Both the position numbers and the translations under genes were made by a program. The notes beneath the pieces were generated by a model that worked only from the letters and a program-made list of their open reading frames with translations, ran no database searches and was not told the origin of the DNA. From contig JAHQIY010000006.1 of assembly GCA_019054805.1 (NCBI GenBank), positions 124,001 through 188,000 of the forward strand: a DNA stretch of 64,000 nucleotides, read 5' to 3'. Source of the DNA: Brachionus manjavacas. Taxonomy: Eukaryota > Rotifera > Eurotatoria > Ploima > Brachionidae. Shown piece after piece: positions 1 through 64,000 of the stretch. How positions within the stretch are numbered: the stretch's first letter is position 1; each line of letters opens with the position of its first letter.

Positions 1-451
1 ATTTGAGGTACTAAAAAACTTTATTTCTTGTCAATTTGAATTTTAATGAGCCGTAACAAAAAATCGAAAATTTTAATCGAAACATTTCAAATAATTTCTA
101 AATCGAAAATTTATTCGAATAAAAATTCAAAAACCATGTTTTTGTTTGAAATTATTAAAATTTTTTTCGAAATTTGAATACCGAAACTTATTGATATTAA
201 ATATTTAATATCGATATTTAGGTTTGAGTTTTCTCGATTAGCTTAAGTTTGTTTCGATTGGTTTTAACAGAAATTTATCGATTAAAAACTAATCGATGCA
301 CAACCCTATGATTAAGCACAGTATTTTTCCTTTAAATATATCCATTTTTATTTTAATTTTGAATTTTCAAATTTATTTTAATTTTTTTTCATTTTTTAAC
401 CATAAAGATCTTAATTTTTTTTTAAATTTTAATTAATCACTTTCAAATAAG
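1..451. repeat. 451-bp direct repeat, copy 1
   Basis: This stretch recurs at 1042-1492 with a constant offset of 1041 bp, no gaps and one base difference that I could find. The window begins inside it, so its true left edge is unknown. It is A+T-rich and has no open frame. The two copies flank a MULE transposase tail, so it may be a recent tandem duplication, the ends of a mobile unit, or an assembly artefact. Confidence 0.9.
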
Positions 452-871
452 CATTTATCTAGTATAAATCGTATTTCCATCAATATAAATAATTGGAGAG
501 AAACAACGTGTACTTGTTCAGATTGGCAAAAGGATTACAAGTGTAATCATCAAATTGCAGTTTGTGCAAGGCTAAAAAAATGTGCATTTGACATTGTTGC
601 TATGGATTTACCAATTCAACCGAATCGTAAACGTGGTGCCCCAGAAAAAAATAAACCAGCTCTAATAATACAACCATCAGATTCAGTTGGCGGTGGTGGA
701 GATCAAAAAGGCATCTCTTATGATGATGATGATTTAACCGAAGTTGTGCCTAATAATAAAAAAAAACAAAAAACATTCAATCAAGAATCTCCTCAAAATA
801 ATGAATCTAAAACATGTGAAAAATGTGGCTTAATTATGAAAAAAAGATATTTTTATTGTGATAATTGTTAA
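449..871 (+). pseudogene. MULE-type transposase C-terminus with SWIM zinc finger (fragment)
   Basis: The frame reads through a SWIM zinc finger: CTC at about 515-523, then a cysteine and a histidine spaced CxC-x9-CxH within CTCSDWQKDYKCNH. MULE transposases typically follow this with a basic linker of the form RKRGxPxKxKPAL, present here near 627-660, then an acidic stretch (DDDDL) and a CxxC...CxxC knuckle (CEKCG, YCDNC) before the stop. The DDE catalytic core is absent; the frame enters from the direct repeat, so this is a 3' fragment. Family assignment rests on the SWIM plus RKRG-tail combination. Two related tails lie at 22393-22653 and 46330-46560. Confidence 0.7.
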
Positions 872-1041
872 TTTTTTTTATTTTTAGAGGTGAGTATTAA
901 CTTTTTGCGGTTTTATAATGAAATTGCTTTCTTTTTTTTTAAATTGATGTAATTTTTTTTTATTTGAATAATTTTTTTATATTTTGCTACTTTTTTAATA
1001 AAAAAATAGTCTTTTATTAAATTTGAGGTAAATTTTAATAA

Positions 1042-1492
1042 ATTTGAGGTACTAAAAAACTTTATTTCTTGTCAATTTGAATTTTAATGAGCCGTAACAA
1101 AAAATCGAAAATTTTAATCGAAACATTTCAAATAATTTCTAAATCGAAAATTTATTCGAATAAAAATTCAAAAACCATGTTTTTGTTTGAAATTATTAAA
1201 ATTTTTTTCGAAATTTGAATACCGAAACTTATTGATATTAAATATTTAATATCGATATTTAGGTTTGAGTTTTCTCGATTAGCTTAAGTTTGTTTCGATT
1301 GGTTTTAACAGAAATTTATCGATTAAAAACTAATCGATGCACAACCCTATGATTAAGCACAGTATTTTTCCTTTAAATATATCCATTTTTATTTTAATTT
1401 TGAATTTTTAAATTTATTTTAATTTTTTTTCATTTTTTAACCATAAAGATCTTAATTTTTTTTTAAATTTTAATTAATCACTTTCAAATAAG
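1042..1492. repeat. 451-bp direct repeat, copy 2
   Basis: Second copy of the repeat at 1-451. Just before it, at 1021-1030, the ten bases ATTTGAGGTA that begin the repeat occur once more by themselves, as expected near a duplication junction. Confidence 0.9.
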
Positions 1493-1850
1493 TGTTAACG
1501 TTACAACTAGCAAACCGAACATAACTTTTTTTAATCGAGAAGGAAATTCAAAATTATTTGAATTGTTTTTTAATGTATATTTTTTTTATTTTTTATAAAT
1601 ATAAATTTTAAGTTGTATTAATTTCACTGATATAAAATTTAATTTATTTATTGTAAACCGTTTAAGTTTGATTGGAAAAGCTTTAAATGAAGTTTATTTT
1701 GTTATAATGCAAAAGTTTACGACAAATTTTGTTGCTCCTTAGGTCTTATTCCAGCCCAAATATTCAATTTTATAGGGCTTTTTTTTCTTATTCCGATACA
1801 TTTTAATCTTGATGCTTTTGGTCTCATTAATAAAGAGTAAAAGCATTCAG
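1493..1850. other. A+T-rich spacer, nothing recognised
   Basis: No open frame, repeat arm or RNA gene was recognised here. It leads into a degraded transposase region. Confidence 0.5.
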
Positions 1851-2935
1851 TCGTATCATTGATTCATCAACAAATAAATAATTTTCAAATGATTCATTTA
1901 AGTGGAGGTTTGCAAATGCAAATTCAAATTTTTTGTTACTCAATCTGAATCATTTGAAATTAATCCTGTGCTTTTGATGGGTTAAAATATTTTCATCCTA
2001 TTTTGTATACAAACATTGATGGAATGCATTCAATTTTTCATGGAGTCTTCAAATCTTTATTTACATATTGGTTTGATTCTACATGTGATAAAAAATATTC
2101 TTTGAAAAATAATATGGTATTGATACAACAACGAATCTCAAAAATAAAACCATCAAGTAATTTTAAAAGTCCATCTGGATCAATATATGATTGGCGTTTA
2201 TGGCGTGCAAGCAAATCTGTGTATTTTATTTTAAATTATTCATTGATTGTATTTAGTAAAATAATGAAAATAGAATATCTAAAGAATCTTTTATTATTTG
2301 TTACTTTTCTGGAAATAATCAATGATCCTTTAATTTCTCAAGTCAGGTTTCAATGAACTCTTGCATCTAGTTGAAGGGACTCTTTAGTTCGGTCCGATTA
2401 ATGCAACAAACTCTTATCAATTTTAGAAACTAAAAAGGAAAATTACAAGAATTGTCAAAGGAAAAAATTATAATAAAAGAGTTTATTAAAATTTTCAGCA
2501 TTTTGCAAGAATATCTTGTAAGTCAGTAATCAAAAAAATTGAAATTCAGCTTTTAGTGTATTCATTAATGAAAAAACAGGTCTAAAAACTTCAAACAACA
2601 AAAAGAATCTAAAACATAATGAAATCGCTAAAATGGGACGTTCAAGTTATAATTTTTAAAATAATCACCCTTCAAATATATTTAAAATAAAACCAGACAA
2701 AGATATTTTCATATGATTCACTGATGTTTCGATTAATGGTCGTTTTTGCGATAGTGCTTTATTTTATAAAGTAGCAAAGCATTATGGTCTAATAAATAAT
2801 ATAGTTAATTTCGAAAATCGACTTTATTTATTTTGCAGAGAAATAATTTTATTACATAAACCCTTTTATAATATTATTTATCAAGATATTTAGGCAATAA
2901 AATTTACTTCTAGACTTGGCAACAATTATTTAATT
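1850..2935 (+). pseudogene. CACTA/EnSpm-like transposase remnant
   Basis: The clearest part, 2003-2356, reads DGMHSIFHGVFKSLFTYWF, then a block ending SPSGSIYDWRLWRASKS and a hydrophobic segment with LLLFVTFLEI. This order (D-MH-GV-K--W, then S..I.dW+AsE, then the L-rich helix) matches the C-terminal domain of a group of large animal DNA-transposon proteins I associate with CACTA/EnSpm-like elements. Downstream, several frames contain pieces such as GRFCDSALFYKVAKHYGLI near 2735-2795 that suit the end of the same domain. The reading frame is interrupted many times. The superfamily name is from memory of the motif and is the weak part of this call. Confidence 0.5.
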
Positions 2936-2978
2936 AGCAAATTAGAAAATGTTGAAAAATTTTATTTGTAAAATTGAC

Positions 2979-4467
2979 GGGTCTGTTGCAATATGTGACT
3001 ATTGATTCCTACTTAATTATGTGATCAGGACTGTTCACCTATTAAGTGACCAGTAAATAAGTGACCAGTAAAAAAGTGACCAAAGATTTCCAAAAAAATT
3101 AATATTAAAAAGTTTATTAAAATATGTGACCAAAAACAATTATACGTGACCAAGTGAAAAAATATGTGACCAGTTATTATGTTATGTTACCAAATATTAA
3201 ATTATGTGACCAAATAAAGAAACTAAAAAAAAATGTGTTTTTTTGAAATATGCAATTTTAAACCCTTTCTCATTTCGAAATAATTTCCACAATGTGGACA
3301 TTCTACCGGATTTTTTTTACCATTTAAATGCTTATTCACATTTTGAAGTGTTTCTTTTGAATTTTTTGGTTCATTTAATGAATCAATCTCGTATTGCAAG
3401 CTTTTATATTTGACACTTGATAAACTAATTGTTTCAAGTTTATTATTTATTGCCTCTACACGATCACTAATAGTTGTATGATATCGGCGTCTATATTTCT
3501 CTTCATCTGACGATCTTACATTGTTTCCTTCATGAATACTAATATTGACCTTTTCACTAGATTCGTCTTGAACAAAATAAGCTTCATTCTCGAATATTAT
3601 ATTACCGTCAACTTCATCAGCATCATTCTCAGAATCACCATCATAAACATTAGATACAGGATTATTAGTCATTATAGTTAATTGCTTAGTACTTGGTTCT
3701 GAAACAGAATCCTCAACATTGACAATATTTTCTGATGATACCAAGTCTAAATTGTCACTTTGGCTACCGTTAGTTGGGCAGACCAACATTTGATAATGGC
3801 TAAGACTAGCTTAATTGGTTTACGAAATAAACTAAAGAAGGAATCAGAACAAATTGAAGAATATGTGGTATAAGTTTTACAACGCCAAGTAAGCATTCTA
3901 TCGTTTCTCTTATCTATTTTTGATTTGTTCCTGTTCCTCAAATAATGGCTTAATGCTTTTCCAAAACTATTACAATTTTTATTTGTGAAAATTTTTGTAC
4001 GTCAATTAAACCAATTTGGCTCCGTTAGTGAATATTTTAAATTCTTCGGACTCTTGAATGTTCATTTTATTTCTTTTCAAATTTAATTTTTTTTTAATTT
4101 AAACGCAAATTTATATTGCTTAATTTTTCAAAAGAGTTATTTAGAAATTTTTGTTTATGAAGATTAAAAAAGCGAAGCAAAATTTAGTCAACTTTTTCAA
4201 TTTTCAATTTTATTATTGATTTTCGTATTGTTTAAAATAATTTAATAAAAATTTATTTGGTGACCAATAAAAAAATATTTAATAAAAATTTAAGTGACCA
4301 AAAAATATTTTATGTGACAAATTAAAAATTTAAGTGACCAAAAACAAATTTATGTGACCATGTTTTTTTAATCTTTAATTTTTTATGGTCTCTTATTTAC
4401 TGATCACTTAAAAGGTGAACAGTCCTGATCACATAATTAAGTAGGAATCAATGGTTGCAATAGACCC
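2979..4467. mobile_element. 1.49-kb TIR transposon with subterminal GTGACCA repeats
   Basis: The left end (GGGTCTGTTGCAA, then about 60 bp from 3001) and the reverse complement of the right end (GGGTCTATTGCAA...) match over roughly 70 bp, with a few extra bases in the left arm. Flanks read TAAAATTGAC on the left and TAAAAATTGAT on the right, a probable 9-10 bp target duplication with one base gained; that length suits MULE-like elements. Inside both ends the heptamer GTGACCA and variants recur about eight times (3040-3215) and about four times (4255-4362), all in the same orientation. The element contains a C2H2 zinc-finger ORF on the - strand and no recognisable DDE transposase, so it is probably non-autonomous. 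Confidence 0.8.
3223..3789 (-). CDS. C2H2 zinc-finger protein encoded inside the TIR element
   Basis: An uninterrupted 188-residue frame. Residues 1-100 are acidic and Ser/Asn-rich. Residues about 100-160 are charged and helix-prone, with several heptad-like leucines. The C-terminus holds one C2H2 finger (CPHCGNYFEMRKGLKLHISKKH, about residues 164-185) three residues before the end. The family is not recognised. Because it sits between the element's inverted repeats and is intact while the surrounding transposases are broken, it is probably an element gene rather than a host gene. It might bind the subterminal GTGACCA array; that is inference. A short + strand frame (MAKTSLIGLRNKLKKESEQ..., 3796-3873) begins 7 bp from this start and ends at a GTATAAG donor-like sequence, so the pair may be divergently transcribed. 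Confidence 0.55.
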   Translation of the reverse strand: MLVCPTNGSQSDNLDLVSSENIVNVEDSVSEPSTKQLTIMTNNPVSNVYDGDSENDADEVDGNIIFENEAYFVQDESSEKVNISIHEGNNVRSSDEEKYRRRYHTTISDRVEAINNKLETISLSSVKYKSLQYEIDSLNEPKNSKETLQNVNKHLNGKKNPVECPHCGNYFEMRKGLKLHISKKHIFF

Positions 4468-4522
4468 TAAAAATTGATAAAAACCCTAATTTTTAACACT
4501 AAAAAGTCCGGTATTTTTTATA

Positions 4523-5574
4523 TCTCTAAGGACCGGTGGTGTCAAACTGACACTTTTTATAAAAATATGCAAAATCCTCGACAAATTTTAGGTTTTTTGA
4601 AGTTAAATAGATTAAATATGATAAAATTCTGATTAAATTTTTTGTCTATTGAAAAAAATCTTCTTAAATATTGTTGTCTTCTTTTGTTCCAAAGTTCACG
4701 AATCAATCTGACTTTATTCGCTCAATCGGAGCTCGTTGTTTTTTCGATAAAACGTAAGAATTCCATTTTCTTAAAAAACTTATTACTTGACTTTTTAGTT
4801 TTGTAATAATTGGAAAACCAAATTGTTAATCCCACATCGCTTTAGTCTGGGTATTTGGACAAAAAACAAAAAAGTTTATTGCAATAATTTAATATAAATA
4901 TAAAGTAATATAATATAATAATATAATAACTTTTTCAAAGGATTGTGTTCGTTTCTTATATATAGCGCTGTATCTCGTTAGAAATGATGAATCTTCTAGA
5001 ATAGGATTCCATTCTGATTATAGAAGTATTGCGAGGTGTGTTAATTAATAACATATTAATAACATTATATATCTATGAAACAAGAGTTCATCATCAAGTT
5101 AGTGAGTGCTAAAAGTGTGGGTAACAAATGTTCTCCATTCTTTAACATTGTCCAAACAACTCCAATTTTACTTATCTTGTCAAGATATTGGTCCTCGTTT
5201 ACCCTATTGATTTTACTTTCAATCGAATCAATGTAGGTTTGTATCATCCACTTATTCTTTTCCCTATTATTCTTCAAAGAGGATTCTTTTATATCTATAA
5301 TTCTTCTCTTTCAATAAAATCCTCATCAACATAAACTTCATCAAATTCATCTAAAAAATCCGCATTATCATCATCTGAGGCTATAGATTGAGTGTCGTAG
5401 GCGTTTTCAAGGCTTCAAGGACCTTTATGGCAGCTTATCTTTTAGACATTTCAAATTTTTGACTATTTTGATTTTAAATTAATTTATTTATTTATAATCA
5501 AATTTGGCCAAATGTCAATATAATTATGCAATAAATTCAAAAAGTGTCAAATTGAGACCGCCGGTCTTTAGAGG
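4523..5574. mobile_element. piggyBac-like DNA transposon remnant
   Basis: Inverted ends match: left CTCTAAGGACCGGTGGTGTC, and right (reverse complement) CTCTAAAGACCGGCGGTCTC, both followed by a TGACACTTTTT-like stretch. A third such end lies at 6175-6215. Between them, the - strand reads an N-terminus starting MSKR near 5450, followed in another frame by an acidic stretch (YDTQSIASDDDNADF, EVYVDEDFIEREE) near 5395-5300, and then a 70-residue frame at 5065-5277. An MSKR start followed by a Asp/Glu-rich leader is typical of piggyBac transposases. The catalytic core is not seen. A TTAA target site was not found, so the family call is provisional. Confidence 0.5.
5065..5460 (-). pseudogene. piggyBac-like transposase N-terminal region, broken
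   Basis: Starts at MSKR followed by a stop and frame changes. The later frame reads KNKWMIQTYIDSIESKINRV and ends near TLLALTNLMM. Only the acidic leader resembles piggyBac proteins; the remainder is not recognised. A second copy of the first codons (MSKREAA) lies at about 5738-5757, beside the inserted fragment of the 2979-4467 element. Confidence 0.45.
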
Positions 5575-5614
5575 TGCATTTTTTTTTTGCATGATATGTA
5601 ATTGTTTAAAATAA

Positions 5615-5737
5615 TTTAGTAAAAATTTATTAGGTGACCAAAAACAAATTTATGTGACCATGTTTTTTTAATCTTTAATTTTTTATGGTCTCTTATTTAC
5701 TGATCACTTAATAGGACCTTATTTACTGATCACTTAA
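5615..5737. repeat. solo right-end fragment of the 2979-4467 TIR element
   Basis: About 90 bp here (GGTGACCAAAAACAAATTTA, through a TTTATGGTCTCTTATTTACTG block to TGATCACTTAATAGG) matches 4335-4410, the right subterminal region of the TIR element. A short internal duplication of TTATTTACTGATCACTTA follows. It has only one end, so it is a relic. Confidence 0.75.
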
Positions 5738-5772
5738 TGGCAGCTTCTCTTTTAGACATTTCAAATTATTGA

Positions 5773-6490
5773 CTATGTAACCGTTGCGTTTTGTTTAATT
5801 TTATTTAATTGAACATGTGTTGCCTGGATCCCAGGTTCCAGATAAGTCGAAACAATAGTTGTTTTATAAAGAAAAGTTAAACGCACTGTTCAAAAGAAAA
5901 TAAATGAAAAAAAACAACAAGTTAAATAATCAATTGTGATACTATGGAATATATTACTATTTAATAACTTAATTTAAAAAAATTTAAAAACTAAATTTTA
6001 AAAGTTGCGAAAATAAAGTTTAAAAAAAAATTTTATTGTGTTTGATTCATGATCACACAATTTTTTTAATTCAAAATTTAAGTTATTATTTTTGTTTTTG
6101 ATACCAAATAATGTTTGTGAATTAAAATTCCAAAAAATTTTTTTCAAAAAAAAATATTTTCAAAATCTAAACTTAAAAAGTGTTAAATTGACACCACGGT
6201 CCTTTGAGTATTAAATCAAAAACTAAATATTTTGATAAAGATCATTAATAAATTACAACATTACATGCATTTTTAATTTTTTTTTTCGTTACTAATTTTT
6301 ACATCAATTAAAAAGTATCAAAGATTAAGAATTTGGTTATTTTTTCTAAATTAAGTTTTATTTCTTAAGATAAAGTGTCAATAAATTAAAGAATTGGATT
6401 TCCATTCAATTAAGTCTTAATTCATTTTTATAGGTATAATCTTAATACATGAAGAATTTTTATTTTATTAATTTAAAAATGAAAAAAATT
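5773..6490. other. A+T-rich intergenic DNA
   Basis: No gene recognised. It contains one more piggyBac-like end near 6175-6215 (reverse complement CAAAGGACCGTGGTGTCAAT); otherwise only homopolymer-rich sequence. Confidence 0.5.
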
Positions 6491-6499
6491 TTAATTATT

Positions 6500-6640
6500 A
6501 ATCTCCATATAGTTCACTAGTTTGAACATTTGGATTTGATCTCCACGTATCCTTCTCGTTTTAGACTTGTTAATTTCAGCCTTGATAGCCGCTTAGGATA
6601 CTGCAAATTTGCAAGCTCAGGTACTAACCACTGATTTCAA
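6500..6640 (-). pseudogene. CR1-like LINE reverse transcriptase C-terminal scrap
   Basis: On the - strand two overlapping frames read LQYPKRLSRLKLTSLKR and then RRIRGDQIQMFKLVNYME. Together these are the block that follows the reverse transcriptase in CR1/L2-type LINEs (L.Y..RL..L.L.SL..RR.RGD.I..FK). It lies in isolation, with a frameshift between the two parts. Confidence 0.75.
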
Positions 6641-6649
6641 CAGACATTT

Positions 6650-7690
6650 TTTCCCATTTTATTTTTAAATAAATTTTGAAAAATAAATATCTATTTCTTA
6701 TTCTAACTTAATTAGAAATTAAAAAATTTTAGCAAAAGTAAAATTATTAGTAAGAGCGAAAATAAAATCGATTTTTTTTTAGCAGTATTTTCTTTATAAA
6801 AAACCTTTAATAATGATCAGTTGAGCAAACATAAATTGAATGATTAATACTTTTGAATTTTTCGATTTCAAAAAGCAATTTTTCATTTCAATTGTTTTTT
6901 TTTATTAAAATTAAATTAAGTTAAATCAAAACTTAATCAAAAAATTAAATGAGCTTTAATACCCGATTTCGTTTTTTTTCGATTAGTCAATTTTTAAATT
7001 TTTGAAACAAAACTGAAACCATGAGACAACAAACATTTTTTTAATTATTTTAGCCGGTTTAATTAATATAAAAGTAAATAGAATTTTTTGATTTTTAATT
7101 TTGTATTAAAATTATTTATATAGTTTCAGGCTCGAATGATTTTTTTTTTTAATTAGCAAAATTAAAAAAAAATAAACATTTGAAATCAGATTTTTTTTTT
7201 AAATTAGTTTATTTTATGCCTTTAAAAGGGTTGTTACAAGAATACGAACCCAAAAATTTTTAACTTTTTAAATAAAATACGAAAAAATTAGCTAAAATTA
7301 ATATTATATCGAAATTTATTTTCTTCACAGCTTCCAGAACGAATTAAAATCACAAATATGCTGATCTTTGAGAGGTGTTAATAGTAATGAATCCTTGTGA
7401 AAATGCTAAGTTTTAGGTAACTGCAAGATTTCTATTTACAATAATTTAGAATAGAAATAACGAATTGATGATAGTGGATTAAAGCTAAAAAGTATGAGTC
7501 CGTAATTATGATCTGACATTTTTCATGTTTAGAAGTTTGTGCAGATCGTAGAAAAAGTCATTGAGCTTATTTAATGGTTTTGGATTGAACTTACAAAAAT
7601 AAACTTTTTGAATATTTTTTTGTAGATCTTGACGAGCTGAATTTGAATACATAATTATTTTATTTATTTTATTTATAAAATTATTTTATC
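6650..7690. other. A+T-rich intergenic DNA
   Basis: No gene seen. 7620-7700 shares short blocks (TTGTAGATCTTGA) with 58738-58751, indicating an unclassified dispersed repeat. Confidence 0.45.
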
Positions 7691-7699
7691 TGCAAAGCA

Positions 7700-7761
7700 C
7701 TAGATATAATAGAAAATCATTAAAATTAAATTGCAGAGTTATTGCAGAGACTAAATTTGGG
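7700..7761. repeat. dispersed repeat, left flank of foldback insertion
   Basis: The GAAAATCATT...CTAAATTTGGG segment continues at 8293-8385 on the far side of the foldback element. The uninterrupted arrangement is found at 62550-62680. Confidence 0.75.
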
Positions 7762-8292
7762 GGCATCTTGAAGTTGATCATCAATTCAAAATATCATTCC
7801 TAATATCTTTAGATATTAAAATAAATCTTTGATTTAATGTGAATAACTTATTCACATTAAATGATTTTAATGTAACATGTTTTACATGCAATGTAGATTT
7901 AGAAAATTAAAAAATATTGAAAAAACATTTTCTCAATTCATTGATAAGATCGATTTACAATTTAGGTAACTGATTTTTTGTAAGGTTTAATTTAATTTTA
8001 TTACTTATTTTGAATTTTTTATTTGAATTTCTTTTTTAAATTTAATTGTGAATGCTTAGCACAAATATTTTTGAATTTAAAAACTCAAATAAACTTTACA
8101 AAAAATCAGTTAATACATTTAAATATTAAAATCGATTATCAATGGATTGAGAAAACGTTTTTCAATTTTTTTTATTTTCAAAATCTACATTGCGTGTAAA
8201 CCAAGTTACATTAAAATTATCTAAATCAAATCAAAGATTAAGTTTAAATCTAAGGATAATTATTTTGAATTGATCATTTACTTCAAGATGCC
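7762..8292. mobile_element. 531-bp foldback/MITE with about 215-bp inverted arms and 8-bp target duplications
   Basis: The ends GGCATCTTGAAGT and ACTTCAAGATGCC begin two arms of roughly 215 bp that are complementary with scattered differences (for example TTTTACATGCAATGTAGATTT near 7880-7900 against its complement near 8180-8205). The element is bounded by AATTTGGG at 7754-7761 and 8293-8300. The unoccupied site, ATTTGGGTGGTACAAAGTTTG, is present once at 62594-62614. No ORF. An 8-bp duplication suits hAT-type or foldback elements; without a transposase the superfamily stays open. Confidence 0.9.
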
Positions 8293-8503
8293 AATTTGGG
8301 TGGTACAAAGTTTGCATCAGTTGATACATTTTGCTGAACAATCTTTAGACTCATAGAAAAAAGTTTATTCAATTTAAAAAATTTTATTTGTGTTCCTTGT
8401 TCTAAAATTCACTATACCATTTTTTATCTTTGAAACTTTTTATTATAATTTCAATTTAAAAAATAAAGACTATTAAAGTTCAAATGACAAAACATTTTAA
8501 GTA

Positions 8504-8900
8504 GTGCGGTCATTAGGCCGGTCAGCTAGGCGGTCTATTTTTTGGACCGCCAAAATAAATAGTCAACAAAAAACGGACGGTCTAAAAAACGGCTTAAAAA
8601 ATACGGCCGGTCAAAAATACGGCCAAATTTTTGGAGGTTAGCCACTTAAATTGATATTTTTTTCGAAATAATGTTTTTAATTTTTAAAGAAATTACTGAT
8701 TAAAAATTTTAAAAATTTTCTTTAAAATGCTTTTTAAGATTTTTTTTTTAATTTTCAAAATTTTACAAAAAATTAAGTGACCGCCTTGCTGACCGGCCAA
8801 ATAACCGCCCGCTTAAAAGTTGTTCGGATAATGAGGTCCCGGTCACGGTTTCTGAAAATTTTGGCCGGTTAAGTGTCCGCTTGTACGGGTCCCAATACTA
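8504..8900. mobile_element. MITE-like element rich in GGCCGGTCA motifs
   Basis: Left arm 8504-8536 (GTGCGGTCATTAGGCCGGTC, AGCTAGGCGGTC) matches the reverse complement of about 8776-8812 (GGGCGGTTATTTGGCCGGTC, AGCAAGGCGGTC). The motif GGCCGGTCA/GGCCGGTTA recurs in both orientations out to 8900. It is markedly GC-richer than its surroundings and has no ORF. Exact outer limits and target duplication are unclear. Confidence 0.75.
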
Positions 8901-9177
8901 GTAATTAAGTAAAATTAACAAAAATATTTCTTTTTTATTTTGATCTTTTGATCCTGATCTCAAACTTCAGTTTGCCAAAATAATTATATATTCCAAATCA
9001 ATACGTCAAGATCTACAAGAAAATATCCAAAAATCCAAATTGTCCTTCGGATAAGATAGTGATGGGACGTCACTGAGCCGAGTGTATTTTAGTCAAAAAG
9101 CATAGGTCCGTTTATTTACATTAATAACTCTTTGACGCATTCTTTGAAAAAAATAAAATAAAATAAAAATTAATTTT

Positions 9178-9183
9178 TTTATT
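9178..9183 (-). promoter_or_regulatory. polyadenylation signal of pih1d1
   Basis: AATAAA on the - strand just downstream of the pih1d1 stop codon. The very short 3' UTR fits compact gene structure. Confidence 0.5.
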
Positions 9184-9199
9184 TTCTAATTTGAAAAAT

Positions 9200-10473
9200 T
9201 TAATTCGAAACAGGCATTGTAATAGTTAAATTTTTAGTCTTTTTATCAAATTGAGCACCGCATTCTTCCTGTTTTAAACAATAGGGCAAATAAATATCAA
9301 GATGATAGATTTGTGACCTAGTGTTCAAAAGGAGTCGATCTTCTCCAATATCCAATTGCAACGAATTGGCTGATATCTTTGAACAAAAAAATTATTTATC
9401 AAAAAATATAAAAAATGAACACTTGAAGTTACAATATTTGGCAGTTCGATCTCTGCTACCAAAAACTCGACCAACTCACCTTCTTGTGGCTCACGATAAA
9501 TCTTGTATTTTGGAGTCTGTGACCTGATTGTTTAATTTTTATTGAACAGTTAATTCAATCTAAATTTGAAAAGTACTTGAGTTCATTTTGGCCGTCGGCT
9601 CTTTTGGCTTTTTCATTTTGCTCGTTTTTGTCCACTTCGGCTATTAGAGGCTTTGACTTTAGACGAATGTATTGCTCTTTTATTTGACCCATAAATTTTT
9701 TATTTTTGAGCAATTTACAATCTTAAAAAATAGATATTTATATATATTGAAAAAAAAAATTAACAATTTTTGTTCGAAAAAAAATAGATTACTTTTGTCT
9801 ATTTTTATCGAATATTTTTCTTCTAGGCCTTCGATTGCAATAGACATCAAAAATCCCATAAATGTTGGATATTTCTGTATTTTGTGTAAAAACTCAGGGC
9901 TAATACAAACATCATAAGCAGTGCATCCGGTGCCAGCTTTAGGCAAAAAAATTAATATTCAATTGATGAAAATAATTCTAATGTACCATTGTCTAATTCG
10001 GCGTGAGCTTCGCCCAAACTCATTGGCACACGAAATTCAAATGCTGCATTCTCCGGGTTTTCCTGCTCAATTATTTTCAACAGTTCTTGCTCCGATATAT
10101 CTTTGGGAGCATTTATCTTGAAATTTTTTCAATAAAAAATAAAAAATTTTTCTTTTTTTTGTTTACTTCTGATGATTGACAAATGTTTAGAAAAATTTTT
10201 TGACTAGTTCGCGCATTTTTTGTCTTGAAACAAATGCCTGGCTGTGGCAAAAATGATTTATAATTTTTGTCTTTGGACTCGGATTTGTTCTCTTGGCCAG
10301 AATAGAGCTTGAATTTAAATAGAAAAAAAGTTGAAAAGAACTTTTTTTAAAAAAAATACTTTGGCAAGCATGCTGAGTTCTTCGGGACCGATGTTGTTCA
10401 AGGCATCGTTCAACTCGTCTTCATTAGACTCATTTTTGTTCAAAAGAATTTTTTCTATCAATTCATCGCTCAT
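9200..10473 (-). CDS. pih1d1: PIH1D1-like R2TP/dynein-assembly chaperone adaptor
   Basis: Seven exons on the - strand: 10360-10473, 10167-10307, 9987-10116, 9793-9936, 9577-9721, 9433-9523 and 9200-9376, joined across six GT-AG introns of 50-71 bp in an open frame of 313 residues (human PIH1D1 is 290). Residues about 57-190 are the PIH domain: LPQPGICFKTK, QKIFLNIC, FRVPMSLGEAHAELD, GCTAYDV and IAIEGLEEKYSI follow human PIH1D1 closely. Lysines 66 (FKT) and 75 (QKIF) align with the pair that contacts phosphorylated DSDD-type motifs in clients such as TEL2. Residues about 240-313 form the CS-like domain (EDRLLLNT, YHLDIYLPY, AQFDKKT). Known role: links RUVBL1/2-RPAP3-HSP90 to clients in the cytoplasm, including PIKK kinases, snoRNPs and axonemal dyneins. 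Start: ATG at 10473 after TTTCAAG, a possible leader acceptor. An AATAAA lies about 17 bp past the stop. Confidence 0.95.
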
Positions 10474-10583
10474 TTTAGTTTTCAGCTTGAAAGTTGTTTT
10501 GGTTTAAAAGCATAAATAGAAATAAATAGGAACTTATGTGTCACGTGACCTTGATTGAAAGCGAACAAAAGTGGTCTTTGTGC

Positions 10584-10597
10584 GTTGCCATGGCAAC
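10584..10597. promoter_or_regulatory. X-box (RFX factor site) in the pih1d1 promoter
   Basis: GTTGCCATGGCAAC is a perfect 14-bp palindrome and an exact match to the RFX consensus (GTNRCC-AT-RGYAAC form). It lies 111 bp upstream of the pih1d1 ATG, within the distance range known for ciliary genes in worms and flies. The surrounding 10530-10640 is GC-richer than the nearby intergenic DNA. The family logic is known; occupancy here is inferred. Confidence 0.75.
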
Positions 10598-10599
10598 TT

Positions 10600-13500
10600 G
10601 ACTAAAAGCCTCGTCACTTGTCTTCTAATTTATCACTGCGCATCTACCACCGAATTACTAATTAAAGAGCCGTGCTATTACTCTTCAATGTAATTATATC
10701 ATCATGAAAGCATTTATTTCTATTTATCCTTTAAATCGAAAGCAGCAATTAGAAATCCGAAAGGGTCCTAATGGTGTATCTAATTAAACAAGAGAGTAGA
10801 ATTTTGTGAATTTAATGATGTTAACATGCAAACAAAATTTAGTTGTAGAGTGTGTTTTTAAGGAGAAAAAAAAACAGAAGAGAAGCAATGAATTGAAGCG
10901 TGTTGAGTTAGCTTGAGCATTTGATAATATCATGGTATCAAGTGAAATTTAGATTACAAAGATCATTTCTAAGTGGGCTCGATAAATCGATAAATGCCAT
11001 TGATTTACTTCACTAAGAACAAAACCAACAAAAGCCACCAAGCTAAACCAACACAACACAACACGGTATGATCTCGGTTGTTTTCATTTCGCCAACTGTT
11101 TGCCAAATTTTGTTGTGTGTGTGTGTGTGTGTTTTTTTTTCCACCATTTCTTTTTTCTTTAATCAATTGGACTCTACTCAAACATCAAATGTAAATTTCT
11201 TATCAATTAATAATCAAGCGCATATATAAATAAATATAAATTTCTTAAATAATTAATTTTATTTGTAGCGAACAAAAGTTGCAAATTTCAAACAAAACAA
11301 TAAAAAAAAAAAGGAAAAAAGCAAAAAAAAAAAAAAGAAAAAGCAGTTAACAGAAACGCGGTACAGCCACAGAAGTGATGAAAGGGAATGAAAAAAAAAA
11401 AAGAAGAGAAGTCGGAAGAATCGACTGAAATATGATTAATTTTTAATCTAGTATCAGATCACTTACTCAAGGATTAATATTTCAAATAGATTTTTTCTTC
11501 TTTATGTTTTGTTTCTGATTGAATTAAATTCAAATTTAATTAAAACAAAACACAAAATTTTTGATTGCTTGTCGGTCAAGTCTCTTGTTTGCTAGGAATT
11601 AAGAAACTTCCGTTTGAATGTTTGTTTAAATGACAAGTTCGATCAATAGACTAAAAGAGAGAAAGAGAAAGATTAGCTCGGACAAATAATCAATGAAAAT
11701 GATGTTTGCCTTAGGTGATAATTTTCAATTTAGTTTTTATTAGATTAAACTTTTCTCTTGCATGAAGCTCCAAGCAATCAAATGACAATTTTTCTTCTCT
11801 CTCTCTCTCTCTCTCTTTCTCTTTCTCTCTCTTTCTCGTCTTTTTGTTTTAAAATTGGATTAAGAATGGAAAAGAGTTTATTCTGAATGATCGATTAGAG
11901 CAATGCAGGTGCAAGTGTTGTTAGTCAAGTCAAGTCTATTTGAAATAAATGAATTTCGATTTAATAAATCAATCAGAGCCATTTTTCATTTGCTAACGAT
12001 GTTTCGGTTCAGTGGGCATGATGATGCACGTGTTGGTCCAAGCGCGAAAATCCAGCACACAGATTTGTTTATATATGTACACACATTGGGCCTGAGCGAA
12101 TAGCTGCGAGAGGAGATGCTCGCGGTTAAAATAACCAAATTAAGTGTTGAGTGTAGATAAGATAAGCGTCTAAATGTAGATAGCAAAATGAGTTTAATTC
12201 CGTATTTGAATTGACAGCTCTCTAATTGGTTTTTAATATCACTTTGGCAAGCGATATTGGCAGATTAGATAACTTGGTCGAGCGCAAGTGAACTCACTTG
12301 TTATTGGCCCAACGAGCTAATTAACTTTTGGACTTATTCAAAAATGGGAGGGATTAAGAAAGCAAACAATAAAGGTTAAACTCAATAAATTCTTCTCTAG
12401 TTCTTTTTTTTTTTTTTTCATTGATCTATTGATCTCTCTTTTTGGCTCAATAAAACTGATAAAAAGTTCGTTTTATTTTTCATATCGTTCTCTTTTTTTT
12501 TTCTCTCTCTCTCTTTCTCTCAAAGGTAAACAAATAAACATTGTACTTTTTTATTGTTATTGTTGTTGCATCAGCTTTAGACTTTTTGTGTGTGGACCCA
12601 AAAAACAGTTGGATTTTTTAGATAAAGAAACGATTTTTGTCATTTTTTTTATTTTGAATGTTTTAAATGAAGCAGTGATAGTTTGATAAGATCATGTGTA
12701 TTATAGTATAGATTTGAATGTGGTGTTTTTTATTTTAAGATCAAAAGCATTTTTTTTTAGTTATTTCGGAATTAAAATAAAATTAAAGAGTCGATTTTTC
12801 AAAGCTTTGAAATATGAATTGATACATTTTAATAATAAGATTAGGTTTTTTTTTATTTAATTTTTTTAAAGCAAAGGTTTCACAACCGACATCATATTTC
12901 ACAAGCAACAAAAAAATATCCAAAATTAACAAATAATGTCTCTAATAAAATTCAAATCATAGAAGTTTAATTTAAATTTTTTTTGGTAACAAAATAATCA
13001 ATTAAAAAAACCAAGACTTCGCCAGTCTTTCCGAAGTTGCTCTTTTTTTAAGCGAATTTTCAAATTCTCAAGTCAAAATGCTCTCATCTGTGATTAATAA
13101 TTGATGTTGTTGTCCAGCAGCATTCCAAAGTCTTAGCAAACGACTATGATGCTGGCCCGAAACAAAACTGAAAAAAAGAATAACTTATCTCTTCAACTTT
13201 AGTCTAATTTTTCGCTTTAAAACGGATTATTAATGCTAGAATTACACATTCAATATTAAATTAATTAACAATTCTGTCTAGGTTATTTCTTCTTTCTAAA
13301 TATAGTAGGTTTGTTGCTTATCTAATTTGAGAAAATCAATAGGTTAAAAATGTCTAATAAAAAAATTAAATTAATAATTTTTTAACGAGTTTTTGATTGT
13401 TCTAATCAAGTGGGTTTGATGAGTTTTGCAAGTTTTAATTCTAAGAAAAAATGCTCACTTTTCTCTTGTTAAGCTCTAACTGTTTTGCTTTAAGAAAAAC

Positions 13501-14130
13501 CCTCGCTCGACCTTTTAATCTAAAACTTTGTAACTTAAATTAAAAAGGTCGACAAAAATTTAGAAAAAATTTTTTTTTTGTTTATTTCTATCTATGAAAA
13601 CTCAACTCTTTATTTTCTTTTGGTCATTTTGTTCCTGCAATATTTGGATTTAATCGAAGACATAAGACGTTCGGGACTAATGAAGAGTTCCTTTTCTTTG
13701 TGACTCCATTTTGTAAGGGTGGCCCAACAATTTAAAACTTCTCAATTTGTAGCACATGTGATTCTTAAGCTTTAAAGCGAGCAGATAGAATCAAAAATAA
13801 TACAATTGATCTATTGAGATCAAAGTTTATCATATTTTTTAAATAAGTTCATTTTTTATCTGGATAGTTGATTTTATGATTTTATAAAAATAGCATCTAG
13901 TTTATTCAGGCTTTATTTGATGTTTTTGATTCCGACTTGTAAAAGAATAATCTTTTCGCGATTGCTTTGTTATTTGATAGATAAGCCACCAAGTGACTCT
14001 AAGCGGAGATAATAATTATTATTTAAAATAAAAAATCAAAGAAAAATCAAAACGAGTCACTGTTTGGAAATAAAAACAATCTTAAATTTTAAATTTAGTT
14101 TTTATTCGGATCTATGCTCAGATTCCTTGT
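10600..14130. other. gene-free region upstream of TCF, candidate cis-regulatory DNA
   Basis: No multi-exon gene or transposase was recognised over 3.5 kb, in contrast with the transposon-filled rest of the window. There are many TAATTA/CTAATTAAA homeodomain-like cores (10660-10680, 10780-10795, 11200-11260) and simple repeats: (GT)n at 11115-11131, (CT)n at 11797-11833 and 12500-12520. Sequence up to about 12400 has more mixed base content than typical spacer. It could hold shared or TCF-specific enhancers; this is inference. Confidence 0.4.
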
Positions 14131-14340
14131 TAAAATCAAGATTTCTCTTTTGGAATGACTGTAGAGTCCCTATTCAATCCTAGTAGATAACGGAGAGGCG
14201 CTCATCTCCTTTTCTAGTACCTTTTTGAGCAACCTTTTCGATCAGACACAGAGGCTACTGCATCGAGTTGATCACCGCAAAGCATTAGAACATCGAGGCT
14301 GTTGGACTTTTAAAAAAGAGATAGGAACAGCGGAAGAATG
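14130..14340. other. GC-richer island of unknown origin
   Basis: About 210 bp with near-balanced composition inside A+T-rich DNA. Frames on both strands are short and no motif was recognised. It is likely a decayed transposon or exon fragment. Confidence 0.35.
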
Positions 14341-14519
14341 ATTGAAAAATCCTATAAAGTAAAAATTGTTCAAGGTGAAAAAAAAATTTTCTTTTACTGG
14401 CTTAATTTAATTTATTATATTTAAAAATTTAATAATAATAAAAATACATTTTTCTTCATGACCGGCCACCAAGTTTTTACCACATAGTTAAAAAAACTTC
14501 ATTCTTAGTTTTTCTATTT

Positions 14520-14640
14520 CTGAATTTTTGTTTGTATAGCGCAATGGGCTACCAAAGGTGATCTCCTGATAGGTCGCCTGCGCAAGCTTGCTTGCCATGG
14601 CTTTTATATTTGTAATTATTATTATTATTATTAATTTTTT
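14520..14640 (+). repeat. LINE 3' tail ending in (ATT)n
   Basis: The sequence TGGGCTACCAAAGGTGATCT to CTTGCTTGCCATGGCTTTTA, followed by (ATT)n at 14615-14634, looks like the 3' end of an RTE/CR1-type LINE. The coding part is not seen next to it. Confidence 0.45.
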
Positions 14641-15724
14641 AAATCAAAATTGAGTCTATGCAAAATCTGTCCATTTTCTCTGGTACATAAACGCCATAAT
14701 AAACAGTTTCAATATAAATACGCAATTAATTTGCAGAGTTTTTGCAAAGGCTCGATTTCGATTCAAAAAATTTGTTTTCAGCTTTTTTTCTTGAACAATT
14801 TTAACTTTTGAAATTTTTTTTTATTGAAATTATTCTCCTGTTCTGTTCCGCTGTCCTTAACTTCACTCTCGCGCATTCAAATTTGATCGAGCAAACTAAG
14901 TGATTTAGTCAATTTTGCTTTCATTTAGATCAGAATTTTGATTGACAGGCTTTTGTTTTTAAATAAGAAAACTATTCCGGAAATTATTTAGGGCAGTTGC
15001 GAACGACATTGCCTTTTTTAGAACGCTTTAATTAAATTAATGACAGCTCTTTTTTTTGTTTAAATAATGAATTAATCAATTTAATAAATAATTTAAGAGT
15101 TGTTAACAAAAACACATTTGATTTTAATAATGAGTGAAGTTTTAAAATGCAAAGATGTTACTTGGCACTAGAATGGATGATTCTAATTTTTGACAGACAA
15201 TCAAAATAGCAAAAGTAAATTTTCGAGAATTTGGGAGAATAAGAATCAAAGTTTTTTTTTTTTTTAATTTTTAATAAAAAAATAATCTCAACTGTGGTGA
15301 TATTAAAGTTAAATTATTGGCATTCACTTTTAGCTTAGAAGCATTTTCAAAAAATTTGGCGGATTCTTTATTAGATCTTTATTAGGACTAATTTAAGAAA
15401 TTTCTTTTGCTTTTCTTAAATAAACTTGGACTACTAGTAGTATCGGGTTGACTTGTTGAGTTCAATGAGAGAAATGCTGGAAAAAGCTTTTTTAGCTTTT
15501 GGGTTTTTACTGAGTCGAATTAATAACAAGTTGTTTTTATCAACAAAAAAATCAACTTTATTTTTTAATTCTAAATTCACGAATAAACAAGTTACAAGTC
15601 TTTTTAAGAAACGCTGTCTTTTTTTCTCTCTACTTTTGTCAATCATAATTGTCATTAGTTTTTATTTCATTTGGTCATTCATTCATTTGTTAATCAAAAC
15701 AAGGTTAAATAAGTTAAAATAAAA

Positions 15725-16660
15725 AGAATATGTCAAAATAGACAGTTACATGTGACACATGTTTAGATAGTTGAAGCATAAGGAAAAAAAAAAGAAGAAG
15801 TAGTAAGGTAGAAATTGGACAATGGATTCGTACTTCTCTATCAATCTGGTTACCAATGGAAAATATAACACCAACACATCTCTCGCACAACTCAAAAAGT
15901 CGATTAGTAACTTGTTAATTGTTTAGGTTTATCAAGACCCTCATGATACAGCATGTCGGAAGGTGAACCATATTTTAGTTTATGTATGAATGGAACTACT
16001 GAGTTTTGAATAGCCTGAATTCTGGCGTAGTGAAGTTTATTTGAATTCGATCGTTTCAATTCAGAAAAATTTGAATAACTTTTTTACTAAAAAAAATAAT
16101 TTAGTTCTGTAAAATGCTTAATATTTAAGCAAATTTGCTTAATGTAGTAAAATAACTCTGCAATTTTCTGCATTTTTGCACGCGATTAAAAAGTATTCCA
16201 ATTAAGTGTGCAATTACATTGCAGAGTTTTTGCAGACATACATATTTGGATTAAGCATAGTTGCTTTATCATAAAACATTATACAGAACTAAATTATGTC
16301 TTTTAGTAAAAAATTTTTCAAGTTTTTCTGAATTGAAAAGATCGAATTGAAACGAACTTAACAATCCCCTGAATTCCTTTAATGTTTGATTTTGAAAATA
16401 AGTTGAGACAAAAAAGAAATAGTCTAAAATTGAACCTATTACCGGTTTGTATAGATTACCTAATGTTTGAGTGTTTGGGTCCCATTCTTTATGTGACAAT
16501 ATTTTAATTAGATTTAACCTTGGGTTCCAACATTTTTTTAAATCTTGAACCATGAGAGTGAAGGTTAATTTTGAATCAAATTTAACATAAAGAAATTTTG
16601 AATCTTCTTACTATACTCTCGAGTTTATTACCATATAACTTTAAGGTTGGATATGGGTTG
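15725..16660 (-). mobile_element. LINE-A non-LTR retrotransposon copy (RT C-terminus)
   Basis: The - strand contains WNPRLNLIKILSHKEWD, TLGNLYKPVIGSILDYFFF near 16400-16540, and KLKYGSPSDMLYHEGL near 15950. These are the thumb and C-terminal segments of the reverse transcriptase that recurs at 22.8-23.8, 27.0-28.2 and 37.2 kb. It is 5' truncated, carries stops and frameshifts, and is interrupted by a MITE at 16043-16357. It resembles the Jockey/CR1 branch. Confidence 0.8.
16043..16357. mobile_element. MITE with about 75-bp inverted ends inside LINE-A
   Basis: The left end (AATTCGATCGTTTCAATTCA onward) is the reverse complement of 16275-16350, over about 75 bp with several differences. The core contains the CTCTGCAATTTTCTGCA / TTGCAGAGTTTTTGCAGA block also found at 26120-26230 and, in part, near 7730 and 14735. 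No ORF. One arm alone occurs at 25560-25645. Confidence 0.8.
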
Positions 16661-18544
16661 TTATTATTGACTCCCGATTATGGCAATGCTAACCAAAAAA
16701 ACTTGAAGAATAAAAAGTTTGTTCAAATGTTAATGTTATGAAATATAAAATGTCTGAATAATCGAGGTCAAAATATGAGGCCATTCAAATCCAAGTCCAT
16801 TTTTTTCTTATAATTTGTTAATATTTTTTTTTTGCGAGAAAAAAACGTCTTTAAAAATTTTAAATTTTCGCTAAAAAGAAAAGACTAATTGAAAAAAAAA
16901 ATCCAACTTTTTTCTCCTATTTCTAGTTATTTGTTGTACGAATGCTTAAGCCTGCAAATGATGTGCAAAATCATATCAAAATGCATTACGCTAAAATTTG
17001 CAGAGTTTTACAAATTGTATGACAGTGTGTGCAATTATGTTCTAATTGTGAGCATCTTGTTTAGTTGTTTTTTAAAATAAAAAAGGACACATTTTAGAAA
17101 ATAAAATTCTATGTTTAAAAATAATTTTAACGATTAAATTAAACTTGTTTAGCCAAAAAAAAAAGTTTTTGTGACAAAAAACAATGCTGACTTTATGTTG
17201 AGGTCTTGTCGGCTACAAGCCTCGATGATTGAATAAATTAAGATTTCATTAGTTGGGACCACACTGGTCGAGTTTATTTATTTTTTATATTTTATATTAC
17301 AAAAACGGAAAAGAGTTAATTTTTTGAAGTTTCACAGAAGTAAATTATTTTTTAGCAATATTTTTAATTTTTAAAAAATGTTGAGTGTGATTTATTTATT
17401 TGTTTTCTGTACCGAGCAAAGGCTCCTTCAGATTAAAAAAAAAAATCAAAATAAAATAAAGTTAAATAAGATAGAATAAAAATTTAAAAAATAAAATTTA
17501 ATAAAATGGTCTAAAATAGAGGAAAATTAATGAAATTGAACTAGAGAGTTACAGGATACATATTTTTAAAAAATTGTGACCCACAGAATTTACTTAAGTA
17601 GTAGTTTTTTAATTGTTTTTTGTTAAGTAGAGTGGAACGCACATTCAGCTCGTTAGGATTAAAATAAAATGGTAAATTAAGTTATGATTTAAGTGGTAAG
17701 TGGTGGCTTTGGTGTTTGAGTGCCGAGTGACTGGACGTTTTGGAAAGTTTTCAAAAGATGAAAAGAAAATGAAATGCCTAGAGAGATACCAAAGAGTGTG
17801 TGTGAATGGGTTTGATGTTGCAGCGTTTGATTGAGTGTGTGTGTGTGTTTAAGTGAAAATCTGGTTTCGTGCTAAGGAGCACCACGCATCAAGAAATGTT
17901 TTATCTTGAAACAATTATTTAATTGCAATTGTATGTAGGATGGGATGGGGGTCGGATCTGTTTGAAATATGGTTAAGTCCAGATATTTAATCAGACAATT
18001 CTAAAGTGAGCACATAAGATAAAATGAATGAAAGAAAATAAATAATAAAAAAAAATGAAAAAAAAAAAGAAGAATGTTTGTGTTGTATTCGACCGACCGA
18101 CCGACCGGCCGACCTCACACTTAAGACTTATGCACACACATACACACGCAAACACAAACACTAACAATCGATTCAAGATGAACTCTTACACTTTGAACGA
18201 ATAAAAAGATAAAACAATAAAAATAGCCCCAGTGCTTATTTTCTCACGCTCTGTTTGACTCTCACGATATTAAGACAAGTCATAATACAATTTTGTTCAA
18301 TTATTCAACAACAACAATCGCAAGACCATTTTAAAAAATAAAAAAAACAAAACCCCAAACAAAAAAAAAGAAAAAAAAAATTAAAAAAAAAGTTCACATT
18401 CATAGTGTTGTTGTTGATGTTATTTTTTTTTATTTCTGTTCATTTTTAAATAATCAAATTTTAGTTTTTCAGCTTTTAGACAATGATATTTGTTTGATAC
18501 GATTGTGCTTCTTCTTTTTCTAGTTTTGATTGAATGAATGAACC
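16661..18544. other. TCF upstream region and probable 5' UTR
   Basis: Apart from the LINE-A tail, no gene is recognised. 17690-18240 has mixed composition with (GT)n at 17837-17848 and a (GACC)n run at 18090-18114. A polypyrimidine tract ending TTTTTCTAG at about 18515-18523, some 20 bp before the TCF ATG, looks like a 3' splice site. The 5' UTR may therefore have an upstream exon or receive a spliced leader. Confidence 0.45.
17400..17475 (-). repeat. solo LINE-A 3' tail
   Basis: Read on the - strand: TTTTTTAATCTGAAGGAGCC, then TTTGCTCGGTACAGAAAACA and A/T-rich tail. It carries the GGAGC/GCTC hairpin shared with 22745-22780 and 26430-26465, without coding sequence. Confidence 0.7.
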
Positions 18545-20824
18545 ATGCCTCATTTATTGAACGAAAATTGCCCAGACAAGTCAAGCGACACGAAGAGCGA
18601 AGACGATAACCCGTTGCTCAACAACAACCCATTGTCGTCTTCATCGTTCTCCTCCTCCTCACCACCTCCACCACAACAACAACCACCACCAGCACTACCA
18701 CAATCACATGGCATCCAATCTGGCTCGCATTCATCACTCGCCGAAGCGTCAAGGTCAGCGATGGCCTCCGATGACGACGAGGACAAATCACCGCACTCAT
18801 CGCCCCACAAAAGCCTCACACCAACGCCTACCCAAGAACCAAATGACTCAAACACCAACCCTACCAGCACTAACAACAACACTAACAACAACAACATGGC
18901 GGTCAACACATCGACGCACTCGACCAACCCGGACGACTGCGACGAAATCAAAGTGTACAACGAAGAAGGCGCCGAAGAAGACGAGCAACGCACTTCGGAC
19001 AATTTGACGGAGGAAAAGAGCGAACTAATCGAGGCGAAGCCATCGGTGGCCATGGCGTCGTCGTCGTCCTCCTCGTCGCATCCGTTCTCAGTCAACAATT
19101 TGATGCTGTTCAACACAGGTCACTCGGACGCGTCCACCACCGCCAACTCCCAACAATCGTCTCTAAATCCATTTCTGCTCGGCTACAGATCACCACTCTA
19201 CAACCCACTGTACTCGCCCGAGCTAGCCAGTCACTTTGCATCATGGTGGCCAGCAGCAGCGGCCGCCAGTGCTCTCTACAACCCGGCCTCCAATCCATTC
19301 TCGGCATTCGCCTACCAACAGCAACAATTCGCAGCCGCGGCCGCCCTCTCCCGCTTCAATCCAAGTCTGTTCTTGAACGCTGCTGCCGCAGCTGCCGCCG
19401 CCAACAACAACAACAACAACAGCAACAACAACAGCAACAGCGGCAGCAGCAGCAATAGCAAAAACGATGCGGGCTCTACCAATCCGCACAACATGGCCTC
19501 ATCGTCTTCATCGTCGTCATCGTCCTCCTCTTCGTCAGCATCTCCCTTTTCCTCTTCGTCCACCACCTCCTCGTCAACCACCAGCTCGTCTCACAACAAA
19601 CTAAATCAGCCTCTACAAAACAGTAAACAATTCAATCACATCTCAAACGCCAACAAAATAAAACAAGAAATAAACTCACCTCGTCAACACCATCACCACC
19701 AACAACACCACCAGCAACTCCATCAACAACACCATCAACAACACCATCAACAGAACCATCACCACATGAACCAGCACAATATGATCATGTCACAATCAGG
19801 AGGAGCGGCAGCGGCGGCGGCGGCGGCAGGTCCACCACCGCCTCACATCCAATTGCCGTCCAAATCCAAAAAGCCTCACATCAAAAAGCCGCTCAACGCG
19901 TTCATGCTGTTCATGAAAGAACAACGAGCCAAAGTGGTCAACGAGTGTACGTTGCGCGAGTCGGCGGCCATCAACCAAATACTAGGTCGCAAGTGGCACG
20001 AGTTGGAGCGAGGCGAACAGGCCAAGTACTACGAGATGGCGAGGCAGGAGCGTCTCAAGCACATGCAGTTGTATCCGGGATGGTCGGCGCGCGACAACTA
20101 CGGCCTCAAGAAAAAGAGGCGACGCAAACGAGAAAAAGTGATCGGCGAGAACGGCGAGTTGCCGAGAAAGTGTCGCGCCCGGTACGGCCTGCAGCAGATC
20201 AATTTGTGGTGCAAGCCGTGCAGACGCAAGAAAAAGTGCATCCGCTTTGCCAACAACGAGAACGCGGAGGCGGGCTCGAATGGCGTGGGCGCAGTCAGTC
20301 CCATGATCATGGGCCCCAACGGCCACATGTATCCCAACCCCATGTACAACCCGATGATGATGAGCGGCGACTCGGCGGCCGGCAGCTTGAACGGCGCCAA
20401 CAGCGAGGACGAGTACGAGGACGATTTTGATGATATGGGCGACGAGCTGCTGCCCGGCGGCCAAGAGGACGAGACCGACGACGAAACGGACTCGGAGGAC
20501 GACGAAAACGAGCTGGACGACAGCAAGGACATGTCAGCCCTCGCCGCCCACCACGGCTTCACTTCCTCCTCGGCCTCGTCGCCAATGTACCACCCGAACA
20601 AAAAGGCCAACTTGGACACCGGCGCCCACCCTCTATCTCAAATACACCAGCAATTTCATCAGCAATTTCAGCAATCAATGGATTCATCTAAAAACGATTT
20701 GATGCAGCACATCCAGCAGATGCATCACCAGTTTCAGAGTGGACACGCGGCCATCAACGCTCTCAACTATTCAATGTTCAATGGAGCTGTCAATGAGCCC
20801 GCGCACACTGCTGCTCCCAATTAA
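18545..20824 (+). CDS. TCF/pan: TCF/LEF transcription factor (Pangolin type) with HMG box and C-clamp
   Basis: A single uninterrupted 759-residue frame; an in-frame stop two codons before the ATG fixes the start. Residues about 130-167 ([18 protein letters not shown], then [14 protein letters not shown]) match the beta-catenin-binding motif at the N-terminus of other TCFs, with the acidic core and spaced Leu residues. The HMG box runs about 445-515 ([37 protein letters not shown]), followed by the basic [10 protein letters not shown] tail. The C-clamp has Cys 543, 557, 560 and 566 (CRARYGL...[11 protein letters not shown]). Known role: nuclear effector of Wnt/beta-catenin signalling that binds CTTTGWW sites, with the C-clamp reading nearby GC-rich helper sites. 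Unusual points: an extra 130-residue low-complexity leader, poly-Ser, Asn, Ala, Gln/His tracts, a strongly acidic stretch at about 620-660, and no introns although neighbouring genes have them. Coding GC is far above the flanks. Confidence 0.97.
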
Positions 20825-21290
20825 CAACCCTCAACAAACAGCCCATCAACACAGACAACTAAAAACGAAATAAAAAAAAGAAAAAAGGAAAAAAAAAGAG
20901 AAGGAAAGAAATAATCAAATGTAAATTTCTAGTCAGAGACAGAGGCGTTTATTTTCAATGAATGATTGGATCCGTTGCTTATTTATCAAATTTTTGGTGA
21001 TATATTTGTGTAAATTTTTTTTGTTTGTTTTGTTCTTTTTTTTTTTTTTATTTAGGTGATTTTAATTTTATTTCATTTTGGGAGATTAAAGTGAAGACTC
21101 AAGATTACAAATTGCTCTCATTTTTGTCTATGAGTTTTTTAACTTTTTTTTTGTTTAAATTTAAATCTAAATTCTATTACTCTTTTTTTTTGATTGTTTG
21201 TTCGTGTGTGTGTGTGTGTGATCAGCAAATTTTGTTTTATATTGTAATTGGAATAAAATTGAAATGTTTAATGATTTTTTAGTTAAAAGT
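20825..21290 (+). other. probable TCF 3' UTR
   Basis: The sequence after the stop stays mixed in composition for about 50 bp and then becomes purine-rich. AATAAA hexamers occur near 20866 and 21250; either could direct polyadenylation. A (GT)n run lies at 21204-21219. Confidence 0.45.
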
Positions 21291-22135
21291 AAGTTATTGA
21301 CGGCGATGGGTTGACTGACGCTTATGATTGTTAAACTTGTTGTGCTATTGTTTGTATTTGTTTATGTGTCAAAGAGACTGGGTGGGCGAGTTAGCCAGTG
21401 AGTGTGTTTGATGTAAAAATTTTGCAAAATTACACAAAAAAATTTTTTGGACATAAATTTTTATTTTTTTAAAATTCTTTTTTTATTTAATTTTTAATAA
21501 TTCTCTTTCAATTTTTTGGTCAAATAATTTTTCACGGTCATACAATAAACATTTAAATAAACTTTAACTTTAAAATATATTTTTAAAATCGTAACTCTTC
21601 CCAATTGATCTTAAAACTACGCTTTCACATTTTTGTTGTAGCTCTAACAACAAAAGTCTCCTCATATAAATTTTAAACTGATGGTAAATGCGTTTTGCTG
21701 CACTAATTAAAAACAAATTGCAACTTAAGTAGGGGTGTTATTTTTCGTAAAATAATATTTAAATTCTTTGCTATAATAAAAAAATCTATAAAAATATTTT
21801 CTTTTTATTATATGCAATAAAAATTTATTTTTCTAATATTAATAAAAAAAACAAATTATATAAAATAATTTATTTGATATAAGAAATAAAAAAATGACAA
21901 AAAGAAAGATAAAAAAAAGGAAAAAACGATTAGTCAATTACTTTCGTTTAGGTCTTTTTTCATATATATAGAGCTGTATTAAAAAAAAAGATTTACATAT
22001 AGCCACAAAAAGATCCACATTCAAAGAAGCTTGGGACAAGGCAGCCAACAACTTAAAAGCAAAGAAAGCTAGAAAATAAAGTTTATTTTGTAAATAATAT
22101 TTAAATATTAATTTTCATAGTTTGTTTAAAAATGT
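21291..22135. other. A+T-rich intergenic DNA with one transposase-like scrap
   Basis: Near 22000-22080 a + strand frame reads STFKEAWDKAANNLKAKKARK before a stop, reminiscent of the last residues of an animal transposase. Nothing else was recognised. Confidence 0.35.
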
Positions 22136-22139
22136 AATA

Positions 22140-22480
22140 ATAAAAAACACATTTTTCCTTTTTTGTTGGTTTTTTACCATTTTTCGCCTTTTTTTAATTT
22201 AAAAATTTACCGAAATTTACGTAAATTTAGGTCAAAAAATTCAATCAAATTTTAATATTTTTCCTTTTTCAAAAATTCAAAAATTTTTTTTTTCATTAAA
22301 ATCGGTTTTTTGCGAGAAATTTTGGAATTTTTTTTTTTTCACTGAATTTTACAATAATTATCGTTATTTTACGAAAAATACCCTTTTTTAGATTACCATA
22401 TTTTACAGTTAATATGGTAAAATGTCGTGAATTTATCATAATTTACGTAAAATATGGTGAATTCAAGGTATCGTAGCAGC
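22140..22480. repeat. ACGTAAATTT palindrome-rich repeat
   Basis: Copies of AAATTTACGTAAATTT and TTTACCATTTTT recur in both orientations here and again at 63400-64000. The pattern suggests the ends of an A+T-rich inverted-repeat element. Confidence 0.5.
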
Positions 22481-22653
22481 CCTGTATCTGCAACATCATC
22501 TTCATCGTCAAAAAATAATATTTCAAACGGATCATCCATTTCGTCAAAACTATTTTCAGTATCTTGAAGTTCAGAGAGCTGAACCACTAGTGCTCTCTTA
22601 TTTTTTTCACGTCTACCTTTCTTTCCATTTTCTAAAAATGTTTGGAGCAACAA
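22393..22653 (-). pseudogene. MULE transposase C-terminal tail (fragment)
   Basis: The frame reads NGKKGRREKNKRALVVQLSE, then an acidic stretch (DEMDDPFEILFFDDEDD). This copies the RKRGxPxKxKxAL(V/I)xQ plus acidic-tail layout that follows the SWIM finger in the MULE fragment at 449-871. No SWIM finger or catalytic core is attached. Confidence 0.5.
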
Positions 22654-22739
22654 ACTCGTAACTTGTTGATGACTCAGTATAGTAAAAAATAGTAATAAAA
22701 ATAAGAGCAGAAGCCAAGAAATATATCATAATTTATTTT

Positions 22740-23770
22740 TTTTTTTTCTGTACCGAGCTAGAGCTCTTTCAGAATAAATTATAAAAAAAATAAAATTTAA
22801 AAATCAAAATTGAGTTAATAAATGAGATATTGAAAAAAAAATGTAAAGAAAGTTAAAAGACATTTATCCAAATAGGTTGTTTCATGTGACATATGTTTAC
22901 ATAGTTGAAGCTTCAGGAAAAAAAGAAGAAAAAGTAAGGTAGTAATTACACAATGTATGAATATATCTTGATTCGAAACCCTGTTTGTATTCCTCCACCA
23001 GTCTGACCAGGCTGTCCCAACATATCTCTCACTCAACTCAAAAAGCAGATTCGAGACTGTTAGTAATTTTAGTTTATTAAAAGCTTCATGTTGCAAGATG
23101 TTGGAGGGAGTATCATATTTTAACTTAAGGATAGATCTTACTGCTGTATTCTGAATTGCTTGTAGTTTTTTGATATTATTTTCTGAAAATGAATTTAAGC
23201 AAGGAAAAGAATAGTCTAAAATTGATCCGAATTTATATAGATTTCCTAGTGTGTTTTGAGTAAAACCCCATCAATTGCTTGACAATATCTTGATAATTTT
23301 AAGCCTTGTCTTGCAACGTTCTTTGATTTTGTCAAAAACTAAATTAAAATTTAATTTAGAATCAAATTAAATACCAAGAAACTTGATTTCTTTTTGGCTC
23401 ACTATTCTATTCCCAAAAATTCTTAAGTTTTTAAGATTATCACTCTCTTTTTAGTTCCTAGAGAAGACAACTGAACACGACTTTTCAACTGATATCTTCA
23501 TTTTCCGCCCAATAAGCCATTGTTTTGGTATGCTGGTGTATTTATTTATCTGATGTTTTAGATTTTCCTTTTTTGTTATAAATGAAGAATGTAACTAGAT
23601 CATCTGCTAAAAACAGAGAGTATTCATTATTTGTTTTGTTTTTTTTGGGGATGTCATTAATAAATATCTTAAATAAAGAAGGACTAATTACTGAGCTTTG
23701 AGGGACACCTGCAGTTATTTGGTATTCTTCGCTTAATCAAAATTTGCTCAATTTCTTTTCTTTTCAAAGT
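22740..23770 (-). mobile_element. LINE-A copy with RT catalytic motif and 3' hairpin tail
   Basis: On the - strand, from 23735 down: SVISPSLFKIFINDIPKK, then a LFLADDLV catalytic box (an unusual FxADD form), then thumb and C-terminal segments ending with the 22815-23096 frame (EAFNKLKLLTVSNLLFELSE). The 3' end at 22740-22785 carries GAGCTC-TAGCTCGGTACAG followed by the A/T tail. It is 5' truncated and has several stops and frameshifts. The first 400 bp of coding belong to a unit duplicated at 31468-32246. Confidence 0.82.
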
Positions 23771-24150
23771 TTGTGTATTTTTTTCTCATTTGTTTTTGTC
23801 TGGAAGAGGCATACTTCCTTAAAAATACACATTTTAGAGACCAAGGGTTTTATCACCTGTATTTAAATTCAACTTTTGCAAATTAACACAAAAAGTCAAT
23901 TTGTTTGGCAAGTTAATTTTCAAACTTACCTTCTAAAAATTTAAAAAATCAACCCTAAAAAAATAAAAAAAAATTTAGTTATATCAAATACAGAAAAATA
24001 GGGAAACTTAATTTTCATAAAAAAAATACGCACGCTCTTGAAAAAGTCACAATTTTCGATTAGATAAAAGTATCAATTTATTTTACATTTTTTTAAATAT
24101 TTTGTTTTGCTCTGATATTTTTGTCCCAAACTTCAACCGCCGCAAATTTT
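23371..24150. repeat. 780-bp segment duplicated at 31468-32246, copy 1
   Basis: It starts inside LINE-A (ATACCAAGAAACTTGATTTC) and ends in unrelated A+T-rich DNA (AACCGCCGCAAATT). The two copies lie in the same orientation and differ at only a handful of positions. Confidence 0.9.
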
Positions 24151-24159
24151 TGTTCCACC

Positions 24160-25550
24160 TTTTTTCTTTAAACTGGACTATGCTAAATGAAACATTGTTT
24201 GGATCACCTTTTAATACTAACTAACTACTAATTACTTTTCACTCCAACTAGCCTGCCACAATAACTACTTGGAAATTTGAAATAAAAAGAAAATTTGACC
24301 ACCCATTAGCTATCTGGAACCGCAAAAAATTCTTGGTGTTCGGACTTATTTAAAAAAAAATTAAAAACTTTAATCTTTGATTCAAAAAAGTGCGGACTTT
24401 TTTAAATCAGTTGGAGTTTAATTTGGGACTTTTGAACAACTCTGATTTGAATTTTAAATCTTCTTTACAATGATTATCTTAAAAAATTATATTATTTTCA
24501 TACTATTATATGAAAAAAATGTATTTAGGGTAAAAAAGTTAAACACAAACAATTGTGGTATTTTATTGTTGGGAAACTTTTTATCTTAAGTTTTGATTGT
24601 TCAAAAAAAAATATTTTTTAAGCCATAATTTTTTATTTTAGAACAAATAAATAAATCATCTTTTATTTCATGATGTTTGTTAACTTTTGTTATCAAAAAA
24701 TAAAGATAACAAAAGTTAAGTAGAGATTCAAAATTCGATTTTTTAAAGAAATTTGGCTTTGCCCAAAAAAATAAATAATTAATTTTTCAACAGATAATAT
24801 TTCTGTTCGACGATAGCTATTTTAAAATTAATTACACTACCCAAAAAAATCAAGACAACAGATAAAAATTATCGACAAATCCGTTGAAAAAATTCAATAA
24901 ACAATAAACTAATTAAGTTTGTTTAAGATATAAAAAATTTCCTAAAAAAGAGAATAATTGTGGTATATTCTCATACCAACAACTATTTGGACAATAAAAA
25001 CTCCTTTTTTTCGGCAAATTAAAGTTTGAGATGAAGATCAAAATATCAAAATAAAAAAATGTAATATTTTATTTTAATAATAGAGATAAAAAAAATTTTT
25101 TTCTAAGCAATTATTTGGCATGTTATGTCAAATTTATTTTGATATATAAAATTTTAAAATATCCCTCTTTTATTGAACTTTAATAGGTTTAAAGTTTTTA
25201 AATGATTTTACTAAAAATTTTGAAAGACAAAAAAATTTGAAGTTTTAAAATTTAAAATTTTTAAGTGGAAAAATAAAATTATTTTATAATTTCTGAATTA
25301 ACTTAACCCAAATTTTTTAAATTATTCATTCGTTTTTGTTAAATAAATTAGAAATCAATCATTTTGAAGTTAATTTGATTATGGACCATTTTTAGATATT
25401 GCATGTCTATTAATTTTTAATATTTATTTTTTGAAAATTATCAAAATCAATAGATTTATTAAGTTTTAAAATTTAAATGATCGTTTTGATCTTAAAATTC
25501 GATCTGAAACTTCAGTTTGCCTTTTTTTCTCATATCGAGGATTGTAAAGT
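24160..25550. other. A+T-rich intergenic DNA
   Basis: No gene recognised. 25500-25522 (GATCTGAAACTTCAGTTTGCC) resembles 8955-8975, a short dispersed repeat. Confidence 0.45.
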
Positions 25551-25559
25551 TGTCCTCAA

Positions 25560-26235
25560 TTTGATCGCTTCAATTCAGAAAAATTTGAATAACTTTTTCA
25601 CTAAAAGAGATAATTTAGTTCCGTAAAATGCCTAATGTTTAAGCAGTCCCAGTGTTGTAGAATTGGTACCATTTGGCTTTGACTCTTCTCCAGAGTCCGA
25701 CCACCGCCCTGTTGTCAATATAAAGCCTGAATTTAGCGGGGTGATCGCACAACAATCCTAGAATGATTGATGCAGCCGCTTCATTGTAGAGTATAGCGTC
25801 CGTAGGGGCGGCTACTGAGAATTCCCTTCAACAACAACCCGAGTAGCCATCAACAACAACACCCCAAGCTGATACTCACTAGCATCCGTATACCAGATGC
25901 GTTGCCTTCTGGGGGGACTTCTAAATTTGAGCCTGTCACATTTAAGGATCAGGCTCATATACCACCAGTAATCTCTTCGAGTGGTAACAGTCATGCGGAG
26001 GAAGGTATTTATAAAAGGCCCCATCTTCCCCGCGAACCCCAGGTAGTAATTGAGGCACACTCTCACTCTCATGAGGGTTCTTCTCTTTGGATCAGAGAAC
26101 AAAAGACACTTAGCTTGATCGAAGATATGTCTGCAAAAATTCTGCAAAGTAATTGAACAGTTAATTAGAATACTTTTTAAGAAGTGCAAAATACAGAAAA
26201 TTGCAGAGTTCTTTGCAGAGTTAATTTACTGCATT
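25560..26235. mobile_element. composite repeat enclosing an RNase H fragment of a reverse-transcribing element (fossil)
   Basis: The left 85 bp copy one arm of the MITE at 16043-16357, and 26120-26235 is the inverted core block of that MITE. Between them lies about 480 bp of GC-richer DNA whose - strand resembles an RNase H domain of an LTR/DIRS-type element (WYTDASEY, then NEAAA and YIDNRAVV segments, the usual D-E-D order). The fossil is broken and no other part of the element is present. Confidence 0.6.
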
Positions 26236-26419
26236 AAATCGAAGGACTTGTTTTTATTTTATCTTAGTTGTTTGTTCTTTAAGAATTTGAGTATATGGCA
26301 TATCTTCAACTTCGTTTAACGTGTCGTCAACAGGAATAAGCAATACACTCTCTCTTGATTTGTTATCGAAAGACATTTTTTTCCGTTTCTTGTTCAGATA
26401 AAGTTATTATTTATTTACT

Positions 26420-28240
26420 TTATTAATTTATTTATCTGAAACGAGCTAATGCTCCTTCAGAATAAAAAAAAAGTTAAAAAAAAAACTTTTTTTTTAGTTT
26501 ATTTTTGAGATTAATAAAAATAAATAAAAAAAAAAGGATACATGGCATAAGAACAAACAATTAATGTCTTTAAATAAATATTAAAAAGAAAATTGATCAT
26601 ATAAATCATTAAAAATGAACAATCAAACGATGAATAGTCAAGCAAATTAAAAAGAAAAATTATTGATATGAGTACAAAAATTGCTTTTATCAATAAGAGT
26701 AAAGAACGAAATTTGTCATCAATAACAAAAGAATTCGGCCTTTCAAACTCAACTGTTTCGACAATTTTAACTTATAAAGAAAAAATTGTAGAAAATTATT
26801 TTTTCCCATTCATTTATAATGGAAACCTCTAAATAACGAACACGTTTTTTTGGAACAGAGCGATTCGTTATAACGAGATTCGACTGTATTTAAGTTAAAA
26901 GAAAATTAAAAAACGAATAATATGATGAAATAGCTAGAGGTTTGACATGTTTAAATATTTGATAGTTCAGGAAAAAAAAGAGGAAATAGTGGGGTAGCAA
27001 TTAAACAATGGAGTTGGATGTTCGGTATATCTTGATTCGAAATCTTCTCTATATTCTTCCACCAGTCTAACCACCAACGGATCAGAATGACTCAATACTG
27101 CCCTGAAATATCTCTCACTGGACTCAAAAAGTCGATTTGAAACTGTTAGTAGATTTATTTTATTGAAAGCCTCTTGGTGCATAATATTCGAGGGGGTATC
27201 ATATGTCAGCTTCAAAATAAATCCAACCGCGGAATTTTGAATAACTTATTTTTATTTTAGATTCTGAGAATGAATTTAAACTAGATTGATCCTATTAAGG
27301 ATTTGTAAAGATTACCTAATGTTTTTGGCTCTAGACCCTATATTTTATTTGAGAGATATTTTATTATATTAACCCTTGAATTACAGCGCTCTTTTAATTC
27401 ATCTACCATTAGGACCAAAGGTAAGTTTTGATTCCAATGTAATGCCTAAGTAACTATTTCCTGATTATTTTAACTGTTACCATTAATTGTCAAGATTGAT
27501 TTTAACTTCTGTTTTTTCTCAAAGATCATGTAACATGAATTTTCAATAGAAATTTTCATTTTCCATTTGAAAAGCCATTTTTCAACTTGATCACAAAGAT
27601 GACCATTTATATTTACTTTAAAAGATCTTGAATGCAGTTACGATCTTTTTCAATAAATAACATAAGAAGGTAAATGAATTCTTATTAGCTTGTAAATTAG
27701 TCTATCATGCCAAGCTCTATCAAAAGCTTTAGAAATGTCAAAATAAAGACAACATAATTTTTTCTTTATTAAAAGACTTTACAGCTTTTTGAATAAGAAT
27801 AAGAAAATAGCTGCAATGCGTCTATGTTTTCTAATTCCTGATTGCTCTTGTATATGTAATTTATTGTTCTCAAGGAAATTATATATTCTGGTGTAAATAA
27901 TACTTTTCAAGACAACTTGTCTTACTAATTGTACGATAATTATAAGGGTCTTGAGTGGGAGATGTTTTCTTGGAGACCATGGTTATACATGCTATTTTCC
28001 AGCATTTTGGCACTTGGCCTAGTTCTTAACTTAAGTAAAAAAGTTGACTTATTTCTAATAAAGTCTCTTTATTAGAAATAAGGTAATTTTTTTACAGTAA
28101 GTTGTAGATCCGATCAAAGCCAGACACTGCTCGCTCTTTTAGTTTTTTTAAAGTATTTTTAATTTCTAGAAGGGTGAAATCTCTTATTATTTGTGAAACT
28201 TCACTATTATCATCAGCTTCAACAATTTTTAATGAAAATG
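26420..28240 (-). mobile_element. LINE-A, longest copy in the window
   Basis: From 28130 downward the - strand passes through CLYFDISKAFDRAWHDRLIYK near 27760-27700 (palm domain of the reverse transcriptase), thumb pieces (KTLGNLYK near 27310), and a C-terminal frame at 26967-27215 (EAFNKINLLTVSNRLFESSE, LVVRLVEEY). Its 3' end at 26425-26470 has GGAGC-ATTAGCTCG and an A/T tail. Many stops and frameshifts. RT layout places it near Jockey/CR1. Confidence 0.82.
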
Positions 28241-28252
28241 TTTTATTTAAAT

Positions 28253-28384
28253 AAAAATTTTTTAAAAATTTATTAAAAAAGACTAAATTTCTTTTTAAAT
28301 TTCTCTTTAAATTAGAGCAAAAATTTTTTAAAAATTTATTAAAAAAGACTAAATTTCTTTTTAAATTTCTCTTTAAATTAGAGC
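28253..28384. repeat. 66-bp tandem duplication
   Basis: Two consecutive 66-bp copies (28253-28318 and 28319-28384), each ending TTAGAGC, identical as far as I can see. The second runs directly into the hammerhead-like motif. Confidence 0.9.
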
Positions 28385-28421
28385 GACCGGTTTCGGCTAA
28401 AAGCCTTCTTCAAAGCTCTAA
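28378..28421 (-). ncRNA. degenerate hammerhead-ribozyme-like motif of a Penelope-like element
   Basis: On the - strand: TTAGAGC pairs with GCTCTAA (seven-base stem I); between them are TTGAAGA in the place of CTGANGA, a GGC-TTTTA-GCC stem-loop in the place of stem II, GAA, a self-complementary ACCGGT, and C, so that GTC precedes stem I. The order and very short stem III suit hammerheads reported in Penelope-like retroelements. Two extra bases (one U, one A) and the C3-to-U change mean it may not be active. Confidence 0.45.
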
Positions 28422-28439
28422 AAAATTAAAAAATAAAAA

Positions 28440-29538
28440 ATGTTATAACGTTATTATACAAAAATAAATTAGAAAAGAAAGAGAAAGAATAAAATATTTT
28501 TCGTTTCATTAAGAAAAGTAAAGTTTCAATTTTTACATCGTTCATTTATAAAAAGTTTTAATGCTTGGTATAAAATCATTTATCAATTTTCTCCTATTTT
28601 ATTCATAAAATCGAGCCAAATTTTGTTCAAAAATTCGTTTAATAAAGTTAATGATTTCAATTTTTTTTATTTTACTTTTTTTAAGCTAATTAGTGTCAAC
28701 AAGTAATTAATAAGCTAATTGAGTACTTTTTAAAGTTACATTTTTATCAAATTATTGAAATTATAAATTAATATTTGAAAATTTTGCAATATTATTTTTT
28801 TAATTTTGTGATAAATAACTGAATTAGTTAATTGTTTATTGAACTTGGTTTTTTACTGAATCAGTGAAGAGTTTTATTGGATTTGTGGTGAGTTTTACTG
28901 AGGTCCAAAAATTCAGGAAGGCAACTCGATTTTTTTTAATGATCTTTAACTAAATTGAAATTGAATCTACTTTAATAACTTTTCAACACAAATATTTATA
29001 AATGAGAAAAAACATGAGTTTAAAAAAAGCCTTAAATAAAAATATCAAAATCAAAAACCTTTAGAAAAAAATTTAAAAAATTGAAACATCAACAAATATT
29101 GAGTTTCCTAACGAGAAATGATGTAATTTTAAAATTTAAAACAATTGCGTAATGAAAAAAATTAATGAAATTTAATATTTAAAATTTAAATCTCTGACTA
29201 AGATAAATAGAGTTGAATGCTCGGTCAATGAATAAATCAATGATGTTGAAATATTTTTATCTAAAGATAACTTAAAAAAGCTTACTATCAAATTCGATAC
29301 TTCAAAATATGATAGCTCTAAATCATATGTCTGTATCGATTTCAATAAACCTAGAGCATTACGAAAATAAATAAGTTCAAATCAATCGTTTTTTATCGAT
29401 TCATTTTTCGTATCTCAACACCTTTATCCAAAGCACGTGTCCTCTTCATTTCAAACTGCCTTAATTTAAGTATTTGATTACAAATGCTTGGACTCAAATT
29501 AACCACCAATGTGTTATCCTATTGCAGCTGATTACTTC
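28440..29538. other. A+T-rich intergenic DNA, promoter side of the secreted-protein gene
   Basis: No gene or element recognised. The last 130 bp before 29539 have a more balanced composition and may contain the promoter. Confidence 0.4.
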
Positions 29539-30304
29539 ATGTTTATGACCAACACTGTGCTAGCTCGTTTCAAGCTAATTTATCCCATTGTTTTCCTTTT
29601 TTTGTTCGACTTAAATTTAGGTAAGCCAAAAATTGAACTTAATAATTAACTTTTTTTTTTTGTTAATAAATCAAAACAATAAATTTTTTTCAGACAAAAT
29701 TAATTCAGTTGAGTCGGCATCAATCAATGGTGCCATGCTAAACAAAAATGTGTTCCATGATCTATTCGCAGATTTACAGTTCAATGTTGCACATAAAAAG
29801 TCATTGCCTTTAAGAAAAAACCCATCTGACAACAAAATAATTGCTGACTTAGTTATAGATCTAAAACCTGAAATTCTAAATGATTTACTTAGACATGGAG
29901 GACGAATTTTGTATGAACAAGATGATAAAATGGACCTAGATCCGGACAGTTTGTTTATAAAGGAGGAGATATCGGACAAAAAACTAACCCCTTTGCCAGA
30001 TTCACTAAACATGATCGAGAATGAACATTTTTCTACAACCAGTTTGAACATGAATTCTAGTTCAGCAGCGTTGAGCATTACTACAGAACAAGCTGCCAAA
30101 ACAAGTGAAGAAATTTACCAAAGTCAAACTATTTTAAGCACTACTCGCACAGATCCGTCAGTTACTTCGACCACAACTGCAGCTACGACTAAATCAGTTT
30201 CGTATCCAAACAATCCTCAATTTGTGGAATGCATCAATTCTTGTGGAACTGATCACGATTGTGTTCGAACCAAATGTTTGTTGGATTCGACTTATTTTGG
30301 ATGA
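29539..30304 (+). CDS. secreted protein with a four-cysteine C-terminus, family unknown
   Basis: Two exons, 29539-29620 and 29694-30304, separated by a 73-bp GT-AG intron (GTAAGCC...TTTTTTTCAG), give a 230-residue protein. Residues 1-27 form a signal peptide (MFMTNTVLARF, then a LIYPIVFLFLF core). Then come a charged region with DLFADLQF and LVIDLKPEILNDLLRHGGRI, a Ser/Thr-rich stretch at about 135-200 likely to be O-glycosylated, and a C-terminal CINSCGTDHDCVRTKC block (CX3CX5CX4C). The exon composition is clearly less A+T-rich than the flanks. I know no matching family. It could be an extracellular matrix component or signalling peptide precursor; neither is shown. An alternative start is the second Met (29545). 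Confidence 0.75.
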
Positions 30305-30800
30305 TGATGATTTTGTTTTTTTTCATTATTTATTTTAAACCAATTCCCAAATTAAACATTAATTATTTTTTTAGTAAACATTCAATATGAATTAATTATT
30401 ATTATTACTATTATTTATTTCCAAAATTACGCCAGATTTGGCGATGATAAAAAAAAATTAATATCAAAGAGAAATATTAAAAAAGGGAAATTTTATACAA
30501 ATAAAGACTATTTTTTGTCTCTTTTTGGGATTCAAGAATTAAATAGCTATTTAAATTTTATTATTGTCAGAATATTTAAAAATATTAATTTTCTCAATAA
30601 TACTTAAAATTTTTTAAAGTTTACTTGAATAAAAAACAATTAAATTAAAAAGTGTATTTTTTTCTTTGTTCGTTTTAAAATACCAAAAAGTATTTTATGT
30701 AAATTTTGGAATGGTGTATTTTTTACTGTTTTAATGAAAATTTTCATACAAGCTGGAAAAAACATGAAAAAAGTGCGATGTTTCAAATTTATTTTAAAAA
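30305..30800. other. 3' flank of the secreted-protein gene
   Basis: A+T-rich. AAAAAAGTGCGATGTTTCAAAT at 30766-30787 is shared with the inverted repeats at 59.8 and 60.7 kb. Confidence 0.45.
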
Positions 30801-30805
30801 AAAAT

Positions 30806-31181
30806 GTGAGCTACTTTTGCAATCTAATTGCATTTAAATTAAATAGATTAAAATAAATATAGGATATTTAGTTTTTATTGATTTATAGCAAAAATATTTA
30901 AATATTATTCATTTAGTTGTATTTATTTTTTCATAAAAGATAGAATTTTTTTTAACACATTCACATTTTGCCATTTGATTGTTATTAAAAATCCTTTTTC
31001 ATTTTTCTTAGTATTTTATATTTTTATAAAATTTATCTCTTTGAAAGAAATCTATTTTATTATTTTTATGAAAAAATGAATAAAATTTAAGGATTTTAAT
31101 AAAAAATAATATAAAACTAATATATCCTATATTTGCTTTAATCAATTTAATTTAAAGGTAATAAGATTGCAAAAGTGAGTC
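30806..31181. mobile_element. small foldback element
   Basis: 30806-30870 (GTGAGCTACTTTTGCAATCT onward) is the reverse complement of 31117-31181 with few differences. The 250-bp loop is A+T-rich and without ORF. The outer sequence may extend the element to about 30690-31290. Confidence 0.75.
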
Positions 31182-31467
31182 TAAAAAGTAAATACAAGAA
31201 TAATTTTATTTAGATTTTTTATAATTTTTGTCTCAAAAAGGCCAAAGATTAAACAGTTTGGTATATGATACTTGGAAATTAATTTTTTAAGGCATATAAT
31301 TATTACTTTTATTATTTTCACGCATAATATAAACAAAAATACTGATGTAAGGAATAATTTTATTTATTGATATTTATTTAATATAATTAAAAAGAAGCAA
31401 AATTGTGTGAATAAAAAATAAAACAAAAAGCAAAATTTTTATTCTTATACAAAAGTAATTAGTATTA

Positions 31468-32246
31468 ATACCAAGAAACTTGATTTCTTTTTGGCTCACT
31501 ATTCTATTACCAAAAATTCTTAAGTTTTTAAGATTATCACTCTCTTTTTAGTTCCTGGAGAAGACAACTGAATACGACTTTTCAACTGATATCTTCATTT
31601 TCCGCCCAATAAGCCATTGTTTTGGTATGCTGGTGTATTTATTTATCTGATGTTTTAGATTTTCATTTTTTGTTATAAATGAAGAATGTAACTAGATCAT
31701 CTGCTAAAAACAGAGAGTATTCATTATTTGTTTTGTTTCTTTTGGGGATGTCATTAATAAATATCCTAAATAAAGAAGGACTAATTACTGAGCTTTGAGG
31801 GACACCTGCAGTTATTTGGTATTCTTCGCTTAATCAAAATTTGCTCAATTTCTTTTCTTTTCAAAGTTTGTGTATTTTTTTCTCATTTGTTTTTGGCTGG
31901 AAGAGGCATACTTCCTTAAAAATACACATTTTAGAGACCAAGGGTTTTATCACCTGTATTTAAATTCAACTTTTGCAAATTAACACAAAAAGACAATTTG
32001 TTTGGCAAGTTAATTTTCAAACTTACCTTCTAAAAATTTAAAAAATCAACCCTAAAAAAATAAAAAAAAATTTAGTTATATCAAATACAGAAAAATAGGG
32101 AAACTTAATTTTCATAAAAAAAAAACGCACGCTCTTGAAAAAGTCACAATTTTCGATTAGATAAAAGTATCAATTTATTTTACATTTTTTTAAATATTTT
32201 GTTTTGCTCTGATATTTTTGTCCCAAACTTCAACCGCCGCAAATTA
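31468..32246. repeat. 780-bp segment, copy 2
   Basis: Near-identical to 23371-24150. It contains part of the LINE-A RT (LFLADDLV box, - strand) plus 380 bp of non-LINE DNA, and has neither the LINE 3' tail nor the rest of the RT. Confidence 0.9.
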
Positions 32247-32249
32247 ATT

Positions 32250-33560
32250 TTTATTATATTTGACACCATTTATTAAATTTATTATTGTAAATTAAAAAGA
32301 ACTCTCTTTTCAGTGTTTTTTTATATATTATTTTTTATATTTAATAAAGACTCTATTTAATAAACATTTTTAAATGGACAGGTTAAAAAAAAAATCTTGG
32401 TAAATTTTTCTAATTTTTAAATTTTTACTTAAGAAAAAAATATTTTGTTGAATTATTTGTAATTTAATACATTCGTGATGCGATAATGAATCATAATTTA
32501 AATTTTTATATTATTAATAAAATGGAGGAAATCAATTCTTCCAGTTTCTTCTTTTATATACATAAGTTCTTTGCTACCCTAAATTTTTCATTTAAAAATA
32601 TTAATGGTTTGTTTTCAAAAATTGATAAATCATATTATAAATTTTATCTTCCTTTTAACCCTTCTGATATTACGACAAAAATTACCTTATTTTTTTCACA
32701 TTTATTCGGACAACCCTAGTAGCGGGGGAGTGAAGTTGGGAGTAATTTTTCGGATAATTAACAAAATTAGTGTATTATTTGATAAAAAAACTAAAAAAAA
32801 TTGAATAAAGTAAACTGAATATTGTTAAAAATCTAAAATTAAAATTTCAAAATATTTTTTTTATTATTTTTTATAAATTTAAAAAATTTAATTTGAAAAA
32901 AATTTATATTTTTTATTCAATTATAACTCGCAATTGAACATCAGATTTTTAACAATGCAAAACTAACTTCACAGATCAAAAATCGATTTTCAATATTTAT
33001 CTTTATTGTTTAACTATGATTTTTACAAGATTTCTATTGTTAATATAATAAAATTTCATTAAGTAATTCTAGATAACTTAAAATAAATTCCTTTGCTCAA
33101 GATCAAAATTGCATTCAACTTCTCTCTCCCCCCAGTACAACATTTGCTTGAAAAATAGTTGATATTAATTTGAAATATATTTTTAATAATTTTCCACTAT
33201 ATTTTTTGAGTAATAAATTAAGGCAAATTGAAGTAAATGATCAAATGAAAATCCAAATCAAAATTTCTAGTTTTCGATCTAAAAAAAAAGTTTTTTTTTG
33301 AATTTTTCAATAATAAATGACTCAACTATATTAATCATGATTTGTTTAATCAGAAAATGGTCCAATTTTTTTTTATTTATTTAAAATTTTAAACGACTTA
33401 CTAAAAGTAGATTTCTTTACATGAAAGTAAAATTTTTTCGTTGAATAATATAAATTAAAAAAGATTTTAATTTTTTTCTAATTTGTGAACTGCTTATTTT
33501 TATTTTCAAATTTTGTAGAATTCGAAGAAACTTAACTCTTTTTTTTCTTTTTTTAATTTA
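32250..33560. other. A+T-rich intergenic DNA
   Basis: Open frames here (for example 32486-32719) have the composition of the surrounding DNA and no motif. No gene is called. Confidence 0.45.
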
Positions 33561-33565
33561 TTATT

Positions 33566-34505
33566 TTGCCTATGAAGCTTAAATCAATAAATAATAATAA
33601 TAATCAATCATTAATTAGAAAGAAAAATGATAACTTATCTTTACAGCGCGATATAGATACTGTTTCAAGCTGGGCAATTACTTGGGCGACTGATTTAAAC
33701 GGAGAAAATTTTAAAGTTATGCATTTTGGTAATAAAAATCCTCAGTTTGACTACACAATTTTTAATAAATATGGAACAGAATCATTAGATAAAACAAAAT
33801 TGAAAAAGATTTGGGTATGTTTTTTCAAAATGATTTAAAATGGGGTGCACATGTTAGCTACTCTTCAGGCAGAGCGAATAAGATTTTGGGAATGATTTGA
33901 AAAAATTTTAAATTTTTGGACGCCAATATAGTTAAGTTATTGTATACCTCATTGGTAAGACCTCTTATTGAATATGGAGTTAGTGTTTGGAATCCATACC
34001 TGAAAGAAGATAAGAAGGAATTAGAAAAAGTACAACGTAGAGCTACGAGGTTGATTCCAGCCTTTAAGAATCTTGAGTATGAAGAAAGATTGAATAGAAT
34101 AAAACTTACCACTTTGGATACGAGAAGAAGAAGAAGAGGCGATTTGATTCAGTTTTTTAAAATTGTAAACAGTCTAGAAACTGTTAAATTGATAAGTGAA
34201 ATCAGGTACTTCAAAGAAATAATTATATTTGAGGGGTCATGCAAAGATGATTACAAGAGAACTTATTAAAAATTTTCCATCACGGTTCAACTTTATCACA
34301 AACAGGGTTGTAAACGACTGGAACCGTTTACCAAAAAATGTTGTTGAAGCAAATTCATTAAATTCATTCAAAGCAAGACTTGATAATGGTTTATGGTTCA
34401 GAATCTGGTGTGATTGCAAAGAACTGCCACAGCACTACAGTTTAACTCGACATGCTCGAGTCGCAGTTATTTTTACTACTACTACTACTACTACTGCTAT
34501 TACTT
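33566..34505 (+). pseudogene. CR1-like LINE, 3' part with (ACT)n tail
   Basis: The first frame reads LQRDIDTVSSWAITWATDL and FKVMHFGNK; the second, at 33916-34269, reads LLYTSLVRPLIEYGVSVWN, KVQRRATRLIP and LTTLDTRRRRRGDLIQFFK; the third contains FITNRVVNDWNRLP and FKARLDNGLW. Together they form the end of the reverse transcriptase and its C-terminal region. At least two frameshifts separate them. The 3' end runs into (ACT)n at 34476-34493. 5' truncated, as LINE copies usually are. Confidence 0.88.
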
Positions 34506-34510
34506 AAATT

Positions 34511-37500
34511 ATATGATATTTTTCTGAAGTAAAAATGATACCCTTATTAATATTTTGAAATTTTTAAAATTCAAAATTCAACTTTTTTAATTTTTTAATC
34601 TGTCTTTAAAGCTTTCAAATAAAGATTCCAAAATTAAAAATTAAGAATCAAATAGAAAAAAAAACTGTTAGTTTTGTTTAATTCAAATATTAAAATTTTA
34701 TATTTAAATAAAAAAGAAATTTAAAAAGCTTATCTAATCATTTTTATTAATATTTTAATCAATTTAATTTTGATCATGTGATCATGAACATTAACTTCAA
34801 TTTTCCAAAATTAATCAAAAATATTTTTACTAGATATTATCAATATTTTTTTTAAATATTTAAAATAATTAAACAGAAAATTGGTTAATAAAAAATAATG
34901 AATGTAAATTTTATTGAAAAAATGCCTAAACGGTTTAATTTTCTTTTAGATTTTACAAAAATTCATCGAAAAATAAATAAAAGCTTTTTTATTTTTATTT
35001 TAGATATTGATATTTTGGGTTATTTCGGTTTGCTAACATTTTATAATAAATATCAAAACTGATTTGAGAGATTCATTTATAATTTTTCTACATTAATTTA
35101 TTAATTTAAAAAAATCAAAGGCTTATTTGTTGAAAATTATGATCTTAATATATTTTTACAAAATAAATTTATAGGCAAAATAATTTTGACTATGCTAGTA
35201 AAGACTTTTTTTAAGCAAAATTTGACACTTAATTATTTATAATTACACTTTGAAAAATTTTAAATGAATCTTTTTATCTAATTTCAGTTAGAACTAAATG
35301 TTACTTGTAGGGGGTTATTTCTCAACCTTTATTTTCTACTTTATCATTTCTTCTCTTCTTATGTTATTAATATGTTAAAGAAAAGCAGAAAAAATTTAAG
35401 GTAAAGCAAAAGAAGAGCAGAGGAACTAAAAAACTTTCAAGTAAGTTTAAGTTTGTTCTGTTATTAATACGTTGTTCGTAAACATTGTTCGTCAAAATTC
35501 ACTATTTATTTAATTAAAAACAAAAATTTTTAACGTTTTTTAACGAAAAATTTCTCAACGAAACTTAAATTAATAATGATAATTTTGTTAAATAAAAATA
35601 AACTAGCTTTGTATAAAGTAAACCTTTTTATTTCTTTGCCTATTCTAATCGCTCTAAAGGCGTTTTTTGAACAAATAATAAAGCAAAATAATAATAATTT
35701 TTTTTTTAATAAGTTAATTTCAAATAGCATCAATTTGATCTACAATGAAGAAATTTAATCAAATAAATATAATTTAACGTGAGGAAAATAGAAGGGGTAC
35801 AAAGAAGAAGCTGTGGCGCTTTAGCTAAATGGGAGATTCAGAGTTGATCAAAAGTCTTAACATTTGGATTCTATTTGAGAAATTGAGAAATTGATTTTTT
35901 TTTTAATTAAAATAATATTTATTACTAATAAAAACAAGTTTTTATTTTATTATTTTTATTTTTCAATAATAAATGACTCAAATAGAGATTAAACATGATT
36001 ATTTAATTACCCAAAACAACACGAATTTATTAATTTATGTTGCGATATTTTATTTTAAACAAAAGATCCCTTTGACAATTTGCAATTTGATGAGCTACAT
36101 TAGTTTAAATGAAAATTATTATTTTCGACACAAATTTTACATTTTCAATTTTTCAATTTTATTCAATATTTTCAACCGACATTATAAATTTTCGTCTAAA
36201 ATCACTCAAAGTCTTGAATAAATTGATCACTTGAAATCATTACTGGACCTCACTGGAACCACCTGGAATCTACTACCACCGCATGTAGTGAACGTGTTTT
36301 CAGTTAAAAGCCTTGAAGAATATCGGTCTATCAGGTTCAACTAAGGCAATATTTAAATTAACAAACCCTCTCACTTTACGTATTCCACAGCTTCCATCAT
36401 TAATTCTACTAATGTTATGACTATTTACCTATAAATTTTGAATTTTTATTTATTGGAATTTTAGTGAAAAACTGAGTTTGTCACAGTGGGTTAGAATTAA
36501 AAAAATAAAATTCAGTCGATAATAATTTTAAATCAGTTGGTTGATCTCTAATAATTATTTTTTTAATCTAATAAAAATAATTGTTAAAAGTATTAAACAA
36601 TTCGATTCGATATTTTATTTTAATCTATTATCTTATTTTTCTAAGGTGACAAATTTATTTTATGTTAATTTTCAGCAGGATACTTTATTAAGGAGCGTTC
36701 TAAAAATATTACAAGACGTAGAACTCAAAATTAAATAATTTACTTATTTCTAAGCTGAATAAATTGTATCACTTAAAAAAAATCTCTAACACAATGAAGT
36801 GAATGATCAATATTTAAAAAAAAAAAATTTAATTTTTTATCATGATCATTGAAATTTTATGATAAACTTCTATTTTTTTTTAATAAAAGGTTCATAAAAA
36901 AATAGACAAACACTAAGGTATCGATCATACAACAGATTTAAAATAACACAGTTCCTCTACTTTATTTTTCTTTTACTCAATTTAAAAAGATAAAAGATTT
37001 ATTTGTAAATTTTTACCAATATAGAAACTCTCTAATAATAATTAATAGCCTAAATAAAATGAAAGCGCAATAAAATAGAATAAAATAAAAAATAAAAAAG
37101 TTAATTTTTTTTAAAAAAACAAAAAAAGCTTTTTTAAGTTTTAACTGGTTCTCCGTTCGAGTTAGAAAGAAGATATGGTAAGGTGGCAATTAAACAAGTT
37201 GAGCATTTTATAAATCTTGATTCGAAACCTGTTTGGTATTCAAACATTGATAATTTTCTAAGATAATTTTACCTTTCTTTTCGATCATTTGGTTAACCAG
37301 CTAGGAGTATTCTGCAATTAAATTTTTTAAAACAGCAAAAAAATTATTTTTTTAAACAGGAATTTAAAATTATTTTATTTAATAGTAAATTAATAAATTA
37401 AGTGACAAGTAATTAACTTATCAATTTTGCATTAATTTAAAAACACTTACCATTAGCCACATTTTACTTCAAGTTTCATATTGATGAATTATTTAAATTA

Positions 37501-38060
37501 AGTAATGGTTAAAACCATAAGCTAAATAGACCTTAAATATTTTTATGACTAAGCTCGTACTAGAAGAACAAATTAAAATGAAATTTTTTCTCTCAATATT
37601 TGAATCAAAAGTTTTCACCTTTTAAAAAAATAATCCAAAAATGATAATCTCGTATCTAGTGTTATACCTGCCCTAATTAGCAAAGCTCCAGCGAATATTT
37701 AAGCAAAAATTTTTGGGATTTAAAGGTAAGCTGTTTTATGACAATCAAAAACTATGAATCAACAAAAAAAAATTCTTTTTTGTTCATTATCATTTAATTT
37801 AATTTTCAATTCATCATAAAGAAAGATTAAAGCAAATTCTCTAAAAAATAAAAATAAAAGGTAAACCCATTCAAATTCTATTTAATAAATAAATAAATAA
37901 ACATATTTAGAATATAATAAAAACCTAGTTTTATTCAGAACTGAATCCATAAACACTGCATTGTTAAATCTTCGAAAAATCCCTCTCTCCAAATAGAAGC
38001 TTTTCAGAAAATTTATAGGTATAATAAATCTTTTTCAAAAATTATAAATCTTGTAAATTT
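34511..38060. other. A+T-rich intergenic DNA
   Basis: Long tract without recognised genes; its open frames are A+T-driven. 37140-37260 (- strand) keeps a LINE-A end fragment (AAGGTGGCAATTAAACAAG, CTTGATTCGAAACCTG). 36285-36325 contains TTTTCAGTTAAAAGCCTTGA, similar to the sequence around the hammerhead-like motif at 28.4 kb. Confidence 0.45.
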
Positions 38061-38076
38061 TTTTAATCTTTCAGAA

Positions 38077-38583
38077 ATGACAACTACCACCAAAACAGTT
38101 ACTATTGATATCGATGAGCCCAAAACATCAATTTTTAAGGACAACATTTTTTTAATCAAAGGCCTTCGGTTCGCACTTACATTTTTTTATGGTCAATTAT
38201 TTGCCAATGCAATTTACGAAAATTTAATTCGTGGTATATCATATGCAGTCGAGGATCCAACTACCTTTCCCATAATCAAAATAACAATTGGAGGTCTTTT
38301 TTTTTTCATTACCATATTTGCCATGGTAGCAATATGGAAAAAAATTCGCATACTAATTTTTATTAGTGCAGTCATTCTCATTTTATTTTCTCTTTTTGCA
38401 TTAATTGTAAGTGTAATAGATCTAGTACTAAGAAACAACAGAAATCAATTAACCGGCACCGAATTAAAGGTGAACATAGCAGAGATTACTGTGGAATCAA
38501 TTTTTAGAGTCATTGCAATAGTTCTTCACTTTTTTATGATAAAATTGCTCCGTACATATGACAGAGTGCCTTCATCGGCCTAA
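38077..38583 (+). CDS. small four-helix membrane protein, family unknown
   Basis: An intact 168-residue frame. A hydrophilic N-terminus (MTTTTKTVTIDIDEPKTS) precedes four hydrophobic segments at about residues 27-47 (GLRFALTFFYGQLFANAIYE), 66-86 (IIKITIGGLFFFITIFAMVA), 90-113 (ILIFISAVILILFSLFALIV) and 139-157 (SIFRVIAIVLHFFMIKLL), ending in a short polar tail. A polypyrimidine tract and CTTTCAG stop two bases before the ATG, so the start probably follows a spliced 5' leader, cis or trans. AATAAA follows about 30 bp after the stop. The topology resembles tetraspan proteins, but the tetraspanin CCG motif is absent. The sequence is more balanced than its surroundings, which supports a real gene. 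Confidence 0.7.
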   Translation: MTTTTKTVTIDIDEPKTSIFKDNIFLIKGLRFALTFFYGQLFANAIYENLIRGISYAVEDPTTFPIIKITIGGLFFFITIFAMVAIWKKIRILIFISAVILILFSLFALIVSVIDLVLRNNRNQLTGTELKVNIAEITVESIFRVIAIVLHFFMIKLLRTYDRVPSSA

Positions 38584-38989
38584 TCAAGCATTGTGTATTA
38601 AATAACTTCAATTGAATAAAAATTTAAAAATCTTTTTTTTATTTAAATTACAAAAATTATTAACCTAATTTTTTATTTTTAAAATATTAATCCGAAAGGT
38701 TGAATTTTATTACCGTGTAAAAAAATATTTATCAACAATAAAAAATTCAAATGAATTAATAAACTAAAAATAAGATCAAACCATTTATTTGCAGAACAAA
38801 ATATGTTCAAAATTTCTCTGGACACAAGTCACAGATCAAAAAAAGGTTTTTACAGATCTAAAAAAGCTCAAAGATTCGAAAAGTTTTGCTGATACAAAAC
38901 TTGTGTTGGCCAATGTCGCAGTTTTCAAGTGACTACAGAATGGTCAATTTTTTAGCTATCACAATGGTAAGCTGCTCAAATTCAAGAGT

Positions 38990-39660
38990 AGTAGTAGTAG
39001 TAGTTAGTTTAACTGCAGCATGTATGCAGTACCGAAGTACTTAGCTCAAAAGTGAGCTTTAGCAGCTACCATTCAATTTTTTATCCAAAAAACCCTTGAA
39101 ACTATTTAAACTCTTCGCCGTGAACGCTTTTTCAGACAATTTATTCCAATAAGGTACAATTCTAGTTTTCAAAAACACGTCTCGCGGTGTACACTTTCTA
39201 CTTATTTCACAAACCATTTTAAGCGAATGACCTCTTGTCGCGTAACTTTCCTGTGCAAATTTCAAACCATATTTTAAAAAAACCGACTCGTAGTTATGAA
39301 TTATCTTAAAAATTTGAATAAGATCACCTCTAACACGTCTCTCTTCTAGAGTTGTCAAAGAGAAAGCCTTCAGTCTTTCTGCTTAGTTGCTCTTTTTTGA
39401 ATCTTTTAAATTTGAGTTATATCATGTTTCAAATGCGGTGACCAAACACTAATGGCGTATTCTAGGTGTAGACGAACCAGTGTCATGTAGAGCAGACGAA
39501 AAGCATTCTTACTAAGATTCTTAAAACATCTTCTAGTTACCCTAATCATGATGTTTGCCTTGTTGACTGCTGTTTTAACATTCATTGACCATTTTAAATC
39601 GCTTGTTACGCAGACACCAAGATCCTTCTCACCCTGGCTAACCGAGCTAAAAAAAGTTCT
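38990..39660 (-). pseudogene. CR1-like LINE, 3' part with (ACT)n tail
   Basis: The - strand frame at 39059-39358 reads LTTLEERRVRGDLIQIFKII, then ATRGHSLKM, RTRIVPYWNKLSEKAF-type text and FKGFLDKKLNGSC. Upstream, 39410-39640 holds LVRLHLEYAISVWSPHLKHD with frameshifts. The copy ends at 38985-39003 in the (ACT)n microsatellite. Confidence 0.85.
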
Positions 39661-39819
39661 ATATAATACTTTATACAGAAGTCAAAAGAGTAAAAATTCT
39701 CATTCAGCTAAATAATTTTTGCTATAAAAATAGAAAATATACAGTGATTAAGAAAGGGATGCATGTTAGCCCGTCATATCAATAATTAAATTCTCATATG
39801 AAAATAAATAAAATCGTCA

Positions 39820-39960
39820 AATGGATCTACAACATACCCGAATTCTTAGACCAGGGCTCTGTCTCGGCCCCGTTTAATTTTTTTATGACAATCTATTTTG
39901 TTTTTATATGACGATTCATTCATTGATATGGCGGTTTAAAATTTTTCCTTAAAAAAAAGA
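39820..39960 (+). pseudogene. LINE reverse transcriptase scrap around the catalytic box
   Basis: One frame gives EFLDQGSVSAPFNFFMTI, resembling the VPQGSVLGPLLF block of LINE reverse transcriptases; a neighbouring frame gives FLYDDSFIDM, resembling YADDS. Very decayed. Confidence 0.45.
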
Positions 39961-40049
39961 CCAACATTAGAATAAATGAGTATAAAATAGTGACAGGCTC
40001 TAATTCTAAGAAAATTGTTAGAATCCGAGGATACCATTAATCCTGAATA

Positions 40050-40063
40050 ACAATTGCCCTTTC

Positions 40064-40094
<31 letters not shown>

Positions 40095-40510
40095 TGGATG
40101 ACTGCGAGTTGCCGGATGACTCCAGCAAGAGAACCTGAGTCCTATGAGCAGCCTGTTCTTTGATCGTCAATCCTCTTCTTGAAAGAGTTGACACTTGGTG
40201 CGTCAATGACTGAATCGGGTAGCTTGTTCCACATTCTTGCTACCCTGTTGCGGAAAGCGTTACGTCTGATTAGACAGTCCTTCACTAGCTCTGGTCTGAT
40301 GTGCCCTCGATGCCCGCTTCTGGGCGGTCCAACTTGTAGAGAGGAGTGCCATTCGACCAGTCCTTTCTGAATTTTGAACATTTCTATCAAATCACCCCTG
40401 GCTCTCCTTTCCTCCAGCGTTGTCAACTTCAGTTTTAGGCACCTGTCTTCGTATGTCATGTCGCGGAGTTGAGTTGGGACTTTAGTGGCACGGCGCTGAA
40501 GTATAGATAA
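40050..40510 (-). pseudogene. CR1-like LINE, C-terminal part with (ACT)n tail
   Basis: The - strand frame 40142-40459 reads MTYEDRCLKLKLTTLEERRA, RGDLIEMFKI, RNAFRNRVARMWNKLPDSV and FKKRIDDQRTGCS, the typical end of a CR1-like ORF2. Beyond the stop, 40066-40095 is the (ACT)n tail. This copy is the least damaged of the group, with one open frame of 105 residues. Confidence 0.88.
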
Positions 40511-40529
40511 TAACTATCAAATTAAATGA

Positions 40530-42440
40530 ATTTAACATTTTTTTTTATTTAAAATTTGATTTATTTCATCATCCTTGAAATGCCAATTGAAAAATACCGT
40601 CAACCTTTGCCTACTTCTCTTAACAATAAGACAAACTTCAAATTAGTTTAATTATTAAAGTAATTCAGGGCTGAATTAAAAAGCTAAAATAAAGATGAAA
40701 CTATATTTCTGCAGGACAAAAAATGTTGAAAATTTCCCTGGACACAAGTCTAAATTAAAATAAATTGCTCATTTTTCTATCACTTTAAAACAAAAAGAAA
40801 TAAACAAAATAAAAAACTCTTTAGGGAATTTAAGTATTTTGTCTTTTTCTATAAGTTTTAAGTTTAATATGATTGAGTTTAATAAAAAAATTTGGATTCT
40901 AAATAACAAATTCAATCTAAATAGAATTAAATAGAATTTGTTTGAATGAATTAAAATAAGAAATACTAATCAATTTTAATTTAAGGTTTTAAAAATTTGG
41001 CTCACATTTATCGATAATGAATTATTTTAAATAATTTTCAGAATTAAAATCTCAAATTTGTTGACTTATAGCAAAATTAAGCTTTTTAAAAAAAAGTAAT
41101 TTAATTATCTTTACATTTTGCTCTGTTCTTTTGTACTGAATTCACAAAAAAGCATCATTTTCCCAAAAATTTAAATATTAAGTTTCTTATGTTTTAATTG
41201 AAATATTTTTGATCTTTTAGATGTATTATCCTGGAATTTTGTATACACATTAGATCGAACATTAAATAAATATCAAAATAAAATATTATCTTTATTTTAA
41301 AATCTGAACTTTGAACTATTTTAGACTTGGACTGATAATTTTAAATAGCAAAGATAAAAAAAATTTTTGACATCTCAAACTTTCACTTTTATATCATTAG
41401 AGGTTCATTTTTTTTTTCAAATTGAATTTTTAAGCAACCATCTTTGGCCACTTGTTAATATGGTCAAGATAACAAATATCACCCTAAAAAAATGAACAGA
41501 AGCCTAGATTTTAAAAAATAATTGATTATTGATAAAAAATTAAAAAAAATTCTATTTTTTTGTATTTGAAATCATAGTCGGACTCTATGATTTTGAATAA
41601 TATATTTTTAAAAATGTATTCTTATTCTTATGTTTTTTTATGCCTTGATTGCGTATATTAAATGAATTATTCAAATTTTTAAATGAAATTAATTAATTCA
41701 CATTTTTCGGTTTCTGAGATATCGTAGATTCAACAAAAAAATGCTTATTTTCGAATTGAGCTTTTAAAAAAAATTTGAAAAAAATGGAACTACAAAATCG
41801 CATTTTTTCAGTAATGTTTGTAACTGGTTTATAATAAACAATGTTTAATCTTTAAAAGCTTTATTTAAGATATTGAACGTTCTGAAGTTCTAAGAATGGA
41901 ATTCTTATTTATACCTATATCTCGTCAAGAACACGAGCTTATAATTAACTCAAGATGTGAGCTTAGTGCTTAATGTATATGTCACCATTTCGAAGCGTCT
42001 AACTTCTGAGATACGTGACAAGTATAATTCTTACTTATCTTTGTGCATCAGTTGACAAGCTGATGAATAAGTGATTATTCAGGGTAACATGTTTGACACA
42101 AAATTTCCGAAGTTATGCAATTTTCTAAATTTTTAAAATAAATTGATTTTGTATGAGTAAAAAACAACGAAAAAAAATTTCTTTTTTTTTTAAAGTTATC
42201 AATATTAATCTTAAAGACAGACCAAAATAAATGATTCTTTTAAAAGAATTGTATAGATTTAATTTCAAGATTAAAAAAAAAAAATTGAAGTTATTATTAG
42301 AAAAGTTAAAAAGAAAAACTCTTATAACTTTGTAATTTTCGTGTTTTCGTATTTTTGTAATATTAGTAGATATTTAAATGTATTTTTAAATAATAAAATA
42401 ACAAAAAAGAATTTAGATAGAATCTTAGAAAGAAAATTAA
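40530..42440. other. A+T-rich intergenic DNA
   Basis: No gene recognised. 41920-42110 is somewhat GC-richer, with several short inverted repeats, but has no open frame. Confidence 0.4.
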
Positions 42441-42464
42441 ATTTTAATTTACTTTCCGGAATAA

Positions 42465-42690
42465 GATATTGAAAAGTATCTTAAAGTTCAATTTAACAAG
42501 TGATTGAAAAGTCATCTATCAGGTTACTGAAAAGTATTATATTTTAAAAAATCCCTATTGCTCCGTTCTTTGAGGCACTAGGGACTAGGCGAAAGACTTG
42601 ATCATAAGCTGATCAACTCAAATACAGAGTAGTCTAGTTTTGAAAAGTATACAAAAAAGGCATTGAAAAGTGTCATAGGGACCCCTCTTT
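42465..42690. repeat. cluster of (A/T)TTGAAAAGT repeats
   Basis: TTGAAAAGT or CTGAAAAGT occurs five times (near 42468, 42503, 42529, 42638, 42671), all in the same orientation and spaced 25-110 bp. This looks like the subterminal array of a DNA transposon whose coding part is unknown; the pogo-like fragment 650 bp downstream is a candidate. Confidence 0.5.
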
Positions 42691-43339
42691 CGATCGTACA
42701 GCTGTCAAACAATCAAAAACCACTTAACTGTGACGGATCAGAAACCCACGAGAGCCATTACTGAATTAAATTTTATGAATACTTAATGAAAATTTAAAAA
42801 AAAAATGTTTTTTTTTTTTTAAAAGAATTGTATGACTTTTACATAATCAATAAACATATTATTGATTCAATTTTCATTTGTAAAGAATTTTATATAAGCT
42901 TTAACAATTGTAAATAGTTTTAAAATGTGTTCACTTTTTATTGTATGTCACTAAAATTGAATTTTTATTTTTTTTTAAACCGTGCTCAATTTTGAATTAC
43001 ATGTCACTGAAAAAGAGTACTCTATTTTAAAAACATGTCTCTCAATATGGAAGATTACGTAAATTTAAAAACTCCCTTTTTTCCAGCGAACTTTTTTCAA
43101 TAAAAACTATCCTTCGAAAAATAAAATTATCACTCTGTTCATTCATTTTTTAAAATTTTTGAATTTTTCCTATAATTTTCTCTATGAAATTAATTGATAT
43201 GATAAAAATTAAAAATAAATCTTAAAATCAATTTAAAATAAAATTAAATAAAATATACCTCGAAGAAAATTTTAAACCGTAAAAAAATTCCAAAGTTATT
43301 CCAACAAATTACCCAGAAAGCTATTTAAAAAATTACAGT

Positions 43340-43930
43340 ACGGAAAGCAAGCAGAACATTTGGGATATCTTATTCAACCTTAAAGAATCGTATATCGAGG
43401 ATTAAGTACTGGTTAGGCAACTTTTCTTAGCGGAGCCTTCGAGAAATTGCTTGTGCATGCCTCCAAGATGTTGGTATGAACGGATGATAGATGAATTGAG
43501 CATTAGGAATGCTGAGCTTATTTACTCACAACATGCGACTCACTATATTGATGTAGCAATTGACTACTTTTTTTTATAAATTTAAATAAAGAGGTTGAAA
43601 AATACAAGACATCAAGAAGGAATATTTGGAATGCAGACGAGACTGGGTTTTCAGCAGATCTTGGTGGAGAAAAAAATATAACAAAAAATGGACAAAAAAG
43701 GCCACAAAAGCTGACTGGAAACAACCAGAAAGATGAGTTAATTTTTCTCAATTGTTGCAAAGCACATGGACACTACTAGAATGATTTGTAGTCTACAAGT
43801 CGAAAGGTTGTTTGTATAGGACATGGTGTTTGAATAGTCGGGATAAAGCTATTAATGGACATTGGAATCGGGTTGGAAGGAAAATGATTTATTTGTAAAG
43901 TGGTTGGAAAAGTCCTTTGCTTCTCAAATT
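43340..43930 (+). pseudogene. pogo/Tigger-like DDE transposase remnant
   Basis: The frame near 43600-43780 reads RRNIWNADETGFSADLGGE, KRPQKLTGNNQKDELIFLN and CCKAHGHYLE, then VVYKSKG. NADETGF holds the first catalytic Asp in DDE_1 transposases. Frames before and after (LLLTTCDSLY, AINGHWNRVGRK) suit the same protein but are broken by stops. Confidence 0.6.
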
Positions 43931-44183
43931 AAGAAGATACCATTACTTTTATTTTACATTATTCTTGAAAAAATTTGTGTAATTTTTCGTAAATTTCGTT
44001 CGTAAATTATTATATTAAAAATCTAAAATCTAATTTAACACAAAAACTTTTTTTTAAAGTTTATTTTAACTGTTAATTCTAAATTAAAAATCAAAAAAGA
44101 AATTTCCCAAAATAAATAAACTACAAAAAAAAGGATTGAAATTTAAAACTATGAAATTTTTTACCATATCTCACCATTTCATT

Positions 44184-45688
44184 CAGTCTAGAAAGTTTAG
44201 AACATTACTAAAAAATTTTAAAAAAATATTTTAAGGTGTAAAAATCTAAAATTAAAATCGATTTACATATAATGTTAACTATACCATCTTAAAGATTTTA
44301 TTTTAATTTTATTAGCTTTCTTTTGATTTATAGATTGTTCAAAAAAAAAATTTCTGAACACTCCAGAACCCATTTAAAAAAAACAGATAAAATTGAACAA
44401 AAAAAATAGTCTACAAAGCTTAGAACAATTATTTTATCCTAAAATTTTACCACACCTTGACAATCCCTGGCCATTTTTTTTTCACACAATGTTTGGAATG
44501 TCTTTTCATACTGTTTGCTTGCACTTTTTACGTTTGATTTATTATTTTTGGATTTTAAAATCGGTCATTTTATTGAGTTGTACCATTTTGGCGTTTTTTC
44601 CATAAAAATGGACAAAAAAAAGTATCTGAGGCTCAAAGGTGGCAAATAATTGGTCTATTGAAGGATAAGAGAAAATGTGTGATTACAACAAAGCACAATT
44701 ATGAGAAGACTTCCGTGGTAAAAGAATTACCAAGGTCTGGTCTAGACCCCGAAAGCTTACCAGTCGAGATGAGTCGTACATTTTTAGAAAGGTCAGAATC
44801 AATCCTACAATAAGCTATAGACAGCTAGCTTCTGATTTTAGTTCTAAATTTCCAAATGTTACTGTTAGAAAAGACACTGTAAGAAAAGTTCTATTAAACA
44901 AAAAAATACAGTCGTATACTGCAATAAAAAAACCTCTTTTGACTGTATTGGATCGATTGAAAAGGCTCAAATGGTGCAAAGAACAACAAAGATGGACTGT
45001 TAATGACTGGTCAAAAGTTGTTTTTTGTGACGAGTCTAATTTCGAAGTATTAAACAGAAAATTTAGAGTGTTTGCAAAACGTTTTGCAAACGAAAAGTAT
45101 CACCTCAAGTTTTGTTTACCAAAGTTACAAAATGGTGAAGGTTCGGTTGGTATTTGGGTATGTATCAATTACAAAGGTACTGGATGCTGCTCCATTTATA
45201 CAGGCAGAATTAATCAATTTGTGTACATGGACACTCTGGAAAATAACTTTTTACCATCAGCCGAGATATTTTTTGATCACAGTCAATGATGTCAATACAA
45301 AATGGTCAATACAAAAATTACGTCAGTAGAGTATTTAAAAAGCGTTCTTTTTGATGAATGGTTGAAAGTTCCTAGTGAAGTAGTAAAAAACATGACTGAA
45401 TCTATGCCAAAACGTGTCGCTGAGTGTATTAAAGCTAAGGGTAGGCATTTTAAATGTTAAAAAATAAATGTTCAAATTTTGTAGACAATTTTTTTTTTAA
45501 AAAGTTTCACTCCTTTTTTATTGCGATTTTTTTTCTTTCCTAGTTTTTGTACTTTTCCGATAAAAAATTTTTTTTTAGATAAATTTCTAAAAAAAAATAT
45601 CTTTTTATTTTTTATTTAGCCGTACGGCTTTCAAGAAACAAACCGTGCATAAAAAAGTTTAAATGTTCTAAATTTTCTATACATACTG
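44184..45688 (+). mobile_element. Tc1-like DNA transposon, decayed, with TIRs
   Basis: The left end (CAGTCTAGAAAGTTTAGAAC) and the reverse complement of the right end (CAGTATGTATAGAAAATTTA, GAACA) match with a small gap; an inner copy of the left end (AGTCTACAAAGCTTAGAACA) at 44410 suggests the IR/DR type. The total of 1505 bp is typical of Tc1. The transposase lies at about 44620-45460. TA is visible beyond the right end but not cleanly on the left. Confidence 0.8.
44730..45460 (+). pseudogene. Tc1-like transposase, broken
   Basis: Reading through frame changes: RKLTSRDESYIFRKVRINPT and a helix-turn-helix (VRKDTVRKVLLN) at 44740-44910, then an open 116-residue frame at 44939-45289 (LKRLKWCKEQQRWTVNDW, VVFCDESNF with the first catalytic Asp, FRVFAKRFANEKY). 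After a frame break comes the C-terminal VPSEVVKNMTESMPKRVAEC, then IKAKGRHFKC. The second catalytic region is damaged (FFDHSQ and a stop) and the third is absent, so it is inactive. Confidence 0.85.
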
Positions 45689-45884
45689 TATATATTGTGC
45701 AAAAAATTACCAAAAATAACAACAAATATCTAAATAAATTAAAAAATTTTGTGAAAAAAAATACAAAAATTGGCAATTTTTTGGCCGAATCGAATTTACC
45801 GTGTCCTACAGATATTGATGTAATTTTATATTTGATTTTGTGTGAAAGAAAGTTCAAGATTACCTAAAATTTCACTGGTATTTT

Positions 45885-46040
45885 TCAATTCTATCAAGAA
45901 ATCAACTCATTGTCTCGCTCATTGTGTTCAAAATGGTTATGTCCTAGTTGTTTGCCGAAGCGAGGAAAGGATGGCGACAATATAACTGTTCAAAAAAATG
46001 TAGAGAGACTTCTGAATAATAAATATTATAATGAATAATT
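45885..46040 (+). pseudogene. PHD-like zinc knuckle fragment, probably from a LINE ORF1
   Basis: The frame reads SLCSKWLCPSCLPKRGKDGD, then NITVQKNVERLLNN, and a stop. The C..WLC..C arrangement matches the end of a PHD finger, which some CR1-like LINEs carry in ORF1. No upstream coding survives. Confidence 0.45.
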
Positions 46041-46329
46041 TATGCGGTATCTTTTGTTCTTTTTTGCTTAGTCAGTTTTTTTTTAGCTTCATTTTTTTTT
46101 TAATTTAAAGTTTCTTGTATTTAGATTTTTTTTCCGTCTTTCAAAAAGTTTTTTTTGCCAGTGCTTTTTCTTTTGATTTGTTTTAGCCCAAATGCTGGGA
46201 TGTGAAATATCGATATTTTATAAAGGCTTATATTCTACTCAGTACCTAATTTTATTTTACCAAGTACCAAAAAATGATTTTGATATACTAAATATGCTTA
46301 AGTCGTATTTATAAAATTTTCTAGCACAA

Positions 46330-46560
46330 AAAAAATGCTTTGGGGTGGTGGTTGGTCCAATTGAGTCAGATTGTTTTTCTGATGATGTATTTGGTTGTAC
46401 TAATGGAGCAATTTTTGATGCATCATTTTCAGGCAAATCTGGTGGTTCAATTCACGTCATCCATGATGGCTTTGCTATCTTTGGACCTCTTCTTTTACGA
46501 ACGCCTTCAATTTTCAAATCAACTTCGGCGAAATCAAAAATATTTAAATTAAAAGCAACT
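46330..46560 (-). pseudogene. MULE transposase tail fragment
   Basis: The - strand reads DFAEVDLKIEGVRKRRGPKI and AKPSWMT, then after a stop EPPDLPENDASKIAPLVQPN. This fits the RKRRGxPxKxKP linker at the end of MULE proteins, as at 449-871 and 22393-22653. Weak but consistent. Confidence 0.4.
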
Positions 46561-46569
46561 GTAATAATG

Positions 46570-47640
46570 TGTTAGCAGATATTGGTTTAATTGACAAAAC
46601 CATCAATTTAACTTGAAAAATAGTATTTTTCCATTCATAAGTTTTTTTATATATTTCAGCTATTTTTATTTTGTCAAAATTCATTTTAAATTTACTTCTT
46701 ATAGTATGCTAATTATTTGGCTAATTCAATTAATAAATATCATTTAATTTTTTATAAAATATAAGACATGAATTCTAATACTTGACTCAATTGTGTAATT
46801 GCTTTCTTACTATTTCCTCTTTATTTCTAAACCCTCAAATATGTGACATGTCACTTTGCATTTAATGTTATCTTTTTTAATTTTGTTCGATATTTTATCG
46901 TATTTTTTTTGTCTATTTTTTTTCCTGTATGGATATTTTTGAATGAATTATATTTATTGTATCAATTAACCTATGAATAGACAATGAGATCAAAGATTTA
47001 AAAAAACATTTTCCTTTTTTTAATTTTTGTTTTTTTTCAGAATATTATTTTATTACGAAAAGCACAGAAGGGATTTAACTTTTTAATATTCTCATTTTCT
47101 ATACCTCAATTAACCAAAGATAAGGAAAAATTTCTCAAAAGAGAGATCTTTTTTAAAAGCAAATGTTGAGTCTTTTTTATAACTTTACAAAAAAAGTAAT
47201 GCAAGTTCTGAAATATCTTTTATCTTTTATATCTTATTTTTATCATAGAGTAAAATTTAATTTTCAAATTAAATTTTTTTTCCTTGATTTTCGTAAGACG
47301 TAAAATCAATTTTTCAAAATCTTTTTTAATTCTTCATGCCTTACAAAAAAAAGAGAAAATAATCTACTAAAATAATATAAAATTTAAAAACATCTCATGA
47401 ATTTTGGAATTCAATCTAAGACTTAGTGTTTCTTTGTAGGAAATCCATCGAATGATAAAATAGATTTAAAATAGCATCTTTAAAAGGATGTGCACACTGC
47501 AATGCACATTTCGAAATTGCAGACTCTATTTTTTTATTTAACAAAGTATGCTTAATTCAAAAATGTATCTCTGCATTAATTCTATTATGAAATAACATTT
47601 CATTTTAGAATTTAAACTTTATATGATCATTTTGAGCATC
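46570..47640. other. A+T-rich intergenic DNA
   Basis: Nothing recognised. Confidence 0.45.
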
Positions 47641-47689
47641 AAACATTTCAAAACTTAAAAATACCGATTGAGACGTGGATACTTAGTTC

Positions 47690-48531
47690 AGATATTTGCT
47701 CAGTGATATTTACTTTATAACCCTGGGAGTATCACTAAACAAAGTCTAGAAAGCCTTTGATGGCATACACAAAGAAATTTGTTGGTCAAATAAAGATACA
47801 GACTTGTGAATTAGTCAAAAATATAAGTAATTTTAAAGTCAACTCAATTATTAATAAAACAACTTAAAAATGTAGACTTAGACTTGGAGAATGAAACACA
47901 AATTTTGGTACACAAATTTTGATCACCATCGATGGTACACAAATTTTTTGTTTAAGCGAATTCATATACAAAAGAAGCACCATCAGTACAACGCTGTGAA
48001 CATGGAGAGACATTAAGAATAGACAGAAATTTGCTGCAGACCAGAGGACTGATCGAAAGGCCTAATAGTTAAGCTCCCTAAAAAAAGAAATAAATAACAA
48101 AAATCAACTAGTTACAGCAAGGAAACAAAACTTGATTTGTACAACACTGTAGTAAAAGCAACACTAATGTACGATAGCGAATGTTGGAGAATGTGTGAAT
48201 CTGAAAGAAAAAGTTTGAACACCTTCCACATTAAAAGCCTGAGAAGGAAAAAACACTTGTATGAGACATTTTCGAACGCTGATCTATACACAAGAACAAA
48301 TTCAGAGCAATTAAGTCAATGCATTAAGAACAAAAGACTGTGATAGCTTGGACATGTACTTAGAATAAAAGAAGAAACACGGACATTAAAACGATCCATT
48401 TAAAGGACACCTCAAGGGCGACTTAATGTAGGACGACCAGCAGTAGTATGGAGGTCAACAATCAAGAGACAGCTCATCGAAATGGGAATGAGATGGGAGA
48501 AGCAAGGGGAGAAGTTATATAATGCTGCGGG
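47690..48531 (+). pseudogene. RTE-like LINE fragment
   Basis: The RT palm block is scrambled near 47740 (FRKAFDGIHKEI-like). From 48137 the frame reads LYNTVVKATLMYDSECWRMC, then KSLNTFHIKSLRRKKHLYET and SNADLYTRTNSEQLSQCIKN, and beyond the stop the LGHVLRIKEET and VWRSTIKRQLIEMGMRWE text usual at the end of this LINE group. The copy is cut at 48531, where the tail of a CR1-like LINE begins. Confidence 0.8.
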
Positions 48532-48637
48532 AGACTTTGGTCTCCAAGTAGTGGCGCACGTAGCGTAAACCCTTTTTTCTTTTTAAATAAGCTATTTTTA
48601 GAAAGCTTATTTTCATGCGCTTATAGTGCGTGATTAG
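48532..48637 (-). repeat. 3' tail of a CR1-like LINE (continues 54162-54740 beyond the LTR element)
   Basis: This matches 54865-54985 in inverted orientation (AAAATAAGCTTTCTAAAAAT, TAGCTTATTT, then ACGTGCGCCACTACTTGGAG, ACC). It is the 3' UTR of the LINE whose coding end lies at 54170-54740; the two halves were one sequence before the LTR element landed between them. Confidence 0.8.
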
Positions 48638-48817
48638 TTTAATAGTGTGCACTATTAAATAAAATTGAGAGAGAGGGAGAGAAAAAAAAATAAAAGAAAG
48701 GTTCTTCTCTAACTTCTTTTTTTAATTAAAAAAAACATCAAATATAAAAAACAAATATATATATAAAGAAATACGGCAAGGCCCCAGAAGACCGGGGTCT
48801 GCTGGAGGGGGTGTTAC
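48638..48817 (-). repeat. 3' LTR of the Ty3/Gypsy element
   Basis: About 94% matching the other LTR. In element orientation it begins GTAACACCCCC and ends CTATTAAA rather than TG...CA. It contains a GA-rich stretch and a TATATATA tract. Confidence 0.9.
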
Positions 48818-51800
48818 TCCCTCGCCGTAGAAGAACGGCTCCCGACGTTCGGGTGGTAAAAAAATAAAATAACAATAACAATAAAAAACAAAAAACAATG
48901 ATAAACACAGAAAAATAATAATAAATACAAAACAAAAATAAAAATTAAAAAATAAAAACCTAATTGTGAGGTTCCTCCGTGATTTGGTTTGTGGGTCCGC
49001 TTGAGCCCCGTGCTCCTGACATCGTTGCTCATTGTTATGAACACTAGTGGGACGAGCCGCCTTTTAACAATGCGGCATCTGAGAAGTCCACCCCGTTCGC
49101 GTTCGCGACCACCATTTTCCCAAATCTATTCCTCCACCGCGCTGCCGGTGACGTTGCGCATTGTAGGTCTGGTTTCGGCCCGGACCTCAGACGGCACTTG
49201 CTGTTCTGAACAGAGTTGTTGCGTCATTTATTAAAAATTTTCTCCTTTTTTTTTTAAATAAACTGAAAGTTTGAAATTGAAAATTTCTTTTCCTCTTTTC
49301 CTCTTTTCCTTTTTCAACGTGCTATGGAGAGCACAACTTTCCTACAAAAAGTTTTTTTTTTTTTTAATTATAAATATTTTAAAAATTTTCTCCTAATAAT
49401 TAGATAAATTGCAACCGATCTGGTGGCCTCCTAGTTCTTTTGGGACGCACGGTGTCTTCTGGTTTACCCCCGCTCAACCCGTTTTGAGCAACATCCACTT
49501 GCCATCACAAATAGTAGTTCGGTTCAAAAACCGAGGTATTCGTATCCGGTTCGGGACGGTTTTCTGGCTGATTGTTATCTTCATTCAGATCTAGAAAATC
49601 TGGATCCATCCAGTTACTGTCTTAGTTAATTTCAGCAGTGCTGCTTTGTACCTCGTTGGTTTCGGTATCTTGACTTTCTGCGTCTGGCGACCATTTAGCT
49701 TGGGCGTCACCTGAACTGTTTACTGATTCCTCGATCATTGCAGGTGTAAGTGGGGGGTTTAAAACACCTTTTTCAACTATTAGCGTGGACCAACTGTTTC
49801 TTCTGGCTAGTGTCTGCCCTGATCAGGTAATTATTCTCACTTAGGACTTCTACAACGATGAAAGGCCCTTTCCATTTATGGCTCAGTTTCTTTGACACAC
49901 CCTTTTTGTTTGATTGCTTTAACAAGTATACCCTGACTCCGAGAGCGTAGCCGAAAGGCCTTACAATTCGGTCCGCGAAGAATTTAAATTTACTCACTTT
50001 GACGTCTGCATTTTGGGCTACGGTCTGATTACATCTGAGTAGATCGGCTCGGACTTTGCTTGCATATGACAGTATATCTAAATTCAAATCAAGGTCTGGG
50101 GCAGGAACGACAGATCCACAGGTATCTTTGGTTTTCGACCATAGATGACTTCAAACCATGATAAGCCCGTCGTATGGTGCACCGCGGTGTTATAAGAAAA
50201 CGCTAACTTAGGTAGGTATTTGTCCCAATCCTTCTGTGAATCGGCTACATAATACGCCAACATCTGTTCCAACGTGCAGTTGAATCTTTCGGTTTCCCCA
50301 TCACATTGGGGATGGTTCGCAGATGTCCTGAGTCTTTGGATGTTTAGTAATTCGTAAAGCTGATTCATCAGTTCCGATTGGAAATTGGTTCCTCTGTCCG
50401 ACAGCGTAGCTTCCGGTACACCATGACGGCAGATAAATAGAATCAAACAATCCGCCACTTATTCCGCTTTTAGCGATTTTAGCGGAAACAACTCCATAAA
50501 TTTCGAAAAATGTTAGACAATCACCGAGATGTAAAGAGAATCGCTATCTGTCCGGGGTAACGGACCTAATATGTCCCATATTATTAAATGTAATGGTCTG
50601 CTGGACCTAATCGGAACTATGGGCTGCCTGGGTAAAAACTTTTTGGGGCTTTTACTAATGCGCATTGATCGCATTGCTGAATATACTCTGCTACATACTT
50701 TGGGCCAGTAGAACCTAGATCTGATGCTGTCGGTAGTTTTATCTACCCCAAGGTGTCTGCTGAACGGATCGTTATGAAAATTCTTTAGGACTTCTGTTCG
50801 ATCCTTTAACGGGACCACATCTTGATAATGTATCCCAGACTCGTATTTGTCATAACGCCGATAAACGTTTCTTCCGAAAATTTTAAAACGCCCAAACTGG
50901 CACCAGTAGATAAATCGTTCTGAATTTGTTTTTTCACATTTATCCGGTCTCGCCCCTTTCTTTATCTAAGTTTGCAGCTCTGCTATAGCATCATCCTCGA
51001 GCTGATCTTCTTTGAAATCGGTTTGTTGAAAACCAGATTATTTATCAGTACTCCTGGGTCCCTAGTGCTTTCTTCATCACATCGTTTTCTTCTTCCAACA
51101 GCCATCTAAACAGTGCATCCGCGTTACCGTTCTCATGACCTATGCGATATTCAATATCGATATCGTACATCCGTAGTTCGATCAACCACCAGGTTAACCT
51201 TGGATCTGGGTCTTTAAGGTTTTGTAACCAAACTAAAGGCTTATGGTCGGTAACAATAGTAAATTTCCTGCCATAAAGATATTGTTTGAAATGATCAATG
51301 GCTAACACTATTCAAGTCAAAATCTTCCTCGAAGTCTGGAAGTATTAGAACAACCTTTTTCCCGTCATCCCATCGAAACTTGCCTGTCTCTTCTCTTTCC
51401 AATCAAAATTTTTACTTTTTTCTGTTGCCTCGTGCAGTGGTCCAGCTATTTCAGCAAAACCCTTAGCAAAACGTCGAAAATGGTTCGCCAGTCCCAAAAA
51501 ACTCTGTAAATGTTTGATTGTTTTAGGTCTTTCATATCTGAACAAATCTTCTATTTTACTGGGTGAGGGCTTTACAGTGCCATTACAGATGACATGGCCG
51601 ATATATTCAATGGATGAGACTAATCAATCGCACTTCTGCCAATTAATTTTTAAAAATGCAGCTCGGATCCTTTCAAGCACTGTCCGTACGTGAATGTAAT
51701 GCTCCTCCAACGTCTTCGAGTAAATAATAATGCCGTTCAAAAAGACAAGGTAAAAAACGTTCAAGATTCCCTTAAGTGCTTTTTGCATGGTCCGCTGAAT

Positions 51801-53985
51801 CGTCGCGGGTGCATTTGTTAGCCCGAACGACATGATGTTTTATTCAAATAAACCAAATTCGATGTTGAATGCAGCTTTTGGCTTATCATCCTTCATAATT
51901 CTAATCTGATGATAACCCGAAGTCAAATCCAATTTTGAAAATTTAGTCGCTCCGTTCAGCAGCGCAATCAACGTTTCAATTGTTGGTAGTGGGTAGCTAT
52001 CCTTGATGGCAACTTCATTATGTTTCCGATAATCGATAAACAAGTTAAAATTTTACCTGAGTTTTTCTGTGACAGCACGGACTTGATGTATTCCAGATAG
52101 TTCTTTATGTCTGCCAGTTTAAAGGCTACGTCTAACCCGAGTAGACAATCGTTAACCAGATCATCTACTGCAATTATTTCCACTCTCAAAGCTTATCAAT
52201 TTCACGGAACACTTTCCCTTTCCAATTACTTTGACAGAACCTCCCACACAAGTCTCGAAAGTTTCATTCAACAGTTCCAAGGATGCATCTGTTGTCTTAC
52301 AATGATCCCAGATTCGCTTCGCTACTATTGTACTAACCGTCCCAGTGTCTAGCAGGCAACCCACGGATTTGTTGTTCATTTCCAAATTTCCCACGATGCT
52401 TTTGTCAAACATTATCTGGTTGATAACTTGATTTGACAGGCTCTGCTCTGCTCTATTCGTATTACCCAGCATTGACAGTTTCATTTGATTTTTTCTTGAA
52501 TAGCAGTCTGTTTTCAAATCACCTGGTTTTCCACACTGCAGGCATAATTTTCAATTTACTTGCGAGATTGATGGTTCAAATTGCTCTCGCATTTTCGGAC
52601 TAGATTCTTCATTTGATTCTTCTTTAGGTAAAAGTCCGCTCCCCAATGACCCTTTTTGCTGTAGAACAAACATACTTTTTCACCATCCGGAGTTTTATGT
52701 AGGTCAATTTGGTCTGACAATCTAGCATGTTTGTGGGTTTCTTGATAAGCATTTTCCTGGTCTCCCATTTTTTCAGAGATGATCGGATTAGGTTGGTTTC
52801 TGTTCAAAATTTGCAGCCTTGCATATGTTTGAACCACTAAGTCAAACGCCTCAGAGCAAGTTTGTGGATTCGAAGCGTGGACTCGCCAAAATACTGCTTT
52901 TTCACTCAAACCGGTGATTAATCTTTCTTTCACCAAATAATCGTAGCGGCTCTGATCAAAACCACCCGTATAGACGAAAGCATTTCGTGCCAAAATCTAC
53001 AGGTTGGTATAGAAATCTCGAAAATCCTCACCAGAGAGCTGTTTCCGATAGTGGAATTCGACTACCGCATCTGTTTGGGAAGCCGGTTGCAGTCCAAACA
53101 TTTTGACCATCTATTTTTCCAATTCGAACATATCCACAGATCCCTTAGGAACTCTAAATTCGAACCTATTCAGAAAATTGTCGTCCAAAAAGGTTGCAAG
53201 ACAAATCCTCAGCTTCTATTATCCTGTTGTTTTCAACAAATAATTTGAATCAATTCCAATTCCACCACGTGCGAATATCCTGATTCAGAATAAAAATTGT
53301 CGGCTAAAATGACCATTCTCTAGACGGCGTCGATTCGTTTGTTGTTTGTATAGCAATTGTTCATTGTTCTTCTTTCTTCCGGGTCTCTCCTTTAGCACTT
53401 TCTTCTGAATCTTTGTATGTGTCAAACAGTCCGTAATGTTTAAGTGGGTTAATTGGCGTGTCCCAGCTTGCATCTCGCCTTCTTTTTTTTGGGAAAACCA
53501 CATTGTCCTGTAATGAGTCATTAAACATTGGCTCCCGCCACGACTTCTCGGAAACATTGTGCGTTTTTGATCGGCTCTAACAAAGATTTTAACCCATGAT
53601 GTTCCTGTTCAGAACTGCAGTACAAATTTCGGCCTGTATTAGGAAAAGAACGTCCCCTACTATTCCCACTGAAACCTATTTGATCATCGTTTCGCCATTT
53701 GTTTGTTGGTTCGGATTTGATCGCTGACTTTTCCAAATAATCTTGGCGAACTTTTTCCGGAGTCCCGTTGAGCAACTCATTTGAGTTGGCGATTTGAAGA
53801 CCAGCATTTGACTTCTTTTTCTGACCAGTCCAGAGGTTTGTAATAACTTTAAAAGCACCAGCTACAGCAATCATAGTTAAAGACAGCACAGCTATGCTAA
53901 AACACAACTGTACGAACAAAAACACGTGTTCATTCAACATTGTGTTCAAAAATTTTTTTCTTGTAAACTTAACCGCTGCCACCAA

Positions 53986-54161
53986 TTTAATAGCGTGCGC
54001 TATTAAATAAAATTGAGAGAGAGGGAGAGAAAAAAATAAATGAAAGTTTCTTCTCTAACTTCTTTATTAATTAAAAAAAACACCAAATATAAAAAACAAA
54101 TATATATATAAAGAAATCCGGCAAGGCCCAGAAGACCGGGGTCTGCTGGAGGGGGTGTTAC
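53986..54161 (-). repeat. 5' LTR of the Ty3/Gypsy element
   Basis: Same structure as the 3' LTR; adjoins the primer-binding site at its inner end. Confidence 0.9.
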
Positions 54162-54740
54162 ATTAGTGATTTTGGTGGATGCTGTCTTATCTAGTGGAAA
54201 CCCAGTTGTTTATCAATTCTGTTTTTAAATGTGTTGGTGTTAGTTACGCATCTGGTCACTGCACCGAGGGCATTCCAGTCACTTGCTGTCCTGTTCGTGA
54301 AATAGTTTGAGCGTGCCTCGCAGTTGCGAACCAACTGGCGCTCAAGGATTCCAGGCACCGACTGCAAACTCTAAGTGAGGCCGTACAAATGACTTGTAGA
54401 GTAAGTTCACCAGGTCCAATTAGAAATACGAGAAGGTTAGCACGCTATCATCGTCGCCTTAGACGCCGCTCTCTTGGACTGCTCAGTCCACTTAAGGTCA
54501 TTTGTGATAATGATTCCGAGGTCTCGCTCTTTTGTAGTCTTTTCGATTGTATAATCGCCTAGTATGTACTAGTAGCAACCGCTGTTGTCCTCAACATGCA
54601 TGACCACACACTTCTTTTGAATTTCGTTTGCCAGCTGTCCGACCATTCTGCAAGACAGTTGAGGTCAGACTGCAGGTCCGGATGAGAAAATAAGGAGGGG
54701 CTGGTGATGATGCAGAAGCCGAGCGGCATTTTAAAAAACA
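54162..54740 (-). pseudogene. CR1-like LINE, C-terminal coding part, split by the LTR element
   Basis: The - strand reads FSHPDLQSDLNCLAEWSDSW, QTKFKRS, then in other frames YILGDYTIEKTTKERDLGI, IITNDLKW, SARSNYFTNRTASDWNALG-type text and KNRIDKQLGFH before the stop near 54172. This is the end of a CR1/L2-type ORF2, with frameshifts. Its 3' UTR resumes at 48637. Confidence 0.85.
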
Positions 54741-54859
54741 AAAAGAATCGACAAACTACTTTATTCTTAAAAAACTCTTTGTGTTACCACCAAGATTAAA
54801 ATTATTCTAAAAAAAGTATATTTCGAAATATGTAATAACAAAATTAATTTATAAAATTT

Positions 54860-54995
54860 GTAAAAATAAGCTTTCTAAAAATAGCTTATTTTAAAAGAAA
54901 AAGGGGAAATTGGCGGTTAAAGTGGGGCGTCTACGTGCGCCACTACTTGGAGACCCAAGTCTCCCACAGCATTGTACTACTACTACTACTACTAT
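54860..54995 (+). repeat. CR1-like LINE 3' UTR and (ACT)n tail, + strand copy
   Basis: Same sequence as 48532-48637 but on the opposite strand, ending in (ACT)n at 54978-54994. It has no coding part attached and sits directly before the RTE-like fragment. Confidence 0.8.
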
Positions 54996-55004
54996 CAAAG
55001 ATTG

Positions 55005-55430
55005 TCTAATGTACGATAGCGAATGTTGGAGAATGTGTGAATCTGAATGAAAAAGTCTGAACACCTTCCACATTAAAAGCCTGAGAAGGAAACAACACTT
55101 GTCTGAGACATTTTCGAACGCTGATCTATACACAAGAACAAATTCAGAGCAATTAAGTCAATGCATTAAGAACAAAAGACTGTGTTAGCTTGGACATGTA
55201 CTTAGAATAAAAAAAGAAACACGGACATTAAAACGATCCCTTTAAAGGACACCTCAAGGGCGACTTGCAGTAACATGGAGGTCAACAATCACGAGAGAGC
55301 TCATCGAAATGGAATAACATGGAGAATGAGATGGGGAGAAGCAAGGGTAAAGGCAAAAGATCTAGACTTCGGAGTGGAAATCAAAAGTAGTGACTCTATG
55401 CTCCACAAGGAGTGAATAAGGAGGAAGAAA
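55005..55430 (+). pseudogene. RTE-like LINE fragment, second copy
   Basis: Closely matches 48165-48520 (MYDSECWRMCESE, NTFHIKSLRRKQHLSET, NSEQLSQCIKNKRLC). It goes beyond the point where the first copy is cut, reaching text like DFGVEIKSSDSMLHKE at 55370-55415, which corresponds to the last residues of the ORF. Stops and small deletions throughout. Confidence 0.8.
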
Positions 55431-55860
55431 AAAATGATCAACACATAAAAAATAAAATAAAAAAATATGGATTTTTTGATAAAACTTTATTTTTGTACAA
55501 ATAGTAAAAAATTAAATTAGACTTATAATTTGAGAGAAAGATAAAAATCCAAAAAACTAAAAATTCAATTTCTTAACTTTTCTCAATTTACAATGTTTGA
55601 ATTTGTTGCTGTACTTGTTCTTGGCCAACATAAGCTCTAGAATCAATTTTAACAAGATTAAATTTATTTATTAAGAAAAAAAATAATAAAAAAAAAAAGG
55701 AGAAAAGCAAAAAACTTACGTCTCAATTTGACCAAATTTCGAATGCGCGCCTCATATTTTATCCTCATATTTCTCTCATTCATTAAACTCTTTTGCAAAT
55801 TCTCTTAAATCACAAGATCAAACATAAAACTACAACAACAACAAAAAAAAGTCAAATATT
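55431..55860. other. 3' flank of dachshund
   Basis: A+T-rich, probably including the dac 3' UTR. No clear polyadenylation signal was picked out. Confidence 0.4.
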
Positions 55861-57080
55861 CTAAAGTTTACGTTTTGTTTGCCGTAAATTAGACTCGAGT
55901 ACCAAAAGGCTAGTTGTCAAGCATTCGACTCTGTGTATGAGCTGTTGATTTAGAAATATCAAAGACGCATTCGGATACGCCTGACTAGTTGGCTTTTGTT
56001 CGTCGTCTTTTCTAATCAAATTTTCCACCGATAATGGATTTTTGCATTTGATTAATTCTGACGCGGCTGATAGACGAGAACTTGACGAAGACGAAGTTGG
56101 CGAAGACGCGTTACTCGCACTAGAGCCATACTCGTCTCTGTAATTGCTCTTGACTGAAAAATCTTTACATTAATTAAATTAAACAATTTTTTTCTCTTTT
56201 TTTTTTTTTCAAAAATGGAATAAAAAATCCAACCTGAAGTTTTGATTAAATTTTTGCACGAATTCTCTTCGAATTCAGCTCTTTAGAAAACAAAAAACCA
56301 CATTAGACTTTAATTAGAGAGAAGAAGAGGAAATTAATTGTTACTTTTGGTTGTGCACAAAACTGCTGAAATAGAACGAGGCCAATTGACTGTACTGGTC
56401 TAGGCTTTTTTTCGAGTCCTCAGCGCACTCGCGCTCTCTCTCTCTCTCTCTGGACACATTGGCTCGCTTGGGCGGTCGCCCTGGCCGAGATCTAAAAAAA
56501 CGAGAGATAAAAAAACTAAAAAAAAAAATTTTTTTTTCTTCATTTTTCATGCGAGGCTCGCAAAATTAAAAAAAACAAAATTGAAAAAAAAATTAAATTA
56601 TTTGTACCCAGAATTGGTGCAGTCCTCGTACAGAGTGTCGAATTCAGTAGGTGCTATGAGTTTGCACCGATTGACGCCAGGCTGAATGGCGCCGAGACCG
56701 CGCAGTATTCTCACTTGTTCAACGTTGCACACAATGGGCACAATGTCCAAACGTTTTAGCTTGGTGTAGACCGTGTGCAGTCCGCCGACTAGATGCTTCA
56801 GGAACAAGTCGAATGCTTGCGGTAGACAAATCAGCAATTTGTTGTCGACACAAAACGAGGCCACATGCACACTGCGATAGTCGATGACTTTGCATCGGTT
56901 GTTTTCGGGAGTGTTGCGCGCAATCGGCGCACAGCACTCGTAGCTCAGCTGAGAGTGGGAGATGGGGCTGGTGAAGTATTTGTCGCACTTGAGCAAATGA
57001 GTGGGCGCTGTTGCCGCTTCATCTACTTGAATGTAAACGTCATCGTTTGCGTACTCTTCAAACTGGTCCACCATTGTCAT
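55861..57080 (-). CDS. dac: Dachshund transcriptional co-regulator, compact form
   Basis: Four exons on the - strand: 56608-57080, 56345-56491, 56234-56280 and 55861-56153, with GT-AG introns of 116, 64 and 80 bp; the joined frame is 319 residues. Residues about 63-157 are the SKI/SNO/DAC (Dachbox-N) domain, almost identical to fly and human: CKVIDYRSVHVASF, ICLPQAFDLFLKHLVGGLHT, VYTKLKRLDIVPIVCNVEQV, RILRGLGAIQPGVNRCKLI. SRPGRPPKR follows at the exon 1/2 junction as in DACH1. Known role: nuclear cofactor in the Pax6-Eya-Six-Dac network (eye, limb, neurons). Oddities: human DACH1 is about 760 residues and fly Dac over 1000; here the C-terminal coiled coil (Dachbox-C) is not recognisable, only a short helix-prone LNQQLIHRVECLTTSLLVLE segment near the end. 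Exon 2 codes (RE)4 from a GA microsatellite. ATG 57080 is the first in frame; ATG 57074 has the better context (ACAATGG). Confidence 0.93.
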
Positions 57081-58170
57081 TCTCTGGCTCAAACTATTGA
57101 GTAAAATTTCTTAAACAAAAATCAAAATAACAATTTGATTTTGGCGAACAACAACAACAAAGAGAAAAAAGAAAAGAGTTGAGTGAAAATTTTGGATTGG
57201 ATTTCGGGTCTGGAGCGAATTAGAAAAGTTGTTAGTCAGACTCTAAATTAACAGACCCAATGAGAAAGCTAATTAGGCGGAGTATACGAAATTGTTTATC
57301 TCTTATTCTCCAAGTTAACATTTAAAGCTATCTAACAAGACACATTAATAATAGCGGTTATGGGCTTGGAAAGAAAGAGAGAAAGAAAGAGAGAAAGAGA
57401 GAGATAAAGCCGATTTCAACTTGTTTTTTCTTTTCTTTCTTCTTCTTTATTTTCTATTTTTGAAGCAAATTGAAATATGGTCTAAATTTATACGCTCTGC
57501 CGAATGATAGATTAAATCTTCTAGGCGTATAGATTTGTGTGCGGTGTTAGGTGTACTACATATAAACAAAATGTTCAACACAATATCATTTCTAGTGAGT
57601 AATAAAAAAATCAACGTATTAATTTACTTAAATATTTGTGTTTTGTTAAAAAAGTACTGTTTGGAGAGTTTGTGCAAATCACTTCACTCAGAGTCTCTGA
57701 ATCACTTGAGCTGCAAGGTTGTTTTCGACTTTTAACTCGAGAATTAAGAGTCAATAGACGAGAGAGAGAAAGAGAGAGAGTAAGAGAGACGAAATGAATC
57801 AATTAGCGCACAAATATTGAGAAGTGATAGACTTTGATTTGAATAAGCATTGTCACCAGTGTGCAAATGCTCGTTTGTGTACATTTCATGGGCTAAAAGC
57901 AGAACCATTAGTGCTGAGTTTATTTAAATTTCCGCAATTTAACTTTTTAAAAAGATTAATAATAACAAGCAAATAAAGTTTTGTTTTTTCTTTTTTATTT
58001 CTTTTTCTATTGTTTCTTTTTTTCATAAGGACGCATTTTAGAAAGCTAACAGAAGAAAAATATGCACTCTATTCAAGATGAGCTTTATTTCAGGCAATTC
58101 TCGATCTATCAGAAAAAAATGATTGAAGCACAAGGACAAATGTTTGAAGTTAGAATTTTAGCAGTATTTT
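57081..58170. other. upstream region of dachshund
   Basis: 57100-57900 has more balanced composition than typical spacer and holds GA-rich tracts (57375-57405, 57757-57790) and a CTAATTAGG homeodomain-like core near 57268. It is probably promoter and enhancer DNA. In-frame stops precede the dac start, and CAATAG just upstream could serve as a splice acceptor for a leader. Confidence 0.4.
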
Positions 58171-58177
58171 TTTTTCA

Positions 58178-58500
58178 AATTTATTTATTTATTGAATTGA
58201 ATTAACCTCCTTTAAGGAGAAGTAAAAGAAAATAAAGATAAAATTTTTTTTTTTGTGTTTTTTTAAAAAATGAAAAATTATTATCTAAAAATAAAATTAC
58301 AAAAATAAAAAATAAAATTACAATAATTTTTTTTTCAAATAGAACAGAGTGTGGCCATCTAAAGATTTCTTCTGCTCGAAAAATTTTCGCTCCCAAAAAA
58401 CGCAACTCAAATAAAAAAATTAAGGCAATGTGGAAATGTGAGTTTTTGAGAATGAAAATTACTAAAATTACAAAAATAAAATTCTTTTTCACTAATTTAA
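58178..58500 (-). repeat. dispersed LINE-like tail with CTCCTTTAAGGAG hairpin, copy 1
   Basis: The first 140 bp (TTTATTTATTGAATTGAATT, AACCTCCTTTAAGGAGAAGT) match 62316-62460. The - strand beyond has a short frame reading FLGAKIFRAEEIFRWPHSVL. CTCCTTTAAGGAG forms a perfect hairpin, as in many LINE 3' ends. Confidence 0.6.
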
Positions 58501-59780
58501 GTTGATAAGATTGAGCTTTTTGAACTTTGACGATAAAACAACATGAAACAAATTATGTTTCACTAAATTCAATCAACAAAAACTAATTTAAATTAACACA
58601 TGAAATATTAATGATCAAATAAAATATCAATATGGTAACACAGCCTAAATGTATTTAATGTAAATTCGGTGACGTAATTTGAAAAACCAAAATATATCAG
58701 TCGTTTTATTATTTTTTTTTAAACAACCCACATATTCTTGTAGATCTTGAAGAGAGGAATCCAAATATATATATGAAATATTTTTTAAAAATTTTTAACC
58801 TTTTTTTTTTAATTCAAAGTTTTTTTTCGGTAGAATTATTCAAATTAGTAATTATGTTTGACAATATCACCTCAATACCCAAAAATCCCACCCATTTACC
58901 CCTAAAAATAAAATATTTAACATAATCAGACTGAAAGGACTAAAATGATCACAATGACGTCATTTTTTATGAAAAATTTAAAAATTTGTTTCTCCTTTTT
59001 TTACAAAAATAAATTTGATTTTATTTGATAAAAATATTCATTCTGTATTATCAATAACCGTCAATATTTTATAAAAATGAATCAGAACAAACAAAAAGAA
59101 GTTAAAAAAAAAGTATTCGATGGAAGATCTTGAAAACGCAAAAAAAAGATGTTTTTGAAAAAAAATTGAACACTACTCAAGCTTTAAATTTATACAACAT
59201 TCCGAGACAGATCTTTTTAACTAATCTTTTTAACTAGAAAAAAATCAAACATAAAATTTATTTTGAATTCGTTAATAATTCGTTTAAATTTTTTCCTAAA
59301 TAGTTATGTTTTAGCGTATATTTAAAAGAATAATAATAAAGAATATTTTAAATATTTATATTTTTAAAAATAACACTTAAAATCCTTTTTTTAATTATTA
59401 TCGGGCTAATTGGGTGAATTCGGTGAATATTCTGGAAAAGAGGTTAGTTTTGGGGCAAAATATATATGGTTTTCGGGGTATTTCGGTTAACCCAATTATC
59501 CCTATTAGCCCTAACATAATTAACCGCAGGAGGTAAATGGGTGAGTCAAAAAAATAGGTCTAATTCGGTCACAATTTTTGGAGTTTTCGAACAAAATGGG
59601 ATCGTTTTATGCAATAAAAAAAAAGGTCACCCGGTTAGGCTCATTTACCATACTTTGAAATTTATTTATATTTTGTCTTTATGATCTATTCTAATTAGAA
59701 TTTTTTTTGAAATTTGTAAATTTGTCTTATTTAAATGTTAAAATTCTGTCATGAAAATTTATTTTTCAATTGGTTTAATT
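58500..59780. other. A+T-rich DNA with a GGGTGAATTCGG-type repeat
   Basis: No gene. 59400-59650 carries GGGTGA/TTAACC motifs in both orientations (ATTGGGTGAATTCGG, TTTCGGTTAACCCAATTA, GGTCACCCGGTTAGG), probably a decayed inverted-repeat element. Confidence 0.4.
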
Positions 59781-59789
59781 TTTTGAGAT

Positions 59790-60860
59790 GGAATTACAAA
59801 ATGTATCCAATGTTGAATTAACATTGAAAAAGTGCGATGTTTCAAATATTTTTGTCAGTTTCAAAAAAAAATTTTTAAAGTTAATATTACAAAAATTTTC
59901 ATATTTGAAATTGAACTCTTTGGTGAAATAGAATGAGTTAATTTTTGTTTGAAAATTCTTTTTTAACTCTTAAACAATTCATTTGTTTATTTTTACCATG
60001 CAAACACTTCTTCAGAATAAAAACATATGAAAAAACTAAAAATAAAGTTAAATAAAATTAAATAAAAAAATAAAAATGAATAAAAAGAAAAAAAAAGATA
60101 AATAGTTCATTCAGATTAAAGTTTTTATCCAATCGTTGAAAAACTGGGTCTAATCGGTTAGGTGAACCAAAGTTCACCTATTATCGGTAAAATTTTCGAT
60201 CTCAGGTTTTGTGAATTATTGGTTCACCCAATTTTCAAAATAGAATTAGACGAACAATTTTTAGATTATGTGAACAAATTGAAAAAAGCTTAATTCAATA
60301 GAATGCCTAATTCTTGAAACTGATATAAAAATTAGTTAATAATTATTTTATTTTTAATTTGAAGGAGCTTTAGAAATAGCTTATTTTAAAATAGGTGAAC
60401 AGTTTTTAGATTAGGTCAACTAATAGTTCATAAAACCTGAGAACAAGAATTGTCCCATTAACAGGTAAACCATAGTTTACCTTAGGGACTAGACCCGAAA
60501 ATTTCTTTTAAAATTTTTACATAAGTGATAATTTATTTTCGTTTGGTGCATTTTAATAAGTACTTAATTTATGAAAATTGGAAAACTGAGCGTAGTAAGT
60601 TTTTTAAACTACAAATATTATCTTTAAGGATCATCATATCATAAACCCAAAGTCAAAATTTATAAAAAAAAAGGCAAAGTTTTTCATGTTTGCAATATTA
60701 ACTTAAAATTATTTTTTTTGAAACTGAAAAAAAATATTTGAAACATCGCACTTTTTCAATGTTATTTCAACATTGGAAATATTTTGTAATTCAAACACAA
60801 AATTAAAATAAATTTTGATAATAAATATATTTCTTGAAATTTTTTCTTTAAAACATGACT
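59790..60860. mobile_element. foldback element with nested MITE and LINE tail
   Basis: Arms at about 59790-59905 and 60665-60790 are reverse complements (GGAATTACAAAATGTATCCA, ATGTTGAATTAACATTGAAA, AAGTGCGATGTTTCAAATAT). They enclose a degraded LINE-A tail (about 59985-60090) and the MITE at 60146-60496. Confidence 0.75.
60146..60496. mobile_element. 351-bp MITE with GGGTCTA ends
   Basis: Left end GGGTCTAATCGGTTAGGTGA and right end (reverse complement) GGGTCTAGTCCCTAAGGTAA are followed by ACC-AGGTTCACCT-like sequence in both. Flanks GAAAAACT and GAAAATTT are a possible 8-bp duplication with two changes. The GGGTCT terminus is shared with the 2979-4467 element. No ORF. Confidence 0.75.
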
Positions 60861-61099
60861 GTATAATGAAACATTGTTTGTTTCACCTTTTATAACTTAA
60901 AAAATATACTGTAATTCAAAATCCATGTTTTTATTAAGAATTAAAATTTTGTACTGGAATTTTTGTATGAAAATTCGCAATGCTAGACAACTATTAAATT
61001 TTTTTTTTAAATTAGTTTGTTTAATAAATTTTTTAAATGGCTTTTAGTAAACTCCTTTGGCCATTGATTAATAAATTTTTAAGTAGTGTTTTTTAAATT

Positions 61100-61270
61100 G
61101 CATAGACCAGAATATGCGCTCAGGAACATCATATAACAAAGTCTGGAATGGTATAGCTCCCTGTATCTAAACTTCACTGGCTTCAAGAAAGCCTTTGGTA
61201 GCATACATAGAGAAACCTTGTGAATTTTGTTGTTAGAAAAGTACCAAGCTTTGGACTGTCACTTTGATCT
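61100..61270 (+). pseudogene. RTE-like LINE reverse transcriptase scrap
   Basis: CTAAACTTCACTGGCTTCAA and the next codons read LNFTGFKKAFGSIHRETL, the palm block (DF.KAFDSIHRE.LW) of RTE-type reverse transcriptases. The preceding bases look like the SYNXVWNG-type region. Isolated. Confidence 0.65.
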
Positions 61271-62129
61271 TAATAGGACCTATGAGAGCATTATAAACTA
61301 TTAAATCATAAACCATTAAACCATTAATCATTAAATCTCGACGTCTATTAATTTAACTAAAAAACTTGACAGTAAATTCGATTTGATTTGACTCACCAAA
61401 AATGATGGTATGCCACGCACGTACCAACAATAATTATTATTATTTAATCATAAAATTACGCCGAAAGAAGGAAGTTTTGTAGTGTTTGTTTTTCCTTTTT
61501 TTTTTAAATTTACAATTATGTTTAAGAAATTAAAATATAAAATAAATTTTCTTTTTTTACATTATTACCACAAAAGATTTAAATTTAGATTAAATATTCA
61601 TAGAATGAGATAATAAAATCGAAGACTGACACTTCAAAAAGCTATAAAAATGTTCTTCTCTCGTCTAGGCATAAAATTGGAGCAAAATTAGACAGAAACG
61701 ATCCAAGTAAAATTGACTAAAGCCCAAAGCGTACACCTGTTTATGTTGAATTGAACAATAGACTTAGTTTCGGATTTTTCTAAAGAAAGTGTTTTGAAAT
61801 ATTTTAAGATAACATCTTTGATAATTGATTATTTAAAAAATATTTGAACAATATAAAAAAAAAACTGATTGGACCTTTATATTTTTTATTTGAATAAAAA
61901 TTTTTTGTCAAATAAATAATTAGTTAATTTTATTTTGGTCAATTTATTTGAAACGTCAACATTAGTTTAGAAAGGAAAAAGAAAGTAACACAATGAATAA
62001 TAATTATCAAAATTAAAAAATTAACATTTCAAAATATATATTTTATTTACAATTCTTTTAATTACCATTTATTTCAACCTATTTCACTTAAGTTTTCTTT
62101 TATGAATTTTTTTTTTTTTTTTTTGTTTT
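61271..62129. other. A+T-rich intergenic DNA
   Basis: A small ACCATTAAA(C/T) tandem at 61290-61330; nothing else recognised. Confidence 0.4.
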
Positions 62130-62200
62130 TTTTTTTTATATTCATTCTGAAGAATCGTAAGCTTTGTACAGAAAACAAATAAATAAATAAAATCATTGTT
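62130..62200 (+). repeat. solo LINE-A-like 3' tail
   Basis: ATTCATTCTGAAGAATCGTA, then AGCTTTGTACAGAAAACAAA and (TAAA)n. It keeps the TTCTGAAG...GTACAGAAAACAAATAAA frame of the LINE-A 3' end, here on the + strand and without coding. Confidence 0.55.
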
Positions 62201-62314
62201 GAGTTAATTAACGTTGAAGTTCTCTTTCGTCAATTATATCACGTCCAATTAAACGCAGTCAAAAAAATACAAGTTGAAAGTATACACATCCAAACTTTGT
62301 TTGCAAAAAACTAA

Positions 62315-62520
62315 ATTTATTTATTTATTGAATTGAATTAACCTCCTTTAAGGAGAAGTAAGAAGATAAAAAATAAAAAATAGAGAAAAAATAAAAATAA
62401 AATTTTTTGTCATTTTGTGTTTTTTTTTTAAATGAAAAAATTTTTACCTAAAAATTGAAATAAAAAAGGAACGTTAGTTCGAAAAAAAAAAAAGGCATGA
62501 AAGTTAGAAAGCAAGAAAAC
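62315..62520 (-). repeat. dispersed LINE-like tail with CTCCTTTAAGGAG hairpin, copy 2
   Basis: Partner of 58178-58500; shares the hairpin, the A/T tail and a TTTTTGTCATTTTGTGTTTT-like block. Confidence 0.6.
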
Positions 62521-62549
62521 CTACCAAAATTCAAAGAACCAAATGCATT

Positions 62550-62685
62550 AGAAAATCATTGAAATCAAAATGCAGTACACAGACTAAATTTGGGTGGTAC
62601 AAAGTTTGTATTAGCTGATACATTTTGCAGAACACTTTTTAGACTCATAGCAAAAAATTTATTTCATTTTAAAATTTTAGCTTTT
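62550..62685. repeat. uninterrupted copy of the repeat split by the foldback at 7.8-8.3 kb
   Basis: GAAAATCATTGAAATCAAAA and CTAAATTTGGGTGGTACAAA, GTTTGTATTAGCTGATACAT match 7700-7761 joined to 8293-8385. It marks the pre-insertion state of that site. Confidence 0.85.
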
Positions 62686-62689
62686 TTAC

Positions 62690-63390
62690 AAATTCAAAAT
62701 GCCGAAACTAATCCATTTTTTCTTTCCTAATATTTGTCAATTTTTTTTTCTGCTTAACAATTTTCAATAAACTCTAAAGTAAAAAAATCCCAATTAAGTT
62801 TTTTCAATAAAAAATCAAACAGAATAAAATTCAAAATATTTCTTTAGACAGGTTTACCGTATTCTCTCGTTCGATTATGCTGCATCACAAGCTAAAACAC
62901 GCTTTTGGACCATGCATCAAAGGAAATCTCGCCCATGCTAAAATATTTTTGATTAAGAACGCATGATTTAATAGCATTATCACGGGTTTAGGTCCGAATC
63001 AAAATCTGAAATTTCTAATTAATGCGCTATCAAGACTTGGTTTCAAAAAGTAAAAAATATTGACAAGATTTTTTTTCTATTCTACATTTTCCATAAATTT
63101 TCAAGTATAAATAGCTAAAAAAAGATTTGCCTCTTTTTATAAAAATCAGAGAGGATAATATTCTAAATATCTCTTTTAATAAAATCTAATCATTTGACAG
63201 TTATTCTGGTTATCTTTCTTAAAAATGGAATTGTCTTTAATGCACTTTTGTATTTTTTGTCCAATTTTTTGGAATATATTTAAACAGAATTTTCGAAAAG
63301 ATTTTTTTGAATTTTTAAATAAAATTCAATTTAATTTAAATGTTTTGTTTGATTTTGTTCTTTAATTTTTAAATACAGTGGTGTTACAGA
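62690..63390. other. A+T-rich intergenic DNA
   Basis: 62870-63050 is slightly GC-richer but has no open frame or motif that I recognise. Confidence 0.4.
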
Positions 63391-63399
63391 TTTAGTAAT

Positions 63400-64000
63400 T
63401 TAAGATAATTAACGTATAAAAAAGTAAATTTACCTTAGAAAAAAAACGTAAATTTCGAACATTTTACGCAAATTTATGTTAGAAAAAAATGTCCAAAAAA
63501 TTGAAATAATTTGGCACTTTTAAAAAAAATGAATTTTTTTTATTCTTCAATATTTATTTTCAAAATTATCTTAAAAAAAAATTTACCATAATTTACGTAA
63601 ATTTTGGTAAAATGTAATTAATTTAATTTTAAAAAATAGTAAAAAATGGTAAAAAATGGTTAATTAAAATTTTTAAATAAATTGAATAAAATTTTTTATC
63701 TACATTTTATCACGTTAATAAAAAATATCTTAAATAGTTTTAACTCTTTTTAATTATTTGACCAACCTCTTTGATTTTCTATTAATTTTATTATTATCTA
63801 GATTTTAATTTAAAATAATTATAATTTTATTTTATATTTTCAATTTTAACCTTTTTTAAATGTTTAATGTAATTTTGAAATTTTTCAATTTTTTACCATT
63901 TTTTCCTAAATTTTTATGCTAAATTATGCTAAATTTTTTTTTACATATTTTTTTTATTTAAAAAATAGTAAAAAATGGTAAAAAATTGAAAAATTTCAGA
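63400..64000. repeat. ACGTAAATTT / AAAAATGGTAAAAAATGG repeat, runs off the window
   Basis: Palindromic TTTACGTAAA cores and both orientations of AGTAAAAAATGGTAAAAAAT recur from 63400 to the end, related to 22140-22480. No coding capacity. Confidence 0.5.

Follow-up and report, generated by a model that had tools for sequence, protein, structure and literature searches.

In Brachionus manjavacas, a perfect palindromic X-box, GTTGCCATGGCAAC, lies in the promoter of the gene encoding PIH1D1, an adaptor of the R2TP HSP90 co-chaperone, and the sequence evidence indicates that PIH1D1 is very probably an RFX target. We analyzed a 64,000-nucleotide stretch of contig JAHQIY010000006.1 (hereafter, the window) and counted the motif across the genome. 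We favor, with a probability of roughly 0.75, the reading that the palindrome functions as a promoter X-box through which an RFX1-type factor raises PIH1D1 in ciliated cells together with other ciliary genes. In this model, the RFX1-type factor would bind the X-box as a dimer, PIH1D1 transcription would increase in ciliated cells along with that of DNAAF6, DNAAF3, CCDC103, and other ciliary genes, and the capacity of R2TP, or of an R2TP-like HSP90 co-chaperone, would rise while axonemal dyneins are being made. If this is true, one concrete 14-base element would tie R2TP/HSP90, a machine for protein assembly in general, to the programme of ciliary gene expression.

The PIH1D1 gene and its promoter

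GTTGCCATGGCAAC was the sole match in the window at up to two mismatches (shuffled sequence gave a mean of 0.07), and it fits, on both strands, both consensus forms of the X-box, GTNRCCN{0-3}RGYAAC and GYTRYYN{1-3}RRHRAC. Between it and the ATG of PIH1D1 (10473-10471, minus strand) are 110 bases. The gene, spliced by hand and re-translated, encodes 313 residues on the minus strand in seven exons, which are separated by six introns, all GT-AG and 50-71 bases long (Table 1). Its product carries a PIH1 domain (E 4.6e-35, 121 bits) and a PIH1_CS domain (E 1.2e-17, 64.7 bits), both above the cut-off, and all seven of its PDB matches are PIH1D1, in a database that may lack other PIH proteins. The first-pass annotation, which had described an ideal RFX palindrome in the PIH1D1 promoter, is thus borne out by both the 14-mer and the domains; the site is just upstream as it said, at a distance of 110 rather than 111 bp.

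The genome holds four PIH1_CS genes; besides PIH1D1, we identified Kintoun, PIH1D2, and DNAAF6 by eye. The PIH1 domain alone had matched three times, at two genes, hinting at a loss of other PIH genes, with PIH1D1 inheriting their work; this idea was rejected because PIH1_CS matches four genes. In the alignment, PIH1D1 keeps the lysines equivalent to K64 and K166 of the phospho-peptide pocket of mouse PIH1D1, which the available text of one report implicates in phospho-Tel2 binding (PMC4058522). Their conservation makes a general R2TP role plausible for PIH1D1 here too.

The same promoter contains a second palindrome, GGTCACGTGAC, which resembles an E-box of the promoter type. Genome-wide, it gave 79 strand hits at 63 places, compared with 4 hits for its reversed control, and it was found within 600 bp of three of the 37 perfect X-boxes (0.02 expected), the pair at PIH1D1 being the closest. 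It would probably sustain basal PIH1D1 expression for general R2TP clients. No structured RNA was detected in the window by Rfam at the gathering score.

A genome-wide search, which a domain split by introns could escape, yielded a single RFX DNA-binding domain above the cut-off. It is identical to that of human RFX1 (structure 1dp7) at 60 of 75 residues, and the gene also encodes an RFX BCD domain. No X-box was found in the 1240 bp before the open frame of this gene.

On the plus strand of the window, a 760-residue open frame (18542-20824), largely one exon, was read by eye as a TCF/LEF (pangolin) gene with an HMG box. We considered whether the X-box serves this distant TCF/LEF-like gene or another, unseen divergent transcript. 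The palindrome is directionless, and no coding sequence was recognised from about 10.6 to 18.5 kb, across which a 5' UTR could reach back; however, the distance to the TCF/LEF-like frame is about 7.9 kb, far more than that to the PIH1D1 ATG, and the sites at DNAAF6, DNAAF3, and CCDC103 are likewise 47-86 bp from their own ATGs. We regard a divergent target as very improbable and take PIH1D1 as the gene served.

Table 1. Features of the PIH1D1 locus and X-box sites elsewhere in the genome
Feature	Position	Strand	Remarks
Perfect X-box palindrome GTTGCCATGGCAAC (predicted RFX dimer site)	10584..10597	.	Motif scan and genome counts
Palindromic E-box-like element GGTCACGTGAC	10540..10550	-	33 bp from X-box, ATG side
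GTCACGTGAC, second PIH1D1 promoter element			Same element as GGTCACGTGAC
PIH1D1 exon 1, with ATG	10360..10473	-	Hand-spliced, re-translated
PIH1D1 exon 2	10167..10307	-	Hand-spliced, re-translated
PIH1D1 exon 3	9987..10116	-	Hand-spliced, re-translated
PIH1D1 exon 4	9793..9936	-	Hand-spliced, re-translated
PIH1D1 exon 5	9577..9721	-	Hand-spliced, re-translated
PIH1D1 exon 6	9433..9523	-	Hand-spliced, re-translated
PIH1D1 exon 7, with stop codon	9200..9376	-	Hand-spliced, re-translated
Near X-box GTTGTCATGGAAAC			61 bp upstream of DNAAF6 ATG
Near X-box GTTGCCATGACTAC			86 bp upstream of DNAAF3 ATG; one half-site imperfect
13-base palindromic X-box-like GTTGCTAGGCAAC			47 bp upstream of CCDC103 ATG
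X-box beside BBS8			E 6.5e-196
X-box beside SPATA17	L032:4001-4014		One-mismatch site
X-box beside centrin-like protein gene			
X-box beside CCDC92			
X-box beside CDKL1-like kinase gene			First exons of gene not located
X-box beside CDKL2-like kinase gene			
X-box beside B-box protein gene resembling ZBBX			Pfam match just below cut-off
X-box beside alpha-kinase gene, read as eEF2K			About 0.7 kb
X-box beside FAM65			About 0.9 kb
Exonic perfect X-boxes	L014, L016, L022, L023, L024, L026, each at 4001-4014		
Exonic one-mismatch X-boxes	L036, L037, each at 4001-4014		

Genome-wide excess of the palindrome

We searched the AT-rich genome (114,169,980 bases) with GTTGCCATGGCAAC, using the reversed 14-mer as a control. 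Perfect copies numbered 37 (control, 0), places with at most one mismatch 98 (control, 4), and those with at most two mismatches 317, about one site per 360 kb; since the control gave 64 at the last threshold, about a fifth of these may be background. For perfect copies in 114 Mb, Markov models (order 0-5) predicted 0.04-0.11; their training set was about 321 kb of retrieved sequence, itself enriched for the surroundings of X-box sites. Two CpG occur in the reversed control, but with an observed/expected ratio of CpG of 1.00 in the sampled sequence, the gap between motif and control is not a product of CpG depletion. A chance origin of the excess is ruled out by the genome-wide count and the Markov expectation.

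Of the 61 one-mismatch places, 13 were listed, and in every one of these the change fell at position 4, 5, 10, or 11, compared with the 32% share that the Markov model gives these positions; variation at the same four is permitted, in part, by the consensus forms as given in the available literature text. Beyond the palindrome, in the flanks of the sites read (L009-L038 and the window), a G adjoins it in 35 of 62 flanks and a T stands at the third base out in 39 of 62; these preferences give a longer form near TYGGTTGCCATGGCAACCRA, and the PIH1D1 copy is without the adjoining G.

That the PIH1D1 copy itself is a functionless chance occurrence would fit the presence of the palindrome in coding exons as well, where some copies may be without a regulatory role. 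We consider this highly unlikely, given 37 perfect copies against about 0.1 expected and the position of this one so close to the ATG of a dynein assembly factor. A functional X-box at PIH1D1 is the better reading of these data.

Genes beside the X-boxes and the case for ciliary control

We read 31 sites, comprising 21 of the 37 perfect copies, counting the one in the window, and 10 of the 61 places that deviate at one base. Twenty-three were non-coding, 10 of them tied to a recognisable gene and 13 without a gene link. Eight of the 10 linked genes, scored non-blind with labels from general knowledge, are ciliary or centriolar, namely PIH1D1, BBS8, SPATA17, a centrin-like gene, CCDC92, and CDKL1-like, CDKL2-like, and ZBBX-like genes; the name ZBBX for the B-box protein gene is our assumption, as is eEF2K for the alpha-kinase gene. 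To our knowledge, the alpha-kinase (eEF2K-like) and FAM65 genes are not known as ciliary. The site at SPATA17 lies between it and an opposite-strand gene resembling DZANK1, as if common to a divergent pair. Among the 13 sites without a gene link, two perfect X-boxes (L017 and L027) are within about 70 bp of long open reading frames that matched nothing in Pfam and had no meaningful counterpart in the PDB. The gene at L012 is a polycystin-type channel by Pfam with no PDB match at E 1e-4.

The check proposed with the first-pass annotation, a search for common X-boxes at other dynein assembly factors, found X-box-like sites at DNAAF6, DNAAF3, and CCDC103 (Table 1), 47-86 bp from the ATGs, in a genome where sites with at most two mismatches average only one per about 360 kb. 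No X-box was present upstream of Kintoun (1377 bp), RUVBL1 (304 bp), or IFT46 (about 290 bp), nor in the stretch read at RUVBL2, which may be its first intron. PIH1D2 and RPAP3 (named by eye) are arranged head to head (L041:2574-2748) with their ATGs 173 bp apart, and their gap is possibly a common promoter for two R2TP-type partners; the intergenic stretch (L041 2561-2740) held no X-box. An X-box-like site was thus seen in four of the six assembly-factor promoters judged, PIH1D1 included, and, among the R2TP core genes judged (PIH1D1, RPAP3, and RUVBL1), only at PIH1D1; these tallies leave out RUVBL2, CFAP298 (coding throughout the stretch obtained), and SPAG1 (sequence ending short of the 5' end), and come from stretches of unequal length in which sites farther away would be missed. 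Given that Kintoun, PIH1D2, and IFT46 have no X-box in the stretches read, the motif is not a label shared by all ciliary genes of this genome.

Eight of the 31 sites, six of the 21 perfect and two of the 10 one-mismatch copies, were called coding, each standing in a long open frame with a hexamer score >40 around it, with one doubtful case (L009, score 22) entered as non-coding. Their host genes include exportin-like, laminin-G, Kalirin/Trio-like, Nipped-B, and WDR3 genes, several of them plainly non-ciliary, and the expectation for all coding sequence together is about 0.1 perfect copies. Because the exonic copies fall in each of the three reading frames, the DNA word rather than the peptide seems to be kept, and they may be exonic RFX sites. 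With such sites in non-ciliary genes, an X-box alone is no proof of ciliary control.

The main competitor of the favored reading is that RFX binds the X-box but drives PIH1D1 in all cells, the site serving as an ordinary promoter element with no cilia-specific control. Sites that precede the alpha-kinase and FAM65 genes or sit in non-ciliary exons agree with it, as do the second palindrome adjoining the PIH1D1 X-box and the broad expression of zebrafish pih1d1 described in the literature text available. However, the ciliary or centriolar nature, by general knowledge, of eight of the 10 gene-linked sites and the X-box-like sites at three further assembly factors, with none at RUVBL1 or RPAP3 in the stretches read, argue against it, and we judge it unlikely, though less so than a divergent target or chance. 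Induction in ciliated cells thus stays our preferred account. The proposal of the first-pass annotation, that an R2TP housekeeping adaptor has come under ciliary control, gains from the RFX1-like factor, the motif excess, and the sites at BBS8, SPATA17, and the three assembly factors, but it goes too far in its framing: PIH1D1 does more than housekeeping, since zebrafish and flies already use it in dynein assembly, the second palindrome may keep up basal expression, and the motif is not diagnostic by itself.

A bolder extension, which we hold to be doubtful, is that in this lineage RFX sets the R2TP level via PIH1D1 alone, RUVBL1 and RPAP3 showing no X-box in the stretches read, so that the dose of the client-binding adaptor would, during ciliogenesis, direct a general HSP90 co-chaperone to dynein clients, and that RFX sites are also kept in coding exons of non-ciliary genes. 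In practical terms, the near-perfect palindromic RFX code of this compact animal genome could help list its ciliary genes.

Comparison with known ciliary X-box systems

Zebrafish and fly PIH1D1 already count among the dynein assembly factors, and knockdown of fly Pih1D1 leads to loss of dynein arms (PMC6028525). The available part of the Drosophila assembly-factor literature does not mention an X-box for Pih1D1. Within the open literature searched, with subscription journals and supplements outside its scope, we found no earlier report of an X-box or RFX at PIH1D1 and none on X-boxes, RFX, and cilia in rotifers.

Relative to known PIH1D1 proteins, the rotifer adaptor of the R2TP HSP90 co-chaperone is alike in its PIH1 and CS-like domains and its pocket lysines; we do not claim that the coding part differs, and the novelty is confined to the promoter. 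In the ciliogenic RFX systems (nematode DAF-19, fly Rfx, and vertebrate RFX2/RFX3), the X-box has the same form, since GTTGCCATGGCAAC equals the fly consensus as quoted in the available text of PMC3414849, and an RFX1-like factor is present here as well. Nematode X-boxes in many cases precede the coding sequence by 100-250 bp (PMC2873420), and the PIH1D1 site is likewise promoter-proximal. Unlike the known ciliary X-boxes, the site here stands at PIH1D1, and its function is predicted from sequence. A further parallel is with the Fd3F/Rfx-controlled Wdr92, Dnaaf4, and Dnaaf6 genes of Drosophila, in which an X-box is near the start of a dynein assembly factor gene, as here; the predicted fly Dnaaf6 site is GTTGCCAGGAAA in the available text (PMC9298768), compared with GTTGTCATGGAAAC at DNAAF6 in the rotifer. 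The fly sites are often half-sites accompanied by a Fox motif, whereas the site at rotifer PIH1D1 is a perfect palindrome.
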